A stretch of 64,000 nucleotides of DNA from the NCBI GenBank assembly GCA_026225095.1, contig JAMFSC010000037.1, positions 1-64,000 on the forward strand, given 5' to 3'. A program made the position numbers and the translations under genes. This stretch comes from a bacterium. GTDB lineage: Bacteria; Acidobacteriota; Terriglobia; Terriglobales; Acidobacteriaceae. Numbering within the stretch: position 1 is the stretch's first letter; every line of letters begins with the position of its first letter. Under the pieces are notes generated by a model. The model was not told the DNA's origin and did not search any database. It worked only from the letters and a program-made list of their open reading frames with translations. Below are positions 1 through 64,000 of the stretch, piece after piece.

Positions 1-85
1 CACGTCTCATCGTCGCTAAGGTGGGCCGGAGCGCCACGGTATCCAACGTACAACCCTACACCTTCAGCGAATCTGCTCTAGTTAC

Positions 86-139
86 GGAATCTCTGATCGG
101 TCGGTCATGTTGACTCCGGACGGCGCCAGACTGTCCGAT
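86..139 (+). pseudogene. Possible remnant of a vapC 3' end
   Basis: The DNA here parallels the last codons of the intact vapC at 60149-60592 (GGAATCT-C-GATC, then CATGTTGACTCC, then GACTGTCCGAT). Relative to vapC it lacks one base between the GATC and the CATGTTGACT, which would destroy the reading frame. No start codon, body or antitoxin can be recognised upstream within the window. The match is short, so it may simply be part of the beta repeat rather than a gene relic. Confidence 0.35.
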
Positions 140-359
140 CATCGAAGCCGAAACATACCACTTTCGTAAATCATCTTTCTGTCCAGTTTTTCCAGACAAC
201 GGCCCACGTTCTACCGTCGAAAAGTTTCTGGTAAAACATTAGCAATTTTGCGACCGCCCCCCATAACCCCTTTAGAAAACCATGATTACAGCGATGCACC
301 AAAAATGAGGCAAAACAGACCACTTCATGAGAAGAATTCTACCCAGCGGTCCTACCTCC
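86..359 (-). repeat. Dispersed intergenic repeat beta, copy A
   Basis: Read on the minus strand, this 274-bp stretch aligns nearly end to end with 59931-60206 and more loosely with 8398-8592. Shared landmarks are GTAGAATTCTTCTCAT, AAGTGGTCTGTTTTGC, TTTCTAAAGGGGTTATGGG, TGGAAAAACTGGACAG and CGAAAGTGGTATG. By eye about four in five positions match copy C, and a central 100-nt block aligns without any gap. It fills most of the gene-free DNA 1-396 downstream of queF; I see nothing recognisable in 1-85. No terminal inverted repeats or transposase are visible, so whether it moves is unknown. Confidence 0.75.
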
Positions 360-396
360 AGCCCAGTCCACGGTCCATGGACATGCTTCGTGTTCC

Positions 397-795
397 TCAC
401 AAGGGGCGTGGGTAGGTGGCGGTGACGACTGTCGAAATTCCGCCACGAGGACGGAAATCGCCCTTCACTACGGCCCAGACGGGGTTCGTGGCCTTGACGA
501 CGTCGTTGAGGACCTGGTTGGCGATGTTCTCCTGAAATATCCCCAGATCCCGATAACAGAAGAGGTACTCTTTTAGACTCTTTAGCTCCATGCACTCCTC
601 GCGGGGCATGTACCGAATGGTGAGAATCCCGAAGTCAGGCAGACCTGTCTTCGGACAGATGCTGGTGAATTCGGGATCGTCGATCAGAATCTCGTACCCT
701 TGAAACTGATTCTTCCAGGTATCAATCGAGGGGAAATTGAAGTCAAGCCCGGATGCTGCGTGGTCGTCGGTGTAGCCGGTGTTCTGAGTGCGCAT
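397..795 (-). CDS. queF: NADPH-dependent preQ0 reductase QueF
   Basis: Reduces the nitrile of 7-cyano-7-deazaguanine (preQ0) to the amine preQ1 with NADPH, a cytosolic step of queuosine biosynthesis. The 132-residue product is a unimodular (Bacillus-type) QueF. It has the active-site segment SICPKTGLPDFG, with the thioimide-forming Cys47 and the proton-donor Asp54, the family motif ELKSLKEYLF at 70-79, and the conserved FRPRGG near 114-119. It is somewhat shorter than the roughly 160-residue Bacillus enzyme but has the core. The start ATG lies 19 nt after the stop of the M48 gene on the same strand, so the two are probably cotranscribed. No other queuosine genes are in the window. Confidence 0.93.
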   Translation of the reverse strand: MRTQNTGYTDDHAASGLDFNFPSIDTWKNQFQGYEILIDDPEFTSICPKTGLPDFGILTIRYMPREECMELKSLKEYLFCYRDLGIFQENIANQVLNDVVKATNPVWAVVKGDFRPRGGISTVVTATYPRPL

Positions 796-814
796 CCCTC
801 TATTTTATGCGAAT

Positions 815-1981
815 TCAGTCCCGACGTCCGAGAGTGGGTCGATCGTCCCCGGTGCTGGTACTACCACCACTGTTGGTGTTTGGATCGGAGGCTCCGACGC
901 GGCGCAGCGTGGGCTTGTTGGCATCCTTCGGATTGTTGAGCTTGCGTTTGTTCTCAAGGCGCAGGAGCCGAGACTTTACGTCATCGAACTCGCTGGTGGT
1001 TACGACATAGTCGGGCTTGGCCGGCATGATGGTCGCGATCTCTTCTTCGGAGCGGGAGATACGATCGGGAGTCTGAGGATGGTCGGCAAACAGCTTCGCC
1101 ACGGCGCCGGGCTTGTGCTTCTCGAGTGCATCGATCTTTTCGAAGAAGGTAATGAAGGACTGGGGGTCGTAGCCGGCACGATACATGTACTGGAGACCAA
1201 GGTAGTCGGCTTCCGCTTCATCCATGCGGGAGAATTTGAGGAAGGATATGGGGATGGCTAGCTGGGAGGCCTCGTAGATGCCGTACCCTGTCCAGGAGCC
1301 CTGGGCCATGATGATGAGGGGCACGGAGGCAATCTGGGCGTAGTTCATCTTGGTCATCTGCCGGGCGGCGTGGTGGGCGACGACGTGGGAGATCTCGTGG
1401 GCCATGACTCCGGCCAGTTCAGATTCCTCGTCCGCGGCCAGGATGAGGCCGGAGTTGACGTAGAAGAAACCGCCTGGGAGGGCGAACGCGTTGATCTCGT
1501 CCGAGTCGATTACCTTGATGGTAAAGGGGACCTTGGCGTCGGAGTTCTTGACGATGTTCTGGCCCACGCGGTTGACGTATTCGACGATCACAGGGTCGGT
1601 CACGAGATGAGCGGACTTCTCCACCTCCATCGAGTACTGCTTACCCGCTCGCACCTCCCAGTCGGTGGAGTACCAGTTGCCAAAGCCCCGGCCGCCGATG
1701 GTGCGGGTCCCGATGGCGTTGACGTCGTCCTCACTGCCGGGCTTGATGTGGGGATTCAGGTCTTCGCCGGGCGACGGAAGAGTGTCGGTCTTCTTGGCGA
1801 CAGAGTCCTTGGCGGCCTTGAGTTCTTCAGCCGTTGGAGCTTTTGAATCCTTGCCTGAGGGTACGGGGGAGGGGGTGCTGGTGGGATTGTTGGGACTCGA
1901 CGAGGTTGGGGTGGTCTGAGCGAATGCGCCGACGGAGACGGCGAGAAGGGTGGCGAAACCGAGGTGAGTGACGGTACGCAT
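815..1981 (-). CDS. Secreted M48-family zinc metalloprotease
   Basis: A 388-residue product with an N-terminal signal peptide (cleavage likely near AFAQ, residue 21), a Ser/Thr/Pro-rich linker to about residue 75, and an M48 catalytic core. The zinc motif HEISH is at 195-199 inside GVMAHEISHVVAHH. The downstream EAEADYLG supplies the expected third ligand. M48 proteases of this exported type (BepA/LoiP-like) act in periplasmic quality control of outer-membrane proteins, but the exact substrate cannot be read from the sequence. It is the first gene of a probable two-gene unit with queF, and a promoter-like repeat (gamma) lies about 125 nt upstream. Confidence 0.88.
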   Translation of the reverse strand: MRTVTHLGFATLLAVSVGAFAQTTPTSSSPNNPTSTPSPVPSGKDSKAPTAEELKAAKDSVAKKTDTLPSPGEDLNPHIKPGSEDDVNAIGTRTIGGRGFGNWYSTDWEVRAGKQYSMEVEKSAHLVTDPVIVEYVNRVGQNIVKNSDAKVPFTIKVIDSDEINAFALPGGFFYVNSGLILAADEESELAGVMAHEISHVVAHHAARQMTKMNYAQIASVPLIIMAQGSWTGYGIYEASQLAIPISFLKFSRMDEAEADYLGLQYMYRAGYDPQSFITFFEKIDALEKHKPGAVAKLFADHPQTPDRISRSEEEIATIMPAKPDYVVTTSEFDDVKSRLLRLENKRKLNNPKDANKPTLRRVGASDPNTNSGGSTSTGDDRPTLGRRD

Positions 1982-2334
1982 GGCGGGGAGTCTCCCTGGA
2001 ACGGCTCCCCTGCGGGCGGGCGCAGTTCCACACTTGATTGGACGCTGTTTTACGGCAAATGTTGCGCTGGCTTTTCTTTGGCCAACGTTGGTTCAGGGAT
2101 GCCGTCCCCCCTCCCCCACTCATACCCCAAAGTATTCAAAACAAGAGACCTAAGTCTGGACTTGTCTGACCACAGCAGACACTTTGTTCCGGGTGCCTTC
2201 AATACGAATCGAGGGTCGTCACCCGGCATGCTTGAGGATTCGCTCTTCTTTAATTGTATCGGCAGTGTCAAGACTTTAGTCAGTCGGGAGCGAATCGACT
2301 ACACGTTTGTAACGTGATCGATCGCCAAAATGGG
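1982..2334. other. Intergenic region between M48 gene and pseudopilin
   Basis: A 353-bp stretch without a convincing gene; short frames in it lack family similarity. It contains the gamma repeat at 2106-2161, described separately. The remainder shows no strong terminator or riboswitch-like fold that I can see. It should hold the promoter of the M48-queF pair and the 3' end of the secretin/pseudopilin transcript. Confidence 0.6.
2106..2161 (-). repeat. Gamma repeat, copy 1 (promoter-like)
   Basis: This 56-bp sequence aligns without gaps to 40823-40878: CCCCCCTCCCCC, ten variable bases, then CAAAGTATTCAAAACA and ACCTAAGTCT. Read on the minus strand it offers AGACT-N16-AATACT followed by a G-rich run. 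In the second copy the same layout abuts the rlmN start codon. Here it is about 125 nt upstream of the M48 start and points the same way. Promoter function is inference. Confidence 0.65.
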
Positions 2335-2805
2335 CTACCAGGTGTTGTAGGAGGTGCCGTCGCTGGCGGCGAGCTGCGCTCCACTATGTACGTCGCCGAT
2401 GCCGGGGTCGGTCTGGTCGATGCTGTGGAGATCGTCATCCTGGACGGGGATCCAGGTGTCGGTTCGATGGGTGAACGGGTCGAGTGGCATCGTGCGGATA
2501 TAACCGGATGAGACGAGATCGTCCAGCGACTGCGGCGCCTTCTGCTTGTCGACCGTATAGGAGTCGATGGCGGTGCGCAGGGTGTGGAGGTCTTCGCGGA
2601 GCACGGCCTCGCGCGCGGCGCGGACGTTTCCCGTGTAAGACGGAATGGCGATGGCAGCAAGCAGAGCGATGATCGTCATCACGATGAGGAGCTCGAGCAG
2701 GGTAAAGCCCGATTCCGAGTTGCGAGATGGTGCTTCCGTCTCACACTCCACGATAGGACCGTGAAGGACGGGGTGGCCGGATCGTTGATGCTGGCGGATT
2801 ACCAC
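2335..2805 (-). CDS. Type II secretion-like pseudopilin (GspG-like)
   Basis: A 156-residue class III signal protein. A leader of about 32 residues ends in the prepilin peptidase motif G-FTLLELLIVM, with the +5 Glu, followed by a single hydrophobic helix to about residue 55. The C-terminal part (DLVSSGYIRTMPLDPFT, then DDL and G-T-S-YNTW) matches the major-pseudopilin pattern of type II secretion-like systems. The start as given is GTG, overlapping the stop of the upstream pseudopilin by 7 nt, which suggests translational coupling; a GTG further in is possible. No ATPase, inner-membrane platform or peptidase gene is nearby, so the partners must lie elsewhere. Confidence 0.85.
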   Translation of the reverse strand: MVIRQHQRSGHPVLHGPIVECETEAPSRNSESGFTLLELLIVMTIIALLAAIAIPSYTGNVRAAREAVLREDLHTLRTAIDSYTVDKQKAPQSLDDLVSSGYIRTMPLDPFTHRTDTWIPVQDDDLHSIDQTDPGIGDVHSGAQLAASDGTSYNTW

Positions 2806-3293
2806 GTGTTGTACTTCGTGCCGTCGAGGGCGGTCTTGTCGCTCTTGGAGTGGATGTCGAAGACATTTTCGCCTCCACCGTCGGAGTCGGGATCGTCCTG
2901 CATGGAGCGCATGGCCCAGTCCGGTTGGCCGGTCATCGGGTCGATTGGAATCTTGCGCAGGAAACGGACCTTCTTGGTGGTGATGTCGACTCCGTCAACG
3001 AGGGTCTGGAGGTCCGGGGGGTAGTTGAAGGAGTCGATTTTCGTCTGGAATCCGCCCTTTTCCGCCGCATCCTTATAATGGTCGATCGCGTCGCGCATCG
3101 TCCATAGATCGTATCGGAGTTCTTTTTCCTTTGCGCGCTTGATCTGGAAGCGGGCGATGGGGAGGACGGCCGTAGCGAGGATCCCGACGATCGCAACCAC
3201 AATGATGAGTTCGACGAGCGTCAGGCCGGCCTGGAAGGGATCGGCAATTGGGGCGACATCACCGCGACAGCGGGGTTTGGAGGGGGAGCGCAT
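2799..3293 (-). CDS. Type II secretion-like pseudopilin
   Basis: Second pseudopilin of the cluster, 164 residues from the ATG chosen at 3293. A 27-residue leader ends in AG-LTLVELIIVVAI, with the +5 Glu, followed by the N-terminal helix. The later part, with RKIPIDPMTGQPDW and the closing DGTKYNTW, resembles its neighbour, so the pair are probably paralogues. The open frame runs further upstream to a GTG at 3452 that overlaps the secretin stop codon. That would give an unusually long 80-residue leader, so the internal ATG is preferred, although no strong ribosome-binding site marks it. The order secretin, pseudopilin, pseudopilin on one strand implies one operon. Confidence 0.82.
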   Translation of the reverse strand: MRSPSKPRCRGDVAPIADPFQAGLTLVELIIVVAIVGILATAVLPIARFQIKRAKEKELRYDLWTMRDAIDHYKDAAEKGGFQTKIDSFNYPPDLQTLVDGVDITTKKVRFLRKIPIDPMTGQPDWAMRSMQDDPDSDGGGENVFDIHSKSDKTALDGTKYNTW

Positions 3294-3448
3294 GGCAGAA
3301 TCTCTTAGGAGAGACGAACGGCTGCTTTTAAGGTGAGTGCCGATGGTCGAGTTCTGCCTTAGCGCCCATAGTCCTGTCGCGAAGGCGGGGTTCTCATTTC
3401 TGCAGGCGCGACAGGAAGAGCTTCGCTCCGCCGTAAGAGAGACTCGGA

Positions 3449-5875
3449 TCACTTCACGTGCACCACAGCCTGGGACCCGGTGGCGGGGAGGCTGGCCTGG
3501 GAGCTGTTGCGGGCTCCGACTTTGACGAGTGAGAGGCCGGAGTCGCCGGCCGCGATCGCCTTAAAGGTGAGGGTACAAAGGTTGCCCTGACCATCGACCC
3601 CCTTGGCGTTGGGCGGCCGCGAGGTGGAGATCGTGACCAGACCATTGCCTTCATCGCGGTGCACCAGGGCCACCGCCTGACCGTCGCGCCCAAGGAACTC
3701 TCCAGCGTCCACATTGACGAGTTGCAGGACCTTGGGGTCGAACTGAAGCTGGATGGGGACGGCGTAGAGATCTTTGGCGTTCGTCGCGGTGACGGAGATC
3801 TGGAAGGTGGTTCCCACCCCCTGGTTCGCGATTGCTGGGCTGACGTTGAGCGAGACGGGCAGGGTCACGGCCGCCTGGGTGGCGCCGGGAGAACCTGCGG
3901 GTGGGACGCCCACGGTCTGGCGGCCGGCCTGCTCGACCATCTGCTGGGCCATCGCGGAGGCGGCGTTGGCAGAGGTGGTCGGACTGGTGACGGGGGCGGC
4001 GGGGCGGCGCGGAGTCAGGAGATTGCGCGCCGCTTCCGCTCCTGCCTCCCCGCTGGCGTCGATCGAGACGGGCGTGCGCCGCAGTTCATACGAGGTGCTA
4101 GTGCCGGTATCGATAGGGCTGGTGTTCAGACGAGTCAAGACCGATTCGCGAACGATATGCGGGATCAGGACAAAGACGACCTCGTCGCGGTTGGTGACGG
4201 CGCTCTGGGTGCCGAAAAAGTATTTGAGGAGCGGGATCTCGGCCAGGCCAGGGGTTCCGGAGCTGGATTTGGAGTCACTCTTGGTGAGGATACCGGCCAG
4301 AATGCTCGCTTCCCCCTCCTTGAGCTGGATAACCTGGTCGATCACGTTCTGAGCGATGATGGGCTCGGTGACGCTGGAGATGGTGACCTGACCACTCTCG
4401 GATGAGACCTCGATCTTGAGTTTCAGCGAGATCTCGCGGTCGTAGTGAACGGTCGGGGTCATGTCAATATTGACCCCGACATCGAGGTAGGTGAACTGCG
4501 TCTGGACGCCAAGGGAGACGGTTCCGGTGGAGACCCCGGAGGAGTAGGAGCCGGTGGCGATGGGGATGCGCGAGCCGATCTTGAGGGTTGCACGCTGTCC
4601 GTCGGTAGCGCGGATCCGCGGGTTCTGGAGGATGCGGGTGTCCGAGTCGTTGAGTAGTGCGTTCAGGGTTCCACCCGAAAGGGTGACGGCAAAGTTGGTT
4701 GCGTTGATGTTCGCCAGAGTATTCAGGGTAAGGGCGGAGGTCGTGGTTGCGGTCGTCGAGGTGCTGGTAGTCGTGCTGGTGGACGCCTGGGGGGTAAGGG
4801 TGAAGGACTGGGGCAGGGTGATGCCGAGGGTGCGGGTCTTGTCGCGGTTTACCTCGAGCACGGCTACGTCGACGACGACCTCAGGACGGGCTCGATCAAG
4901 ATCGTTGATGATCTTCTGGGCGAGCAGGAGCTGGTCGGGGGTCGTTCTGAGGATGAGCGCGTTCTGCGAGGCGACGGAGTAGATCTTGACGCTGGGGTCG
5001 AGCATGTTTCGGACGGTCGTCAGAATCTCGTTGAGGTCGTTCGCCTGGGCGATGTTGCTGAGGTAGAAGGTCTGAACGGAGAGCTCGTCGAGGTCCAGAC
5101 GCTTCTGCCGGGTATTGGCGGCCACGAAGATGGTGTTCGTCGTGACGGGCTTGTAGAAGGTCCCTGCAAGTGTCCCGACGATGCGCAGTGCGTCCGACAG
5201 GGGGACGGAGGTGAGATTGACGGGGATGCGCTTGGATTGGTAGTCGGGATCGAAGAGGACGTTGAGGCCTGCGAGTTTGCCGATGGCCTGATAGATGTTC
5301 TTTGTGTCCTCGACCATGTTGAGGGAGACAGGGTCGTTCGAGGTGGGCTGAAGCTGGATCGGCCCGGCGACGGAGTCGATGGCGCGAAGGGTGGCCGCCT
5401 GGTACGGGGTCTGCTCGAGGGAGTTGGGCCCGGGGACGGGTGGAGCGCTGGCTGAGGGCGGCAGATTGTCAGGGTGCAGGATCAGGTTGAGCTCCTGCTG
5501 CGCGGCCTGATTGGAGGGATCGATGGCGATGGCGCGGGAGAACTCGTTGATGGCTCCGGGCTGGTCTCCATTCTGCTTCAGGACACGACCGCGATCGACG
5601 TGGGCGGCACCGGCGAGTATACGGACGCGTTCGGCGTCAGTCTTGTAACGGAGGTCTCCGAGGCTCTTGAGGTGGGCGTGCCAGTAGCCGTCGAATGCCG
5701 AGTCCCAATCCTCGCGGAGCTCGGCCTCGCGGGCGCGCTTGTTCCAGGCGCGGGCAGACTGGGCGGATGCGGGAGCCGGGAGCAGCAGGCCCACGGACAG
5801 AAGGAGCAGCAGCACCAGGGACGGGGCGGAGAAGAGGATTTTAGAGTATTTCGATGAGATGACGCCGCGACCCAT
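3449..5875 (-). CDS. TPR-secretin-cohesin outer-membrane protein
   Basis: An 808-residue secretin of the GspD/PilQ superfamily, expected to form the outer-membrane channel for the adjacent pseudopilins. From the N-terminus it has a signal peptide (long Leu-rich core, cleavage near ASAQ, residue 39), a TPR-like helical region to about 135, an STN/N0-like and N1-like segment (about 185-330), a Ser/Thr-rich insert, the secretin core (about 410-600, with TRILQNPRIRATDG and the closing IPLLKYFFG), a Pro/Ala-rich linker, and a C-terminal cohesin-like beta domain (about 690-808). The open frame continues upstream to 6496, but the ATG at 5875 directly precedes the signal peptide and is chosen. It heads a minus-strand operon with the two pseudopilins. 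Confidence 0.87.
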   Translation of the reverse strand: MGRGVISSKYSKILFSAPSLVLLLLLSVGLLLPAPASAQSARAWNKRAREAELREDWDSAFDGYWHAHLKSLGDLRYKTDAERVRILAGAAHVDRGRVLKQNGDQPGAINEFSRAIAIDPSNQAAQQELNLILHPDNLPPSASAPPVPGPNSLEQTPYQAATLRAIDSVAGPIQLQPTSNDPVSLNMVEDTKNIYQAIGKLAGLNVLFDPDYQSKRIPVNLTSVPLSDALRIVGTLAGTFYKPVTTNTIFVAANTRQKRLDLDELSVQTFYLSNIAQANDLNEILTTVRNMLDPSVKIYSVASQNALILRTTPDQLLLAQKIINDLDRARPEVVVDVAVLEVNRDKTRTLGITLPQSFTLTPQASTSTTTSTSTTATTTSALTLNTLANINATNFAVTLSGGTLNALLNDSDTRILQNPRIRATDGQRATLKIGSRIPIATGSYSSGVSTGTVSLGVQTQFTYLDVGVNIDMTPTVHYDREISLKLKIEVSSESGQVTISSVTEPIIAQNVIDQVIQLKEGEASILAGILTKSDSKSSSGTPGLAEIPLLKYFFGTQSAVTNRDEVVFVLIPHIVRESVLTRLNTSPIDTGTSTSYELRRTPVSIDASGEAGAEAARNLLTPRRPAAPVTSPTTSANAASAMAQQMVEQAGRQTVGVPPAGSPGATQAAVTLPVSLNVSPAIANQGVGTTFQISVTATNAKDLYAVPIQLQFDPKVLQLVNVDAGEFLGRDGQAVALVHRDEGNGLVTISTSRPPNAKGVDGQGNLCTLTFKAIAAGDSGLSLVKVGARNSSQASLPATGSQAVVHVK

Positions 5876-6196
5876 GCTTGTTCTGTTTGCGTCCTTTACA
5901 CCCTGCGGAGTGAATCGATGCCGGGGAGACGAGCGTGCGATGGGGGCCCGGAAGGTGATATCGAGCACGTCGCTTTTGGTCTCCGGCTCGGGCGAGTATA
6001 CCATTTCGATCGATTCAGACATCTCAGGAATGGATCCCGGGGAGATGTTCCGCGGACGACTGGGAGATGCGGCTCGCCGCGTGCTGAGGGCCTTCACAGT
6101 GGTGGTACAGGGCATGGAGCTGGCGTCTCGCGTGTTAAGATGAGGGTTGGTGTAATGTGCCGGGATTTCGAGTCCGGCTTCTTCAACGAGGAACCG
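5876..6196. other. Divergent intergenic region, secretin/smpB
   Basis: A 321-bp gap between the divergent starts of the secretin operon and smpB. Both genes have in-frame open extensions into it, but neither extension resembles its family and both are explained by high GC. It should hold both promoters; I could not pick either with confidence. Confidence 0.5.
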
Positions 6197-6736
6197 ATGG
6201 CACGAAACCTCTCCAACCCGACGGTCGCACCACAACCCAAGGCGGTGGTGAAGGAGAAGGACCGCGATCCGGTGGCGGCGGGTAAGCGGGATGCTGCGTT
6301 TAATCGGTCGGCAAGTTTTAATTACTTTTTGACCGACAAGTTCGAGGCTGGCATCGCGCTGCGAGGGACCGAGGTGAAATCCATCCGGGAAGGTAAGGCT
6401 AACCTGAAGGACGCGTATGGGCTGCTTAAAGACGGGGAATGTTTCCTGCTCAACGCCCACATTGGACCATTCTCCCATGGCAATGCGATGAATCACGACT
6501 CACTGCGAACGAGGAAACTTCTGCTGCATAAACAGGAGGTTCGCCGGCTCGAAGGTATGACGAAGCAGAAGGGATTTACGCTCATCCCGGTACGGCTTTA
6601 TTTCCGCAACGGCCGGGTGAAGTGCGAGATCGCGCTGGCTAAGGGAAAGCAGGAATGGGACAAGCGGGCGACAGAACGGAAACGGGAGGCTGACTCCGAG
6701 GCTAAGGCAGCCGTGGCGCGGAGTCAGCGACGTTAG
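6197..6736 (+). CDS. smpB: SsrA-binding protein SmpB
   Basis: Binds tmRNA and delivers it to stalled ribosomes for trans-translation. The 179-residue product has the SmpB core: FNYFLTDKFEAGIALRGTEVKSIR, NLKDAYGLL, the RKLLLHKQEV segment, GFTLIPVRLYF and the basic C-terminal tail KGKQEWDKRAT-RKREAD that enters the A site. An N-terminal extension of about 35 residues precedes the conserved region. The start ATG is preceded by GAGGA at good spacing; the frame stays open upstream but without similarity. pepA follows 29 nt downstream and may share the transcript. The tmRNA gene itself is not in the window. Confidence 0.95.
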   Translation: MARNLSNPTVAPQPKAVVKEKDRDPVAAGKRDAAFNRSASFNYFLTDKFEAGIALRGTEVKSIREGKANLKDAYGLLKDGECFLLNAHIGPFSHGNAMNHDSLRTRKLLLHKQEVRRLEGMTKQKGFTLIPVRLYFRNGRVKCEIALAKGKQEWDKRATERKREADSEAKAAVARSQRR

Positions 6737-6765
6737 GAGCCGGCGAGTCGGGGTAGGATAGAGCG

Positions 6766-8310
6766 ATGACGACCAAGCTTCTATTCCAGGATGCAAACGG
6801 GTTCCAGACTCCCCTGCTCGCGGTGTTTGCTGTCGATGTTGCTGTGGGTAAGGACGCCGATCCGCTGCCGGCGTTGCTGACGACGTCGGATGCGGTCACG
6901 AATGCGGCGGCGAGGGTGCTGGCTTCGGGTGAGTTCAAGGCTGAGTTGTGCGAGACAATGTTGCTGCATGCTCCTTCTGGGGTGAAGGCGGAGCGACTGC
7001 TGGTGATCGGGCTGGGCAAGGTGGGCAAGTTGTCCGTCCACGAGATTCGCAAAGGGGCCGGGACGGCGGTGCGCTTCGCCAAGCCGCGCGGTATCAGGGA
7101 CGTCGCGATCGCCTTTCCGGAGGACCATGCGCTTTCCGACGAGCACATGGACAGCCTTCCCTGCGACCTGGTGGCACAGGTGCTGGTAGAGGGCGCGGAG
7201 CTTGGCGAGATCGATTGGGACACCTATAAGAGCGATCGGAAGGATCAAACAGTGCACTCGGTGACGATTGTTATCAGCGAGAGTGAGAGATCGACCCGAG
7301 GGGATATTCAGAGAGGCTTCGATTTCGGGATCGTGACTGCTGGTGCGCAGAACTTTACGCGCTCGCTGGTCAATGAGCCAGGAAACGTTCTGACGCCGAC
7401 GGAGCTGGGAAAGCGGGCCGCGGCGATGTGCGCCGAGGCAGGGCTGAAGTGTGAGGTTTACTCGACGGAGAAGCTCCATGAGCTGGGGATGGGGGCTTTT
7501 TGGGCTGTGTCGCAGGGATCGCCCGAGCCCCCGGCTCTGATCGTGATGACCTATGAGCCGGAGGTGAAGCCGAAAGATGGGGCTCCGGTGCTTGGGCTGG
7601 TGGGGAAAGGAATCACGTTCGATACCGGCGGAATCTCGATCAAGCCGGCGGAAGGCATGGAAAAGATGAAGTACGACATGGCCGGGGCCGGGGCGATGAT
7701 CGGCGCGATGAAAGCCATTGCGGGTCTGAAGCCGAAGGTGAAGGTCATCAGCGTGGTCTGTTCGGCGGAGAACATGCCGGATGGCAAGGCCTTCAAGCCG
7801 GGCGATGTGGTGAAGGCGATGTCGGGGAAGACAATCGAGATCATCAATACCGACGCGGAGGGTCGGCTTGTGCTGGCGGATGGGCTCCACTATGCGAAGA
7901 CGCTGGGGTGCACGCATCTGATTGATGCGGCGACACTGACCGGGGCCTGCGTGGTGGCGCTCGGCAAGATCAATGTGGGTTTATTTTCGAACAATGAGGA
8001 AGCCTGGGAAAAGTTTACCGCCGGGCTGAAGGCCACCGGAGAGAAGTACTGGAGGCTTCCCTGCACCGACGATTATCGCGATCAGATCAAGAGCGCCATC
8101 GCGGACATCATGAATACGGGCGGGACGCGATACGGCGGGGCGATTACGGCGGCGATGTTCCTGAAGGAGTTTGTCGGGGATACGCCTTGGATTCATCTGG
8201 ACATCGCCGGGTCCGCGTGGAATGAAGATGCCAAGCCGTGGATTGCGAAGGGGCCTAGTGGGATCGCGGTGCGATCGCTGGTGGAATGGGTGAAGGCCTA
8301 CTCGGCTTAA
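6766..8310 (+). CDS. pepA: Leucyl aminopeptidase (M17, PepA)
   Basis: A cytosolic two-metal aminopeptidase that removes N-terminal residues, preferably leucine, from peptides. The 514-residue length is usual for the family. The catalytic C-terminal half has the metal-binding Lys and Asp of GKGITFDTGGISIKP, the family signature NTDAEGRLVLAD beginning at residue 361, and DAATLTGACVVALG. The N-terminal macrodomain-like half is less conserved. It follows smpB closely, and a terminator-like hairpin is found 50-80 nt after the stop. No truncation or missing ligand is evident. Confidence 0.95.
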   Translation: MTTKLLFQDANGFQTPLLAVFAVDVAVGKDADPLPALLTTSDAVTNAAARVLASGEFKAELCETMLLHAPSGVKAERLLVIGLGKVGKLSVHEIRKGAGTAVRFAKPRGIRDVAIAFPEDHALSDEHMDSLPCDLVAQVLVEGAELGEIDWDTYKSDRKDQTVHSVTIVISESERSTRGDIQRGFDFGIVTAGAQNFTRSLVNEPGNVLTPTELGKRAAAMCAEAGLKCEVYSTEKLHELGMGAFWAVSQGSPEPPALIVMTYEPEVKPKDGAPVLGLVGKGITFDTGGISIKPAEGMEKMKYDMAGAGAMIGAMKAIAGLKPKVKVISVVCSAENMPDGKAFKPGDVVKAMSGKTIEIINTDAEGRLVLADGLHYAKTLGCTHLIDAATLTGACVVALGKINVGLFSNNEEAWEKFTAGLKATGEKYWRLPCTDDYRDQIKSAIADIMNTGGTRYGGAITAAMFLKEFVGDTPWIHLDIAGSAWNEDAKPWIAKGPSGIAVRSLVEWVKAYSA

Positions 8311-8349
8311 TTAAAGCTGTTCTCCTGGAGGTGTGGTTCGCCTCCTTAT
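8311..8349 (+). repeat. Repeat alpha, copy 1
   Basis: This 39-bp sequence aligns without gaps to 59761-59799 with five mismatches by eye; the core TCTCCTGGAGGTGTGGTTC is identical. It can form a short GGAGG/CCTCC hairpin. Each copy begins at or shortly after the stop of a peptidase gene and precedes a beta repeat. Confidence 0.65.
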
Positions 8350-8362
8350 TGTTCATTTAACC

Positions 8363-8390
8363 AACCGCGTGGTCAGACCACCTGGTTTTT
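8363..8390 (+). terminator. Putative intrinsic terminator after pepA
   Basis: The sequence folds as AACC/GGTT closing an internal loop and GTGGT/ACCAC with a three-base loop, followed by a run of five T. It is suitably placed to end the smpB-pepA transcript. The short loop and interrupted stem keep confidence moderate. Confidence 0.5.
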
Positions 8391-8397
8391 ATCTTCT

Positions 8398-8592
8398 AAT
8401 AAAGTGGTATGAAATCGCCGCTTTTGCGAGTTTCCTGCATCCATGGTGTTCTAAATGGGTTAGCTGGCAACAATCGAAATTTCCCATGTTTCACCAGAAG
8501 CTTTTTTGTGCGTCGAATGTGGGCCGTTGCATGGAAAAACTGGACAGCGGGCGCTGATTCGAAAGTGGTCTGCCATGGTGCGTTTATCGCGC
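8398..8592 (+). repeat. Dispersed intergenic repeat beta, copy B
   Basis: The most diverged of three copies. Shared blocks with copies A and C are AAAGTGGTATG at the left, TGTTCTAAATGGGTTA, ATGTTTCACCAGAAGCTTTT, GTGGGCCGTTG (as in copy A), TGGAAAAACTGGACAG and CGAAAGTGGTCTG at the right, in the same order and with similar spacing. Small insertions and deletions break the frame that copies A and C share. It lies in the 315-bp gap between the convergent pepA and argS genes; the rest of that gap holds repeat alpha and the terminator. Confidence 0.65.
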
Positions 8593-8625
8593 ATGACTGA
8601 CGTCGGGGGACCTGCGTTGCCTGAA

Positions 8626-10650
8626 CTACATGACGGGAGGGGCTTCAATTCCAAGATAGCCGAGCGCGCGGATCAGTTCGCGGTGCGCGGCGGCGGCTGT
8701 GGCTAGAAGAAGGGCGCGGCGAGTTGGGTCGGTCTCCGTCAGCACGTGGTGGCGGTGGTAGAAATTATTGAACTGCTGGGCCAGGGTAAAGGCGTACTTG
8801 GCCAGGTATGCTGGTTCGGCGGACTGGATGCTCTGGTCGAGGACGGTCGATAGGCGGGAGGCGGCGAGCCATGTCTCCCAGAGGCTGGTTCCTTCTTCGC
8901 TCGACAGGATCGGCTCCAGCCCCTCGATTTCGGCGATGGCGGTCAAGGCTTCGTCGGCCGGGACTCCGGACTTGCGGAAGATGTTGGCCGCGCGGACGAT
9001 CGCATATTGAATGTACGGGCCGGTCTCGCCCTCGAAGCTCAAGGCTTCCTTGAAGTCGAACGCGATAATTGTGTTACGGGTGAAGCGGAGCATGAAGAAA
9101 CGCAGGGCCCCGATGGCGATCTGCTGCGAGATGGCGAGGCGCTCGGGTTCGTCGAGCTCGGGGTGGCGGTTGTCGACCTCGGTCTTGGCGGCGGTGATGA
9201 GCCGATCGATCAGGTCGTCGGCCTTGACGCCGAGGCCCTTGCGTCCGCTGACTTCGACGAAGGGCTTGGCGAGGTCTTCTTCGGGGACGACGTAGCCAAG
9301 GTCGACGGCCGTGCGGGGGGTCATGGCGACCATCGCGTAGGAGAAGTGGGTGTAGCGCGAGGCCGCATCCTCGAAGCCCATCGCGCGGAGGGCCTCCTGG
9401 ACCTGGTTCTGTGGGTCGTTTTGGCGGGAGTCGATGACGTTGTAGATGGCGTCCGCTTTGCCGAAGGTTGGGGCTGTGGGGTCGCTGGCGCCGGAGGTGG
9501 AGATCCAGCAGGGGTGGGTGGGGTAGTTGAAGAAGGGGATGTAGCCGAAGTCCTTGCCGGGGAGGAGGCCGAACTTCCACAGGTGATAGGCGATGTCCTT
9601 GCCGACGTAGGTGACGGTGCCGTTGGAGCGGACGATTACCTTGGCGTCTTCGTCGGTGTCTCCTTCGGCCATCGCTTCGGCTCCGGCGCGGCGCATGACG
9701 AGGCAGCCCTTGTTTTTGCCCTGGGTCTCTTCGTAGAGGACGCCGCGTTCGGTCATGAGGGCGCGGGCTGCGTCCCAGAAGTGGAGGGAGAGGATCTCGG
9801 ATTCGCGCGGGAGGAAATCGTATTCGATGCCGAGGCGGAGCATGGTCTCGAGGTGACGGCGGAGGACCTCGGTGGCGATGAGGTCGGCGATCTGGGCGGT
9901 TTCGCCGTGGCCTGCTTCGAGGGCGTGGAGGGTGTCGAGGCGGAGTTGCTTGCGGGCGGCGAGGGTGGGGGCGGCATTCGCAGGGTCGGGGCCGGGATCG
10001 GTGTACCACTGGGAGACGCGGGCGTAGAGGTCCCAGCAGTAAAAGTCGATGCGTTGGTTGGTCTCGAGGCACTCGGTGAGGAGTTCGCGGACGCGGTCGA
10101 GGTTCATGCCCTGAAGGTGGACGAGGCCGACGACGACATCTGCGACCTGGACGCCGGTGTTGTCGATGTAGTTTTGGACGCCGACCTGGTAGCCGGACTT
10201 GAAGGCGTCGGGGCGGAGGAGGCGCTGGAAGGTGTCGCCGAGGATGGCGTTGCGGAGGTGGCCGATGTGCGCGGCCTTGTTGGGATTAATGCTGGTGTGC
10301 TCGATGAGGCGGAAGCCGGGGCCGCCGAGGTCGGCGTGGTGGTCGGCGGCGATGCGGCGGACGGTGGCGGCGCGGTCGAGGCGGATGTTGAGGTATCCGG
10401 CTCCGGCGACCTCTACCAAGGCGACTCCCGCGGGCAGGTCGGCGTTGAGCTCGGCGGCGAGCTCGGTAGCGATGGCACGGGGGGCTTTGCGGAGGCGTTT
10501 GGCGAGCTCGAAGGCTACGGGGAGGGCGAGTTCGCCGAGAGCGATGTTCGGGGGCTGCTCCACCGCGAGGTACGGGAGGGCGATTTCGTAGCGGGAGAGC
10601 AGGATGGCCTGGATGCGGGCCTGGAGGGAGAGCTGAATGGTGCGGTACAT
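8626..10650 (-). CDS. argS: Arginyl-tRNA synthetase
   Basis: Class I aminoacyl-tRNA synthetase that charges tRNA-Arg in the cytosol. The 674-residue product has the ArgS N-terminal additional domain (to about residue 110), the HIGH signature as HIGH at 128-131 within NPNKAAHIGHLRNAILGD, the Rossmann core, SGRKGLGVKADDLID in place of a canonical KMSKS (common in ArgS), and the DALR anticodon-binding domain at the C-terminus. It is longer than the roughly 580-residue E. coli enzyme but of a usual size for the second ArgS branch. The start ATG at 10650 is the natural N-terminus. It is convergent with pepA and apparently monocistronic. Confidence 0.96.
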   Translation of the reverse strand: MYRTIQLSLQARIQAILLSRYEIALPYLAVEQPPNIALGELALPVAFELAKRLRKAPRAIATELAAELNADLPAGVALVEVAGAGYLNIRLDRAATVRRIAADHHADLGGPGFRLIEHTSINPNKAAHIGHLRNAILGDTFQRLLRPDAFKSGYQVGVQNYIDNTGVQVADVVVGLVHLQGMNLDRVRELLTECLETNQRIDFYCWDLYARVSQWYTDPGPDPANAAPTLAARKQLRLDTLHALEAGHGETAQIADLIATEVLRRHLETMLRLGIEYDFLPRESEILSLHFWDAARALMTERGVLYEETQGKNKGCLVMRRAGAEAMAEGDTDEDAKVIVRSNGTVTYVGKDIAYHLWKFGLLPGKDFGYIPFFNYPTHPCWISTSGASDPTAPTFGKADAIYNVIDSRQNDPQNQVQEALRAMGFEDAASRYTHFSYAMVAMTPRTAVDLGYVVPEEDLAKPFVEVSGRKGLGVKADDLIDRLITAAKTEVDNRHPELDEPERLAISQQIAIGALRFFMLRFTRNTIIAFDFKEALSFEGETGPYIQYAIVRAANIFRKSGVPADEALTAIAEIEGLEPILSSEEGTSLWETWLAASRLSTVLDQSIQSAEPAYLAKYAFTLAQQFNNFYHRHHVLTETDPTRRALLLATAAAAHRELIRALGYLGIEAPPVM

Positions 10651-10755
10651 GCTTGCGGGTCACCTTGCGGATGCGGAAGTTTACTTGTCTCAGTGTAGTG
10701 GAGTCAGGATTTGATTGGTCGAGAGGGGTGATCTCGTGGGTGACGGCGGTCAGGG

Positions 10756-11631
10756 CTAGTTTTCAGACGGAAGCTCGACGTGGTCGATGACGATGGTTTC
10801 GACGGGAGCCTTTTGCGGCTCGAGCTTGAGTCCAAGCTGCTCCTGAAGGGCGGTGAAGATGGAAGGTGAGGAGGAGTCCGATGGGTCGGTGGTCCCATCG
10901 TCGGGAGACCACTTGAGCGTGATGTCGTACTTCCCGGTGAGGCCGGTTTGATCGACCACGATGCGGTGGACCTGATAGGTCAGGTTGGCTGATAAGGCCA
11001 CGATGGGGGTGGCGTATGTGGTCATGACACCATGATTGGTCATGATCATGCCGGCCGAGGGTTTACCGTTGAAGCCTTTGATTGCGCTCTCGTAGGTGTC
11101 GTTGGGATCGGCGGGCTTGAGCTTGAAGCCGCCCTTGGTGACTACCAAGGCATAGATGGGGAGGTCTTTGGTCTCGACGTGGGCTTTGAGGTGGAAGCGA
11201 TCTTCAAGGACTGCACGAAGCATCTTCTCCTGCCGGTCAAAGCGCTGCTGGTGGGGAAGCTTCTCGAGGGCGGATGCAGTCGCGTCGTCGGTCTTGGCCT
11301 CGATGTCGAAGTGGGTCGACTGAGCCCACGACGGAAGACCGGAGATCAGGCCGTCCATGCGCAGGCCGTAAGCGGATTGGATTAGAAGCGGAAGTGTGGT
11401 GTTTGTGGCGGAGTAGATGGCGGGGCGGAAGTTGACGCTCATGCCCCCGTTGCCCGATTTATTCGGCTTGACGGAGACGACTTCGTAGGTGAGCGGCTGG
11501 GAGGAGACTGCGTCGGGGTCCGCAGCGGACCGGGTGGTCTGGGCAGCGCCGGTGCGCGACATGAGCGACATGGCTGCGGCCGCAACGAAGTTGATTGTGA
11601 TCTTCCGTCTGCGAGCTGCTTGTGCCTGCAT
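10756..11631 (-). CDS. TIGR03435-family exported protein
   Basis: A 291-residue protein with an N-terminal signal-peptide-like region (AAAAMSLMSRTGAAQ) and the features of the Soli-type TIGR03435 family: YEVVSVKPNKSG near the start, LIQSAYGL, FDIEAK, MLRAVLEDRFHLKAHVETKDLPIYALVV, VVDQTGLTGKYDITLKW, and the closing SIFTALQEQLGLKLEPQKAPVE. The family is expanded in Acidobacteria and its function is not established; members are often called peptidase-associated or soil-associated. It lies 39 nt after the stop of the upstream LPG-synthase-like gene on the same strand. It supports the taxonomic inference more than any pathway. Confidence 0.88.
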   Translation of the reverse strand: MQAQAARRRKITINFVAAAAMSLMSRTGAAQTTRSAADPDAVSSQPLTYEVVSVKPNKSGNGGMSVNFRPAIYSATNTTLPLLIQSAYGLRMDGLISGLPSWAQSTHFDIEAKTDDATASALEKLPHQQRFDRQEKMLRAVLEDRFHLKAHVETKDLPIYALVVTKGGFKLKPADPNDTYESAIKGFNGKPSAGMIMTNHGVMTTYATPIVALSANLTYQVHRIVVDQTGLTGKYDITLKWSPDDGTTDPSDSSSPSIFTALQEQLGLKLEPQKAPVETIVIDHVELPSEN

Positions 11632-11670
11632 GTGTTCTCCTCGGATGGATTTTGAGGTGAGACTGCGGGC

Positions 11671-12699
11671 CTAGGAATCCGGAAGCTGGCTGGGGAGGGT
11701 CTCGATCTCCTTGAGGAGGGAGCGGCGGGCGGTCTGGCGGATGCGGTGGGCGAGGAACATCGCTCCACCGACGGCGGTGATGGTGACCAACATCCAGGCG
11801 TGGAGTGCGAGGCCGTAGAGGGTCGCCTGGGCGGGGTCGGCGCCGTGTCTGACCAGGGCCGTCTTCGTCGCCAGTTCGAAGGGGCCGATTCCGCCCGGGG
11901 AGCTTGGAATGAGGTACGACAGGTTGGCGTAGGCGACGGCCTGCCAGGGGCCGGCGGGGCCAGACTTCAGCCCGATGATGTGGGCGAAGGAGACGAACTG
12001 CAGACCCTCGCAGGACCAGATGATGATGGATTCGACGAGCAGTACGAGCGATCCGGCCAAGCCGATGTTGCGGATGCACTCGAGGGCGAGGACGATCCAG
12101 TGCTCGAGCTTGAGGAGGATGGGCTTCTCGGGGAGGCGGAGGAAGAGGCGGCGCAGAGGGGCTTCGAGGGTTCGCGCTCCGAGGAGGAGGACGCCGAGGC
12201 CGATGATGGAGAGGCCCAGGAGTCCATGCGAGATGGTGCGCTGGTGGGGGCTTGCAGTGGGTCCGAGGAAGGCGGTGAAGAAGGAGACCAGGACAAAGAT
12301 GTCCAAGAGCTTTTCGAGCAGGAGGGTCGAGAGGACGACGGAGGGCGTGGTGCGGAGATCGGGTGCGTAGGTAAAGGTGCGCATGATGTCGCCGATGCGG
12401 AAGGGCAGGATGTTATTGGCGGCGAGCGACGTCATAAGAATACGGGCGCACGCCAGAAGGGTGACGCCGGTCGAGCGCATCATGCGGTGCCATCGAACGC
12501 TGCGGAGGGTGTAGCTGACGATGCCAAATGCGACCAGACCGAGGATCCATGCGGGCTCGACGATGCGGAGACCGCGGATCTGGGCGATGGAGATGCCTTT
12601 CTTGCCACCATCGCGGGGCCAGAAGGTGTACCAGAGGAAGAAACCGCTAATGAGGAAACCGGGGATGGTTTTGAGGAGCTTCCTGGCGTTCGGGCTCAT
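11671..12699 (-). CDS. Lysylphosphatidylglycerol synthase TM-region protein (UPF0104-like)
   Basis: A 342-residue polytopic membrane protein of the flippase-like LPG_synthase_TM/AglD2 family, with about eight hydrophobic segments and the family landmarks LRSVRWHRMM, AANNILPFRIGDIMRTF and YLIPSSPGGIGPFE. Members move or modify lipids in the cytoplasmic membrane; this one lacks the soluble C-terminal aminoacyl-transferase domain of MprF, so lysine transfer to phosphatidylglycerol is unlikely. The substrate cannot be deduced. It probably forms a transcript with the TIGR03435 gene downstream, and the large membrane protein gene on the plus strand diverges from it. Confidence 0.85.
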   Translation of the reverse strand: MSPNARKLLKTIPGFLISGFFLWYTFWPRDGGKKGISIAQIRGLRIVEPAWILGLVAFGIVSYTLRSVRWHRMMRSTGVTLLACARILMTSLAANNILPFRIGDIMRTFTYAPDLRTTPSVVLSTLLLEKLLDIFVLVSFFTAFLGPTASPHQRTISHGLLGLSIIGLGVLLLGARTLEAPLRRLFLRLPEKPILLKLEHWIVLALECIRNIGLAGSLVLLVESIIIWSCEGLQFVSFAHIIGLKSGPAGPWQAVAYANLSYLIPSSPGGIGPFELATKTALVRHGADPAQATLYGLALHAWMLVTITAVGGAMFLAHRIRQTARRSLLKEIETLPSQLPDS

Positions 12700-12859
12700 G
12701 CCGTAGCCCTCGCTGCTGTTGTGCGGAGTGCTAACGGAACAGGCTGGGTGGGTAATTGAGGCATACTTCTTTCGATTGTATCGTCTCAGGCGGAAGGCGT
12801 GGCGGGCTTGTGCTCTAGACTGAGATCTCCATGCACAGTAGCTCGATCGTGAGGGGTTT

Positions 12860-14395
12860 TTGGAGGAGTCAAAGGGTAGGACATGGGGTGGGATCGGCTG
12901 GGTGACTTTGTGGACGCTGGTGGGGATCGGCGTGATGGGATACCACCCGTATTCGGAGGATGGCGGGATCTATATCGCGGAGGTGCGGCATCGTCTGGAC
13001 CCGTCGCTTTATCCGCATGGGACGGAGTTTGTGGCGGGGCACCTGGGGCCGACGTTCTTCGTGGACGCCGTGGCGTGGGTGGTCAAGGCTTCGGGTTTTA
13101 GCCTGGGGACGGTCGTGCTGGCGCTTTATGCGGCTTGCCTGTGGGGCATGTTGCTGGGGGTGTGGGCGTTGGTGACTCGATGCTATCGGGCGCAGACGGC
13201 ACGGGTCGGAGCAGTGGGGGTCGTCGCACTGCTTTGGACGATACCTGTGGCGGGGACTTCCCTGCTGCTGATGGACCCCTATGTCACGGCGCGGAGTGCT
13301 TCACTGGCTTTGACGCTGCTGGGGATGAGCATGATGCTGGGGAACTCCCCGCTGGGCGGGGTGGCGCGGGGACGGCTGGTACTTGCGGCCTTCCTCTTTG
13401 GACCGGCAATGATGTTGCATCCCCTGATGGCGGGATACGGAGTGATTGGGGCCGTGCTGCTGGCGTGTTGGATGGACGGGAGGCGCTGGGTTATTGGTTG
13501 GGGGGTTGCGGGAACGGCTGTGATGGCGATGCTGGCGGCAGGAGCGGCTCAGAGAATGGCTCCGGCGGAAACGACAGACTACTTACGTGTGGCGGCTACG
13601 CGGTACTACTGGTTTCTGTCGCAGTGGCAATGGTACGAGTGGATAGGGCTGGTGGCGCCCCTAGCCATCCTGGGCTGGGTTGGGGGGGCTCGACAGGAGG
13701 ACGACGCGACTCGCCGGAACGAACGTGCCCTGGCAAGGATGGCGGTTACAGTCGGAGGGATAGCAGTGCTGGTGGCGGGAGCGTTCGCCCGGCAAGGAGC
13801 CCGGGCTCACCTGGTGGCGAGGCTGCAGCCCCTGCGATGCTTTCAAGTGATCTATGTCGTCATGCTGATGGTGCTGGGCGCGGCGCTGGGCGAACGAGTG
13901 TTGCGGCGATCGACGTGGCGGTGGCTGGCGACGGTTGCGTTGCTGGGCGGGGTGATGCTCTTCGTCGAGCGGCAGACGTATCCTGCATCCGATCATCTGG
14001 AGCTTCCCGGTCTGACTCCGCGGAACGGTTGGGAGCGCGCGTTTGTGTGGGTAAGCGCGAATACGCCGGCGGATGCGCTGTTTGCGCTCGATTCCGACTA
14101 TGTTCATGAGGCCGGCGAAGATGCTCAAGGCTTCCGGGCGATTGCGGGTCGGAGCGTGCTGCCGGACTACTCGAAAGATGGAGGTCAGGCCTCAATTCGG
14201 CCGGAGCTGACGCCGGCATGGGTGATCGGGCAGAGGGCACAGGCGGGGCTGAGCAAGGAGCCCGATGCAGCGCGAATACTGGCGCTCGAAGGGCTGGGTG
14301 TGACGTGGATGATCCTGGATCGGGAGAGCGTGACGGGATTCGATTGCCCGTATAGGAACGAGAGGGTCCAGGTGTGCCGGTTCAGAGCTCATTAG
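12860..14395 (+). CDS. Unrecognised multi-spanning membrane protein
   Basis: A 511-residue protein with roughly ten hydrophobic segments and an outward-looking soluble C-terminal part. The N-terminal loop contains HPYSEDGGIYIAEVRHRLDP, acidic residues in the first loop as in GT-C-fold glycosyltransferases and the related DUF6798-type proteins, and the C-terminal region has NTPADALFALDSDYVHEAGED. A GT-C-like transferase or lipid-linked sugar enzyme is possible, but no signature is decisive. The only in-frame start near the beginning is TTG at 12860, eight bases after a GAGGGG; a nearby ATG is out of frame. It ends inside a perfect inverted repeat that separates it from the convergent DUF3857 gene. 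Confidence 0.7.
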   Translation: MEESKGRTWGGIGWVTLWTLVGIGVMGYHPYSEDGGIYIAEVRHRLDPSLYPHGTEFVAGHLGPTFFVDAVAWVVKASGFSLGTVVLALYAACLWGMLLGVWALVTRCYRAQTARVGAVGVVALLWTIPVAGTSLLLMDPYVTARSASLALTLLGMSMMLGNSPLGGVARGRLVLAAFLFGPAMMLHPLMAGYGVIGAVLLACWMDGRRWVIGWGVAGTAVMAMLAAGAAQRMAPAETTDYLRVAATRYYWFLSQWQWYEWIGLVAPLAILGWVGGARQEDDATRRNERALARMAVTVGGIAVLVAGAFARQGARAHLVARLQPLRCFQVIYVVMLMVLGAALGERVLRRSTWRWLATVALLGGVMLFVERQTYPASDHLELPGLTPRNGWERAFVWVSANTPADALFALDSDYVHEAGEDAQGFRAIAGRSVLPDYSKDGGQASIRPELTPAWVIGQRAQAGLSKEPDAARILALEGLGVTWMILDRESVTGFDCPYRNERVQVCRFRAH

Positions 14396-14410
14396 GGCTG
14401 AACCGGCACA
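14373..14410. terminator. Putative bidirectional terminator overlapping a stop codon
   Basis: TGTGCCGGTTCAG at 14373-14385 is exactly complementary to CTGAACCGGCACA at 14398-14410, giving a 13-bp perfect stem with a 12-nt loop that contains the TAG of the upstream plus-strand gene. It lies between convergent genes. No T run follows on either strand, so it may act with Rho or as an mRNA 3' stabiliser. Confidence 0.55.
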
Positions 14411-14418
14411 CTGTTCCC

Positions 14419-16425
14419 TCAGTTGCCGATCGGGACCTTGGTGACCGTGACGGTTGGTTTGAGGACTACGGGTTCGTGGTCCTGGGACTCAAGGCCGGTG
14501 TAGAAGGTCTGCAGATCCTTGTACTCCTCGACGGGGAAGACCAACTCACCGAGAAGGAAGTCGCGGCGAATCGTGTAGGTGGACGGCGTCTGTTCGGTTC
14601 GGAAGTAGTAGGCGGCAAAGTTCTTGAACTGCGTCTTTTCTTCCTTCGGGAGGGATTCGACGGCGAGGTCGCTGGGAAGATGGATGCGGACGACGTCCTG
14701 AACCATGTAGGGATAGTGAAAGAAGACGGCGTACTTTCGTTCCTTGTTGGTGAAGGTGGGTTTGGCCTCGGCCTCGAAGAGATCGGAGGCGAGGAGAATT
14801 CGGCGGCCGGCGCTCGATGCGACCGAGGCTTTGACGGAGAAGGACACGTTGAGTGGCTCTTCGTAGTCGGTGAGCTTCTCGATGGATTTGACCTTGACCT
14901 CGGCTCCCTTCCCGAGGAGCTGCTCGCAGGTCTCAGTCAGGTCATGGTCGAGACTGGTGGCGTCTCCGGTGAGGCTGGCCTGACGCCAGCGGAGGGCGGC
15001 GACGCCGGTGTAGATGAGCCGCACGGTCCCGGTGGCCTCGCCATCGCGAGCGAGGGTGAGTTCGGCGATGCGCTGGATGCGGGTGGCGGTGTACGGTTCG
15101 CCGGGTGAGGTGAAGAAGTTGGCCCCCTTGTCCGTCTGGCGGATACCGTCGGTGAAGCTGTGCTTCCACGCGAGGTGCTGAAAGGGCATGTAGCGCTGTC
15201 CGGGATCGAAGAAGAGATCCTTGCCGTCGATGTTGACTACGGCGAGATCGTCGTCGAGCTGCCCGAGCGAGAGGTAGCCCCGCAGGAAGAGGCTGCGATC
15301 ACGATTGGTGACGGTGGCCACGTAGGCCTTGAGGCCGGCTGCTCGGGCCATGGCGACGAAGAGTTCCGCAAGCTGGTCTCCGCTGCCACGTTCCCGGGTG
15401 AGGACGTCGTCGGTGTTCTTGATCTCGCGGATACCATTCGACTTGTCTTCGGATACGGTGTGCTCGCGGGTAAAATCGGTGTTCTCAAGCTTCATGACCG
15501 CGGCGTAGAACTTATGCAGCTTGACCATGGGAGCGTCGCCTGGGGCCGTGAGGGACTGGGCAGCAGCCTTTACCGCGGGGCCGGGTCCGATGAACTTATC
15601 CTGCCGTTTAGCCCAGTTCTTGCTGGATTTGGCCCAGAACTCGTCGCCGGTGGGGTAGGCGTTGTAGTAGAAGAAGACGCGGTAGGTGGTAGATCCGAGC
15701 GGGGGGAGATACTCTTCGTTCGGCGTGGGTGGGATGTTGGCCATGTCGAGCGAGAAGGTCTTTTTGAGGCCACCGGGTAGCTCCGTCAGCTTGACGTCGG
15801 AACCCTTGGGGAGGATCGGGAACCAGGAGATGCTGTGAACGGGGCCGATGTCTTCGAAGTTCAGCTCGCGGACGGTAGGCTTCCACTGGTAGTGGGCTTT
15901 GCGGGTGAAGTATTTGCTCTGAATCTCCCACTTGGGCGGGATGAAATAGTTGTCCTCGTACCGGACCTTGTAACGGTACTCGACGATGCTGCCGACCTCC
16001 ACGCTTGGCAGGCTGAAGACCTTGGACATGTATTTGCTCGTGCTGCTCTTCTCGATGAGCTTGGTAAAAGGTTTGCCGGTGAAGGGGATGATAGTGCCGT
16101 CAGCGTGGATCGTTCGCCCCTCGATCTCAGTGACTCCCAGACGGGCTGCGCCTCCCGTGTCGTAGGGAAGCTCGACGGTGCCGAGATCCTTGCCGCCCTC
16201 GTTGAGGATCTTGAGCCGGTAGTAGATGCTGAAGTTGTGATTGTCGTCGTCGGTTGTCTCTTCACGATAGAGATAGACGGCGGAGGCTCCGGGAACCTCG
16301 GGCTGTGCGGTCATGGAGAGCTCTTCGGGCGTGGACGGGATCCACTGTGCCTGGGCGGTAGCGGCGGAGAGGAGGGACAGCGCTGCGATGAGAAGGAAGG
16401 TGCGTCCGGCGGTCGGGAGTTCCAT
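14419..16425 (-). CDS. DUF3857 protein with degenerate transglutaminase domain
   Basis: A 668-residue exported protein with a signal peptide (cleavage near AQAQ, residue 27), a DUF3857 beta-rich domain (about 35-240) and a transglutaminase-like region around 320-420. At the position where the active paralogue has GDCKDKATL this protein reads GSGDQLAEL, so the catalytic Cys is replaced by Gly, and the usual His is not evident in the following strand (LDDDLAVVNIDGKDLFFDP). It is therefore probably a non-catalytic binding or scaffold member. It lies 32 nt downstream of the active paralogue on the same strand, suggesting a gene-duplication operon. The substrate is unknown. Confidence 0.82.
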   Translation of the reverse strand: MELPTAGRTFLLIAALSLLSAATAQAQWIPSTPEELSMTAQPEVPGASAVYLYREETTDDDNHNFSIYYRLKILNEGGKDLGTVELPYDTGGAARLGVTEIEGRTIHADGTIIPFTGKPFTKLIEKSSTSKYMSKVFSLPSVEVGSIVEYRYKVRYEDNYFIPPKWEIQSKYFTRKAHYQWKPTVRELNFEDIGPVHSISWFPILPKGSDVKLTELPGGLKKTFSLDMANIPPTPNEEYLPPLGSTTYRVFFYYNAYPTGDEFWAKSSKNWAKRQDKFIGPGPAVKAAAQSLTAPGDAPMVKLHKFYAAVMKLENTDFTREHTVSEDKSNGIREIKNTDDVLTRERGSGDQLAELFVAMARAAGLKAYVATVTNRDRSLFLRGYLSLGQLDDDLAVVNIDGKDLFFDPGQRYMPFQHLAWKHSFTDGIRQTDKGANFFTSPGEPYTATRIQRIAELTLARDGEATGTVRLIYTGVAALRWRQASLTGDATSLDHDLTETCEQLLGKGAEVKVKSIEKLTDYEEPLNVSFSVKASVASSAGRRILLASDLFEAEAKPTFTNKERKYAVFFHYPYMVQDVVRIHLPSDLAVESLPKEEKTQFKNFAAYYFRTEQTPSTYTIRRDFLLGELVFPVEEYKDLQTFYTGLESQDHEPVVLKPTVTVTKVPIGN

Positions 16426-16457
16426 GGTGCTTTCAGTCCTCTAAATCTTGAGCAGTG

Positions 16458-18506
16458 TTATTTGCGGGTGAGGACGGCGCGAGTGTCCTCATCGGCGGCG
16501 ATGACGCCGGCGAGGTGCTGTAGATCGCCGTATTTTTCGGGCGGCAGGGTGAGCTGGCGGACGGTGTAGGTGCGGGCGTAGTGAAGCGTGTCGCCCTGAA
16601 GCGTGGTGGTGCTCTCGTAGGAGGCGAAGCCTACGTCGAGCTTGATGGGAAGAGGCAGATCCTCGATGGTGTAGCCTTGCGGCAGCTTGATGTCGAAGGC
16701 GTCCGTGGCCTGCATGGTTTCGCGCAGGTCGATGGGCAGGAGGCGCGGCTTGTGGTCGAGAAGGATGTTATCGGAGCCGAGAACGCGCGGGCGGATCATG
16801 AGCATCGAGCCCATATGGCGGGCAAAGCTTCCAGAGGTAATGGCGTAGGAGAGGGTTAGGTCTTTATTGAGGGCAGCTGCGTTCTCCACCTTGACGTCCT
16901 TGACGGAGTAGCCGGGCAGGTCCTGATTGAGTGCGTGGTCAAGCGCCTTCCGCTGCTCCTCGGCGTCCCCGCTGGTGTAGAGGTGCCGACGGTGTTCGGA
17001 GACGTCGCCAAAGCGCTTCTCAGTGACGGTGCCCTCGAGCGTTCCGTCGGGCTTCAGCTCGAAGCTGGCGTTACGGCGGATGGTGTTGTGATCAGGACTG
17101 AGAGTGGGAAGCTGAATGACTTGACTCTCGGGCCCTTCAAGCAGGATGCCGTAGCTTCCCTGGAGACCGTGTTCGAGCTGCCCGAAGGGAGTGAGCTCCC
17201 AGGTTGGATCGAAGATCAGGTAGCGGTGTCCATTGTTCGCCTTGACCACGCTGCGCAGGGAGGGAGACTGATAATTGTCCGGAACCTCGATGGCGGCGAT
17301 CATGTGGTTTCCGTGAATCGAGGGAGCGTCGGGATCGATGACGCCTCGTTCCGTATCGACCATCATGAGGGCGGAGTGGATCCCGACCGATGCGAGCATG
17401 GCCGAGACGAGAGTGGCCTTGTCCTTGCAATCGCCATAGTGGTTGCGAAAGATCTCGCCCGCGGGGTGAGGCTGGTAGCCGCCGATCCCCATCTCAATGA
17501 CGAAGTAGCGGACCTGGCGCTGGACGTACTCGCCGATGGCTTCGGTGCGGTCGTAGAAGTCGGTCTTACCAGCGGTGAGTTCCTGGGCCTTGGCGATGAT
17601 CTCCGGGGTCGGAACGAGGCGGTCTTTTGAGAGCTGCTGGTACCACTCGCCGATGCTCTTCCAGGTTCCGGTGGTTGCGCCGACCAGCCCGGGACCGGCG
17701 TAGTGAATCGTCATGCGGGCAGCGAGGGAGCCTTCAGCGGGCGGCAACGGGACGCGCTCGATATCGATCCCGGGCGTCTCCTTAACCTCCCAGCGATAGC
17801 GCTGGTGCTCGAGATCGATGGCCTTGGCGACGCCGTGATGGGCCCATACGATTCCATAGTTGTAACCTGGAGGAAGTTCAAGGATGAAGCTCTGGTTGAG
17901 CTTGGGAATGTTCTCCTGCAGATACCAGGTCTTCTCCGTGAGGTAAGGACGGACGACCTGGTCTGACTCGTAGGCGACGATGCCTCCGGGGTCGCGCCCG
18001 GGGGCCTTGGCGACGCGGATCTTGACATCTTCGAAGAGTGTTCCCTGCCCCGGATATCCGTAGTCGGTAATCTCTTTGTCGTTCAGGGCGTACTCATGGC
18101 CGTCCGGCCCAATGCTCCACACTTTAAGCATCCGGATCTTGGTGCCGTTGTCGAAGGGCACGGCCACGACACCCTCTTCGCGGCCACTGGGACGAAGAAT
18201 CTTCACGACGCGGCGACGATGTTCCACGGCCGAGCCATTGGGAGAGACAGTGTAAGTAGTCTCATCGAGGAGGACGACGGCCGTCGTATCAGCAGGATAA
18301 GTGGGCAGAGCCTGATGGGCGGCTTCGCTGACCCAGGGCGGCACGGATTCCGGCTTGGCGAAGGCAGGGACTACGCTGCCGGCGAGCAAGATGGAGGACA
18401 AGAGGAGAGTGTGCACGCGGATTCGGAGAGCGCAACAGGACGATGCGAGTTGAGGCGGGCACTTCACCTCCGTACGGCTTTCAGCGCTCAATCGATGATG
18501 GCCCAT
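16458..18506 (-). CDS. DUF3857/transglutaminase-like exported protein
   Basis: A 682-residue protein with the same layout as its downstream neighbour: secretion signal (hydrophobic core LLLSSILLAGSVVPAFA, residues about 33-50), DUF3857 domain, then a transglutaminase-like cysteine-protease fold. The catalytic site looks intact: GDCKDKATLVSAML with Cys360, HGNHMIAA supplying His, and FDPTWE supplying Asp. Such domains hydrolyse or cross-link peptides outside the cytoplasm, but no substrate is known for this branch. The start at 18506 has a G-rich site just upstream; a GTG at 18416 would give a shorter leader. It is 176 bp downstream of bcsC on the same strand; a functional link with cellulose is not shown. 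Confidence 0.83.
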   Translation of the reverse strand: MGHHRLSAESRTEVKCPPQLASSCCALRIRVHTLLLSSILLAGSVVPAFAKPESVPPWVSEAAHQALPTYPADTTAVVLLDETTYTVSPNGSAVEHRRRVVKILRPSGREEGVVAVPFDNGTKIRMLKVWSIGPDGHEYALNDKEITDYGYPGQGTLFEDVKIRVAKAPGRDPGGIVAYESDQVVRPYLTEKTWYLQENIPKLNQSFILELPPGYNYGIVWAHHGVAKAIDLEHQRYRWEVKETPGIDIERVPLPPAEGSLAARMTIHYAGPGLVGATTGTWKSIGEWYQQLSKDRLVPTPEIIAKAQELTAGKTDFYDRTEAIGEYVQRQVRYFVIEMGIGGYQPHPAGEIFRNHYGDCKDKATLVSAMLASVGIHSALMMVDTERGVIDPDAPSIHGNHMIAAIEVPDNYQSPSLRSVVKANNGHRYLIFDPTWELTPFGQLEHGLQGSYGILLEGPESQVIQLPTLSPDHNTIRRNASFELKPDGTLEGTVTEKRFGDVSEHRRHLYTSGDAEEQRKALDHALNQDLPGYSVKDVKVENAAALNKDLTLSYAITSGSFARHMGSMLMIRPRVLGSDNILLDHKPRLLPIDLRETMQATDAFDIKLPQGYTIEDLPLPIKLDVGFASYESTTTLQGDTLHYARTYTVRQLTLPPEKYGDLQHLAGVIAADEDTRAVLTRK

Positions 18507-18682
18507 GCAGTCCCCCGAACCCCAGAACGGACGCTGGCCTCTTGCGACGAAATCGCTGCAAACGATTCACATACAACGCCTGGGGTGTGAATCGAGTTAT
18601 ACCCGAAGCCTCATCTCGCTGCAAGCAAAACGGACGATGCCAGAGGCACGAAGGTGTTATTTACTGCCGTGGGAAGGGTAGA

Positions 18683-21600
18683 TTACGGAACGCGCAGGGG
18701 ATGAAAGCCATCCACGGGGAAGAGGCCGGTTGGGTAGCTCTCGGTCGGGTATTGCGGACGGAAGAGGTAACGGATAAAGGCCCCACCGGAGACGGTGTTG
18801 TAGTTGTTGGTGTTGTTGCCGGAGACGAAGCCGCCAACGAACCAGTGCTCGGCGATGCGGTAAGACGTCTCGGCGTTGATGCCGTAGTTTGCGCCGGTGT
18901 TGCTGTTGACGGGCAGGTAGCCGCAGGTTCGAGCGGTGATCTGGGATAGCGTGCAGCCGGAGAGGGCGCCGGTCTCGGTGGCAGGGTCGAGCGGGTAGTA
19001 GGGGGCGCTGTCTTCCTGGAAAGTCTGCAGACCGACGCTGCCCGAGATGAGGTAGTGCCAGTCCGTCTTGTAGTGACCCGTGAAGGTGACCGGGATGGCG
19101 GCCAGGAAGTAGACGTTCGGGCTGAAGTAGCCGCCGGAGCCATAGGTGAGCCCGCGCTCGTTGTGATCGAAGTGGGCGCCGTAGAACGAACCTCCGATAT
19201 TCAGGGTTCCATACTGGGGCCAGGACTTGACGCGGAAGTAGGCTCCCGCCCCGCCGTTGAAGGTCTTGTTGTCCAGGACGTGGTAACCGTTGACTGAGGC
19301 CCCGCTTCCGGAGAAGTAGAGACCAGACTTCTCGTTTCCGGCATCGAAGCGGATCCCTCCTCCGGTGGAGACCACGCCACCCCAGATATTGCCGGAGTAG
19401 ACGGGAGTCGCGGAGCCGGGATCGCGCAGACCGGCGTAGGAGAGCTGGGTCTCTTTGACCGAGTCGCGATCGGCCAGCAAGGTGAAGTGGCCGCCCACAG
19501 GCCGCCAGCGGAACCGCCCGGTAATATTGCGGACCAGGAACTCATACGGTGTATAGCCGACGGCGAGGCCCAAGTTGGTGGTCACGATCTGGCCTTCTCC
19601 GCCGACGCCGCTCGAGAACTGCTGCGCAGGCGCTACGAGCGCGTTGGCGGGAAACGTCCCGAGGATGGGAATCGTGCCGCTTGTGCCAGCGTAGGCAGCT
19701 ACGTCGATCACCCCCGAGTTCAGGAAGACCGGGCGCGCGACGATGCTCGCCCGGACGTTCTTGTCGAGTACTGCCGAGAGTTCGACGGGAGCTTCAAGGT
19801 CGGTCATCCGATCAATGCCAGCGACCCCGCTGCGGTAGCGGGCGAATCCGGTTCCCCCAACCCAGCCGCTATAGGAGGCTTCGAGGGCGGCGAGATCGCG
19901 CTCGGCCTGCTCGCGCTCGGTGAGGGGGCGAGTCGATTCCAGAGGTACCTGCGCGTCATAGCCCCCGCGTAGAGGCGGGAGGCTCTTGGCCATGAGTTGG
20001 GCGTCGGTCGGTGCGGTGAGCAGGGGGCTTACCTGGCCGGTAGCGGGAAACGGCTGAGCCGAGAGAGGCTGGGGGACCGCGGGATAGATCATCGCAGGAA
20101 GCTGCGGGGGCGGCGATGCGGCCTGCACGGGTGGAGCGGCGGGGGGGATGGACTGGCGCGGTTTCTTCGCGTTGGAGCGCCGCGTCGGCTGGGGGTACTG
20201 CTGGCTCTCGCTGTCCCCGGTCTGTTTTGGGCTCGACTCCGCCGGATGGGGACGGGCGGTGGGACGGGCGACCTGATCGGATTGGGGCCTGGCCGGGTTG
20301 TACTCGGCGTACTCGGTGGCGGGAGTGGCGTAGGTATCTTCCGCGGGCGGATTGCTCTGTCCCATCATGACCGGATTGGACTGATTGCGACGGATGGCGG
20401 AGGCACGCGCGGCGGCGAGTTCAGGACGATTCGACGTCGGCGCAGTTCGACCGTTGGGAATGTACCTTGCTGTCGGCGTAACGTCCGTGACCTCGGGGTG
20501 CGGCAAGTTGATGCGGGCGCTGTTCTCTCCGAGTTGGACAGGCACTGCCTGCTTGGTGGTCGGGACGTAGGGGACGTACGGGCCGTAGACGATGTCGGAT
20601 GGCGGATTCGCAGAAGGCTGAAGCTGATTCTGGGGTTCGGCCGTCAGGCGTTGGCCCTGATGCAACGGTTGAGTTCGTTCGGAAGAAAACAGGTGGGTCT
20701 GTGGCGAAGTCGATGTGGCTTCGATGGGACCCGGATTGTTGTAGACCCTTACCGAAGGAGCGGACTGGGAGATCGCGGAGTGACTGCGCGGCGGTAAGAC
20801 GGGAAGTACGAAGTCGTCGAGCGTGTCGGGTCGATGATTGGCAGCCTGGGGGACGTAATCCTTGAGCGTCTGGCCGTTGCTCGATGGCGCGCGGGCTGGC
20901 GAGGAACCCGGACTGCCAGTGTATGAGGGGAGGCCGGTGTTCGGTGCTCCGTTGAGTTGCACGGGGGCGGTCCCGTAGGAGTTGGCGTAGCTGGGAAGGT
21001 ACGCGCCGGTGGGCTCGACGGGAGCGACGACATCGACCGCGCCCGGGGCGAGGAGACGGGAGAGGTCCTGCGACTGGGTTGCACTGGGAAGGTGTATCTC
21101 GCTGGATGGGACGGGCCGGCTGAGTTCGTCGGCAAGCTCCGCGCCCGGGTCGGGCGGCGGCATCGCGGCGAGCGAAGCGCGGTAGTAGTCCGCGGCGCGC
21201 GAATTGTTACCGCGTGCCTGCTCGAACTTGGCCGCGAGGACGAGCATCTGGGCGTCGCGGGGATAGGCATCGAGGCCATAACGGAGCCAGGTTTCGGCGT
21301 CCCTGGTGTCGCCTGCGGCCAGGGCTGCGCCGACCGCAGCCTTGTAATCGGAGGCCGTGGTCTGGGTCATGTCCTGCGCTTTGAAGATGGCCACAGCCTG
21401 CTTTGGCATACCGGCACGAGCGTATCCGCCGGCGAGCGCCTTGATGACGCCTGGGTTATCCGGGAAGGAGCGGGCGGCGGCGTTCAGGATGGCGAGCGCG
21501 CGCCGGTTGTCACCGGTGGCGGCGACCTGGTTGGCACGGCGCACGGCCCAAGCAGCCCATTGCGTTTGGACAGTGCGGCGCTGTTCCTCCGTCAGGTCGG

Positions 21601-23875
21601 TGCGTCCGCCAAGGTTCATCAGCTGTCGGTAAAGGCCCGTGTCGTCGCCGCTGTTGAAGAGCAGCCACGCATCCTGGATATCTATATCTGCAGGCGGAGC
21701 CGAGTGGCGCAGATTGTAGTACTGCTGTACGCGGGCCAGGAAGACGGCTGCCTGACGGGGCTGCCCGAGGGAGTTGTAGACAGCGCCGACGGTCTGGAGA
21801 TACTCAGGGTCGTTCTCAAGCTGGGTACGCACAGGCGCATGGATCTGCTGGACCTCGGCCAAAGCCTCCTGGTCACGGCCGTTGGTGTGCAGGGCGGAGA
21901 GGAGACCCTTCCATGCATCGAGAAGGCCTGGATTCTGGTTGAGGATGCGCTGGTAGATGGGATACGCAAGCTGCGGGTTGTTGCGCTGGAGATAGATTCC
22001 CGCGAGCTGTAGCTGGATCGGCACCGAGACGCGCTGGCCAGAGGTGGACTGCTGGGCCGTCGCCTTTTCAAGGATATCCTGCGCGATATCGAGCTTGCCC
22101 TGCCCCTGATAGATCGCGGCGACGGTCGTCTCGAAGCCGGGGTCACGCATTGCCGTGGCATAGACGCCTGGCGGCATGGCTTCGAGGGTTTGAACTGCGT
22201 GCTGATCCTGATTCATGGCATGCTCAACTCGGACAAGACCCTGCCAGGCGCTGGTGTTCTCGAGGTCGGCGGCGAGAACCTGGCGATAGAGACCCCCGGC
22301 CTGATCAAGATGATTGGCCTGTTGGAGGAGGCTGGCGTACTGCAGCTGCGTCTCGGCGCGAAGGCCTCGCCCTCCGGTGGGGAATGGCAGGTCGAGAGCG
22401 GTCCGGAGAACGCCCTGGGCGTCGGCGTCTCGGCCGACTGCGGAGTATGCGGAGGCGAGCGTACGCAGGAATTCGGGATCGCGCATCAGCTCCGCACGGA
22501 CCGCCTTTGGGATGCGCTGATCGGTGAGGAGAGCTGCGGACGCATCCCCCGCTCCCAACTGGGCCATGATCAGACCGCGCCAGGCCGACGGCGCGCTTGG
22601 TTTCAGGCGAGTGAGGCGCTCGAAGACCTGCGCGGCGGGAGCGGACTCCTGCGACTTGAGCAGCGTGCCGCCCAGTCCCTCCAACGCTTCAGGGCTGTTG
22701 GGCCGCATGGTCAACGCAGCCTGATATTTCGTCTCGGCGGAAGCGAGATCGTTGTCGCTGAGCGCCGTCTGGCCTTCGCCCATCGTGAACCAGAAGCGTG
22801 AGGTAGCGAGGGCCGTGTTGATTCCAGGACCATTCTCTCCGAGCTGCCGGGCCTGCTCAAGAAAGCTGACGGCCCCGCCGAAGTTGGATTGCTGCATCCG
22901 AACATAACCCATGCCGGCGAGGGCCGGGCCGCTTCGGGGCTGACCAGCCAGGATGGCCTTGAACCGCATCTCCGCCTCCTGGAGGTGGTGAGCGTTCAGT
23001 GCGCGGTAGGCCGCCTGCTCTTCGAGAGTGCGAGCCCGGTTGGTCCGGATGGATTCGACCTCGTCCAGAGTGCGCGGGGCAGGTACGTGGGGCTGGTTCC
23101 TTAAAGCCTGTGCAAGCTGGGCGTCGGGATGCTTTGCAAGGTAGGCGCGGATGTCCGCGGCAGAGGTCGGGCTCTGCGCATCCCAGAGGAGCGATTGACG
23201 GAGGGCTTCCACGGCCGGCGCATCATTGGCGTAGCGTTCAAGGATCTTGCGGCCCTCGGCCCGCGTCTTGGGGTTATAGGTAAGGATGCGGCCAAGCGCG
23301 ATCTGATAGTGCGAATCCGATGGGTACTTTTCGGAGAGAGCCCGCAGCCCGGCGATCGCATGGGGCCTTCCATCCTCGGTGGCGGACTCGGTCTCATAGT
23401 ACGCCAGCGACCAGTCGCCGGGCGGGGGGTTGCCGCCGAAGACCTGACGATAGATGACCATCGCCTGGGCGTATTGTCCGGCCTGGGCTAGCTTGCCGGC
23501 CTGTTGGAGCTGCGCGTTTTGATTGGCCTGGGTCCCCATGGCCTGAACCTGGGCGATGGCTGGATCGTTGGGACTGATTGCCCGAAGGCGCTCGAGGTAG
23601 AGCGTGACCTTGGCGGTATCTCCGCTCAATTTTGCGGCCCGCGCAAGACCGCCCAGGGCCTCGGTGTTTTTGGGATCGACCAGAAGGACCTGCTGCCAGG
23701 TCTGACTCGCCATATCCGCGCGACCGCGAGCTTCGAGATTGTGTGCCTTCTCCAACAAGGTCTGGGTGGCGCTCTTGGTTGCCTGCGCAGACAGAGGAAG
23801 CGATGCGGGAAGATACGTCATCGCACCGATCAGTGCTGCGGGGGCCCAGTACCTCATGGAGAGCTTCTTCATCAT
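18683..23875 (-). CDS. bcsC: Cellulose synthase operon protein BcsC (TPR-linker-barrel)
   Basis: The outer-membrane exporter of cellulose: a periplasmic TPR scaffold leads the glucan to a 16-strand type beta-barrel. The 1730-residue product has a signal peptide (cleavage near LSAQ, residue 31), many TPR repeats to about 900, a Pro/Gln/Ser-rich low-complexity linker of nearly 400 residues (about 905-1290), and the BCSC C-terminal barrel (about 1330-1730). The terminal VPR is unusual for a barrel, which often ends in an aromatic residue. The linker makes it far longer than E. coli BcsC (1157 residues). It is the last gene of the leftward operon bcsQ-bcsAB-bcsZ-bcsC, 145 nt after bcsZ. Confidence 0.92.
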   Translation of the reverse strand: MMKKLSMRYWAPAALIGAMTYLPASLPLSAQATKSATQTLLEKAHNLEARGRADMASQTWQQVLLVDPKNTEALGGLARAAKLSGDTAKVTLYLERLRAISPNDPAIAQVQAMGTQANQNAQLQQAGKLAQAGQYAQAMVIYRQVFGGNPPPGDWSLAYYETESATEDGRPHAIAGLRALSEKYPSDSHYQIALGRILTYNPKTRAEGRKILERYANDAPAVEALRQSLLWDAQSPTSAADIRAYLAKHPDAQLAQALRNQPHVPAPRTLDEVESIRTNRARTLEEQAAYRALNAHHLQEAEMRFKAILAGQPRSGPALAGMGYVRMQQSNFGGAVSFLEQARQLGENGPGINTALATSRFWFTMGEGQTALSDNDLASAETKYQAALTMRPNSPEALEGLGGTLLKSQESAPAAQVFERLTRLKPSAPSAWRGLIMAQLGAGDASAALLTDQRIPKAVRAELMRDPEFLRTLASAYSAVGRDADAQGVLRTALDLPFPTGGRGLRAETQLQYASLLQQANHLDQAGGLYRQVLAADLENTSAWQGLVRVEHAMNQDQHAVQTLEAMPPGVYATAMRDPGFETTVAAIYQGQGKLDIAQDILEKATAQQSTSGQRVSVPIQLQLAGIYLQRNNPQLAYPIYQRILNQNPGLLDAWKGLLSALHTNGRDQEALAEVQQIHAPVRTQLENDPEYLQTVGAVYNSLGQPRQAAVFLARVQQYYNLRHSAPPADIDIQDAWLLFNSGDDTGLYRQLMNLGGRTDLTEEQRRTVQTQWAAWAVRRANQVAATGDNRRALAILNAAARSFPDNPGVIKALAGGYARAGMPKQAVAIFKAQDMTQTTASDYKAAVGAALAAGDTRDAETWLRYGLDAYPRDAQMLVLAAKFEQARGNNSRAADYYRASLAAMPPPDPGAELADELSRPVPSSEIHLPSATQSQDLSRLLAPGAVDVVAPVEPTGAYLPSYANSYGTAPVQLNGAPNTGLPSYTGSPGSSPARAPSSNGQTLKDYVPQAANHRPDTLDDFVLPVLPPRSHSAISQSAPSVRVYNNPGPIEATSTSPQTHLFSSERTQPLHQGQRLTAEPQNQLQPSANPPSDIVYGPYVPYVPTTKQAVPVQLGENSARINLPHPEVTDVTPTARYIPNGRTAPTSNRPELAAARASAIRRNQSNPVMMGQSNPPAEDTYATPATEYAEYNPARPQSDQVARPTARPHPAESSPKQTGDSESQQYPQPTRRSNAKKPRQSIPPAAPPVQAASPPPQLPAMIYPAVPQPLSAQPFPATGQVSPLLTAPTDAQLMAKSLPPLRGGYDAQVPLESTRPLTEREQAERDLAALEASYSGWVGGTGFARYRSGVAGIDRMTDLEAPVELSAVLDKNVRASIVARPVFLNSGVIDVAAYAGTSGTIPILGTFPANALVAPAQQFSSGVGGEGQIVTTNLGLAVGYTPYEFLVRNITGRFRWRPVGGHFTLLADRDSVKETQLSYAGLRDPGSATPVYSGNIWGGVVSTGGGIRFDAGNEKSGLYFSGSGASVNGYHVLDNKTFNGGAGAYFRVKSWPQYGTLNIGGSFYGAHFDHNERGLTYGSGGYFSPNVYFLAAIPVTFTGHYKTDWHYLISGSVGLQTFQEDSAPYYPLDPATETGALSGCTLSQITARTCGYLPVNSNTGANYGINAETSYRIAEHWFVGGFVSGNNTNNYNTVSGGAFIRYLFRPQYPTESYPTGLFPVDGFHPLRVP

Positions 23876-24020
23876 AGTTTGAGGTTCTAACCTTGAAAGA
23901 CGAAGCGCAAAGCGGAAGCACGCCGATCCCTTTGAGACTAACGCCTTTCCGATGCCCTGTGAACCCTTTTCGCCCTTGACCGATCAAGCACCTCCCAATC
24001 GATGAGGGTAGATGAATCCT

Positions 24021-25217
24021 CTATTTCCAGGGGAGGTTCAGGCGTCCGTCGCGGTCGAAGCGAAAGCGCTGGTCACTCCAGCCAGTGGAGAAGAGCGCCA
24101 GATTCTGATCGTAGTAGCTGGCGTCCTTGCCGTAGAGGCCACTTGCCGGATCCCGGAGCGCGATGAGCCGGTTGGCCTGGGTCTTCTCCTCGGTGGTTAG
24201 GTTAACGCCGTGAAGATAGGGCACCGCGGCAGCAGAGAACCCGACTGGAGCATCTGCCCCGAGGACCACACCCGTGGCGCTGACCTGGAGCGGCGGAGTG
24301 ACGTTCTTCTGGAGATATGCGGCCATCCCGGCGGTGTCCTTGAGAAGCTTCCGCCGCGACGGGGTTGCGGGGTCAGAGAGGCCGAGCCAGAGATACACGC
24401 GAATAGCGTCGTAGCTGCCCACCGGGGGCACGTCGACCTTCCCCGCGGCAAGCTGCGCAGGTGACGGAGACGCATGGATGCCGTCGCCGGCGGAGATCCA
24501 GTCCATGGCGAAGCCGGCGCTTGAGGATTGGGAGAGCATCGTGTGGAGCGATTCCACCAGTTGTACCCATGGCTCCTGCGGCATCGTCCTGGCGAGGCGG
24601 GTCAGGATCGGCAGGGGAAGGTAGCTGGGGTTGAGTATCCAGGTCCTGGGGTTGGGATGAAAGCCCCGCGGTCCCGGCAGAAGCGTCGCACCAAGGCCGG
24701 GGATGACGACGATCTCTTCCTGCGCGATGCGGGATGCCATTAGAGTGCCAAGCTTCTCGTATCGAGGATCGTGCCAGAGGCGCCCAGCCTCAAGCAGCGT
24801 GTAAGCGATCCAGAGATCGGCGTCCGCTGCGGGGTTTGGATCGAGTGTCTTCCATGTCCCGTCAGGGCTCTTGCCCCAGTTCCATGCGGGCAGGTGCAGG
24901 GTCAGATCACCGATGGCGAGATTGGCCTCGGTCCAACCCAGGATCCTGGCAAAGCGCGGCTTGTCGTTCGCGACCAGAGCGAAGAATAACGCGTAGGACT
25001 GGCCCTCACTGGTGGTGCGCTCCTGAGCGTCATGGTCAATGACGCGGCCCTGCTGGTCGATGAAGCGCTTGCTATATTGCTCCCACTGAGGCCATGGCTG
25101 CTGCGCCCTGCAGCCGGGCTCGGACCAGACCACGCAGGTGAGAAGTACGGTCAGTGCTCCACGCGACAGCCTCCTGGGTATCATCGATCTGGGCTCTCCT
25201 GATGTGGTGGGATCCAT
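24021..25217 (-). CDS. bcsZ: Periplasmic endo-1,4-beta-glucanase, GH8 (BcsZ)
   Basis: Family 8 glycoside hydrolase that trims or edits nascent cellulose in the periplasm and is needed for normal export. The 398-residue product has a signal peptide (ALTVLLTCVVWSEPGCRAQ), the N-terminal catalytic-acid segment RTTSEGQSYALFFALV with Glu71, the NPAADADLWIAYTLLEA segment with the conserved substrate-binding Asp pair, and NPSYLPLPIL. The ATG at 25217 has AGAGG ten nt upstream; an ATG at 25184 with GGAG upstream is an alternative. It begins 13 nt after the bcsAB stop, fitting cotranscription. Confidence 0.93.
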   Translation of the reverse strand: MDPTTSGEPRSMIPRRLSRGALTVLLTCVVWSEPGCRAQQPWPQWEQYSKRFIDQQGRVIDHDAQERTTSEGQSYALFFALVANDKPRFARILGWTEANLAIGDLTLHLPAWNWGKSPDGTWKTLDPNPAADADLWIAYTLLEAGRLWHDPRYEKLGTLMASRIAQEEIVVIPGLGATLLPGPRGFHPNPRTWILNPSYLPLPILTRLARTMPQEPWVQLVESLHTMLSQSSSAGFAMDWISAGDGIHASPSPAQLAAGKVDVPPVGSYDAIRVYLWLGLSDPATPSRRKLLKDTAGMAAYLQKNVTPPLQVSATGVVLGADAPVGFSAAAVPYLHGVNLTTEEKTQANRLIALRDPASGLYGKDASYYDQNLALFSTGWSDQRFRFDRDGRLNLPWK

Positions 25218-25230
25218 AAGGCGGAAACCT

Positions 25231-28200
25231 CTAGGCGTTGCCCAGCAGACGTGTACGGGCGTGTCGACGCAGCATTGCGCGGAGGAGGGCAGCCATGAGA
25301 AAACAAACGGTGAGCGTGGCGACGACGAACAGCCAGGGGTACTCGGAGAAGATCATATTGATACGGGTCCACCAGCCGATCGAACCTACACGGTAGGAGT
25401 CGCCCCCGATGCGGTAGGAGACGAAACGGTTCCCCTGCAGAACGCTGACGGACTGCGAGATGTCGGACGATTGGGAGGTTTTGAGGAAGACATCGAGAAA
25501 ATTGGGCAGAACATTCTTATCGCGGAGCGCTATGACGACGACAGAGCGGGCGGATCCATGGGGCCACTCGATACCTTCGATCAGCGCGTCGGGCAGCCCT
25601 CCCTGGGTCTCCATTTGTCCGGATTCCACGCGGTCGGAGCTGCGGACGCGCCACCATGCGTGTTGTAGTGGCGCGAAGAATCCCTGGGTGTCCTGGATGT
25701 GGAGACCTCCCTCATCGATGGCCACCGGGAGAGAGTTGAAGAGCTTCCTCAGTGCGGGCTGATCCTCGACGCCGCCTATTACGAGGTAGTCCTTGCGGCT
25801 GTCTTCCTTCATGCCATCAGCGTCGGTGATCGACACGTTCAGCACAGGGTAACCGGTCTGCGCGCCGAAGTGGCCCATCAGCGTGAGGAACATCTCCAGC
25901 TCCTCCGGCGAAGGCTGATCGGGCAAAACAACGGCGGTTTCAGTCAGGTCGGCGAGTCGGGTGAAGGGATACCCTGCATTGGCGAAGAGCTCCAGATCGG
26001 GCAGAACGGCCAAGTGCGGGATCCCCGAGATGTCAAGATAGCTGTCCTTGAGAATGGCGCCTTGTAGATTGAGTGGGGCAGTATCCTGGCACCTTCCATT
26101 TCTTGTCAGCTGAAAGAGGAACCTCATCATCAAGGAATTGCTGAAGGGGCGAATCCCGGCAGTAGGAATGGGGATGATTGTTTCGAGCCTTGCGGAGGCC
26201 TTGTCCGTGTGCGGCACCGGAGTTGAACTGACGAAGGCCGAGTTCATGTAGACCTGGAGCGAGCTCTCATTTGCTAAAGGAATCCCGTTATAGCGGTAGC
26301 CCATGTGGAAACCGAGATTGGAGAGAGGCCGGATGTAGAGATCGGGCGGAAGACGCATGTAGACACCCATGGGGCCGGACCCATCGCCCTGCAGTTGGCC
26401 GGTCTGGGCAATATCACCCACGTAGGTAACCCTGTCGGTCGAGAGCCAACGCGGTGCGTCGTCCGGCTGGCGTGGATTGGGAGGACGGAGGTGCCGGATT
26501 GAGATGGTGTCGCCCTCGAGCATCGCACGCTGGAGCGTGAGAGCCTGGGCAGCGAGCACCGCATCATCGGCGTTGGCCCCGGTCAAAATAAGGAGCTTGC
26601 CACTCGGATCGTTGGGATTGTTGCGCATGGCCAGCGTCGGTCCATCGGCGCTGCCGGCGGGGAGATTCACCGAGGCGGGAAGATCGGCTGCGCTCTCGCT
26701 GATCAGAATCGCGTCGCCCATCGGGATGGAGCCGATCGACACGGGGAAATGGACAGGACGGTAGTCCGCGAGGATGCCGAACCAGGAGGTGACGATTGCG
26801 GCTGCGCGTAGTGCCTTGGTCGATGGCGGCGCCAGAAACACAATGCGAACGACCGGATGTAGATTCACCCCAGCATCGTAGAACGGCAGGGGTAGAAGCT
26901 TCAGGTCGTTCGAAAGGGAAAGAAGCGAACCCGAGAGATCGATGATGGAACTGGAGTCGACCTGCGCCCAGAGGGTGGTGTGCGTGGGGTCGTCGCACTG
27001 CATGGTGTAGTGTCCGATGAACTCTAAAGTGAGCTCATTGTTTTGGACGATCATGTCGGACGGCAGAGGGATGTTGGCCTCCAGCAATGCGCTGCGCTCA
27101 TCGCGTGCAGGGTCTAACCTGTCGCCGGCTATTGCCCTTTCGTTCGGCGAAAGGGCGGGGCCTGGGGCCCTGGGGGCCGCAATGACGGGAAGCGTGGCCA
27201 GGAGCGTGCCGTTGAGTGAGACCTTGAGATGACTCAGTGCAGGGATGAGTCCGGGGGAGAAATGATAGCGAAGCTTCAGCGTGGCGTTCTTGACAATCTG
27301 TGTCTGCGCCACGTGAAAGTAGGTGGAATGATAGGAATCCACCCCACGGAGGACGATAGGATCAGGCCCACCCAGATCCGCGAGTGTAAACGCATTCTCG
27401 AACTGGCCCGATGCCACAACTCGGGCGGGGGCACGGGCAACCGCACTGGGTGTGTGAGATGGTCGCACCGGCTGCGCCTGCAGGCTCGCGACGGCGGATA
27501 GAAAAGCGAAGAAGAGCAGGGGCTCGGCGATTGTGGCTAGCCGCCCTCCGACCTTCTTCTTTTCATCTCCGGACAGTAGACCACGTGCGGTCTGATTCAG
27601 GCCTTTGATCGAAAGCTTCAGGATGCGGAGCATGCTGGAAAGCGGGCGATCCACCTCTCGAGCCTCACCCCAGCCCAGCCAGGTGTCGGCCCGCGAATAG
27701 AGCACCATGGTGAGTGCCTCTTCCTCCTGCATGGTGAGCGGATCGAACTGGGCGCGCAGCACCCCGTCGCCCAGTGAGACGATGGTGGCGGGAAGGGTGG
27801 CGTCACCATCGAGTACCGGGAAGGTGAGGTTCACCAATTCACCCGATGGAATGATGCGGTCCTCTTCGATGCGGATCATGACACCTCCGCTCGAAAGGTC
27901 GAGGCTTACCCCATGGACCATGCTTCCATCGGCGAATACGACGTCGGTCGGAACGGACATCGCGACGCGCACCGTCTGACGGCGCTGCTGGCTCTCCCAG
28001 GCTACGGCAGTGGCGACGCCCAGGATAGCCATGTTAAAGAGCGTCCAGAGGATGTTCATCACGATGGTCCCAGGATGGTTGCCATCGTAAAGCCCGTGCA
28101 GAAAAGGAAGTTGGATAGGAACGGCGCGCGGGATAGCAAGGAGAAGACCAAGCAGATCGAACCCAAGCATCCAGAGGAACGGCTGCGCAATTCGCTGGTC

Positions 28201-29727
28201 GAAGAAGCTGCGATTCACGACGCCTCCCTTCGCGGTCACGTTGAAGCTGCCGAACCTGGGGTTAATCAGCGCCAGCATGGTCGGCACGAAGATGTACGGT
28301 GCAAGGACGGTCTCGTAGATCTCATTCCAGAACGAGTGGCGATGCTGGCCCTGGATGCGGGAGTTGGTGATGTTCGACATGACCAGGTGCGGGAACGCGT
28401 AGGCGAGGATCGCCGCCCAGTATCCGGGGACGTTGGTGTGTCCGAGGACGAGATAGATGAGCGGTGCGGTGAGGAAGATCAGACGCGGGAGCGCATACAG
28501 GAAATGCGACATCGCGTTGAAGTAACAGAGTCGCTGGGCGGGAGTGAGGCCCTTGGCAAAGAGCGGGTTGTCCGTGCGCATGATCTGGATCATGCCGCGG
28601 GCCCATCGAATGCGCTGCTTCACGTGGCCACTGAGACGTTCCGTGGCCAGGCCTGCTGCCTGCGGGATGTTGATGTACGCCGTGTTCCAGCCGTTCATCT
28701 GCATGCGCAACGAGGTGTGGGCATCCTCGGTAACGGTCTCGACCGCGATACCTCCAATCTGGTCGAGCGCCGTGCGGCGAAGCACGGCACAGGAGCCGCA
28801 GAAGAAGGTGGCATTCCAGAAGTCATTCCCATCCTGCACGATGCCGTAAAAAAGTTCGCCCTCATTGGGGATGGTGCGGAACTGGTTCAGGTTGCGTTCG
28901 AAGGGATCGGGGGAATAGAAGTGATGCGGCGTCTGCAGCATCGCGAGCTTCTGATCCCGCAGAAACCAGCCCATGGTGACCTGCAGGAAGCTGCGCGTGG
29001 GAACGTGGTCGCAGTCGAAGATGGCGACGTAAGGAGAGCTCAGGCGGCCAAGCGCGGAGTTGATGTTCCCGGCCTTCGCGTGCTTGCTGTCGGCGCGCGT
29101 CATGTAGCCGATGCCTGCTTCTTCAGCGAAGCGTCGGAACTCCTCGCGTCTTCCATCATCAAGGATGTAGACGTTCAATTTGTCCGCGGGCCAGTCGATG
29201 TTCATCGCCGCCAGCGCGGTGAAGCGGACGACCGACAGCGGCTCGTTAAAGGTGGGTATGAGGAGATCAACCGAGGGCCAGTCTTCGGGGTCTTCGGGTA
29301 GCGGGACCGGGGTCCGTCGGAGCGGCCAGAGGGTCTGTAGATAACCGAGATAGAGAATGATGAACGCATAGGTCTCGGCTCCGACCAGAAGCCAGATGAA
29401 GAAGAAGTCCAATGCCGTCCAATGGGTCGAGGGATCGAGGAAGAACTTGAGCGAATACGAGATGCGCCAATACCCATAGCGGAAGGTCGAGTACATCGAT
29501 ACGAGAATCAGGGTCAGAGTAATGAGGTAGGAATTGGAACTGCGGTCCATCCACATGGACAGCAGCACCGTCAGCAGGCCAAGCACAGCCTGCTGCGGCC
29601 AGCTGAGGTCGAGAATCCCGGTGAAGCAAAGAAAGACAACTCCTCCGGCAAGGATCAGGAAACGCAAAGCGCGAAGAAGAAAGCCATCGCCGGATTCGAA
29701 CTCTCTCCACAGTGGAGATCGCGTCAT
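25231..29727 (-). CDS. bcsAB: Fused cellulose synthase BcsA-BcsB
   Basis: Processive GT2 cellulose synthase fused to its periplasmic partner, 1498 residues. The BcsA half has N-terminal membrane segments and the catalytic core with ILDDG (188-192), DCD (238-240), FFCGS (308-312), TED (333-335) and QRIRW (371-375). Further membrane helices and a PilZ domain follow; the c-di-GMP motif is intact as RRQTVR (582-587) and DLSSGG (610-615). The BcsB half starts near 755 with carbohydrate-binding beta domains and ends with a membrane anchor near 1465-1490. Fusion of the two is known from Komagataeibacter AcsAB. The start overlaps the bcsQ stop by 4 nt (ATGA). Control by c-di-GMP follows from the PilZ motifs. 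Confidence 0.95.
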   Translation of the reverse strand: MTRSPLWREFESGDGFLLRALRFLILAGGVVFLCFTGILDLSWPQQAVLGLLTVLLSMWMDRSSNSYLITLTLILVSMYSTFRYGYWRISYSLKFFLDPSTHWTALDFFFIWLLVGAETYAFIILYLGYLQTLWPLRRTPVPLPEDPEDWPSVDLLIPTFNEPLSVVRFTALAAMNIDWPADKLNVYILDDGRREEFRRFAEEAGIGYMTRADSKHAKAGNINSALGRLSSPYVAIFDCDHVPTRSFLQVTMGWFLRDQKLAMLQTPHHFYSPDPFERNLNQFRTIPNEGELFYGIVQDGNDFWNATFFCGSCAVLRRTALDQIGGIAVETVTEDAHTSLRMQMNGWNTAYINIPQAAGLATERLSGHVKQRIRWARGMIQIMRTDNPLFAKGLTPAQRLCYFNAMSHFLYALPRLIFLTAPLIYLVLGHTNVPGYWAAILAYAFPHLVMSNITNSRIQGQHRHSFWNEIYETVLAPYIFVPTMLALINPRFGSFNVTAKGGVVNRSFFDQRIAQPFLWMLGFDLLGLLLAIPRAVPIQLPFLHGLYDGNHPGTIVMNILWTLFNMAILGVATAVAWESQQRRQTVRVAMSVPTDVVFADGSMVHGVSLDLSSGGVMIRIEEDRIIPSGELVNLTFPVLDGDATLPATIVSLGDGVLRAQFDPLTMQEEEALTMVLYSRADTWLGWGEAREVDRPLSSMLRILKLSIKGLNQTARGLLSGDEKKKVGGRLATIAEPLLFFAFLSAVASLQAQPVRPSHTPSAVARAPARVVASGQFENAFTLADLGGPDPIVLRGVDSYHSTYFHVAQTQIVKNATLKLRYHFSPGLIPALSHLKVSLNGTLLATLPVIAAPRAPGPALSPNERAIAGDRLDPARDERSALLEANIPLPSDMIVQNNELTLEFIGHYTMQCDDPTHTTLWAQVDSSSIIDLSGSLLSLSNDLKLLPLPFYDAGVNLHPVVRIVFLAPPSTKALRAAAIVTSWFGILADYRPVHFPVSIGSIPMGDAILISESAADLPASVNLPAGSADGPTLAMRNNPNDPSGKLLILTGANADDAVLAAQALTLQRAMLEGDTISIRHLRPPNPRQPDDAPRWLSTDRVTYVGDIAQTGQLQGDGSGPMGVYMRLPPDLYIRPLSNLGFHMGYRYNGIPLANESSLQVYMNSAFVSSTPVPHTDKASARLETIIPIPTAGIRPFSNSLMMRFLFQLTRNGRCQDTAPLNLQGAILKDSYLDISGIPHLAVLPDLELFANAGYPFTRLADLTETAVVLPDQPSPEELEMFLTLMGHFGAQTGYPVLNVSITDADGMKEDSRKDYLVIGGVEDQPALRKLFNSLPVAIDEGGLHIQDTQGFFAPLQHAWWRVRSSDRVESGQMETQGGLPDALIEGIEWPHGSARSVVVIALRDKNVLPNFLDVFLKTSQSSDISQSVSVLQGNRFVSYRIGGDSYRVGSIGWWTRINMIFSEYPWLFVVATLTVCFLMAALLRAMLRRHARTRLLGNA

Positions 29728-31586
29728 CGTTCACTCCAACGCACGTTGCGGAAGCCGGAAGACGCTGGAGCGGAGAGCTTGTGCAGCCAGTTGGCCACGG
29801 TGATGTAATCATCGGCGACCGGAGCGTCGGGAGCGTAATCGACGACGGTCATCCCTTCGGCGAGAGCCTCACTGACGGCCGGGGCGCGCCGGACGACAAA
29901 GGGCAGGAGGCGAGCGCCGAGCTGCCGCCGCAGAACCTCGCGGACATCCAGGTGGAGCGGGAGCGAGGCGTCGAATCCATTCAGGAGGTAGTATGGCTCA
30001 ACAGCGCGACCCTCGACATCCATGATGCCGTGAAAGGTCTTCTCTACGCCCTGGAGGCTGATCACGGAGTTCATATCGGGAGCCACAGGGATGAGCACGG
30101 TGGGGTTCATTCCCGCGACCCGGCGGATAATCCAACCCGCACTTCCGGAGAGATCGAGCAGGATGCGGTTGGAGCCACGAGTCTTCTGGATGAAGTCGTC
30201 AAAGAACTGATCCTGTTGGACGGGATCGAGCGCGAAGTGCTCGAGATCATAGCTGATCAGCGAGATGGGAGACTCGTTTTGTCCGCTGGGCGGGGAGAAC
30301 GTGCGTACGACGCCGGGGCGCAACTCCGTGGCGCCAAAGTAGAATGGAAGAAGCCCATGCGATGTAGTATCTGCGAGGATGACGCGTTCCCCTTGAGAGG
30401 ACAACGCCCGGCCCAGCGTGGCGACCAGGCTGGTCTTGCCCACGCCTCCTGCGAGCGAGAAGACGGCGAGCAACGGGATACCGCTCTCTGGCTGCCGCGC
30501 CGACTGGGCCTCCACAAAATCCGTGTTCGGCTGATCGAAGACCCCCTTGAGCGCAAACCATCGGGAAGCCACCCGCTCGCGGGAGTGCTGGAGGGTGTCG
30601 GCAACGATCGATGATACCGGCGCGATCGGAGTCCATGTCCGCCCGGCTGGCTGAACCGACGTCGTCGCGTGTGGAGCATAGAGCCATGCCGGACCTGTAG
30701 GAGCATCCGAGGACGACCTGATCGCCTGTGGAGGCGGGCCAGAAACCTGCGGAGGTCCGGCAGGCTCATGTTGCATCGTGGTGATATACGAGATGGGAGT
30801 CGGTGGAGTGGCGGGACGGTTCGCAGGGCGATAACCGGCTATCTCCTCCTGGCGATCCGCCTGGGTGAGGAAGCGAACCTCATCCGGCGCGCGTGGAATC
30901 TCTTCGCCCGGACGCTGCGGATTGGGACCGGGCGCGATCGACGGGTCATTGCGATCGCGGGTCTGCCGGTAACGACCCAGCTGTAGGTGCTCCATCCCGG
31001 CGCTTGAGGCGTCTGCATCCGAATCCCCTCCGCTGGCGGGCATGTACGGATCGGTGACCTGCCCCGGGACCATCGACATCGGCTGCGGCCCTGCAAGCTG
31101 GCGCCGGCGCTGCTCCGTCTCGTTATAGCGCGCAGCTTGTCGCTGGGCGGACGCATGGGCCTCCGCCATCTCACGTTCCTCGCGTCGCGCCGCAACCTCG
31201 GCAGTGGCTGCCGCCTCAGCGCGACGGGCAGCTTCGACGCGCTCTGCCGCGGCCCTTCGTGCAGATTCCTCGGCCGCACGAAGAGCTTCTTCATGGGAGA
31301 TTTTGTCCTGTTCCGCGAGGTGCTGGTTCGCGGCCCTCGCCGCCTCGCGGGCCGCCGATTCTGCCAACGCGGCTGCTGCCTCGGCTTCAGCCTGAGCCTT
31401 CAGTTCCAACTCGCGGATCTTCTCTGCGGCTTGATGTCGAAGCTTGGCGCGGTACTCCCGCCGAGACGCGGAAAAATCGCGATACTTGGCCCCATGCAAA
31501 TTCGCCCACGAATAAAGAATAGCCACATCTTCCGGAGTTTCAGATACGGCCGGATCTTCGAGATGCTCGTTGGCCTTTGAATCCAT
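29724..31586 (-). CDS. bcsQ: BcsQ-like ATPase with BcsR-like and coiled-coil N-terminus
   Basis: A 620-residue MinD/ParA-like ATPase of the cellulose operon. The C-terminal domain (about 365-620) has the deviant Walker A GGVGKT at 380-385, ADTTSHG, and ILLDLSGSAGW as the switch strand. Unlike the roughly 250-residue E. coli BcsQ it has a long N-terminal part: residues about 20-47 (DVAILYSWANLHGAKYRDFS) resemble the small partner BcsR, then an Ala/Glu/Arg-rich coiled coil (about 48-175), then a Pro-rich linker. BcsQ with BcsR organises the synthase at the inner membrane. The ATG at 31586 has AGGAG seven nt upstream; an in-frame extension upstream looks spurious. First gene of the operon. Confidence 0.88.
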   Translation of the reverse strand: MDSKANEHLEDPAVSETPEDVAILYSWANLHGAKYRDFSASRREYRAKLRHQAAEKIRELELKAQAEAEAAAALAESAAREAARAANQHLAEQDKISHEEALRAAEESARRAAAERVEAARRAEAAATAEVAARREEREMAEAHASAQRQAARYNETEQRRRQLAGPQPMSMVPGQVTDPYMPASGGDSDADASSAGMEHLQLGRYRQTRDRNDPSIAPGPNPQRPGEEIPRAPDEVRFLTQADRQEEIAGYRPANRPATPPTPISYITTMQHEPAGPPQVSGPPPQAIRSSSDAPTGPAWLYAPHATTSVQPAGRTWTPIAPVSSIVADTLQHSRERVASRWFALKGVFDQPNTDFVEAQSARQPESGIPLLAVFSLAGGVGKTSLVATLGRALSSQGERVILADTTSHGLLPFYFGATELRPGVVRTFSPPSGQNESPISLISYDLEHFALDPVQQDQFFDDFIQKTRGSNRILLDLSGSAGWIIRRVAGMNPTVLIPVAPDMNSVISLQGVEKTFHGIMDVEGRAVEPYYLLNGFDASLPLHLDVREVLRRQLGARLLPFVVRRAPAVSEALAEGMTVVDYAPDAPVADDYITVANWLHKLSAPASSGFRNVRWSER

Positions 31587-31891
31587 TGCGCTGCTCCTGG
31601 GGGTACGCGAGGCCGACCCGGACGCGATCACGGGCATCCGTAGAATTCTGCACTTTTTTATATGCAATACGATGAGGCTACGTGGCTGGTCCTCCCGACG
31701 TCAATCAATTGTGGTGACACTTAAGTGTCACTTTCAATGGACGTCCGGGGAGTGCCAAAACGGAAAGAAATCGGACGGAAGCCGGTTGACGTGACCATCC
31801 CCGGTCCAATCCTCGATGTCATCCCGCTCACCGTCCGGCAGCCCCTGGACAAGAAAGGCACAGGGTATTTGTGCTACCTTACCTTTGGTGC
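31587..31891. other. Regulatory gap between bcs operon and tRNA-Lys
   Basis: A 305-bp gene-free stretch that must hold the promoter of the leftward cellulose operon and that of the rightward tRNA gene. The only strong signal is the 18-bp palindrome at 31714-31731. I found no confident -35/-10 pair for either direction. Confidence 0.55.
31714..31731. promoter_or_regulatory. 18-bp perfect palindrome, candidate operator of bcs operon
   Basis: GTGACACTTAAGTGTCAC is self-complementary over all 18 bases. It sits 128 nt upstream of the bcsQ start and 161 nt upstream of tRNA-Lys, in non-coding DNA. Perfect palindromes of this size typically bind a dimeric transcription factor; no regulator gene is adjacent to name the candidate. 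Confidence 0.5.
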
Positions 31892-31967
31892 GAGCGTGTA
31901 GCTCAGTTGGTAGAGCATCGCCCTTTTAAGGCGTTGGTCCTGGGTTCGAGCCCCAGCGCGCTCACCA
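31892..31967 (+). tRNA. tRNA-Lys(UUU)
   Basis: A complete 76-nt cloverleaf. The acceptor GAGCGTG pairs with CGCGCTC (one G-U), the D arm reads GCTCAGTTGGTAGAGC, the anticodon loop is CTTTTAA with anticodon TTT, and the T arm is CTGGG-TTCGAGC-CCCAG. The discriminator is A and CCA is encoded. The outermost anticodon-stem pair is a T-T mismatch. No integrase or att duplication was seen beside it. Confidence 0.96.
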
Positions 31968-32021
31968 CTTCCCTATCCATTCCAACACTTCAGCCGAGCG
32001 TGCAGCCGGCAGAGCCCATCC

Positions 32022-33233
32022 TCAGGCAGTGGGTCGGTCCGGCACAGGCTCGACGGCCAGGAACTGCTCGACGAACCGGGACGTGTAGTCGCTGATCAGC
32101 GCCTCCACTCTTTCAGCAGACTCCGACCGTACGATAATCCCGGCGTGATGGTGTTTGTGGAGGCGGAGGACGATCTCAGGATCGTTGAAACTGCTTGTGT
32201 CCGGCTCCTGCTGCCGGGCGAGGCAGATCACACTCCCCGCGAACCCCGGCTGAACAAAGGGCAACACGTAGGGCCGACCACCCAGCGCAGCTACCTCGAG
32301 TCTCGCCCACTCCACCCAGGGGTTGATCCCATTGGCAAACTGAACCACGTCGGCGATGTATGCCCCACCAACGCGCGCTGCGGTCTCCAGGAAGAAGAAT
32401 CTCCCGTCGGCGTTCGATTGGATGAACTCTGTATGGGTCACGCCAGAGACCATGCCCAACGCGCTGAGGACCTCGCGATGCACGTTCACAAGCTCCCGCG
32501 CATCGTTTGAACCCGGCGGCAGGGCGCGGGTGCTGAAAATACCGCCGTGATGCATCGTCTGCATCGGTGGCTGGCCGTATTTGTGCGGAGCGCTGAAGAG
32601 GAGTTCACGATTCCAGGTGATCCCCTCGACGTGGTAGACCTCGCCCGGAATGAATTGCTCGAGGATCGAGTGAGACTGCATATCGCCGAGTTCGTCGAGC
32701 GCAGGCCAGAGTTCGTCCGCCCACGCAATCGTCCGGATGCCAATTGCAGCGGCGCTGCTGCGAGGTTTCAGCAGCCATGGACCAGACACGGACGCCATGA
32801 ACTCCCTGAGGTCCTCGCGCAGGAAGACGCCGGTAAACTCCGGCACTGCAATCCCCGCTTGCCGGGCTGCGGTGCGCATCGCGAGCTTATCGCGAAAGTT
32901 GCGGGTAGAGCTCTCGCCCATGCCCGGAAGCCGCATGTGTTCGCGGATGAGCGCCGCGGCTTCGAGGTCGAACTCGTCGAGCGCAACCACCCTGTCGATC
33001 CGATGCGTCCGGGCGATCTCCATCACCGTATTGAGGATCTCGACCGGCGAGCGGCCCTCGTTCATCGTGAAGAACTCGGTCAGCGACTCGCGCGGCCAGT
33101 CCCCGCCGGAGAGCCGATCCACCGTCAGCAACATGACGTCGCAGCCAAGATCGGCGGCCTCCCTCAGGAAAGGCTGTCCCTTCTCGTAGGTGCTGATACA
33201 GAGGATTGATGGCTTTCGTTTGAGATCGCTCAA
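32022..33233 (-). CDS. ATP-grasp domain enzyme
   Basis: A 403-residue protein with an ATP-grasp fold: an N-terminal pre-ATP-grasp region (SILCISTYEKGQPFLREAADLG), a central lid (FMASVSGPWLLKPRSSAAAIGI), and the nucleotide and metal region (FIPGEVYHVEGITWN, then RFFFLETAARVGGAYIAD, with the Glu and Asn/Arg-type ligands). ATP-grasp enzymes ligate a carboxylate to an amine or thiol through an acyl-phosphate; carbamoyl-phosphate-synthase-like and amino-acid-ligase-like branches both fit, and the substrate is unknown. It follows hldD by 42 nt on the same strand, so a role in envelope sugar or peptide modification is possible but only by context. Confidence 0.8.
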   Translation of the reverse strand: MSDLKRKPSILCISTYEKGQPFLREAADLGCDVMLLTVDRLSGGDWPRESLTEFFTMNEGRSPVEILNTVMEIARTHRIDRVVALDEFDLEAAALIREHMRLPGMGESSTRNFRDKLAMRTAARQAGIAVPEFTGVFLREDLREFMASVSGPWLLKPRSSAAAIGIRTIAWADELWPALDELGDMQSHSILEQFIPGEVYHVEGITWNRELLFSAPHKYGQPPMQTMHHGGIFSTRALPPGSNDARELVNVHREVLSALGMVSGVTHTEFIQSNADGRFFFLETAARVGGAYIADVVQFANGINPWVEWARLEVAALGGRPYVLPFVQPGFAGSVICLARQQEPDTSSFNDPEIVLRLHKHHHAGIIVRSESAERVEALISDYTSRFVEQFLAVEPVPDRPTA

Positions 33234-33275
33234 TGTATCCTCCAGGCTCGACGGCCGTCGTTGAATTTGCCGATG

Positions 33276-34256
33276 TTATGCGGCTGGTTCTACCTCGAAC
33301 GTCTTGCGGATTCCGTCCTCCAGGCTGGTAAAGGGACCCACGTAGCCGGCCTCGCGCAGGCCCTCGACAGCGGCCTCGGTAAAGTGCTGGTAACGATTCT
33401 TCAGGTCACCTGGGAACGGGATGTATTCGATCCTTCCCTCGCCATGAACCTCCATCAGCGCCTCTGCAACCGCCTTGAAGGTGCGCGCCTGACCGGTACC
33501 TGCGTTGACGATCGCCTGCACGGACTCCTGCGGGCTATTATCCAGCAGGCCAGCGAAGAAAAGGTTGATGCGGCAAAGATCGTCGACAAATACGAAGTCT
33601 CGCCGCTGTTCCCCGTCCGCGTAACCACCCGAGCCCTCGAACATACGGATGACACCGGTCTCCTTCAACTGCTTCGTGAAGTGCTGGATGACGGAGGCCA
33701 TGCGCCCCTTGTGCCGTTCCCGCGGGCCATACACGTTGAAGTAACGCAGACCGACGACGGTTGATGCGATATCGTCCATCTGCCGCCTTAGATAGTTGTC
33801 GAAGACCAGCTTCGAAAAGCCATACACGTTCAGCGGCTTTTCGTTCGCCGGAACCTCTTTGAAGGCCTCGCTGAGGCCGTAGGTGGCGGCGGTGGATGCG
33901 TAGACGAGCGGAATCTCCTGGTCGACGGCAAAGTGCAGCAGCGCCTTCGAGTAGTCGAAGTTGTTGTGCATCATGTAGCGGCCATCATCTTCAAGCGTAT
34001 TCGAGCAGGCGCCCTGGTGAAAGATGGCGGTGATCTCCTCGTTGTCGAAGTCGCCTTCGAGAAGAGCCTCCATGAAATCGAGTTTGTCCATGTAGTCGGC
34101 GTAGCGGGCGCCCTGGAGGTTGAGGAACTTGGCCCCGGTCAGATTCGGTGCGGGAGCCAGATTGTCGACCACGAGAATATTGCTCTTACCGATGGCGTTC
34201 AGTTGATGGACGAGGTTCGAGCCGATAAAGCCCGCACCTCCGGTAACGATGATCAT
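33276..34256 (-). CDS. hldD: ADP-L-glycero-D-manno-heptose 6-epimerase (HldD)
   Basis: Converts ADP-D-glycero- to ADP-L-glycero-D-manno-heptose, the donor for LPS inner core. The 326-residue SDR protein has the NAD(P) motif TGGAGFIGSN at residues 5-14, the active-site NVYGFSK (YxxxK type), and the family segments VDNLAPAPNL, YADYMDKLDF, RYFNVYGPRE and HKGRMASVIQHF. Its ATG overlaps the hldE stop by 4 nt (ATGA), a classic coupled pair. Together with hldE and the upstream GT9 gene it indicates a heptose-containing LPS core in this organism. Confidence 0.95.
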   Translation of the reverse strand: MIIVTGGAGFIGSNLVHQLNAIGKSNILVVDNLAPAPNLTGAKFLNLQGARYADYMDKLDFMEALLEGDFDNEEITAIFHQGACSNTLEDDGRYMMHNNFDYSKALLHFAVDQEIPLVYASTAATYGLSEAFKEVPANEKPLNVYGFSKLVFDNYLRRQMDDIASTVVGLRYFNVYGPRERHKGRMASVIQHFTKQLKETGVIRMFEGSGGYADGEQRRDFVFVDDLCRINLFFAGLLDNSPQESVQAIVNAGTGQARTFKAVAEALMEVHGEGRIEYIPFPGDLKNRYQHFTEAAVEGLREAGYVGPFTSLEDGIRKTFEVEPAA

Positions 34257-35773
34257 CTTGCTCCCTCGGTGACTGGCTGCTGCATCTCTGGCGCTGGGAC
34301 CGGCGCGTGATTCGCGGTAAGTTTGCGAACAATGTTGGTGGTGGAGAAACCCTCCACGGTGGGAATGATCTCGACCCTGCCCCCCGCCGCAAGCACGACC
34401 TCGTGGCCGACCACGGTGTCGATGGCGTAGTCACCGCCCTTGACGAGAACGTCGGGCCGGAGCTGTTGAATCAATTGGAGCGGCGTGTCCTCTTCGAAGA
34501 GCACCACGGCATCGACCGCAGCCAGTGCGGCCATCACGCGCGCGCGCTCCCGCTCCCCCACGATTGGCCGGCTTGGTCCTTTCAGCCGCGAGATGGATTC
34601 ATCCGCGTTGAGACCCAGCACAAGCTTCGAGCCGAAGCGACGGCAGTCCTCGAGCAGGGTGATATGGCCGACGTGCAGCAGGTCGAAGCAGCCGTTCGTA
34701 AACACGATCGTCTCTCCATTGGCCCGCCAGTCGGCGACGCGATGGGCGAGACGCTCCCGATCGAGGATCTTCTCGCCAGAGGCCACACCGGAGCTTGGTG
34801 TCAGCAGTCCTACCAGATCATTGGCCGCGATCGGCACCGTTCCGACCTTCCCGACCACGATTCCGGCGGCCAGGTTCGCCAGTTCCACCGCGGAGGCGAT
34901 CTGCAATCCCCCAGCCAGCGAGGCAGCCAGCGTAGCGATGACGGTGTCACCGGCCCCCGAGACGTCGAAGACCTCACGCGCGCGCGCCGGAGAGTGGAAG
35001 CTCGAATCCGGCTCGATGATCGTGATGCCTTTGTCGCTCATGGTGACGGTAAGAAAGTCGAAGCCATGCTGTTCGCGCAGACCGCGTGCGGCCGCCAGAA
35101 GATCTTCTGTACGATGCGCGGGAACACCCGTGGCGGTCGCAAGCTCGGACAGATTGGGGCAGACGGTGGTGGCCCCGGAGTACTTGCCGAAGTCCGGCGT
35201 TTTGGGGTCGGCCAGGATCGGAATTCCGGCCGCGCGGGCGGCGCGGATGACCGCCTCGCAAAGGTGTTGCGTCAGAGCGCCCTTGGCATAATCCGACAGG
35301 ATGACAGCATGGACTTTGCCGGCCAGATCGACCGCACGCTGCTCCAGGCGGTCGAGTTCGACCTGTGGGTACGGGTCGCTGCTCTCGATGTCCAGACGGA
35401 GAAGCTGCTGATTCCGACCGACGATGCGGGTCTTCGAGATCGTTGGCAGGCTGCTCGAAACCACGCCGACCGTGTCGATCTGTGCGGTCTGCAGGATGGC
35501 ACCAAGCTCAGCCTGATCTCCGTCCGCCCCCCAGAATCCGGCAAGGAACGCCTGGCAGCCGAGGCCCGCGAGATTCATGGCGACGTTGGCCGCTCCGCCG
35601 GGACGGGCGTAGCGCTGGGCATGGCGCAGCACGGGAACCGGCGCCTCCGGCGAGATGCGGTCCACCTCCCCTAGTATGTAGCGATCCAGCATCAGATCGC
35701 CCACCACGAGAACCTTCAGGCGGCTGAATCCACCTTCGAGCAGGCTGAGAATCGATTTTCGTTCAGGCAACAT
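34253..35773 (-). CDS. hldE: Bifunctional heptose kinase/adenylyltransferase (HldE)
   Basis: A 506-residue two-domain enzyme. The N-terminal ribokinase-like domain phosphorylates D-glycero-D-manno-heptose 7-phosphate at C1 (GDLMLDRYILGEVDRISPEAPVP, ARPGGAANVAMNLAGLG, and the catalytic DVSGAGDTVIATLAAS). The C-terminal cytidylyltransferase-like domain forms ADP-heptose (TNGCFDLLHVGH, GLNADESISRLKGPSRP, LVKGGDY). The order of domains and length match HldE of proteobacteria. The D-sedoheptulose isomerase (gmhA) and the phosphatase (gmhB) are not in the window. It is translationally coupled to hldD, with a 93-nt gap to the GT9 gene upstream. Confidence 0.95.
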   Translation of the reverse strand: MLPERKSILSLLEGGFSRLKVLVVGDLMLDRYILGEVDRISPEAPVPVLRHAQRYARPGGAANVAMNLAGLGCQAFLAGFWGADGDQAELGAILQTAQIDTVGVVSSSLPTISKTRIVGRNQQLLRLDIESSDPYPQVELDRLEQRAVDLAGKVHAVILSDYAKGALTQHLCEAVIRAARAAGIPILADPKTPDFGKYSGATTVCPNLSELATATGVPAHRTEDLLAAARGLREQHGFDFLTVTMSDKGITIIEPDSSFHSPARAREVFDVSGAGDTVIATLAASLAGGLQIASAVELANLAAGIVVGKVGTVPIAANDLVGLLTPSSGVASGEKILDRERLAHRVADWRANGETIVFTNGCFDLLHVGHITLLEDCRRFGSKLVLGLNADESISRLKGPSRPIVGERERARVMAALAAVDAVVLFEEDTPLQLIQQLRPDVLVKGGDYAIDTVVGHEVVLAAGGRVEIIPTVEGFSTTNIVRKLTANHAPVPAPEMQQPVTEGAR

Positions 35774-35866
35774 CTTTGCGAAGGCCCCCGTTCGGGTTGG
35801 TCAAGCTGGTACGGTCTGGGGAGGCTGGCAACGACCGTGTCGCCAACAGAGCTATCTGCCTGACTA

Positions 35867-36991
35867 TCATCGCACCTCAACCAGCGTGGAAGTGGCCGGG
35901 ACGACTTCGACGATCTCCGCCATCACCTCATCCACTGTGATCGAGGTGATGCACTTCTTCTTCTGAACAATGCACGTCTCAAGTCCGCATCCCTCGCAGT
36001 CTACGTGATGGTAGAGAACACGATGTTGATCCCCATAGGGAAACCACACCTTTGGGATATTCCGCGCGGCGAAGATGGCCACGCACGCTGTCTGTACGGC
36101 CGCCGCAAGGTGCATCGGGCCGGAGTCATGGCCGACAAAGACGACCGCTCTTGAGAAGACAGCCGCGCTCTGCCGTGGCGTAAGTTGGCCGCAGAGATTG
36201 ACGACGGGACCACCCGAGCCCTCGCGCCAACCGTCGGCGGCGTATTCACTCGTCTCGTACTCCTCCGGCGCCCCCGCCAGGGCTAGCGCGTGATCCGGAT
36301 AGAGGACCGCCATGCGGGCGAGCAGGGCACGCCAGTTCTCGCGCCCCCAGTCCTTGGACTGCACCTTCGTCCCGACGCTCACGGCGATCAGGGGACGACC
36401 CTCCGTCGGCTGGAGAACGTCGGACGCGCGCATATGCTCCGCCTGTGTCAGCCTGAGGTCCCAACTCGCCGCGTCATCAATGTGACCGTCGCCCAGTTCT
36501 GCCAGGTTGCGTACCAGGCGCTTCCCCTCGGGTTCAAGCACGGGCCTGAGGCCGTCGGATCCCACCGTGCGGTGGTTCTCCATATCTTCGGTCACAGGAA
36601 CGCCAATCTGCCGGCCGATACCACAAAGCCGGAAGAAGACCGCATCGCGTCTGGCAGCAGCCACCCCGCGCCGCGGTCCGAGGTAGATCAGCACGTCTGG
36701 GCGCCAGCGAATGAGCCGCCACCACAGACCGGCCAGTTCTCGAAGGCTGCGGGTTCCAACCGCATAGCGAAAATACCCCTGCACCAGGCCGGTGTGCTCG
36801 AGGATCGCGGCGGCCGGCGGGGCCTTGGCGTTGACCGGGAAGTTGGTCAACATCCTGCGGTCGGCTCCAGGGAAGGCGCGCGCAACCAAATGCAGAGCCG
36901 GAAGGGCGATCAGGGTATCGCCCAAACTGCCGAGGCGGTAGATGAGAACCTTCTGAAATGGTCTGTCAGGTCTTCCCGGGGAGGCGGCCAT
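35867..36991 (-). CDS. Glycosyltransferase family 9 (heptosyltransferase-like)
   Basis: A 374-residue GT-B enzyme of family 9, the LPS heptosyltransferases WaaC/WaaF/WaaQ. Typical features are the N-terminal KVLIYRLGSLGDTLIALPALHLV, the C-domain start GRPLIAVSVGTKVQSKDWG, the donor-binding VVNLCGQLTPRQSAAVF, and FVGHDSGPMHLAAAV with the conserved Asp. The Cys-rich stretch DCEGCGLETCIVQKKKC near the C-terminus is like the GT9 pattern 'CSPCY...C'. Which core heptose it adds cannot be told. First in the leftward run GT9, hldE, hldD, ATP-grasp, and divergent from the DUF4254 gene. Confidence 0.87.
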   Translation of the reverse strand: MAASPGRPDRPFQKVLIYRLGSLGDTLIALPALHLVARAFPGADRRMLTNFPVNAKAPPAAAILEHTGLVQGYFRYAVGTRSLRELAGLWWRLIRWRPDVLIYLGPRRGVAAARRDAVFFRLCGIGRQIGVPVTEDMENHRTVGSDGLRPVLEPEGKRLVRNLAELGDGHIDDAASWDLRLTQAEHMRASDVLQPTEGRPLIAVSVGTKVQSKDWGRENWRALLARMAVLYPDHALALAGAPEEYETSEYAADGWREGSGGPVVNLCGQLTPRQSAAVFSRAVVFVGHDSGPMHLAAAVQTACVAIFAARNIPKVWFPYGDQHRVLYHHVDCEGCGLETCIVQKKKCITSITVDEVMAEIVEVVPATSTLVEVR

Positions 36992-37090
36992 GGAGTGATT
37001 TTATCCTGCCCAATCGCCGGATCGCCGAAAGCACGCCCGGCAGTCTCTCAAAGCACCCTTTGACCCAGTCGGTGTAACCTAATCGAAGGT

Positions 37091-37720
37091 ATGGACGATA
37101 GCCAGATCCCCGACGCGGTCCACCTGCCGCACCTGCACGATACCTGGACGGCCCAGTGGCACGTCCAGTCAATCCCTGTCGATGAAGCCCCCGCATCACT
37201 GACTGATCTCATTCGAGCTCAGCATCGGGCCAACTTCGATCTATGGCACCAGGAGGATGAGGCACGCGACCCCCAGGCTCCAGACGCGCGCATCTCTGCA
37301 GTCAAACACGCCATCGACGCGCTTAACCAGCGACGCAACGATCTGGTCGAGACCATCGACGGTTCTCTGGTCTCCGCCCTCCCCACGAATCAGCAGTGTG
37401 CCCTGCACTCGGAGACCCCCGGCATGATGATCGACCGGATGTCGATCCTGGCGTTGAAGATCTTCCACACCCGCGAAGAAACAGTAAGAGAGTCCGCGAG
37501 CGCCATGCACCGGGAAAAGAACACCGTCCGCCTGAGGATCCTTGAGGAGCAGCGCCAAGACCTGGCCGCATGCCTCGACACGCTTCTGGCCGAGCTTCGT
37601 GCCGGCCTCCGGAGGTTCAAGATCTATCGCCAGATGAAGATGTACAACGATCCGGATCTGAATCCGATACTCTACAATCCGGGCCGCCAGCGCCGAGATT
37701 CGAACGAAGGAAAAGGCTAG
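37091..37720 (+). CDS. DUF4254 protein
   Basis: A 209-residue, largely helical cytosolic protein of unknown function. It carries the family pattern: RANFDLWHQEDEAR, the K-AIDALNQRRNDLVETID segment, and SETPGMMIDRMSILALKIFH. Members are often found beside heptosyltransferases and LPS core genes, and here too it diverges from the GT9 gene with 99 bp between the starts. A regulatory or chaperone role in heptose transfer is possible but unproven. The start ATG is preceded by AAGG at suitable distance. Confidence 0.85.
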   Translation: MDDSQIPDAVHLPHLHDTWTAQWHVQSIPVDEAPASLTDLIRAQHRANFDLWHQEDEARDPQAPDARISAVKHAIDALNQRRNDLVETIDGSLVSALPTNQQCALHSETPGMMIDRMSILALKIFHTREETVRESASAMHREKNTVRLRILEEQRQDLAACLDTLLAELRAGLRRFKIYRQMKMYNDPDLNPILYNPGRQRRDSNEGKG

Positions 37721-37735
37721 CGGACGGGGTGGGGG

Positions 37736-37764
37736 TTGACCTTGCGCTCCGATCTGCGTATAAA
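37736..37764 (+). promoter_or_regulatory. Sigma-70-type promoter of TPR gene
   Basis: TTGACC, a spacer of exactly 17 bases, and TATAAA match the consensus at ten of twelve positions. It lies about 77 nt upstream of the ATG chosen for the TPR gene and 15 nt after the DUF4254 stop, so the TPR gene is probably transcribed independently. Confidence 0.65.
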
Positions 37765-37840
37765 ACCGACACACGTGATCGGTTCCTCATAGCACGGCGT
37801 TCTGCGCCTTCACGTGTGCGGAATGGTATACAGGATCGAC

Positions 37841-38404
37841 ATGGCTCAGACAAAGACGGCATCTTCCTCCCCGACAAAACGTTCTCCGCGAACCCTCGCA
37901 GGAAGTGCGCATGCCTTGGCTGACGAGTCACGGACCCACACCTTGAAGCTGTACGAAGCCGCCCTGAAGCTGATGCAGGAGGGCAAGTATGAGTCCGCCC
38001 ACACCGCCTTCGAGAAGATGCTCGCCTCCAGCCCGCCGGACCTCGCACACAGCATCCGTATGTACATCAATGCGTGTGTTCAGCAGGCCTCCCGCGGCAA
38101 GACCCAGTTCCTCTCGAACGAGGAGCACTACGACTACGCGATCTCGTTGCTGAACAGCGGCAACTATGAGGACGCCCGTGAGGAATTCCAGGCAATCCTC
38201 GCCAATAACGAGTCGGCGGACTACGCCTTTTACGGTCTGGCCGTCCTGTCCAGCATGACCGGCGAGTCGCATCGCTGCCTCGAGCACCTTACCGAGGCCA
38301 TCCGACTCAATAGCCGCAATCGGATCCAGGCCCGTGCCGATTCGGACTTCCAGGACATGGCAGACGATCCGCGGTTCACCGAACTGCTTTATCCTGAATC
38401 CTGA
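37841..38404 (+). CDS. TPR-repeat protein
   Basis: A 187-residue soluble protein. After a basic, low-complexity N-terminus (to about residue 30) it shows at least three helix-turn-helix TPR-like units: LYEAALKLMQEGKYESAHTAF, YDYAISLLNSGNYEDAREEF and ADYAFYGLAVLSSMTGESHRCLEHLTEAI. It ends with a short acidic tail. No signal peptide is visible, so it is expected in the cytosol as a protein-binding adaptor. Upstream in-frame GTG (37814) and ATG (37823) codons exist, but the ATG at 37841 begins the natural basic N-terminus. The partner is unknown; yvcK follows 126 bp downstream on the same strand. Confidence 0.78.
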   Translation: MAQTKTASSSPTKRSPRTLAGSAHALADESRTHTLKLYEAALKLMQEGKYESAHTAFEKMLASSPPDLAHSIRMYINACVQQASRGKTQFLSNEEHYDYAISLLNSGNYEDAREEFQAILANNESADYAFYGLAVLSSMTGESHRCLEHLTEAIRLNSRNRIQARADSDFQDMADDPRFTELLYPES

Positions 38405-38530
38405 AGGTTTTCTCCCTGGGCCTGTGTCTCCTCTGCCGATTTGCCGTCAGCCGAGTTCACCCGCTATTCCGGGAGGACGTCTGGCCTGGTTCTGAACCTG
38501 GCCTAATGTTGGGCCGGGAGATGATGCATT

Positions 38531-39622
38531 TTGAAGATTGCGGTGAAACAAGCGGCACGAGATCGCGAAGGAGAACAGGCCGCGGGTCTGCGGGTGGTGG
38601 CCATTGGCGGTGGTACCGGGCTCTCGACCCTGCTTCGGGGGCTCAAGCGGTACGTGGCGAATCCGGCAGGCGCCCAGCCCCTTTCGAACTCGCACTGCGG
38701 CGAGGAACTGTGTCAGATCAGGGACCTGGCTGCGGTCGTGACCGTGACCGACGATGGCGGATCCTCGGGACGCCTGCGTGAAGATTTGCAGATGCTTCCC
38801 CCGGGCGACGTTCGAAATTGCATGGTCGCACTATCGGAAGACGAGCATCTCCTCTCGAAGCTCTTCCAGTTCCGCTTCGGCAAGGGCGATCTCCAGGGAC
38901 ACAGCTTCGGAAACCTGTTCCTCGCGGCGCTGACCCACATTACGGGCGACTTCGCCCAGGCCGTGCAGATGTCGTCGCAGATCCTGGCCACTCGCGGCCG
39001 CATCTATCCCGCGACCAATACCAATGTGACACTTGCCGCACTCATGGACGACGGCACGATCGTGAGTGGTGAGACCAGCATCACGGCCAGCAAGAAGAGC
39101 ATTGTCGAACTGATGATCGAACCCGCGACGGCCCAGCCCCTGCCCGAGACACTCGAGGCGATCGCCCAGGCCGACCTGATCTCGCTTGGTCCGGGTTCCC
39201 TCTACACGTCGCTCATTACGAACCTGCTCGTCCAGGGCATTCCAGAGGCGCTCGCGAACTCTTCGGCTACCCGGGTCTTCGTCTGCAACCTCATGACCCA
39301 GGCGAATGAGTCGCTGGGCCTGAGCGCTTCGCAGCATATTGAGAAGATCCTGCAACATCGAGGCACCACTCGGCGACCCATCTTCGACTACGCCATCATC
39401 AACACGGCCCCCATCTCTCCCTCTCTGCTGGCCCGCTATGCGCAGGAGGGACAGATGCCGATCGAGGCGGATCTCGACCGCATCCGGTCCCTTGGCGTCG
39501 AGCCGATCGTGGGTAACTTCGTACACGAGGGCGATGTGCTGCGCCACGACCACGACCGCGTGGCCGAGCGTCTGCTCGAACTCGGCCTGGCCCGCACCCG
39601 GCTCGCGAATGCGCTCAGCTAG
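38531..39622 (+). CDS. yvcK: YvcK/CofD-like protein (gluconeogenesis factor)
   Basis: A 363-residue protein of the YvcK family, related to 2-phospho-L-lactate transferase CofD. It has the nucleotide-sugar binding start AIGGGTGLSTLLRGLK, VVTVTDDGGSSGRLRED, PGDVRNCMVALSED, and HSFGNLFLAAL. In Bacillus and mycobacteria YvcK binds UDP-GlcNAc and is needed for cell-shape control and peptidoglycan metabolism on gluconeogenic carbon. It usually sits with rapZ and whiA, which are absent here. The start codon appears to be TTG at 38531 with GGGAG upstream; no in-frame ATG lies near. It converges with rlmN, overlapping it by 4 bp at the 3' ends. Confidence 0.9.
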   Translation: MKIAVKQAARDREGEQAAGLRVVAIGGGTGLSTLLRGLKRYVANPAGAQPLSNSHCGEELCQIRDLAAVVTVTDDGGSSGRLREDLQMLPPGDVRNCMVALSEDEHLLSKLFQFRFGKGDLQGHSFGNLFLAALTHITGDFAQAVQMSSQILATRGRIYPATNTNVTLAALMDDGTIVSGETSITASKKSIVELMIEPATAQPLPETLEAIAQADLISLGPGSLYTSLITNLLVQGIPEALANSSATRVFVCNLMTQANESLGLSASQHIEKILQHRGTTRRPIFDYAIINTAPISPSLLARYAQEGQMPIEADLDRIRSLGVEPIVGNFVHEGDVLRHDHDRVAERLLELGLARTRLANALS

Positions 39623-40821
39623 ACGTTCGTAGCCGTTATCGTCACCAGCGTAGCAGGATCGGGAACCTCGATCGTCCTCTTCAACTGCCCGCACGCCGCG
39701 TAGATGTCGCGGCCGCGGGGGCGGCGGATGTATGCCGGTACCCCACTGCGGCGGAGGTGTCCCTGAAACGCGGCGACGGCTTCGTCCGTGGGCTGGTCGA
39801 AGGGCATATCCGGGCCGGGGTTCCACACGATCAGGTTGACCTTGGCCCGCATATCTCGGAGCAGGTCCACGAGTTCGGCGGCGTGTTCAAGCTGATCGTT
39901 GACGTCCTTCAGCAGCACATACTCGAAGGTGACGCGTTCACGGGGACGCAACGGGACCTCGGCAACCGCCTCCAGCAGGGGCTGGATAGGCCATTTGCGG
40001 GTAATCGGCATGATGCGCTCGCGCACGATGTTGTTCGAAGCATTGAGCGAGACCGCAAGCTTGGGACGGATAGGCTCTTTGGCGAACTCGAGGATCGCAG
40101 GCAGGATGCCGGAGGTCGACACCGTCATCCGCGACTCGGGGATGCGCATCGGACCGGTCAGCAGGCGGACCGAATCCATCAAGTTGGCGAAGTTGAGAAA
40201 AGGCTCACCCATCCCCATGAAAACAAGGTTGATGCGGTCAGGATTCCCCTGTCCCCGCGCGCTCCCGATCTCGACCGAGTGGCGGCTGAGCAACACGGCC
40301 ACCTGTCCCGCGATCTCCCCGGCGGTGAGGTTGCGGCGAATGCCAAGCCGGGCGGTCAGGCAGAACTGGCAGTTGACGGCGCACCCCACCTGGCTCGAGA
40401 TGCAGATGGTGGCACGTTTGTAGCCCGGGGTGGCCTCGTCGTCGGCCTCCTCTTCGGTGGCGGCCGGGGTTCCGTCCCCGCGTTCGCCACCGTCGCCCTC
40501 GGGCATCCAGACGGTCTCGACGGTCTCCCCGTCGGACATCCGCATGAGGTAGCGCTCGGTCCCGTCGATGGACCGGGCGATCTGGGCGATCTCCGGCAGA
40601 CCGACGGTGTAGCCCTCGGCCTGCATCGCCTCACGTAGGGCGAGAGGCAGCGTCGTGACCTGGTCGAGCGACTCGACACGCTGGCGGTAGAGCGCCTCGT
40701 AGAGCTGGGTGGCGCGATAGACGGGTTGGCCCATCCGCTCCACGATCTCAGTCAACTTTTCGAGGGTGCTGCCGAAGAGGGACTTTGGCGTTGCCGGTTC
40801 TGTGTTGCGATGCACGCCCAT
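39619..40821 (-). CDS. rlmN: 23S rRNA/tRNA m2A methyltransferase RlmN
   Basis: Radical-SAM enzyme that methylates C2 of A2503 in 23S rRNA and A37 in some tRNAs. The 400-residue product has the cluster motif CxxxCxxC at Cys147, Cys151 and Cys154, the mechanistic Cys140 just before it, and the methyl-carrying Cys377 in IYAACGQL. Between the N-terminal domain and the core (about residues 107-135) there is an acidic Gly/Glu insertion not seen in E. coli RlmN. The ATG is immediately preceded by a G-rich run (GGGGGGAGGGGGG on the minus strand) that would serve as ribosome-binding site and belongs to the gamma repeat. Confidence 0.95.
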   Translation of the reverse strand: MGVHRNTEPATPKSLFGSTLEKLTEIVERMGQPVYRATQLYEALYRQRVESLDQVTTLPLALREAMQAEGYTVGLPEIAQIARSIDGTERYLMRMSDGETVETVWMPEGDGGERGDGTPAATEEEADDEATPGYKRATICISSQVGCAVNCQFCLTARLGIRRNLTAGEIAGQVAVLLSRHSVEIGSARGQGNPDRINLVFMGMGEPFLNFANLMDSVRLLTGPMRIPESRMTVSTSGILPAILEFAKEPIRPKLAVSLNASNNIVRERIMPITRKWPIQPLLEAVAEVPLRPRERVTFEYVLLKDVNDQLEHAAELVDLLRDMRAKVNLIVWNPGPDMPFDQPTDEAVAAFQGHLRRSGVPAYIRRPRGRDIYAACGQLKRTIEVPDPATLVTITATNV

Positions 40822-40822
40822 A

Positions 40823-40878
40823 CCCCCCTCCCCCCTGAAGTATCCAAAGTATTCAAAACACAGGACCTAAGTCTAGAC
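40823..40878 (-). repeat. Gamma repeat, copy 2 (rlmN promoter and RBS)
   Basis: A 56-bp gapless match to 2106-2161. On the minus strand it reads TAGACT (complement of 40870-40875), 16 bases, AATACT (complement of 40848-40853), then GGGGGGAGGGGGG one base before the rlmN ATG. Thus it could supply both a promoter and the ribosome-binding site with a very short leader. Promoter strength is inference from weak hexamers (four of six in each). Confidence 0.65.
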
Positions 40879-40902
40879 CTTGAATCCTCGCCGGAACGGC
40901 AA

Positions 40903-40928
40903 AAGGCCCGGCTGCGTGGCCGGGCCTT
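40903..40928 (-). terminator. GC-rich hairpin, intrinsic-terminator-like
   Basis: AAGGCCCGGC and GCCGGGCCTT are exact complements around the loop TGCGTG, a 10-bp stem. On the minus strand it is followed by TTTT, as in an intrinsic terminator; on the plus strand only two T follow. It lies upstream of both divergent genes (rlmN and the M16 peptidase), so no annotated gene ends here. Confidence 0.6.
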
Positions 40929-41070
40929 CCCTGTTTCGCTCATTTTATTGTAGCAGGCTTGTCAAGTCCGGCTCTTTTCGGCGAGATGTGGATGGCCCTG
41001 GTCCTCCCGTCGGCTGGCACGAGGCCGGTTGCTATGTGACGTGTGACACAATAACGGGTGAAGGAGACGC

Positions 41071-42387
41071 ATGTCCGTAACCCTGGTTGAAGAGCTTCTG
41101 CCCGCGAAGAGTCCCGCACGCAACATCCGCCGCACCGTCCTGCCGAATGGCCTGCTGGTCCTGACAGAGTCGATGGAACACGTTCGCAGCGTCTCGATGG
41201 GCGTCTGGATCAACTCGGGATCGCGCGACGAGGCTCCCCCTGTCAACGGGATCTCGCACTTCGTCGAACACATGGTCTTCAAGGGCACCGCGACGCGTTC
41301 TGCCCAGCAACTCGCCCGCGAGGTCGACCAGATCGGCGGCAACCTGGACGCGTTTACCGGGAAAGAGCAGGTCTGTTTCAACATCAAGGTGCTGGATGAG
41401 AACCTGGTCCCGGCCCTCGACCTGCTGAGCGACCTGGTGCTGCACCCGACATTTACCGCGGAGGATATCGCACGGGAGCAGGGTGTGATCCTCGAAGAGA
41501 TCAAGATGGATGAGGATAACCCCGATTACCTCGTCCACGAGACCTTTACCCAGCACTTCTGGAAGGGTGACGCACTCGGCCGGCCGATTCTCGGGACGGC
41601 GAAGACGGTCTCGAGCTTCGACCATGAGGTAGTCCGCAGGGAGTACGGGAGCCGGTTCACCCCGCGCAACATGGTCTTCTCGGCGGCCGGCCGGATCGAG
41701 CACGACGCCTTCGTAGCGCAGGTGGAGGAGCATTTCTCGGATCTCGCTGCGTCCGAGGGTGAGGGTCCGGCAAAGCCGGTCGCCCCGGTCTCCAATCCGC
41801 ACATTACGTTGAAGAACAAGAGATCGCTCGAGCAGGTCCAGGTCTGCATGGGGGTTCCGGCACCTTCGGTCCAGGATGTGAGGCGCTACGCGGTGTACCT
41901 CTTGAACACGATGCTGGGAGGTGGGATGAGCTCGCGGCTCTTCCAGACCATCCGCGAGGACGAGGGAATGGCGTATTCGATCTACTCTGAGATGAATCCG
42001 TTCCGGGACGCGGGGTCGCTGAGCGTGTATGCAGGGACCTCGGTAGACAAGGTAGAAAAGCTCTTGCGGCTCACCCTGCTGGAATTGACCCGTCTCAAGC
42101 AGGAGATGGTGAGTGTGGCCGAGCTGAAGCGGGCCAAGGACCAGTTGAAGAGCAACATCGTACTCGGGCTCGAGAGCAGTTCCAGCCGGATGGCCAACCT
42201 GGCGCGCCAGCAGATGTACTATGGCCGTTTCTTCGGTGTGGACGAGATCACCTCGGAGATTGAGGCGGTGACACCGGAGCAGATTCAGGACATTGCCCGG
42301 GAGCTCTTCCAGAGCGAGAAGATCGCCCTGACAATGTTGGGGAACCTGGGAGGGTTGAAGATCGGGCGGGGCGACCTTATCTGCTGA
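41071..42387 (+). CDS. M16 family zinc peptidase (processing-peptidase-like)
   Basis: A 438-residue inverzincin. The zinc motif is HFVEH at 63-67 within NGISHFVEHMVFKGT, with the distal Glu in LEEIKMDEDNPD around residue 144. The C-terminal half-domain has GGGMSSRLFQTIREDEGMAYSIYS, the conserved substrate-binding Arg/Tyr region. Length and pattern match bacterial PqqL/YmxG-like and mitochondrial-processing-peptidase beta-like enzymes. No signal peptide is seen, so it is probably cytosolic. The ATG has GAAGGAG at ideal distance. It opens a plus-strand run with the pilin-like and lolA genes, 75 bp before the former. Confidence 0.93.
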   Translation: MSVTLVEELLPAKSPARNIRRTVLPNGLLVLTESMEHVRSVSMGVWINSGSRDEAPPVNGISHFVEHMVFKGTATRSAQQLAREVDQIGGNLDAFTGKEQVCFNIKVLDENLVPALDLLSDLVLHPTFTAEDIAREQGVILEEIKMDEDNPDYLVHETFTQHFWKGDALGRPILGTAKTVSSFDHEVVRREYGSRFTPRNMVFSAAGRIEHDAFVAQVEEHFSDLAASEGEGPAKPVAPVSNPHITLKNKRSLEQVQVCMGVPAPSVQDVRRYAVYLLNTMLGGGMSSRLFQTIREDEGMAYSIYSEMNPFRDAGSLSVYAGTSVDKVEKLLRLTLLELTRLKQEMVSVAELKRAKDQLKSNIVLGLESSSSRMANLARQQMYYGRFFGVDEITSEIEAVTPEQIQDIARELFQSEKIALTMLGNLGGLKIGRGDLIC

Positions 42388-42462
42388 TCCCGAACACAGT
42401 CAATTTATGATGAGCTTGCGGGCTGCTAGAGTGGACGTGGCAGGATTGAGGCATTCAGAACA

Positions 42463-43059
42463 ATGGGCGCGTGCATGACAATGACTCAGAAGATCCAGAT
42501 GATTCAGAAGATCGAGATTGATCGATTCGAAGGCGGACAAGAGATGCAGATGGCCGACAGGATGCGTGGAAAGCTGGGCGAAGAGGGCTTCACGCTGATC
42601 GAACTGCTGATCGTGATGTCGGTGATGCTGGTGCTGATGACGCTGGGCATTCCCCAGTTGATGAAGTGGACAAAGGGCGCCAACGAGACCTCGGCGATGC
42701 AGTCCGTACGTACGATCGGCCAGGCTGAACTCCAGTACAGCTCAGCCTATCCGTCTAACGGCTTCTCCTGCACGCTGGCGGCCCTGGGCGGCGTTCCTGG
42801 GTCGGGCGCACCGACACCTCAGGCGGCGCAGATGCTTCCGCCTGATCTCGCTTCCGGCCAGAAGGCCGGTTACACGTTCGCCGTGACCAACTGTACGAAG
42901 GTGAGCGTCAATAATCAGGATATGTTCACCACTTTCCAGGTGACGGCAGTCCCGACCTCGGTGGGGCATACCGGCGACCGCGGGTTTTGCTCAGACGAGA
43001 ACAACATCATCAAGGTTGATCCACAGGGCGGCACCAACTGCACGCAGCTTCTGCAGTAG
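42463..43059 (+). CDS. Type IV pilin/pseudopilin-like protein
   Basis: A 198-residue class III signal protein. The leader ends in EEG-FTLIELLIVMSVMLVLM, with a peptidase-cleavable Gly and the +5 Glu, followed by one hydrophobic helix. The globular part contains pairs of cysteines (SCTL, TNCTKV, GFCSDENN, TNCTQ) that could form the disulphide loops common in type IV pilins, and the region AELQYSSAYPSNGFSCTLAALGG is typical of acidobacterial pilin-like proteins. The given ATG creates a 42-residue leader; in-frame ATGs at 42544 and 42550 would give a more usual length. No pilus assembly genes are nearby. lolA follows 8 nt later. Confidence 0.85.
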   Translation: MGACMTMTQKIQMIQKIEIDRFEGGQEMQMADRMRGKLGEEGFTLIELLIVMSVMLVLMTLGIPQLMKWTKGANETSAMQSVRTIGQAELQYSSAYPSNGFSCTLAALGGVPGSGAPTPQAAQMLPPDLASGQKAGYTFAVTNCTKVSVNNQDMFTTFQVTAVPTSVGHTGDRGFCSDENNIIKVDPQGGTNCTQLLQ

Positions 43060-43067
43060 GCGGGCGG

Positions 43068-43709
43068 ATGCTGCGGCTCACACGATGGACGGCGGGTTTG
43101 TTGCTGGCGGGTCCGATGCTCGCAGCTCAGGAGAGTGCCTCCACCTTGATCAAGAGGGTGGACGACCACTATAACCACCTGACATCTCTGCGTGCTCGCT
43201 ACGTCGAACACTATACCGGGATGGGGATGAACCGGTCCGAGTCCGGAACGCTGCTGCTCGCCAAACCGGGCAGGATGCGCTGGGCCTACGATACTCCGGT
43301 GGGCAAAGTCTTCATGCTGGATGGAAAGTTTGCGTGGTTTTACACACCTGGGGATGCTCAGGTGCAGCGCATCGCGGCGAAGAAACTGGACGATCTGCGC
43401 TCGCCGCTGCGTCTTCTCCTGGGCCATACCCAGTTGAACAAGGAGCTGGATGGGCTCAACGTGGTCCCCCAAACAGTTGGTTATCGAATCACCGGCGTTC
43501 CCAGGGGCATGGCGCAGAGAGTGAAGCTACTGACCCTCGATGTCGATGCCGCGGGGGCCATTCAGAAGATGCGGCTCGATGAGTTGGATGGAGCCGCGAC
43601 CGAATTCGACTTCACGGAGATGAAGGAAAATATTTTAATTTCGCCAGCAGATTTCGTCTTCACGGTTCCGGCTGGAGTCGGAATTACGGACGGCCTCCCG
43701 CCGGTCTGA
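43068..43709 (+). CDS. lolA: Outer-membrane lipoprotein carrier protein LolA
   Basis: Periplasmic chaperone that takes lipoproteins from LolCDE and hands them to the outer membrane. The 213-residue product has a signal peptide (TAGLLLAGPMLAAQ), then the LolA half-barrel pattern: LTSLRARYVEHY, GTLLLAKPGRMRWAYDTP, DGKFAWFYTPGDAQVQRI, SPLRLLLG and the C-terminal FTEMKENILISPADFVFTVPAGV. Function as a LolA-like carrier is likely although LolA similarity is low in general. It is 8 nt after the pilin-like gene and convergent with the PPOx-like gene. Confidence 0.87.
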   Translation: MLRLTRWTAGLLLAGPMLAAQESASTLIKRVDDHYNHLTSLRARYVEHYTGMGMNRSESGTLLLAKPGRMRWAYDTPVGKVFMLDGKFAWFYTPGDAQVQRIAAKKLDDLRSPLRLLLGHTQLNKELDGLNVVPQTVGYRITGVPRGMAQRVKLLTLDVDAAGAIQKMRLDELDGAATEFDFTEMKENILISPADFVFTVPAGVGITDGLPPV

Positions 43710-43717
43710 TTCAGTGG

Positions 43718-44236
43718 CTAAACTTTGATGGTTCCCGTCTCACCGACATCAACCTTGCCCCCCGTGATGGCGGCGGCGAGGTACTTGACGCCACGGACGA
43801 CTCGACTCGAGGACGCCTCCCAGTACTCCGCCTCGGTGACGCGGACGCAGAGCACGGCGATTGAAGGGTCATTCTCACCATGCGGGAACCAAGCCTTGTA
43901 CATCGAGTTCCAGAGGTCGTGGATTCTGGCACGATCCTTGCTGACATTAGCGAAACCCTTGACTGCGATGTACCTGGAGTTGCCGTTGTCGGCGTAGATC
44001 AGCGAGACGTGACTATCCTCGCGGATTTCGGCTACCTTGCCGCTCTCGTCCCGCGTGAGGAACCAGACGTTCCCGTCGAATTTGGCGGCGCCTTCAAGTT
44101 CCTGGGTGGCCATGGGACGGCTGTCGAACGATCCGTCCGGAGCGGCCGTGGTCATCATCGCGATTCGGATGTCCTTGATGAGTTCACCGATCTTTCTAAG
44201 GCCTTCGGTACCGGTGAGCGTCTGTACATCAGTCAT
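43718..44236 (-). CDS. PPOx-like FMN-binding split-barrel protein (general stress protein 26 type)
   Basis: A 172-residue protein of the pyridoxamine 5'-phosphate oxidase-like superfamily. It has the pattern IRIAMMTTAAPDGSFDSRPMATQ, NVWFLTRDESGKVAEI, VSLIYADNGNSRYIAVKGFANV, and DLWNSMYKAWFPHGENDPSIAVLCV, which are typical of the GSP26 branch, where FMN or FAD binding is usual and enzymatic activity is not established. The ATG at 44236 has GGAGGA eight nt upstream, so the longer frame to 44266 is not used. It is a likely single gene, divergent from the HAD gene. Confidence 0.87.
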   Translation of the reverse strand: MTDVQTLTGTEGLRKIGELIKDIRIAMMTTAAPDGSFDSRPMATQELEGAAKFDGNVWFLTRDESGKVAEIREDSHVSLIYADNGNSRYIAVKGFANVSKDRARIHDLWNSMYKAWFPHGENDPSIAVLCVRVTEAEYWEASSSRVVRGVKYLAAAITGGKVDVGETGTIKV

Positions 44237-44460
44237 GGAAACTTCCTCCGGGGTGTTTGGATGCACGGTTCGTCTTCCGCGCCGTCCGGTCGCAACTCGG
44301 CGGACTAGAATGGGAGAGTGGGATCCGGAGTGACCGAATCCGGCCGACGAAGAAGAGGAATGGACTCTTTCTGATCGCTTCGTCTACGCAATTCCGCCGG
44401 TTTGGGGCCGACGGTTCCCCCGCAGGCATCCCGCTAACCTGTTTTTCTTGAAGGAGATCC

Positions 44461-45189
44461 ATGAACGAAATAACCCCAATGGTTGAGGTCTTGACGACAG
44501 ACGAATTTCACTCCGCGGTCCACACGCTTTCACCGAAGATTGCTGTCTTCGATTGCGATGGAACGTTGTGGTCGGGCGATGCGGGTTCAGGATTCATGAA
44601 GTGGTCTATCGAAAATCGACTCATCTCCGAGTCGGCGGAGAGGTGGCTCTTCGAACGGTACGCGGGTTACAACCGGGGCGATGTCTCTGAGCTTGCGATC
44701 TGCGGGGAGATGGTGCAGGTCTTCGCCGGGCTGACCGAGGAGCAGATGCGGGAGGCCGCGCGGAGTTTCTTCGCCGAGAAGATCGAGAGCAACATCTTTC
44801 CGGAGATGCTGGAGCTTGTGACCAAGCTGCAGAAGCAGGGCGTAGAGGTCTGGGCGGTCAGTTCAACCTGCGACTGGGTGGTGGAGGAAGGAGTCAAGCG
44901 ATTTGCGATCCCGCCGGAACGCGTGTTGGCGGCCAGGGTGAAGGTCGTCGGCGGCGTAGTCACGCGGGACCTGATCGAGGTTCCGACAGACGAAGGGAAG
45001 GTCGAGGCCCTTGCCCGAGTGGGAATCGAGGCTCCGGACGCGGTCTTCGGGAACTCCGTGCACGATGCGGCAATGCTGGCGATCGCCCGGAGAGCTTTCC
45101 CGGTAAACCCGACCGGGGCGCTGGTGGAGCGGAGTGCGCGAGAGGGGTGGGCGGTCTACTACCCCGCCTCGGTGATGTCAGGTCTCTGA
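44461..45189 (+). CDS. HAD-family phosphatase (HAD-IB, SerB-like)
   Basis: A 242-residue haloacid-dehalogenase-superfamily phosphatase. Motif I is FDCDGTLWSGD with nucleophile Asp31 and acid Asp33. Motif II is VWAVSST, and the later Lys with GNSVHDAAML forms motifs III/IV. An alpha-helical cap between motifs I and II places it in the HAD-IB (phosphoserine phosphatase-like) group; the substrate is not determined. The ATG has the strong ribosome-binding site AAGGAG at seven nt. It lies 224 bp from the divergent PPOx-like gene, with no strong candidate promoter that I can name in the gap. Confidence 0.85.
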   Translation: MNEITPMVEVLTTDEFHSAVHTLSPKIAVFDCDGTLWSGDAGSGFMKWSIENRLISESAERWLFERYAGYNRGDVSELAICGEMVQVFAGLTEEQMREAARSFFAEKIESNIFPEMLELVTKLQKQGVEVWAVSSTCDWVVEEGVKRFAIPPERVLAARVKVVGGVVTRDLIEVPTDEGKVEALARVGIEAPDAVFGNSVHDAAMLAIARRAFPVNPTGALVERSAREGWAVYYPASVMSGL

Positions 45190-45276
45190 CAGATGCCGCA
45201 GCACATGTAACCGATTGCTGGCGATGTAGATGCGCCATCAACTTAATGGAGGGCATTCCCGTCTAAACTGAGAGAC

Positions 45277-45744
45277 GTGAAAGAACCGATACGCAAGCTC
45301 GACTCACGGATCGATTCGACGATTCACCGGCCGCTGCGGCTTGTGGTGGCAGCGCTGATCCTGCGCCAGGGATTCCCGGGGCCGACGACGGAGGTGCTCG
45401 TCTGCCAGAGGAAGCCGGATCAGCCCATGAGCTTGAAGTGGGAGTTTCCGGGGGGCAAGATCGAGCCTGGGGAAACCGCCGAAGAGGCCCTGGTTCGCGA
45501 GTTGAATGAAGAACTTGGGATCGAGGCGGTAATCGGCAAGCGGGTCTCCCGGGTGCGCCACAAGTACCGAAACGGGGGTACGATCGATCTCCAATTCTTC
45601 GTCGTTCGGGAGTTCGGGGGAGCGCTCGAGAACCGGATCTTCAATGATATGCGCTGGTCTAAGCTCGAGGAACTGCCGCAGTTCGACTTCCTGGCGGCGG
45701 ACCTTGGGCTGATCCGGGATCTATCCGAAGGCCGCCTCCTGTAG
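45277..45744 (+). CDS. Nudix hydrolase (MutT-like)
   Basis: A 155-residue Nudix pyrophosphohydrolase. The Nudix box GX5EX7REUXEEXGU is complete from Gly60 to Ile82 (EPGETAEEALVRELNEELGI). The preceding WEFPGGK and the CQRKPDQPMSLKW segment resemble MutT-type 8-oxo-dGTP diphosphatases, so nucleotide-pool sanitation is the best guess, but other nucleoside diphosphate substrates are possible. The start is GTG at 45277. It converges with the Nramp gene, with only 3 bp between the stops. Confidence 0.88.
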   Translation: MKEPIRKLDSRIDSTIHRPLRLVVAALILRQGFPGPTTEVLVCQRKPDQPMSLKWEFPGGKIEPGETAEEALVRELNEELGIEAVIGKRVSRVRHKYRNGGTIDLQFFVVREFGGALENRIFNDMRWSKLEELPQFDFLAADLGLIRDLSEGRLL

Positions 45745-45747
45745 CCC

Positions 45748-47016
45748 CTACTTGACGAAGATTCCGCGCACAATCGGAACCATCATCACGATCGTCAGGC
45801 CAATTACGATGATGGAGGTCGTCCATGCGATCACATTGAACCAGCGCGAGTTCGTGTAAGCACCCATCAGATCGTGTTTGTTGATCAACTTGAGCATGAA
45901 GATGAGCACGACCGGCAGGAGGACACCGTTGAGCACCTGCGACAGGATCGTGATGCGGACCAGCGGGAAGTTCGGAATCAGAACGATCGCAGCGCCAAAG
46001 GCGATCAGCAGCGAGTAGAACCAGTAAAAGAATTTGGCCTCGCCGAAGCTCTTGTCGAGCCCGCTCTCAAAGCCCAGGCCCTCGCAGACGGTGTACGCGG
46101 TCGAGAGCGGAAGGATGGACGCGGCGAAGAGAGACGCGTTGAAGAGCCCCGCTGCGAAGAGGATGAAGGCGTAGTTTCCAGCCAGGGGCCTCATGGCGTC
46201 GGCAGCGTCGGCAGGAACGTTGATATCGCGCACGCCATGGGTGTAGAGTGTGGCCGCACAGGCGACGATGATGAACCACGCGACGATATCGGTGAAGACA
46301 GATCCGACGATGACATCCAGGCGCGAGGCCTTGTACTGCCGGATGCTGACGCCCTTGTCGACGATCGAGGATTGCAGATAGAACTGCATCCAGGGGGTGA
46401 TCGTTGTACCGATAACTCCTACCGTCATATAGACATAGTCGCGGTCCCGCCACACGTTGCGCGGCGGAAGCTTGACCGTCTGGATCATCGCCAGGTGCCA
46501 ATTAGGCCCGCTGAGCACACCCGTAATAATGTAGGCGATGTAAAAGACGCTGGCGATGAGAAAGATCTTTTCGACGCTCTTGTAGTTCCCTTTCACTACC
46601 AGCGCCCACACCAGCACCGCGCAGATGGGTACACTGATGTATTTGCTGACGTGAAAGAGCTGCATGGACCCGGCGATCCCCGAGAACTCGGCGATGACAT
46701 TGCCGAAGTTCACGATGACCAGCAGGATCATCATGATGAAGGTCATGCGCAGGCCGAACTCCTCGCGGATGAGGTCGGAGAGGCCCTTGCCGGTGACCAC
46801 TCCCATGCGCGCGCACATCTCCTGCACGACGATGAGGGCGAGGGTAATGGGGATCATCGTCCAGAGCAGCGTGTAGCCGTAGTGCGCCCCGGCCGCCGAG
46901 TAGGTGAAGATGCCGCCCGAGTCATTGTCGACGTTGGCGGTGATGAATCCCGGGCCGAGCACGGCCAGAAACATGACAATGCTCATGCGCCAGCGACGCC
47001 AGGTAGAGGTGGCCAT
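45748..47016 (-). CDS. Nramp-family divalent metal transporter, variant motif
   Basis: A 422-residue cation transporter of the Nramp (LeuT-fold) superfamily with about eleven hydrophobic segments. TM1 reads GPGFITANVDNDSGGIFTYS where classical MntH has the metal-binding DPGN; the following FTYSAAGAHYGYTLLWTM is typical of a variant branch widespread in bacteria. Proton-coupled Mn2+ or Fe2+ uptake is the usual role; the altered site may change ion preference. The ATG at 47016 begins 1 nt after the aldo/keto reductase stop. It is the last gene of a five-gene operon whose first gene encodes a soluble MgtE-like sensor, suggesting metal sensing and transport in one unit. Confidence 0.85.
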   Translation of the reverse strand: MATSTWRRWRMSIVMFLAVLGPGFITANVDNDSGGIFTYSAAGAHYGYTLLWTMIPITLALIVVQEMCARMGVVTGKGLSDLIREEFGLRMTFIMMILLVIVNFGNVIAEFSGIAGSMQLFHVSKYISVPICAVLVWALVVKGNYKSVEKIFLIASVFYIAYIITGVLSGPNWHLAMIQTVKLPPRNVWRDRDYVYMTVGVIGTTITPWMQFYLQSSIVDKGVSIRQYKASRLDVIVGSVFTDIVAWFIIVACAATLYTHGVRDINVPADAADAMRPLAGNYAFILFAAGLFNASLFAASILPLSTAYTVCEGLGFESGLDKSFGEAKFFYWFYSLLIAFGAAIVLIPNFPLVRITILSQVLNGVLLPVVLIFMLKLINKHDLMGAYTNSRWFNVIAWTTSIIVIGLTIVMMVPIVRGIFVK

Positions 47017-47017
47017 C

Positions 47018-48001
47018 TCAGTGCACCGCCGGGGGAAGAATGGCATCGCGCTCGGATTGAACGAGCTGGTGCAGGTGGTGCGCAGGCTCTTCGAGGGTTA
47101 CATCCCCGGCGACGGCGACGTTGGCACGCACATGGGCGGAGCTCTTTGAGGAGAAGAGAATGACGCTATCCGGATTCGTCACCAGCGAAGCTTTGAGCAT
47201 CAGGTTGGCGAGAATCTCGATCTGGTTGAGGTCCTGGCCCGTGGTCTCGGACCAGCGGCGGCAAGTAGCCGGGTTCGCCATCAGTGCGGCGTGCAGGGCG
47301 CGGAAGTTGTCTGTGAGTGCGCGATGGTGGATTCGAAAGGATGGGCCCGATGGGATGACTGCGTCGAGCACGGACCACTCATACTGCAGGACGCGGGAGA
47401 AGGCCGGCCGCTCGGCGAGGAGCGCGGGGATCTTCTCTCCTCCGCTGCCCACGCCAAAGGACCCGATGGCGCCCTCAGCCACCTTGTCTTCGAGGAAACG
47501 GAGCAGACCCTCATCCACCAGATCGGCCGCTGTCGCTTCGTGTAGCAGCAAGATATCGATGCGATCGGTCTTCAACTCAGCCAGGCTCCGTGCGAGCGAT
47601 GCCCTTGCCTCCGCAGCGGTAAAAGTTGCCTTCTGATCGTTCCGCGTGATGTTTCCCGCGGCTCCGGCGAGTTGCTTCTTGAGCGCTGGAACGCGCTTGA
47701 TGAGAGGTCTCGCAATTCCCTTGGCGAGGCTGATCCAGGATTGATTTTTGGCCGGGGGGATGCCGTACTTGGTAGTCACGGTCAGCTTACCGGGATATCG
47801 GCTCAGGATCTCACCAAGGCAGCTCTCGGCCTGGCCCATCCCGTAGGAGGGCGCGACGTCGAAGTGCGTGATTCCTGCTTCCACGGCCGATTCGAGCATC
47901 GCCAGAGATTCCTTGCGGTTGAGGACTCCCATGACGCTTGAACATCCGAAGCCCAGGCGTGTCGTCGTGCGGCCGGTCGTTCCCAGCGCGATCTGTTGCA
48001 T
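47018..48001 (-). CDS. Aldo/keto reductase
   Basis: A 327-residue (beta/alpha)8-barrel NAD(P)H-dependent oxidoreductase. The N-terminal LGTTGRTTTRLGFGCSSVMG, FDVAPSYGMGQAESCLGEIL (catalytic Asp and Tyr), the Lys in VTTKYG, and DILLLHEATAADL (His) are the family pattern. The substrate is unknown. The ATG at 48001 is preceded by AGGAG at six nt; the frame continues upstream to 48160 but overlaps the GMC gene and lacks similarity. It follows the GMC oxidoreductase by 34 nt and precedes the Nramp gene by 1 nt, which indicates strict cotranscription. Confidence 0.9.
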   Translation of the reverse strand: MQQIALGTTGRTTTRLGFGCSSVMGVLNRKESLAMLESAVEAGITHFDVAPSYGMGQAESCLGEILSRYPGKLTVTTKYGIPPAKNQSWISLAKGIARPLIKRVPALKKQLAGAAGNITRNDQKATFTAAEARASLARSLAELKTDRIDILLLHEATAADLVDEGLLRFLEDKVAEGAIGSFGVGSGGEKIPALLAERPAFSRVLQYEWSVLDAVIPSGPSFRIHHRALTDNFRALHAALMANPATCRRWSETTGQDLNQIEILANLMLKASLVTNPDSVILFSSKSSAHVRANVAVAGDVTLEEPAHHLHQLVQSERDAILPPAVH

Positions 48002-48035
48002 CCGGCTCTCCTGGTGCGAGGTTGCTGCTTTGAGC

Positions 48036-49619
48036 TTAGCCCAGATCGGCCGCGGAAGGAGCGGAAAGGACGTGCTGGTTGAGATGCGCGGCCAGGCGTA
48101 TCGCGAGCGCGAGGACGGTGTGCGTGGGATTGGAGAAGCTCGAAGTGGGTAGAACCGCACCCGAACAGACGTAGGTGTTATCAGTTCCGTGCAGCCTCAG
48201 GTTGGTGTCGACCACACCGCACAGAGGGTCATCGTCCATCCGCATCCCTCCCATGTGGTGATTGCTGTCATCGCAGCGGGCCAGGAAGGAAGGGCTCCCG
48301 GACATGAGGTCGAGATCGGGCACGATGGTCGCAATCCTGGCCAGCGCCTCCTTCACCTGCAGAACATACTCTCGCATGGTGGCCAGTTCGTGCTGGGTGA
48401 TCTGCCAGTCCAGCTTCGCCCGCAGCAGCCCGAGTCCGTCGCGCTCGTCGGAGAGCCTGATGCTGCTGGGCGAGTCGGGCTGCTGCTCGCAGTGCACGCG
48501 CAACTTGATCGTCGCCTTAGGAGGATTGTAGGCCCGATGTTGAATGCTGTAGCGCGCAACCTGGCGCAGCAGCAGGGGAAGGTTCGCGATAGCGTGAAAT
48601 ACATCGCCTGCCGTGATCTCTCGCATGCGGCCGCGCAGGATCCGTTTGGCTGTGGTCTTGAGACGTGCCAGCTCCTCGTCGGCGTCGGAGATGAAGTACA
48701 TGGTGCCCGCAACGTTCAGCGTTCCGCGGTCTTCCTGGATGTGTGGTGCGAGGCGAAGCTTGGGGTGATACTTGAAGCCGTGGCTGAAGACGTTGTCGAA
48801 GAGTTGGTGGAAGCGCCCGGGATCGAGTGGAGTGACCTCGCCTCCATTGGCATCGATGTGATCCTGATAGTGCTTGCCCAGCAGTCCGGAGCGATTCCAG
48901 GGCAGGCCGTCCGCACGCGGCTGCAGGAAGAAGCGCGAGCTCTCAATCGCACCCAGGCAAAACACGAAGGTCCTGGCCCGAAAGACGGTCTCCACGCCGG
49001 TCAGCGTGCAGCAGCGCAGCCCGGTGATGCGGTCGCCGGTGATCATGGGCTCGACAGCATTTGCGTGCAGCCAGAGGTCGAGGTTGGGATCGGTCTCGAG
49101 CGCTCTGCGGTGCACCCGGGTGAAGGCCGGTTCGGGAGTCCAGCGGGAGAAGTATGGTTCGAGGCCATCGAACTCCGGTGGTGCGACACCAATCTCACGC
49201 CAGACCGAAGCATCATCGAGCGTCACTCCTAGCATCCCTTCGAGTTCGAGCGCACGCTGGTAGAAAGGAGTCAGCTCACTCTTTGGAAAGGGCCATCCAC
49301 TGGCTGGAACGGCGGCTCTCTTCTCGAAGTCGCGTTGCTCGAACTCGAGGATCTGGCCGCCCCATCGATTGGTAGTACCTCCCTTGGCGCGAAAGCGTCC
49401 GGTATGGATTCCGCGATGCGGCAGGCCGCTGACCACGCTGCGGTAGGGATCCTGCGACCGCTCCTCTACCTCCGCCCCTCCGCCCTCCAGCAACAGGACG
49501 CGTCTGCCCTGCTGCAGAAGATCCACCGCAAGAACGATTCCCGCCGCGCCGGAGCCGACGATGCAGATCTCCGCGACAGAATCCTGGTCAGGCCGTTCAA
49601 TCTCCAGGTCCCGGGTCAA
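48036..49619 (-). CDS. GMC-family FAD oxidoreductase
   Basis: A 527-residue flavoenzyme of the glucose-methanol-choline family. The FAD-binding ICIVGSGAAGIVLAVDLL carries the GxGxxG at 22-27, then LLLEGGG; GGTTNRWGGQ binds the flavin. The C-terminal NHHMGGMRMDDDPLCGVVDTN and SFSNPTHTVLALAIR hold the catalytic His/Asn region. Members oxidise alcohol or sugar groups; the true substrate is unknown. The start is a TTG that overlaps the stop of the CgeB-like gene by 4 nt (TTGA) with GGGAG seven nt upstream. Confidence 0.88.
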   Translation of the reverse strand: MTRDLEIERPDQDSVAEICIVGSGAAGIVLAVDLLQQGRRVLLLEGGGAEVEERSQDPYRSVVSGLPHRGIHTGRFRAKGGTTNRWGGQILEFEQRDFEKRAAVPASGWPFPKSELTPFYQRALELEGMLGVTLDDASVWREIGVAPPEFDGLEPYFSRWTPEPAFTRVHRRALETDPNLDLWLHANAVEPMITGDRITGLRCCTLTGVETVFRARTFVFCLGAIESSRFFLQPRADGLPWNRSGLLGKHYQDHIDANGGEVTPLDPGRFHQLFDNVFSHGFKYHPKLRLAPHIQEDRGTLNVAGTMYFISDADEELARLKTTAKRILRGRMREITAGDVFHAIANLPLLLRQVARYSIQHRAYNPPKATIKLRVHCEQQPDSPSSIRLSDERDGLGLLRAKLDWQITQHELATMREYVLQVKEALARIATIVPDLDLMSGSPSFLARCDDSNHHMGGMRMDDDPLCGVVDTNLRLHGTDNTYVCSGAVLPTSSFSNPTHTVLALAIRLAAHLNQHVLSAPSAADLG

Positions 49620-50701
49620 GCAGCCACTCCCGCTGCCTGTCGCACGGCTGCGATCAGCGAACGGGCACGCTCGATGACGAGGCCCACCTGCCGGTCATTG
49701 TTGTACCCATCCCGTTCGGCCCGGGCTCGGCCCGCGGCTGCGATCCGGGTGCGGGCCGCCTCGTCCGGAAGGTACCGGCGAATCTTGTCGGCACATTCTT
49801 CAAACGTCGAAAAGAAGACCGCTTCCACGTCCTCTTCAAAACGCTTCATGTGGCCTTCGGAACGTTCTGCGAGCAGGAATCCACCGCATCCCGCAATCTC
49901 GAAGCTCTTGTGCACGAACTCGTCCTGGTTGGAATGGGTAATGAAGCTGAGGTTGACCTTCGACCGCCAGATGGCCTCGCGATACTCCGCAAGGTACAGT
50001 TCACCATGACCGCGATAAAGTGTGGCAGCCGCGTCCTGTCCCAGCGCACGTTTCCAAAGCAGACCACCGGAGATGGTTACTGAGAAGCCACACTCCCTGG
50101 CAAGGCGCGTGAGGAACTGGGGGCGATCGTCATAGGGTGTACCTATAAAGGAGACGTCGCGATCACGATCGGCGTCACTCCAGCCAGGCGGTGGAGGGTA
50201 GTGCAGGGTGGGCTCGTAGGCGGTCTGGATCTTGATCACATCGCGCGCTCCCCGCTCGCGGTAGTGCTCGATGTTGCGATCACGCTGTACAACATGCAGA
50301 TCGAAGTGCGGAATATTCTTCATGTACAGGCGCCAGCCGGGATCTCGGCGTGGTCCGAACGGATTGTCGATCATGTAATTGACGGTCACGATGCCCATCG
50401 CACGAAGCCGGTCGAGCGTCGTCGGCCACAACGAAAGCGACTTGTCGGTCCACAACACATCCGGCCGTTCGGCCTCGACCGCCCGCAACAGTTCACGGTT
50501 GAAACGAATGACGTGTGGCCCGGCTGCCAGGCGAAACATGATCTTCGCTGTCAGCCCGTCAGCCGGCTTGAACGCCAGCGAGTTGAACGGGCTGACCGTG
50601 TGTCCCAGCCGTTCGAGCGCCCACAACCGATGTTGCGCTGTATTTTCCCGGTTCAGGTCTGCGGCGTACAGAATCTTCAAGGGCCGATCCGTCATGCTCA
50701 A
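49616..50701 (-). CDS. CgeB-like glycosyltransferase
   Basis: A 361-residue GT-B-like protein of the CgeB/DUF3880 and GT4 type. It has the N-terminal KILYAADLNRENTAQHRLWALERLGH and, in the C-terminal domain, DVSFIGTPYDDRPQFLTRLA, SKVNLSFITHSNQDEFVHKSFEIAGCGGFLLAERSEGHMKRFEE, where the Glu and the His/Lys contact the nucleotide-sugar donor. CgeB participates in spore glycosylation in Bacillus; here a surface glycan or small-molecule glycosylation is more plausible. TTG at 50701 overlaps the MgtE-like stop (TTGA) with GAGG eight nt upstream; an ATG at 50695 is an alternative. Confidence 0.82.
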   Translation of the reverse strand: MSMTDRPLKILYAADLNRENTAQHRLWALERLGHTVSPFNSLAFKPADGLTAKIMFRLAAGPHVIRFNRELLRAVEAERPDVLWTDKSLSLWPTTLDRLRAMGIVTVNYMIDNPFGPRRDPGWRLYMKNIPHFDLHVVQRDRNIEHYRERGARDVIKIQTAYEPTLHYPPPPGWSDADRDRDVSFIGTPYDDRPQFLTRLARECGFSVTISGGLLWKRALGQDAAATLYRGHGELYLAEYREAIWRSKVNLSFITHSNQDEFVHKSFEIAGCGGFLLAERSEGHMKRFEEDVEAVFFSTFEECADKIRRYLPDEAARTRIAAAGRARAERDGYNNDRQVGLVIERARSLIAAVRQAAGVAA

Positions 50702-51972
50702 TGCTTGTGCCTCAGATGGGCGATCACCTGCTCGGCGTGGATGACGCCGACGAGGCGCTTGTCGTCGTCCACCACGGAGAGCGAACGCAGGTTGTACTTG
50801 TCGAAGAGTTCGGCCACCTTCTTGCCGCTGGCATCGACGTTGCAGGTGACAATGTGGCCCTGGGGCAGGCTGGCGAGTGTCGCCTCGGGCTTTGAAAGCA
50901 GCAGCCGAACGATGGGGACCAAGCCACGCAGGTGCCCGTTGGAATCGAGCAGCAGGATGTCCGTGACGACCTCGATGTCTCCCTCGAACTCCGCGAGCGC
51001 CTTGATCGCGTCCGAGACAAGAGAAGTATCGGGCAGTGCGACGTACTCGGTCGTCATGCGTCCCGCCGCGGAGTCTCCGGAGAACTCCAGAAGCTCCTCG
51101 ACCTCGTGTCGCTCCTCAGGGTCCATCTCTTCGAGGATCGCCTCCGAGCGCTCGTCAGAAAGCTCCGACAGGAAGTCCGCCGCGGCGCCTGGGTCCATCT
51201 CCTCGACGATGCCGGCGACCTGCTCGGAGTCGAGTTGCTCGATGAGCGCCTGCTGCATCTTTGGGTCGACCTCTTCGAGCGCCTCGGCGGCGACTTCTTC
51301 ATCGAGCGAGGTGAAGAGCGCGTGCCGCTCGGCCGGTCCCAGCTCTTCGAGGATGTCCGCAATGTCCGACGGATGCATGCTGGCCAGGCGATTCTGCTCG
51401 ATCTTCAGCTTCACCCGACGCGATGGATCGCGGTCGATCAGGTCGACAAAGTCCCAGGGAATGACGCTGGCGGGCAGACGCGCGGCGAACCGGTCCACTG
51501 ATGCCTGGGGTAGACCCTTGAGCAGGCGTCGCGCAGCTCCGCGAAGGCCGACCTCCACCTCCGCGATGCGCAGCGAGAGGTGATCCGTGCCGTCGAGACA
51601 GCCCTCCCAGATCAGCTCCACGTCGTTGACACGGACCACCTTGTGTCCATTCACGTCAATGATCTGCTGATCGAGCAGATCACGTTCGAGCAGAAGATAT
51701 ACGTCCGCATCCGGGATCTCGATGACCTCCGTGCCTTCGCGAAGCTGCAACCCTTTATCCGCCTGCAGCATGCCAGCAATGGGAACCAGCGAGGAACGCA
51801 TGTCCTTCGCACTACTGCCGAGGCGCAGCACCAGTCCGTAGATGTGGCACGCGTCGTCCGCGGGCGCCACCGCGAACTCACGCACCGAACCCAGCATGCG
51901 GCCGTCCGCACCGTTGATCCGCGCTCCCATCAGGGCGGAGACGCTGGTCCTTTGATTCGCATGTCTGGTCAT
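50698..51972 (-). CDS. PRC-barrel, MgtE N-domain and CBS-pair protein without membrane domain
   Basis: A 424-residue soluble protein. The N-terminal third is a PRC-barrel-like sheet (RINGADGRMLGSVREFAVAPADD), a second similar segment follows (QIIDVNGHKVVRVNDVELIW), then an MgtE_N helical superhelix (about 190-290, with SDIADILEELGPAERHALFTSLD and repeated EEMDP units), then a CBS pair (about 300-424) with TTEYVALPDTSLVSDAI and KYNLRSLSVVDDDKRLVG. MgtE normally continues into a Mg2+ channel; here no membrane segment follows, so it is a stand-alone cytosolic sensor. First gene of the operon that ends with the Nramp-type transporter. Confidence 0.85.
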   Translation of the reverse strand: MTRHANQRTSVSALMGARINGADGRMLGSVREFAVAPADDACHIYGLVLRLGSSAKDMRSSLVPIAGMLQADKGLQLREGTEVIEIPDADVYLLLERDLLDQQIIDVNGHKVVRVNDVELIWEGCLDGTDHLSLRIAEVEVGLRGAARRLLKGLPQASVDRFAARLPASVIPWDFVDLIDRDPSRRVKLKIEQNRLASMHPSDIADILEELGPAERHALFTSLDEEVAAEALEEVDPKMQQALIEQLDSEQVAGIVEEMDPGAAADFLSELSDERSEAILEEMDPEERHEVEELLEFSGDSAAGRMTTEYVALPDTSLVSDAIKALAEFEGDIEVVTDILLLDSNGHLRGLVPIVRLLLSKPEATLASLPQGHIVTCNVDASGKKVAELFDKYNLRSLSVVDDDKRLVGVIHAEQVIAHLRHKH

Positions 51973-52018
51973 CCGCTCCCCTTCCCTGCTTCTTTTGACT
52001 CACAAACCGGCCGGGAAG

Positions 52019-54079
52019 CTACCAGACCCGGCAAACCTTGGCCTTCGCCATTGGCTGGCCCACCTTGCACGCAAAGGCCGCCGCGAACTCCGGCATGTTG
52101 TTGACGATCCCATTGATCCGCGCAAATCCGGGCGAGTGAGGATCGGTCGCCACATTCAGCCGCAGGTTCGCCTCACGTACATCTTCACACGCCCACTGTG
52201 CATTGCCGATGAAGAAGCGCTGGTCGGGAGTGAAGCCGTCGACGGGTTTCAGCCGCATTGTTTCAGTCTGGTGCTTCCATGCGATATAGGCGATCAGCGT
52301 TCCACCCAGATCTGCGACATCCTCGCCGCTGGTCAGCTTGCTGTTGATGTGAAGGTCATCGACGACGACATACTGGGCGAACTGGTCGCGCAGGCAGTTG
52401 ATGCGATCTTCGAATCCCTTCGCATCCTCCTTCGTCCACCAGTCCTTCAGATTGCCCTCGGCATCGTACTGCCGCCCCTGGTCGTCGAAGGCGTGCGTCA
52501 GTTCGTGTCCAATCGTCGACCCGGTATTTCCGTAGTTCGGCGCATCGTCCAGGCGTGGGTCGAAGAGCGGCGGCTGCAGCACGCCCGACGGAAAGTTGAT
52601 GTCGTTCATCTGCGGGTTGAAGTAAGCGTTCACCGTCGGCGGTGTCATCCCCCACTCGTTGCGGTCGACCGGCTTGCCCACCTTGGCCCAGTCGCGGGCG
52701 TCTTCAAACCGCGCAGCGCGTACTGTGTTACCGAAGAAATCGTGCGGATCAATGGTCAGCTTCGTGTAGTCGCGCCAGGTATCGGGGTAGCCAATCTTGT
52801 TGCGAATGGCGTGCAGTTTGCGCAGCGCCTCTTTCCTGGTCTCGGGGCTCATCCAGTCCAAGTGCTCGATCTCGTCCTGCATCACGGCTTCCACCTGCGT
52901 AGTCATGACCAGCGTTTTCTGCTTGGTCTCTGCCGCGAAAGTCCGGCGCACAAACTCCTGGCCAAGCGCCTCACCGAGCCCACGATCAACCACCCGGACG
53001 CATTGCTTCCAGCGCGGCGGAGCCTGTTTCGTCCCACGCAGGTAGCCGCTGAAGAAGTCGAAGTTCGCCTGGTAAAACAGCGCCGACAGCGAGGGAGCGG
53101 CCGCAGTCAGCAGATGAAATCGCAGGTAGGACTTCAACGACGGAAGCGGTTCCGCCTTGATCTCGGCGTCGACCGCCTTCTGGAACGCAGGCTGCGACAC
53201 GTTCAAGGCCGAGAGATCCGCAAGGCTGCGATCGGCGAAAAAGCTCTTCCAGTCAACCGACGGGTTCAGTGCAGTGAGATCTGACACCGACATCTTGTGG
53301 AACTGCTTGTAGGGATCGCGGCGCTCGACCCGGGTCAGCGAAGCGTTGGCGAGCGCGGTTTCGATGCGCAGGACGTCGGCGGCATCCGTGGCCGCCTGGG
53401 TGGACGATTCTCCCGCCAGAACAAAAAGCTGCGTTACATACGCGAGATATTTCGCACGCGCTTCGACGCTCTTCGCGTCGGTCTTCAGATAGTAGTCGCG
53501 ATCCGGAAGCCCCAGCCCCCCCGCCTCCACATCGGCGATCATCGAGTTGGAGTTCGATGGGTCCTGCCTCGCGCCAGCGTTGAAGAAGAACGAGCCGGGC
53601 TGCTCGCGCGAGAGGCGAGAGATGGCAAAGGCAACGGAAATGCGATCCTTGAGGCTGTCGATCGTTCCCATTTCCCCGGCCAGGGGCTCCAGGCCCCGCT
53701 TGTCGATCGTAGCGGTGTCCATGCATGCGGCGAAGGCGTCACCCACCTTCTGCTGCACCGGCGTCCGTTCGGTCGCTTTCGCGTCGGCCTCGAGAATTCC
53801 CCAGAGAAATTGTTGGTTTTCGTCCGTCAGCTTGCCGTAAACGCTCCACGCAGCCTGGTCGGCCGGGATGGGATTCCGCTTGATCCATCCTCCACAGGAA
53901 AATTTGTAGAAGTCGTTGCACGGGTCGACGGTACGATCCAGGCTCGTCAGATCGAGCGAGGGAGAGTAAGGCATCTGCTGGAGAGGCGCAGGCAGCGCGG
54001 GAGATGGAAGAGTCTGCTGCGCCACCACCACCGGCACATACAACAGCACAAACAAAACCGCGACTGCCAGGTGCTTCAT
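52019..54079 (-). CDS. M13 family zinc metallopeptidase (neprilysin/PepO-like)
   Basis: A 686-residue exported peptidase. The signal peptide (LAVAVLFVLLYVPVVVAQQ) leads to the M13 N-terminal domain (SPSLDLTSLDRTVDPCNDFYKFSCGGWIKRNPIP, with the conserved Cys pair) and the catalytic domain: HELTH at 525-529 supplies two zinc ligands and the catalytic Glu, and Glu586 with Asp590 in GEDVADLGG supply the third ligand and a supporting acid. NAYFNPQMNDINFPSG is typical. M13 enzymes cut small peptides. The ATG at 54079 directly precedes the signal peptide, so the longer frame to 54238 is rejected. It diverges from the RsbW-like gene. Confidence 0.93.
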   Translation of the reverse strand: MKHLAVAVLFVLLYVPVVVAQQTLPSPALPAPLQQMPYSPSLDLTSLDRTVDPCNDFYKFSCGGWIKRNPIPADQAAWSVYGKLTDENQQFLWGILEADAKATERTPVQQKVGDAFAACMDTATIDKRGLEPLAGEMGTIDSLKDRISVAFAISRLSREQPGSFFFNAGARQDPSNSNSMIADVEAGGLGLPDRDYYLKTDAKSVEARAKYLAYVTQLFVLAGESSTQAATDAADVLRIETALANASLTRVERRDPYKQFHKMSVSDLTALNPSVDWKSFFADRSLADLSALNVSQPAFQKAVDAEIKAEPLPSLKSYLRFHLLTAAAPSLSALFYQANFDFFSGYLRGTKQAPPRWKQCVRVVDRGLGEALGQEFVRRTFAAETKQKTLVMTTQVEAVMQDEIEHLDWMSPETRKEALRKLHAIRNKIGYPDTWRDYTKLTIDPHDFFGNTVRAARFEDARDWAKVGKPVDRNEWGMTPPTVNAYFNPQMNDINFPSGVLQPPLFDPRLDDAPNYGNTGSTIGHELTHAFDDQGRQYDAEGNLKDWWTKEDAKGFEDRINCLRDQFAQYVVVDDLHINSKLTSGEDVADLGGTLIAYIAWKHQTETMRLKPVDGFTPDQRFFIGNAQWACEDVREANLRLNVATDPHSPGFARINGIVNNMPEFAAAFACKVGQPMAKAKVCRVW

Positions 54080-54269
54080 CAGGAATATCCTCGTACAGTC
54101 ATCGTAAATCAGGTTACCGGCGGGAGCTTCCCTGAGCCCGCGCAAAGAGTTCGCCTTGACATCCGCGCGCTCGCCAAGCAAACTGCCAACATCGAGGCAT
54201 TGGTGCAGCCAGCCCGTGCAGAACCATCGAAGTGCCACCGCAGGAGTGCTTTCCTCCCAAAGGACCGAG

Positions 54270-54710
54270 TTGGCCGACCATACGACAAGCCGCGTCAGTT
54301 ATACGCTGGATTCTTCACTCGCCAGCGTCAACAAGGTGGAACAGACGGCAGAGGAATACGCAGAGCGCGCCGGTTTTGACGAAGATACCGTACCGAATAT
54401 CGCCATGGCGGTGCGCGAGGCCGCGGTCAATGCAGTTCTTCACGGCAACGCGTACGATCCTGAGAAGCACATCGTCGCAGCCTTCGAAACCACAACGGAA
54501 GACCTGATTATCCGCATCAGCGATCAGGGCGCAGGGTTGAACCCGGAGACGATACCCGATCCGCTCGCGCCTGAAAACATCCTCCGCGGCTCCGGCCGTG
54601 GCATCTTTCTTATCCGAGCGTTCATGGATGAGGTAAACTTTCGCCAGCTACACCCCGGAACCGAACTGACTCTTATCAAGCACCGCACACCCGCGCAGCC
54701 GGGGACCTAA
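54270..54710 (+). CDS. RsbW-like anti-sigma serine kinase
   Basis: A 146-residue GHKL-fold ATPase resembling the RsbW/SpoIIAB anti-sigma kinases. N-box EAAVNAVLHGN at 50-60, G1 box DQGAGL at 85-90 and G2 box GSGRGIFLIR at 107-116 are present. Such proteins sequester a sigma factor and phosphorylate an STAS partner. A TTG at 54270 follows AAAGGA at six nt; upstream codons in the same frame (54156, 54246) lack similarity. The STAS protein gene begins 15 nt downstream, so the pair is a classic partner-switch module, though no sigma factor or PP2C phosphatase gene is in the window. Confidence 0.86.
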   Translation: MADHTTSRVSYTLDSSLASVNKVEQTAEEYAERAGFDEDTVPNIAMAVREAAVNAVLHGNAYDPEKHIVAAFETTTEDLIIRISDQGAGLNPETIPDPLAPENILRGSGRGIFLIRAFMDEVNFRQLHPGTELTLIKHRTPAQPGT

Positions 54711-54725
54711 GGAGACCAACAGATC

Positions 54726-55073
54726 ATGAGTATGAAAGTAAAAACCCGTCAGGTGGACGGAGTCACCATTCTGGATCTCAGCGGCCGTATCACCCTCGGC
54801 GAAGGCAGCGTCACACTGCGTGACGCAGTGCGCGACGTGCTGGCCAAGGGATCGAACAAGATTCTGCTGAACCTGGGCGAGATCAGCTATATCGACAGCT
54901 CGGGCATTGGAGAACTGGTCAGCGCCTTCACCACGGTCAAGAACGCCGGCGGCGAACTGAAGCTGCTCAACCTGACCAAGAAGGTTCACGACCTGCTCCA
55001 GATCACCAAGCTCTACACCGTGTTCGATGTCAAGGATGACGAAGCATCGGCCGTTGGGGCGTTCAGCAAATAG
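54726..55073 (+). CDS. STAS-domain anti-anti-sigma factor (SpoIIAA/RsbV-like)
   Basis: A 115-residue STAS protein. [22 protein letters not shown] and [23 protein letters not shown] match the anti-sigma-factor antagonist family, with Ser58/Ser59 next to Asp57 as the phosphorylation site for the RsbW-like kinase encoded just upstream. In dephosphorylated form it would release the sigma factor. The C-terminal [24 protein letters not shown] is typical. An intrinsic terminator follows 20 nt after the stop, closing the two-gene operon. Confidence 0.93.
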
Positions 55074-55093
55074 AATCGCCCTCCTGCAACGGA

Positions 55094-55130
55094 AGATGGG
55101 CCGTCGCATCGCGCGACGGCCCATCTTTTT
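55094..55130 (+). terminator. Intrinsic terminator of rsbW-STAS operon
   Basis: A 14-bp perfect stem (AGATGGGCCGTCGC at 55094-55107 and its complement at 55113-55126) with a five-base loop and T at 55126-55130. It is 20 nt after the STAS stop and 15 nt before the convergent LemA stop. Confidence 0.9.
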
Positions 55131-55144
55131 GTGCCTGAGATCAC

Positions 55145-55726
55145 TTACTTGCCGAAGTCGACCTTCGGGGCGACGCTGTTGCTCGGGTCTCCCTTGAAGT
55201 ATTCGTTCCGGTAGCTGAAGCCGGCCATCCCCGCCCACAGGCTGTTCGGGAACTGCCGGACGTAGACGTTGTAGTCCTCGAGGTCCTTGTTGTATCGTCC
55301 ACGCTCGACCGCGATGCGGTTTTCGGTTCCAGCCAGCTCGTCCTCCAGCCGGATGAACTGCTCATTGCCCTTCAGATTGGGATACGCCTCCTGCAGACGA
55401 AGCAGCGGGCTCAGCGCCACGTCCAGCCGATTGTTGGCCTGGATGCTGCTGGCCCGGTCGGTCGCCCCGATCACCGCCGCGCGCGCATTGGCGATATTAG
55501 TGAGTACCGTCGTCTCTTCGTTGACATAGCCCTTTACCGATGCCACCAGGTTGGGAATCAGGTCGAGACGCCGCTGCTGCGCGACATTGACCTGCGAATA
55601 CTGCCGATCCACCTCTTCGTTCTTTTGCACCAGCGTATTTTTCGTACTGACGTAGCTTCCACCAACGAACAGCAGAAGGACGATGATAACGCCGACGACT
55701 CCAAGACCGATCCAGAGAGATTTCAT
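55145..55726 (-). CDS. lemA: LemA family protein
   Basis: A 193-residue protein of the LemA family: one N-terminal membrane helix (LWIGLGVVGVIIVLLLFVGG) followed by a helical domain with VQKNEEVDRQYSQVNVAQQRRLDLIPNLVASVKGYVNEE, the family signature. LemA proteins are anchored with a short N-terminus and are commonly encoded with TPM-domain proteins, as here (the YgcG-like gene precedes it by 114 nt on the same strand). The function is not known in detail; roles in envelope stress have been proposed. Confidence 0.92.
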   Translation of the reverse strand: MKSLWIGLGVVGVIIVLLLFVGGSYVSTKNTLVQKNEEVDRQYSQVNVAQQRRLDLIPNLVASVKGYVNEETTVLTNIANARAAVIGATDRASSIQANNRLDVALSPLLRLQEAYPNLKGNEQFIRLEDELAGTENRIAVERGRYNKDLEDYNVYVRQFPNSLWAGMAGFSYRNEYFKGDPSNSVAPKVDFGK

Positions 55727-55840
55727 GTGTTCCTCTTGCCTTTCTTCCTGTCTATACCTTCTAAATCCTTGTGTTGCGGTTGATTCTACTTGTTCTCTAC
55801 GAGAATTCGGTGAGCACTGTTCCTGAATCGCAGGCCCCGC

Positions 55841-56626
55841 CTACCAGTCGCCACTGGCTCCTCCGCCGCCGGAACTACCTCCACCGAATCCGCCGAACCC
55901 CCCGCCGCCGCGGTCGTCATCGCGCCCCCCTCCCCTGCCGCCACCCCCGCCCATGATGTTGCCGAGCAGGAAGAAGATCAGGCCGATGTTGCCGGTCTTG
56001 ACCAGGACAAAGAGGATGAAGACGATCGCCGCGCCGGCGATCAGCACCTGGAATGCATTGATCCGAACCGGTTGCTGAGCCTGTCGGCGATGGTATTGGT
56101 GCACGGGCACCGCGTTGGTAATGCTGACGCCCGCATCCAGGGCGATCACCTGCGCGATCTGCTGTACCCCTAGGGGAATCGCCGTGTTGTAGTCCCCTGC
56201 CCTCGCCGCAGGGACCATGGTCCGACCAATATCTCCTACCTTGGCGTCGTTGAGGATCCCTTCGAGACCATATCCGACCTCGATCCGACCCCTTCGCGGA
56301 GTCATCACGAAGAGCATCAGCAGGCCCCGGTCCGTTCCCTTCGCCCCCACCTTCCACTTTTCTTCGAGCGCGGTCGCGAACTCCTCAACCGACTGATCGC
56401 CATCGATGGTCTTGATGGTGACAACCGCAATCTGGGCGTGGGCCTTCTGGTCGACCTGGGTGCACAGATCCTCAAGATTCAGCTTCGTCTGTGGATTCAG
56501 GACGCCGGCGAAGTCGTTCACATACCCGGTCGGCGCGGGCAGGCCAGCAACCGTCTCGGCCTGAGATACGGCGAGGAGGCCAACGAAAAGTACAACCGCA
56601 AGCGCAACTCTTCGGGGCCACATCAT
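55841..56626 (-). CDS. TPM-domain protein (YgcG-like)
   Basis: A 261-residue membrane protein with a signal peptide (ALAVVLFVGLLAVSQAE), a TPM_phosphatase domain (about 35-180, with VNDFAGVLNPQTKLNLEDLC, GTDRGLLMLFVMTPRRGRIEVGYGLEGIL), a hydrophobic helix near 195-215 and a C-terminal Gly-rich tail (many GGGG/GGFGG units). It is probably anchored in the inner membrane with the TPM domain outside. TPM and LemA genes are often adjacent, which supports cotranscription with lemA. No enzymatic role is proven. Confidence 0.9.
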   Translation of the reverse strand: MMWPRRVALAVVLFVGLLAVSQAETVAGLPAPTGYVNDFAGVLNPQTKLNLEDLCTQVDQKAHAQIAVVTIKTIDGDQSVEEFATALEEKWKVGAKGTDRGLLMLFVMTPRRGRIEVGYGLEGILNDAKVGDIGRTMVPAARAGDYNTAIPLGVQQIAQVIALDAGVSITNAVPVHQYHRRQAQQPVRINAFQVLIAGAAIVFILFVLVKTGNIGLIFFLLGNIMGGGGGRGGGRDDDRGGGGFGGFGGGSSGGGGASGDW

Positions 56627-56690
56627 CCAGATGATTCTACGCTTTGCTCCTCACGCCGGTTCCCCTCCCCTCCCGTCGCCCCGGTTTCCG

Positions 56691-57419
56691 TCACTGTGGA
56701 CTCGCGGTCTCCGCACCATGGTGCCCCGGAATCGGGATATCTCTGCTCTTAGCGATCTCCGTGATCATGTGCGTGTGCTCACGAATCACCTTCTCGCCCG
56801 CTTCGACGGCATCCTTCAATGTTGGATCGGTCGTCGCGGTCAACTCAATGCGGAACTCGCGGACGTCCTTGTGATGATCCTTCAGCATCGCCGTAATGTA
56901 CTCCCGGTCGAACTCATCGCCGGAGAGAGCGCTGAGCTTATCGAACTCAGCCTGATCTTCCTTGCTGATCTCCTTGGGCAGCCGCACCCCCATCGAATCG
57001 GCAATCGGCTTCATCTGGTTGTTCAGCAGGGTGTGGTCCGCGACCATCCTGCTTCCGAAGTTCTTCACTGCGTCGCTTGCGCCCTTGTCCGCAGCCAACT
57101 GCCCCAGCCTCACCTCCGCCATGCCACCCTGCGCCGCCATGCGCAGGAACACCTTATCCTTCAACTCTTCGCCCGTCATCCCGGGAGTCGGCATCGAATC
57201 CTGCTGTACCGGCATAGAACCGGCCCCATGGGCGACGCTGGGCTGCTGCTGTTGTTGGGTCTGTTGCTGCGGCTGCTGCTGGCTTTGTGTCGGATCGGTA
57301 GGGGTCTGGGCCACAATCGCCGGCGCGAAGATCAAACCGGCTCCCAGAACCAGATTCGAGGCCTGACGCGGTAGGCGCTGCCATTTCGTGCCGATCGATA
57401 CCTTGCAATGGAGTGCCAT
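56691..57419 (-). CDS. DUF4142 exported protein
   Basis: A 242-residue exported protein of the ferritin-like DUF4142 family. After a signal peptide (cleavage near IVAQ, residue 37) and a Gln/Pro/Ser-rich low-complexity stretch (to about 80) it has the helical bundle KDKVFLRMAAQGGMAEVRLGQLAADK, VKNFGSRMVADHTLLNNQMKPIAD, FDREYITAMLKDHHKDVREF and AGEKVIREHTHM; conserved His and Glu/Asp residues could bind metal. Function unknown; stress or outer-membrane roles are often suggested. It is an isolated gene, divergent from the S9 peptidase. Confidence 0.88.
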   Translation of the reverse strand: MALHCKVSIGTKWQRLPRQASNLVLGAGLIFAPAIVAQTPTDPTQSQQQPQQQTQQQQQPSVAHGAGSMPVQQDSMPTPGMTGEELKDKVFLRMAAQGGMAEVRLGQLAADKGASDAVKNFGSRMVADHTLLNNQMKPIADSMGVRLPKEISKEDQAEFDKLSALSGDEFDREYITAMLKDHHKDVREFRIELTATTDPTLKDAVEAGEKVIREHTHMITEIAKSRDIPIPGHHGAETASPQ

Positions 57420-57608
57420 GGTTTTGCTCCTTATACATCTACAACGAGATGACGGCGATCACAGGGGATAAATCCAAGCCCGCGACTGAGTTTGAGTTTC
57501 AGATCAGCGCTTCCTTCTTGGGTGTCGACAGATGCCCGATGGTTGCCTCCGCCAGCCATCCTCACCTTCCATCGGCCCGGCGCGGTATCCTGTCAGCTGG
57601 AGTCTGTC

Positions 57609-59696
57609 GTGACCGAGAATGCCCTGAAGCCCCCCGTAGCCCGCCGCGAACCGAAGACCATCGAGATCCATGGGACGCAGCTACTGGACGAGTACGGATG
57701 GATGCGTGACAAGACCTCGCCCGAGGTCCTCGAGAATCTCGCCGCCGAGAACGCCTACACCGATGCCGCCATGAAATCGACGACGGATCTGCAGGCGAAA
57801 CTATACGCCGAGATGTTGTCGCATATCAAAGAGACTGACGAGTCCGTCCCGTATCGGAAGAGTGGCTGGTTCTACCTGCTCCGTACCGTCGAGGGTCTGC
57901 AGTATCCGATCCACTGCCGCAGGGAGGCACTTGGAGATCGCTCTCTCGCCGAGGCCGGGCCTGAGGTCACGCTGCTCGACGTCAATCGGTTGGCCGAAGG
58001 ACAGGCCTTCATGGCGGTCGGCGGCATGGCCATCAGCCCCGATGGCTGGCTCCTTGCCTACTCCACCGACAATACGGGCTTCCGTCAGTACACCCTCCAC
58101 ATCCGGGATCTGCGCACCAACCAAGACCTCGCCGATCACGCCGAACGCGTCGGATCGTTCGAGTGGGCCGCCGATGGCAGAACCCTCTTCTACACCACCG
58201 AAGACGAGGTCACCAAGCGTCACGACCACCTCTTCCGTCACATGCTGGGCGAGCCCCAGGGGTCGGACGTCATCGTCTTCCACGAACCCGACGAGCGCTT
58301 CAACCTCGGCCTGGGCAAGACCCGCGATACCCGCTACCTCATCCTCGAAGCGGGCAGCCACACCACCAGCGAATCCCGCTTTCTGCCCGCATCGGACCCG
58401 CTTGGCGAGTTCAAGCTCATCGCCCCCCGCATCGACGACCAGGAGTACTCGGTCGACCACCGCGACGGGCTCTTCTACATCCGCGTCAACGACACCGGCG
58501 AGAACTTCCGCATCGTCACCGCCCGGGTCGACAACCCCGGACGCGAGCAATGGGCCGAGTTCCTGCCAGAAGAGAAACAGGTTCCCCTCGAAGACTTCGA
58601 CCTCTTTCAAACCTTCTTCGTCACCTCCACCCGACGCGAGGGCCTGCCTGTGCTCGAGGTCTACCACTTCCTCGAAGACGGCTCCCCCGGCAAGCCCCAG
58701 CCGATCGCCTTCCCCGAACCGACCTACACGGCAGGCGGCTCCGCCAATCCCGAGTTCGACACGAAGGTCTTCCGCTACAGCTACCAGTCGCTTGTCTCAC
58801 CCGCTTCCGTCTATGAGTACGACCCGGCCACCGGAACTTCGATCCTGCTGAAGCAACAGGATGTGCCCGGCGGCTTCGACCCCGCGCTCTATGCCTCCGA
58901 GCGAGTCTGGGTCACCGCCGAAGACGGCGTGCGCGTGCCCATCTCGCTCGTCTACAAGCGCGCGAGCTTCCATCGCGACGGGACCAATCCCCTCTACCTC
59001 TACGGCTACGGCTCGTATGGGTACGCGCTTCCGGTCGGTTTCAGCGCCACGCGCCTGGTGCTCCTCGACCGCGGAGTCGTCATCGCATACGCCCACATCC
59101 GAGGCGGAGGCGAGATGGGCGACGCCTGGCACGATGCCGGCAAGATGATGGTCAAGCGCGCCACCTTCCAGGACTTCGTCAGCGCCACCGAGCACCTGGT
59201 CCACGAAGGTTACGGTGCCAAAGACCGTGTCGCCATCGAAGGCGGAAGCGCCGGAGGACTCCTCATGGGAGCCGTCGTCAACCTGCGCCCCGATCTCTTC
59301 CGCGTGGTCCTCTCGCACGTCCCGTTCGTCGACGTGATGAACACCATGCTAGATGCCACGCTGCCCCTCACCGTCGCCGAGTACGAAGAGTGGGGCAATC
59401 CCAACGAGGCCGAGGCCTTTGCCTACATGCGCTCCTACTCGCCCTACGACAACCTCGCCCCGGGCCCGTACCCGGCGATGCTCGTGAAGACCAGCCTGAA
59501 CGACTCACAGGTCATGTACTGGGAGCCGGCAAAGTACGTCGCGCGCCTCCGCACCATCAAGACCAACGACACCCCACTCCTGCTCCACATCAACATGGAC
59601 GCCGGCCACGGCGGAGCCTCTGGCCGATACGACTATCTGAAGGAGATCGCCTTCGACGACGCCTTCCTGCTGCGGGAACTCGGCATCGAGTACTAA
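57609..59696 (+). CDS. S9 prolyl oligopeptidase family (protease II/OpdB-like)
   Basis: A 695-residue serine peptidase. The N-terminal beta-propeller carries the S9A pattern (DEYGWMRDKTSPEVLENLAAENAYTDAAM, then YRKSGWFYLLRTVEGLQYPIHCRR). The C-terminal alpha/beta hydrolase has GGSAGG with Ser547, Asp632 in TSLNDSQVMYW and His667 in DAGHGGASG, a complete triad. Best fit is oligopeptidase B (protease II), cleaving after Arg/Lys in short peptides in the cytosol. GTG at 57609 with GGAG upstream gives the family length; the frame is open further upstream (to 57492) without similarity. Confidence 0.92.
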   Translation: MTENALKPPVARREPKTIEIHGTQLLDEYGWMRDKTSPEVLENLAAENAYTDAAMKSTTDLQAKLYAEMLSHIKETDESVPYRKSGWFYLLRTVEGLQYPIHCRREALGDRSLAEAGPEVTLLDVNRLAEGQAFMAVGGMAISPDGWLLAYSTDNTGFRQYTLHIRDLRTNQDLADHAERVGSFEWAADGRTLFYTTEDEVTKRHDHLFRHMLGEPQGSDVIVFHEPDERFNLGLGKTRDTRYLILEAGSHTTSESRFLPASDPLGEFKLIAPRIDDQEYSVDHRDGLFYIRVNDTGENFRIVTARVDNPGREQWAEFLPEEKQVPLEDFDLFQTFFVTSTRREGLPVLEVYHFLEDGSPGKPQPIAFPEPTYTAGGSANPEFDTKVFRYSYQSLVSPASVYEYDPATGTSILLKQQDVPGGFDPALYASERVWVTAEDGVRVPISLVYKRASFHRDGTNPLYLYGYGSYGYALPVGFSATRLVLLDRGVVIAYAHIRGGGEMGDAWHDAGKMMVKRATFQDFVSATEHLVHEGYGAKDRVAIEGGSAGGLLMGAVVNLRPDLFRVVLSHVPFVDVMNTMLDATLPLTVAEYEEWGNPNEAEAFAYMRSYSPYDNLAPGPYPAMLVKTSLNDSQVMYWEPAKYVARLRTIKTNDTPLLLHINMDAGHGGASGRYDYLKEIAFDDAFLLRELGIEY

Positions 59697-59760
59697 GGAG
59701 CCTCTGAATCAATCACGAAGCATTTCCATGGACATTAAGAGAACAGGGATTTGCTTTGAT

Positions 59761-59799
59761 TTAGAGCGATTCTCCTGGAGGTGTGGTTCCGCTCCTTAT
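59761..59799 (+). repeat. Repeat alpha, copy 2
   Basis: A 39-bp match to 8311-8349 with five mismatches by eye. The core TCTCCTGGAGGTGTGGTTC is identical. It is 64 nt after the S9 peptidase stop, directly before the CTTCA-loop hairpins. Confidence 0.7.
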
Positions 59800-59804
59800 A
59801 GATC

Positions 59805-59883
59805 GGGCCTTCAGCCCTGAGTCCTTTCGCGATTCGAAACCCAGGCCTTCAGCCTGGGCTGGTATAGGACGGGCCTTCAGCCC
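59805..59883 (+). repeat. Three hairpins with a shared CTTCA loop
   Basis: GGGC-CTTCA-GCCC at 59805-59817, CCCAGGC-CTTCA-GCCTGGG at 59840-59858, and GGGC-CTTCA-GCCC at 59871-59883. The middle unit has a longer, differently sequenced but still perfectly paired 7-bp stem. This is REP-like in structure; no associated transposase is seen. Confidence 0.75.
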
Positions 59884-59930
59884 TGACGACCACAGCGATT
59901 GGAGAACAGCTATAGCTCGCGGACGGCACG

Positions 59931-60206
59931 AGAGGTAGGACCACTGGGTAGAATTCTTCTCATAAAGTGGTCTGTTTTGCATCATTTTGGATGCATGCCT
60001 GTAATCGTGGCTTTCTAAAGGGGTTATGGGAGGCAGTTGCCGAAATATCAATGTTTCACCAGAGACTTTCGATGGGCACTTCATGGTACTTTGTCTGGAA
60101 AAACTGGACAGAAACCTGATTTGCGAAAGTGGTATGCTGCGGCTTCGATTATCGGACAGTCTCGCGCTGTGGGGGAGTCAACATGGCGGACTTGATCGGA
60201 GATTCC
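59931..60206 (+). repeat. Dispersed intergenic repeat beta, copy C
   Basis: The best partner of copy A (86-359, opposite strand): same order of GTAGAATTCTTCTCAT, AAGTGGTCTGTTTTGC, TTTCTAAAGGGGTTATGGG, TGGAAAAACTGGACAG and CGAAAGTGGTATG, with the central 100 nt gap-free. It runs about 58 bp into the 3' end of the vapC gene on the other strand, so the last codons of vapC are part of the repeat. Confidence 0.75.
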
Positions 60207-60592
60207 CAGGCGAACCTAAGGTCCGTATGCCCGAAGTCGTCCCCTTTGAACAACAGGGGTTCTCCCGTCTGCTTCGCCAGCGCGTACGTCATACAGTCAC
60301 CGAAGTTGAGGCCAGCTTTGTGCCTGCCCTTGCCGTACCGGAGGAATCCGTCTCGAGCGAACATCGCCTGCTCGACATCGAATGAAATCACCCGCACATG
60401 GAACAAGGACAGAAAGAGTTCAAGCCGATTCACTCCGGCCTCCCCTCGGATTCGACTGAAGACCATCTCCACCTCGACGAGCGTGACCGCCGATACCAAA
60501 CGGATCGGATCCGCCTCAAGACTCGTAAGGAAAGAGTCCCGCTCAGGCTCGTCAAACACAATGGCGATAATCGCGGAGGTATCGAGGACCAC
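60149..60592 (-). CDS. vapC: PIN-domain ribonuclease toxin VapC
   Basis: A 147-residue PIN-domain endoribonuclease, the toxin of a type II system. The acidic site is complete: Asp4 in LDTSAI, Glu40 in LVEVEMVFSR, Asp99 in NFGDCMTYALA, and Asp118 in FKGDDFGHTDL. LNFGDCMTYALAKQTGEPLLFKG is the VapC signature. It begins with GTG overlapping the vapB stop by 1 nt (TAGTG), so translation is coupled. The last codons are shared with the beta repeat. Nothing suggests inactivation. Confidence 0.93.
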   Translation of the reverse strand: MVLDTSAIIAIVFDEPERDSFLTSLEADPIRLVSAVTLVEVEMVFSRIRGEAGVNRLELFLSLFHVRVISFDVEQAMFARDGFLRYGKGRHKAGLNFGDCMTYALAKQTGEPLLFKGDDFGHTDLRFAWESPIKSAMLTPPQRETVR

Positions 60593-60855
60593 TAGGTTGG
60601 CAGTCCATTCTCGTCATAGCCAAGGACCTCGTCCGGCGTTCGGTGATCGATGGTCGGCATCGCGTCAATCTCGCGAAGGAGCGCATAGACCCTTTCCATA
60701 TCCACTGGACTGGCGACGCCCCGCTCTTCCGTCGAGAGACGTCTCAACCGTGCTTCAGCGGCCTTCTCGATCGCCACATCGACAGATTCACCGGTTGCAC
60801 TTGCAAGCGCAATCACAGCTCGCTCGGTCTTCTCATTCGTAATCAGAAGCGCCAT
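60592..60855 (-). CDS. vapB: VapB antitoxin (Rv0623-like)
   Basis: An 87-residue antitoxin: an N-terminal DNA-binding region (ALLITNEKTERAVIALASATGESVDVAIEKA) typical of the PSK/Rv0623 family and the C-terminal toxin-binding tail DEVLGYDENGLPT. It would bind VapC and autorepress the operon. It starts 9 nt after the stop of the upstream ABC transporter gene on the same strand, so read-through from that gene, or a promoter inside it, is required. Confidence 0.9.
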   Translation of the reverse strand: MALLITNEKTERAVIALASATGESVDVAIEKAAEARLRRLSTEERGVASPVDMERVYALLREIDAMPTIDHRTPDEVLGYDENGLPT

Positions 60856-60864
60856 ATCATTCCC

Positions 60865-62784
60865 TCAGCTCTTAGCCGTCAACTCCGCCTCTTTATCGCC
60901 TTCGCCATCCCCTTCACCGGGCGCCAGAAACAGGTTCGATTCGAGTCCATGCTGCCGCGTATACAGATCGTAGTACCGACCCTGCATCCGGTAGAGTTCC
61001 TCATGCGTCCCGCGCTCGACGATGTTTCCCTGCTCGACCACCAGGATCTGGTCCGCCCTCCGGATCGTCGATAACCGGTGCGCGATCACGAACGTTGTCC
61101 GCCCCTTCATCAGGTGTTGCAGCCCTGCCTGGATCATCGCCTCCGACTCGGAGTCGAGCGAACTCGTCGCCTCATCCAGAATCAGAATGCGCGGATTCGC
61201 CAGGATCGCTCGCGCGATCGAGATCCTCTGCCGCTGACCACCTGAGAGCTTCACCCCGCGCTCCCCCACTACGGTGTCGTAGCCCTCCGGAAACCGCTCT
61301 GCGAACTCATCCACCCGCGCAATCCGGCACGCCTCCAGCATCTGCTCCTCGGTCGATTGCGGCCGGCTGAACAGCACGTTCTCCCGCACCGTCCCATCGA
61401 ACAGGAACGTCTCCTGCAATACGACGCCAAGCTGCTCGCGATAGCTCGAGAGGCGCACCGTCGCCAGGTCATGGCCGTCGACCAGGATGCGCCCCGACCC
61501 AGCGGTGTGGAATCCGCATACCAGCGAGATGATCGTCGACTTGCCCGATCCCGACGATCCCACCAGCGCCGTCACCGTTCCCGGAAGCGACTCGAAGCTG
61601 ATCTCGTGCAGCACTTCCTTCTCTTCTTCGTAGCTGAAGCTGACGTTCTCAAATCGGATGTCGCCGCGAATCTCGCTCAGCGCCAGCGACCGCGAGGGCT
61701 CGGAGTCCTCCTGCGCCTCGCTCAGGATCTCCGTCGTCCGGTCGAGCCCGGCGAGGGCCTCCGTCAGCTGCGTGCCGATCGAAACCAGCTGCGCAATCGG
61801 AGCGATCATGAACGCCAGGAACATCACATACGTCACATATCCGCCGGTCGTCAGCTTGCCATCGACCACCTGATGCGCGCCCAGATACATGATCAGCGCA
61901 CCCACCACGCCAAGCACCGCCGTCGAGGCCAGCGACATCATCGACTGCGCCGTCAGCGAAGAGATCACATTGTCGAGCAGCCGAGTGACACCCGCCGCGA
62001 ACACCCGCGACTCCGACGCCTCCGCATGGTATCCCTTCACCACGCGAACCCCGCCCAGCGACTCCGTCAACCGCCCCGTCACCTCGGCGTTGATCTTCGC
62101 CCGTTCGCGGAAGATCGGCCGAATCGTCTTGAAGGCACGTTGCAGAATCAGCCCGAACGCCAGCAGAATGACGAACGTCAGCATCGTCATCTTCACGCTC
62201 AAGTGGACCAGGTATCCGAACGCGAAGATCGCCGTCAGAATGCCGCCGCAGAAGTCGATCACGCCGGTCCCCATCAGGTTCCGCACGCCCTCGACGTCGG
62301 TCATGATGCGCGCCACCAGGGTCCCCGTGCGGTTCTCGTCGTAGAACGCGACCGGAAGCCTGCCGATGTGCTCCTGCACCTGCGTCCGCAGCTCCGCGAT
62401 CAGGCGTTGCCCGGCCTTCGACAGAAGCTGCGTCAGGATAAAGCTCGTCGCACCCTGCAGGATGGTCGCCGACACCACGATCCCCACGATCCAGGGCAGA
62501 ATGGCGAGATCGTGTTTACCCATCACGCGATCGATCAGGTACTTCGTCGACGCCGGCAGAATCAGCCCGCTCGCCCGATTGACGATCATGATCAGGAAGC
62601 TTCCCGCGAGCAGGAAACGGCGTGGCTTGATCAGCTTCCAGACCTCCGGAAGCATCTTCTTGAGTTTGGGTTTGGGCCGTGTTGCAGTCAGACGTGCTGT
62701 CGCGGCGCGTCCCGGCCCGCGAGAAGGCCCGTCGGCGGCCCGCATCCCGGTTCCGAAGCTGGAGGTTCCGTACGAAGAGGCCAT
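60865..62784 (-). CDS. ABC exporter half-transporter (MsbA-like)
   Basis: A 639-residue fused TMD-NBD exporter. Six hydrophobic helices span about 55-320 and the intracellular segment QVQEHIGRLPVAFYDENRTGTLVARI is the type IV ABC-exporter hallmark. The NBD has Walker A GSSGSGKST near residue 409, the ABC signature LSGGQRQR at 512-519 and Walker B LILDEATSSLDSES. Lipid A/lipid flippase MsbA or a multidrug homologue are both plausible; the substrate cannot be decided. The basic, Gly/Pro-rich N-terminus (about 45 residues) is an extension over typical MsbA, and the C-terminal acidic tail (GEGDGEGDKEAE) is also unusual. Confidence 0.92.
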   Translation of the reverse strand: MASSYGTSSFGTGMRAADGPSRGPGRAATARLTATRPKPKLKKMLPEVWKLIKPRRFLLAGSFLIMIVNRASGLILPASTKYLIDRVMGKHDLAILPWIVGIVVSATILQGATSFILTQLLSKAGQRLIAELRTQVQEHIGRLPVAFYDENRTGTLVARIMTDVEGVRNLMGTGVIDFCGGILTAIFAFGYLVHLSVKMTMLTFVILLAFGLILQRAFKTIRPIFRERAKINAEVTGRLTESLGGVRVVKGYHAEASESRVFAAGVTRLLDNVISSLTAQSMMSLASTAVLGVVGALIMYLGAHQVVDGKLTTGGYVTYVMFLAFMIAPIAQLVSIGTQLTEALAGLDRTTEILSEAQEDSEPSRSLALSEIRGDIRFENVSFSYEEEKEVLHEISFESLPGTVTALVGSSGSGKSTIISLVCGFHTAGSGRILVDGHDLATVRLSSYREQLGVVLQETFLFDGTVRENVLFSRPQSTEEQMLEACRIARVDEFAERFPEGYDTVVGERGVKLSGGQRQRISIARAILANPRILILDEATSSLDSESEAMIQAGLQHLMKGRTTFVIAHRLSTIRRADQILVVEQGNIVERGTHEELYRMQGRYYDLYTRQHGLESNLFLAPGEGDGEGDKEAELTAKS

Positions 62785-62873
62785 ATCGCTCCAGTGTACG
62801 CCAGTCGCTCCGCAGCCAGCCCACTCTCTCCGTTAGCCGATGTCGTCGCGGTCTGAATCAGGACGGATCGACG

Positions 62874-63251
62874 TTAGACCAGCCGCGCCCGCCTCGCGTT
62901 GATGAACGACCGTACACAGAAAGCCACGAACAGAAGACACAGCAACGACATACCGGCCTTCTCCTCGATCGCCACCGGATGTGCATACAGCACACCTCGC
63001 CCAATCTGGATCGTCTGAAACACCGATCGTATCGTGGCGAGGAAGCCAATCAGCCCAACCGTGACCGCGATATGCATCCACAGCATCCGCTTCTTCGCAT
63101 CCTCCGTATTCGCGAGAAACCCAAGGATCGCGAGCACCAGCCCGAAGCTTGCCGGGATCAGCGAAGTGGGATGCGAACTCCCCGTCGCCACGTAACAGCC
63201 GACGCCGAGCAGGATGAGTAGAACGCCGAAGACGATAGTGAGCTTATACAT
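62874..63251 (-). CDS. Small four-helix membrane protein, unknown
   Basis: A 125-residue protein with four predicted membrane helices (LTIVFGVLLILLGVGCYVATG, LIPASFGLVLAILGFLAN, HIAVTVGLIGFLATI, AGMSLLCLLFVAFCVRSF). The loop between helices 1 and 2 is TGSSHPTSL and the basic tail is NARRARLV. I do not recognise a characterised family; similar small proteins occur in Acidobacteria and Planctomycetes. It lies between the SCO-like gene (94 bp upstream) and the ABC exporter (89 bp downstream) on the same strand. Confidence 0.7.
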   Translation of the reverse strand: MYKLTIVFGVLLILLGVGCYVATGSSHPTSLIPASFGLVLAILGFLANTEDAKKRMLWMHIAVTVGLIGFLATIRSVFQTIQIGRGVLYAHPVAIEEKAGMSLLCLLFVAFCVRSFINARRARLV

Positions 63252-63345
63252 AGGTTACAAATCCTCTTTCCCCTGCGAATGGTGTGCTGAAGAGCGATGC
63301 CCCGCAGGTTGTCGTCTCGACCAGATTACAAGAACCGGCCGAGCC

Positions 63346-64000
63346 TCAAGCCGCTGCGGCATTCTTCACCTGCGCAACCAGATCATCCATCTTCCAGTCG
63401 TTATCTGGATACCACGCCACAATCCGCCCATCCTTGCCGATCAGGATCGTCGAGAGCGAGTGCGTCAGGTTGCCCGGACCGTCCCCCGGCGTCACCCCTA
63501 CATTGAAAAACTGCGTCACGGCCGACAGATCTTTAGCAGACGGCGCGGCGAAGTCCCAATGCCCGAAGTCTTCCCTGGCAAGACGCCCCGTATAAGCCCC
63601 GCCATAGCTCCGCAGCACCTTCGGCGTATCGTAGGCCGGATCGAAGCTCACACTCAACAGGTGCGTCTGCGCATAGAGCTTCGAATCCGTGGCCAGCGCC
63701 TTGTCGATCTCGGCAAAGTTCCGTGACATCCTCGGGCAGAAGTCCGCCAGCGCACAGCGCGTGTAGATGAAAGTCAGCAGCACAACCTTGCCCTTGAACT
63801 GGGCCAGATGGATCTGCCGCGCGCTCTGGTTCAGCAGGTGAAAGTCCGGCACCAGATCTCCCGCCTGCGGCACATGGTATTGGACCGCCGGCTTGTAGTC
63901 CGGACGAGCCTGCGCCACCACCACAATCTGGTCGAGCCGCGGATGCCGATATCCCGATGAATCATCCCCCCGCGTCGCATCCACCAGCAGCCGCGCCGTA
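63346..64000 (-). CDS. SCO1/SenC-family protein, 5' end cut by window
   Basis: Thioredoxin-fold copper protein of the SCO1/SenC/PrrC family that helps assemble the Cu centre of cytochrome oxidase or acts as a thiol-disulphide protein. VPDFHLLNQSARQIHLAQFKGKVVLLTFIYTRC, NFAEIDKAL, LLSVSFDPAYDTPKVLRSYGG and LTHSLSTILIGKDGRIVAWYP are typical; the conserved His is in LTHS. The metal-binding pair is C-ALADF-C-P, five residues between cysteines rather than three as in classical SCO1. The frame is open to the window edge and the N-terminal segment (RLLVDATRGD) looks like the end of a preceding copper-binding (CusF-like) domain, so the gene continues beyond 64000. No start is assigned. Confidence 0.85.
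   Translation of the reverse strand, partial: TARLLVDATRGDDSSGYRHPRLDQIVVVAQARPDYKPAVQYHVPQAGDLVPDFHLLNQSARQIHLAQFKGKVVLLTFIYTRCALADFCPRMSRNFAEIDKALATDSKLYAQTHLLSVSFDPAYDTPKVLRSYGGAYTGRLAREDFGHWDFAAPSAKDLSAVTQFFNVGVTPGDGPGNLTHSLSTILIGKDGRIVAWYPDNDWKMDDLVAQVKNAAAA

Follow-up and report, generated by a model that had tools for sequence, protein, structure and literature searches.

Does a single protein at an acidobacterial cellulose locus carry both a BcsR-type segment and BcsQ, and which partner does that segment serve? In E. coli (PMC11470070), BcsR is a free 62-aa protein whose V-shaped C-terminal helix pair docks on BcsQ, and the BcsR-BcsQ complex is essential for secretion and mutually stabilising, so the roles of the two proteins are hard to separate. 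A preliminary description of the window (the 64,000-nt stretch of DNA analysed here) had proposed a natural fusion of BcsR and BcsQ, with a coiled-coil stalk and a Pro-rich linker between them.

The gene itself is real, with a 620-aa frame at the coordinates first given for it, AGGAG upstream and a 4-bp overlap with bcsAB (Table 1). It is the first gene in the order bcsQ-bcsAB-bcsZ-bcsC, the same order as in the acidobacterial bcs locus of PMC9693552, where the passages covered leave the BcsQ N-terminus undescribed. No report of a plug-BcsQ fusion was found in the parts of the literature searched. A plasmid search with P0001 gave no match, and a viral contig search returned one edge fragment. 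The presence of BcsQ in this chain was confirmed by a match to PF06564 across the whole NTPase domain (residues 372-600, E 2.3e-20, 73.6 bits, over the cut-off of 21.3). The match to TIGR03371 (E 9.2e-42, 143.2 bits) was below the equivalog cut-off of 157.85, a score that 2 of 297 genomes in the phylum surpass. The protein resembles the solved BcsQ chains (e.g. 6yar and 6ybu) in its C-terminal domain and in its position right before BcsA, but differs from them in a 370-residue N-terminal extension and in its P-loop, AGGVGKT instead of RGGVGTT.

Table 1 Features of the plug-BcsQ gene and of the bcs operon in the window.
Feature	Coordinates	Strand	Basis and remarks
Fused plug-BcsQ gene	29724..31586	-	620 aa; heads the bcs operon; open frame and relatives
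Ribosome-binding site AGGAG	31594..31598	-	7 nt upstream of ATG; sequence
Putative BcsR/BcsP-like plug, residues 20-39 (DVAILYSWANLHGAKYRDFS)	31470..31529	-	Profile-profile alignment, shuffle test, conserved residues
Ala/Glu/Arg-rich long helix (predicted), residues 48-165	31092..31445	-	Composition 34/19/15%; AF2 helices 35-92 and 98-164
Pro-rich linker, predicted disordered, residues 166-325	30612..31091	-	18% Pro; pLDDT mostly 30-40
Conserved amphipathic segment preceding BcsQ, residues 326-352 (contains DTLQHSRERVASRWFALKGVF)	30531..30611	-	Conserved pattern
BcsQ SIMIBI-type NTPase domain, residues 371-605	29772..30476	-	PF06564 2.3e-20; PDB BcsQ chains 5e-9
bcsAB fusion (cellulose synthase BcsA-PilZ + BcsB)	25231..29727	-	Profile matches; inferred plug partner; R367/R792 equivalents kept
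bcsZ (GH8 endoglucanase)	24021..25217	-	Profile matches
bcsC (TPR + outer-membrane barrel)	18683..23875	-	Profile match

The hydrophobic run and the YRDFS motif that had suggested BcsR are located at residues 20-39. A profile-profile alignment of 37 relatives with nine BcsR/BcsP proteins was gapless over the motif (E 4.2e-5, probability 70%), and none of 300 column shuffles reached the observed score of 21.3 (null mean 8.1, sd 2.1, maximum 16.1). D20, L24, and Y35 are invariant in the 37 relatives and correspond to D21, L25, and Y36 of BcsR, residues that are among those changed in multiple E. coli mutants with a severe or complete loss of cellulose (PMC11470070). Within the same relatives, PF10945 matched four members (best E 2.9e-4); no other Pfam family matched as many of them or reached so low an E, the next being TetR_C_24 with two members (0.042); the best PF10945 score in a relative was 20.8 bits against a gathering cut-off of 25.2. 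The BcsP_of_Ic model matched one relative (2.4e-4), the BcsR_only model seven (best 0.027), and NF040718 (BcsP) one, below its cut-off. At the profile level, the likeness of residues 20-39 to BcsR appears to be more than chance, and the alignment and the invariant residues support a BcsR-type segment in the register first proposed, in one chain with BcsQ. The proposed comparison with BcsR thus succeeded for the profile of relatives and failed for the single 620-aa protein, which matched none of the BcsR or BcsP models, PF10945 included. Over 249 genomes of the order, PF10945 had no match above the Pfam cut-off; of nine matches at E<=0.05, the top one was the BcsQ N-terminus of one genome (E 0.0048), which favours the assignment weakly, as the other eight were outside BcsQ and the second (E 0.0095) was near the top.

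The match to E. coli BcsR (YhjR, PF10945; BcsR2Q2 complex) is gapless over its BcsA-plug half, the hairpin that helps to activate the synthase, including D21, L25, L31, and Y36, while F29 and I34 are replaced by A28 and A33. F29 is invariant in the nine BcsR/BcsP proteins compared; W27, which adjoins A28, is mostly conserved in the relatives. In the RWPLL motif, which belongs to the C-terminal, BcsQ-docking half of BcsR, R, P, L, and L are invariant in all nine, and a counterpart ([WF]P followed by two hydrophobic residues) was found in 0 of 106 rows. Judged from these alignments, only the BcsA-plug part of BcsR appears to be retained. BcsP of beta-proteobacteria (NCBIfam NF040718), whose N-terminus matches PF10945, is the closer match: its BcsR-like plug lies at the N-terminus, ahead of a Pro-rich region; it is a separate gene with RWPLL, whereas the acidobacterial form is one frame with BcsQ and lacks RWPLL. 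What survives of the proposed fusion is a plug and BcsQ in one frame; a plain BcsR fusion was rejected, since BcsP resembles the segment more closely and just one half of BcsR remains.

Could the N-terminus then be a full equivalent of BcsP, in which the plug is joined to a cytoskeletal scaffold (helix and Pro-rich region) that aligns the synthases, as in BcsP-BcsD or BcsH-BcsD? This would be compatible with a tethered plug and agrees with the order of plug and Pro-rich region, with the long predicted helix, and with the scaffold role of the Pro-rich BcsP and BcsH, BcsP partnering with BcsD (PMC11470070). The region between plug and BcsQ makes it rather unlikely. The Pro-rich linker was borne out, but the coiled coil was not: set against shuffled sequences, residues 40-165 lack significant hydrophobic periodicity at 3.5 residues (p 0.16 and 0.50), and the region that had been called a coiled coil (residues 48-165) is absent from short relatives. 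The lowest p value among 20 periodicity tests (0.014, uncorrected), for Ala at 3.6 residues, fits a one-faced helix. In short relatives the stretch from plug to P-loop is only about 100 residues, and over 92 rows it ranges from 96 to 741, which puts the supposed oligomerising stalk outside the conserved core; as a defining part of the family it was rejected, since short relatives do without it. A search of 120 genomes from the order found no BcsD, but it gave nothing in the control genomes either. The segment at residues 326-352 follows a loose pattern that is present in 85 of 106 rows and persists in several copies without the plug. The AF2 model has a helix at residues 18-30, a turn, and a helix from residue 35, at low confidence (mean pLDDT 51.7, three sequences).

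The fusion is found across the family, and the plug is kept or lost with bcsAB. All of the 94 BcsQs linked to bcsAB have the D/L/Y plug residues intact (95 of 95 counting L165), and 8 of the 9 BcsQ copies in genomes without bcsAB (8 genomes) have lost at least one of them. Three genomes with bcsAB and without BcsQ (G043, G128, and G170) have a stand-alone plug gene beside bcsAB. The plug profile matched in 99 of the 101 BcsAB genomes; in the other two the gene is at a contig end. Because the plug is kept beside bcsAB, lost without it, and kept without BcsQ, its presence tends to track BcsA rather than BcsQ in this family of soil bacteria. Duplicates were dropped (L004-L006 and L092, which duplicate L070-L072 and L033), and second and third BcsQ matches per genome were included only among the matches listed. 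In the tally that gave the 94 linked BcsQs, L034 counts as unlinked, but the argument makes no use of it, since its row stops at a contig end; L166 (G245) is likewise cut. Two of the eight plug-less copies (L065 and L066) have an altered P-loop as well and might represent old paralogues instead of orphaned fusions. The plug residues are retained in L121, in whose 90% complete genome no BcsAB was found, and also, without BcsAB, in L164, a frameshifted remnant. A quick tree, which carried long-branch warnings, puts the number of changes in plug state at four, and a paired test, underpowered because of the few independent events, gave two to three concordant and no discordant pairs (p 0.25-0.5).

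The preliminary description had regarded a separate bcsR gene as evidence against a fusion. In the source genome this was rejected, the only two matches having E 1.7 and 3.0 and being on other contigs, and none of the 249 genomes searched had one over the PF10945 cut-off. The stand-alone plugs of the three relatives are nested among fused forms and seem to have arisen when a fused form lost BcsQ; therefore they do not refute the fusion.

This pattern also bears on the reading in which the segment binds its own fused BcsQ, within the chain or across a dimer, much as the BcsR beta-hairpin lies on BcsQ in crystals, and regulates the NTPase instead of BcsA. The segment and BcsQ do share a chain, and the BcsR NTD can thread onto BcsQ in the crystals (PMC11470070), but eight of the nine copies without BcsAB have lost at least one plug residue though a BcsQ domain remains, and the three plug-only operons keep them without BcsQ, which makes this reading improbable. 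Chance or convergence on a 20-residue amphipathic motif, without descent from BcsR, is more improbable still, since the short motif, the unmatched single protein and the eight PF10945 matches elsewhere in the order are set against the shuffle test, the profile-profile E, the matches in several relatives, the invariant counterparts of D21/L25/Y36 and the shared operon.

Residues 20-39 are thus quite likely an activator plug of the BcsR/BcsP type, joined to BcsQ by a covalent tether, and probably share descent with BcsR and BcsP. As it does in E. coli, BcsQ would lie next to the BcsA PilZ domain, and a hairpin made of the short helix D20-L30, a U-turn, and Y35 would insert into the pocket at the BcsA GT/PilZ interface and keep the synthase active. 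With plug and BcsQ sharing a chain, the half of BcsR that docks on BcsQ would be unneeded and the plug:BcsQ ratio fixed at 1:1, the helix and the Pro-rich stretch serving as a tether of variable length. The acidic D20 would face the equivalents of R367 and R792, both kept in the BcsA of the window. These arginines are not diagnostic of plug binding: a Methylobacterium BcsA without an annotated BcsQ alongside has both as well, while five short-form relatives and the three plug-only ones have lost the R792 equivalent.

These results suggest that the plug extends beyond Pseudomonadota, and that plug and BcsQ were fused in acidobacteria before one or the other was lost. From the retention pattern one would predict that, of what this partner provides, BcsA depends most on the 20-residue plug, and the fusion would give structural studies a tethered form with a 1:1 ratio. 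More tentatively, and somewhat less likely than not, the plug is a BcsA-activating module that is portable, staying with BcsA while its carrier varies: in BcsR it would be a free peptide, in BcsP (perhaps also BcsO) the head of a Pro-rich scaffold, in this family a part of BcsQ, and, where BcsQ was lost, once more on its own. If so, BcsQ would be a partner for delivery or positioning that can be dispensed with, and acidobacteria would present a natural double dissociation of plug and NTPase functions. The BcsP order of plug and Pro-rich region was read upstream of BcsQ in Caballeronia (L123) and Cupriavidus (L124).

The window carries a fused gene in which a plug, a segment similar to the BcsA-activating hairpin of BcsR and BcsP, and BcsQ are encoded in a single frame. 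The preliminary description had proposed such a natural fusion in one chain, and we regard the joining of BcsQ to a plug of the BcsR/BcsP type as real. The sequence AGGAG is located 7 nt ahead of its ATG. At the other end, the stop codon and the beginning of a bcsAB fusion (1498 aa) overlap, and bcsZ (GH8) and bcsC come next. This operon matches the acidobacterial gene order bcsQ-bcsAB-bcsZ-bcsC known from PMC9693552.

Layout of the fused plug-BcsQ gene and its product.
Feature	Window position	Strand	Residues	Description
Fused plug-BcsQ gene	31586 -> 29724	minus		620 aa frame
N-terminal segment			1-19	acidic
Plug			20-39
Helix			48-165	Ala/Glu/Arg-rich
Linker			166-325	Pro-rich, disorder predicted
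Conserved amphipathic segment DTLQHSRERVASRWFALKGVF	30531-30611		326-352	before BcsQ
P-loop	30429-30458			SLAGGVGKTS
BcsQ			371-605

The likeness of the plug to BcsR/BcsP was found at the level of profiles. The fused protein alone matched no BcsR or BcsP model, and the Pfam BcsR model did not find it in a search of its own genome. Over a 50-residue segment, only D, L, and Y were invariant across 37 relatives, and they align with E. coli BcsR residues D21, L25, and Y36. The profile-profile comparison of these relatives with nine BcsR/BcsP sequences (seven BcsR or BcsR-like and two BcsP) returned the same D/L/Y register with an E-value of 4.2e-5 and a probability of 70%. A trimmed profile of 94 relatives scored 21.3, and none of 300 column shuffles scored as high (mean 8.1, sd 2.1, maximum 16.1); the input was the 94 of 105 rows that all have a loose form of the motif, over the first 37 columns only. 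Among the 37 relatives, matches below the curated cut-offs were obtained with the Pfam BcsR model (four relatives, best 2.9e-4, ahead of all other families), NCBIfam BcsR_only (seven, best 0.027), and NCBIfam BcsP (one, 2.4e-4). These results support the BcsR-like segment of the preliminary description. Across 249 genomes of the order, the Pfam BcsR model gave nine matches at E<=0.05, of which the top one was the BcsQ N-terminus of genome G090 (0.0048) and the other eight, starting at 0.0095, were outside BcsQ; on its own this search proves nothing for the plug.

In the E. coli cryo-EM structure (PMC11470070), D21-S30 of BcsR form a helix followed by a U-turn, L25, F29, L31, and I34 fill a hydrophobic pocket of BcsA, I22 and Y36 form a pair at the hairpin base, D21 sits between R367 and R792 of BcsA, and BcsR docks to BcsQ via its C-terminal helix pair. 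The same paper reports that multiple BcsR NTD mutants lost cellulose severely or completely, that BcsRQ formation was unaffected by such changes, and that BcsP, Pro-rich and interacting with BcsQ, has a BcsR-like N-terminus according to earlier work cited there. Compared with E. coli BcsR, the fused protein keeps or resembles D20, V21 (I22), L24, L30, Y35, D37, and S39, but F29 is replaced by A28, adjoining a mostly conserved W27, and I34 by A33. In the RWPLL motif of the BcsR C-terminal half, R, P, L, and L are invariant in all nine BcsR/BcsP sequences; a counterpart was absent from all 106 BcsQ rows. The BcsA-facing half of BcsR thus survives in the fused protein and the BcsQ-docking half does not, a loss that we infer would be expected if the plug is now joined to BcsQ covalently. 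The plug probably shares common descent with BcsR/BcsP and is predicted to contact and activate BcsA, at a putative plug:BcsQ stoichiometry of 1:1. Equivalents of R367 and R792 are both present in the window BcsA. Because both are also found in a Methylobacterium BcsA without an annotated BcsQ adjoining, and five short-form and three plug-only relatives lack the R792 equivalent, this arginine test says little.

Across the 249 genomes, the plug tends to follow bcsAB. A BcsQ relative was detected in 104 genomes (E<=1e-10), BcsAB in 101 (E<=1e-120), and a plug-profile match in 107 (E<=0.01); three of the latter (G045, G125, and G199, E 0.003-0.008), without BcsQ or BcsAB, are taken as noise. The plug residues were intact in 94/94 BcsQs beside bcsAB (95/95 including locus L165), while in the eight genomes with BcsQ but without BcsAB, 8/9 examined copies had lost D, L, or Y with the BcsQ domain remaining. 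The exception, L121, comes from a genome that is 90% complete and has a TPR protein, possibly BcsC, downstream. Genome G085 has a second BcsQ without the plug besides the bcsAB-linked copy with it. In G205, an intact plug-BcsQ is unlinked to the sole bcsAB found there, a divergent one, and G091 (L164) has a frameshifted BcsQ remnant keeping the plug motif, with no BcsAB found in the genome. The two BcsAB genomes without a plug match have the gene at a contig end. On a quick tree that drew long-branch warnings, parsimony required the plug state to change four times. Independent pairs were concordant in 2-3 cases and discordant in none (p 0.25-0.5). The trend is consistent in direction but, counted by independent events, not significant.

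BcsQ was kept at L032, L051, L052, L055, L065, L066, L085, and L111, in genomes where no bcsAB was found. L065 and L066 have an altered P-loop too and may be old paralogues; the other six, from five genomes, are the cleanest copies with plug loss.

The preliminary description named a separate bcsR gene in the operon of relatives as grounds against the fusion. The Pfam BcsR model gave no match over cut-off in the 249 genomes. G043, G128, and G170 do have a stand-alone plug frame with the three residues intact (126, 103, and 155 aa from the chosen ATG; 5, 5, and 12% Pro) directly upstream of bcsAB and bcsZ, with bcsC also in the stretch in two, and no BcsQ match. In the BcsA tree, these three group with seven fused short forms in a single clade (11 rows, 100/99); other fused forms branch outside it, and the node connecting them to the closest fused rows has 90/93. 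Given this nesting, BcsQ was most simply lost from the fused gene. The fusion is probably old in this acidobacterial family, because the deepest rows of the tree are fused.

A coiled coil forming an oligomerising stalk, also proposed earlier, found little support. No significant heptad signal was detected in residues 40-165, the lowest of 20 uncorrected periodicity tests being Ala at 3.6 residues (p 0.014). AF2 with three sequences gave long helices at a low mean pLDDT of 51.7. The distance from motif to P-loop ranges from 96 to 741 residues (92 rows), and short relatives pass from plug to BcsQ without the long Ala/Glu/Arg stretch. We read the region as a tether; an oligomeric stalk is possible.

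Among the matches listed from 297 genomes sampled from the phylum, BcsQ-like proteins above 130 bits came without exception from f1, the family to which the window belongs. The next ones, at 95 bits or less, resemble general ParA/MinD proteins, judging by score and length only. No paper on a BcsR/BcsP-BcsQ fusion was found in the largely non-subscription literature searched, which does not prove absence.

Plug-like starts were also observed elsewhere. The N-terminus of enterobacterial BcsO DLQRFKDKTRNQKYEFKDLS (L077 6599-7186, L084 6603-7142) fits the plug spacing by eye (D, hydrophobic, F at +4, F at +15, D, L, S) and may carry the same plug; PF10945 did not match these BcsO proteins. On a Sphingobium plasmid (L082 4902-5240), a separate 112-aa protein starting DAANLLARLGRKDFRYREFT precedes a separate BcsQ and then a bcsAB fusion; it has no Pfam or NCBIfam match and is perhaps an unfused counterpart of the plug. 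The plug motif also occurs near the end of a contig from a viral collection (L130 5001-5114), which probably reflects misbinning or the end of a bacterial contig.

The loose pattern of the amphipathic segment is present in 85/106 rows and persists in several plug-less BcsQs (L032, L051, L052, L085, and L111), which suggests a possible role for BcsQ itself, perhaps at a dimer interface or a membrane. The window P-loop is identical in 70/106 rows; it contains AGGVGKT, whereas solved BcsQ chains have RGGVGTT, and the lysine that opens the MinD/ParA-type KGGxGKT motif is missing from it. The window's own genome (G000; C189, L169) has a second, divergent bcsAB elsewhere, with a BcsA identity of 60%. 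Outcast paralogues of this kind are described in PMC9693552.
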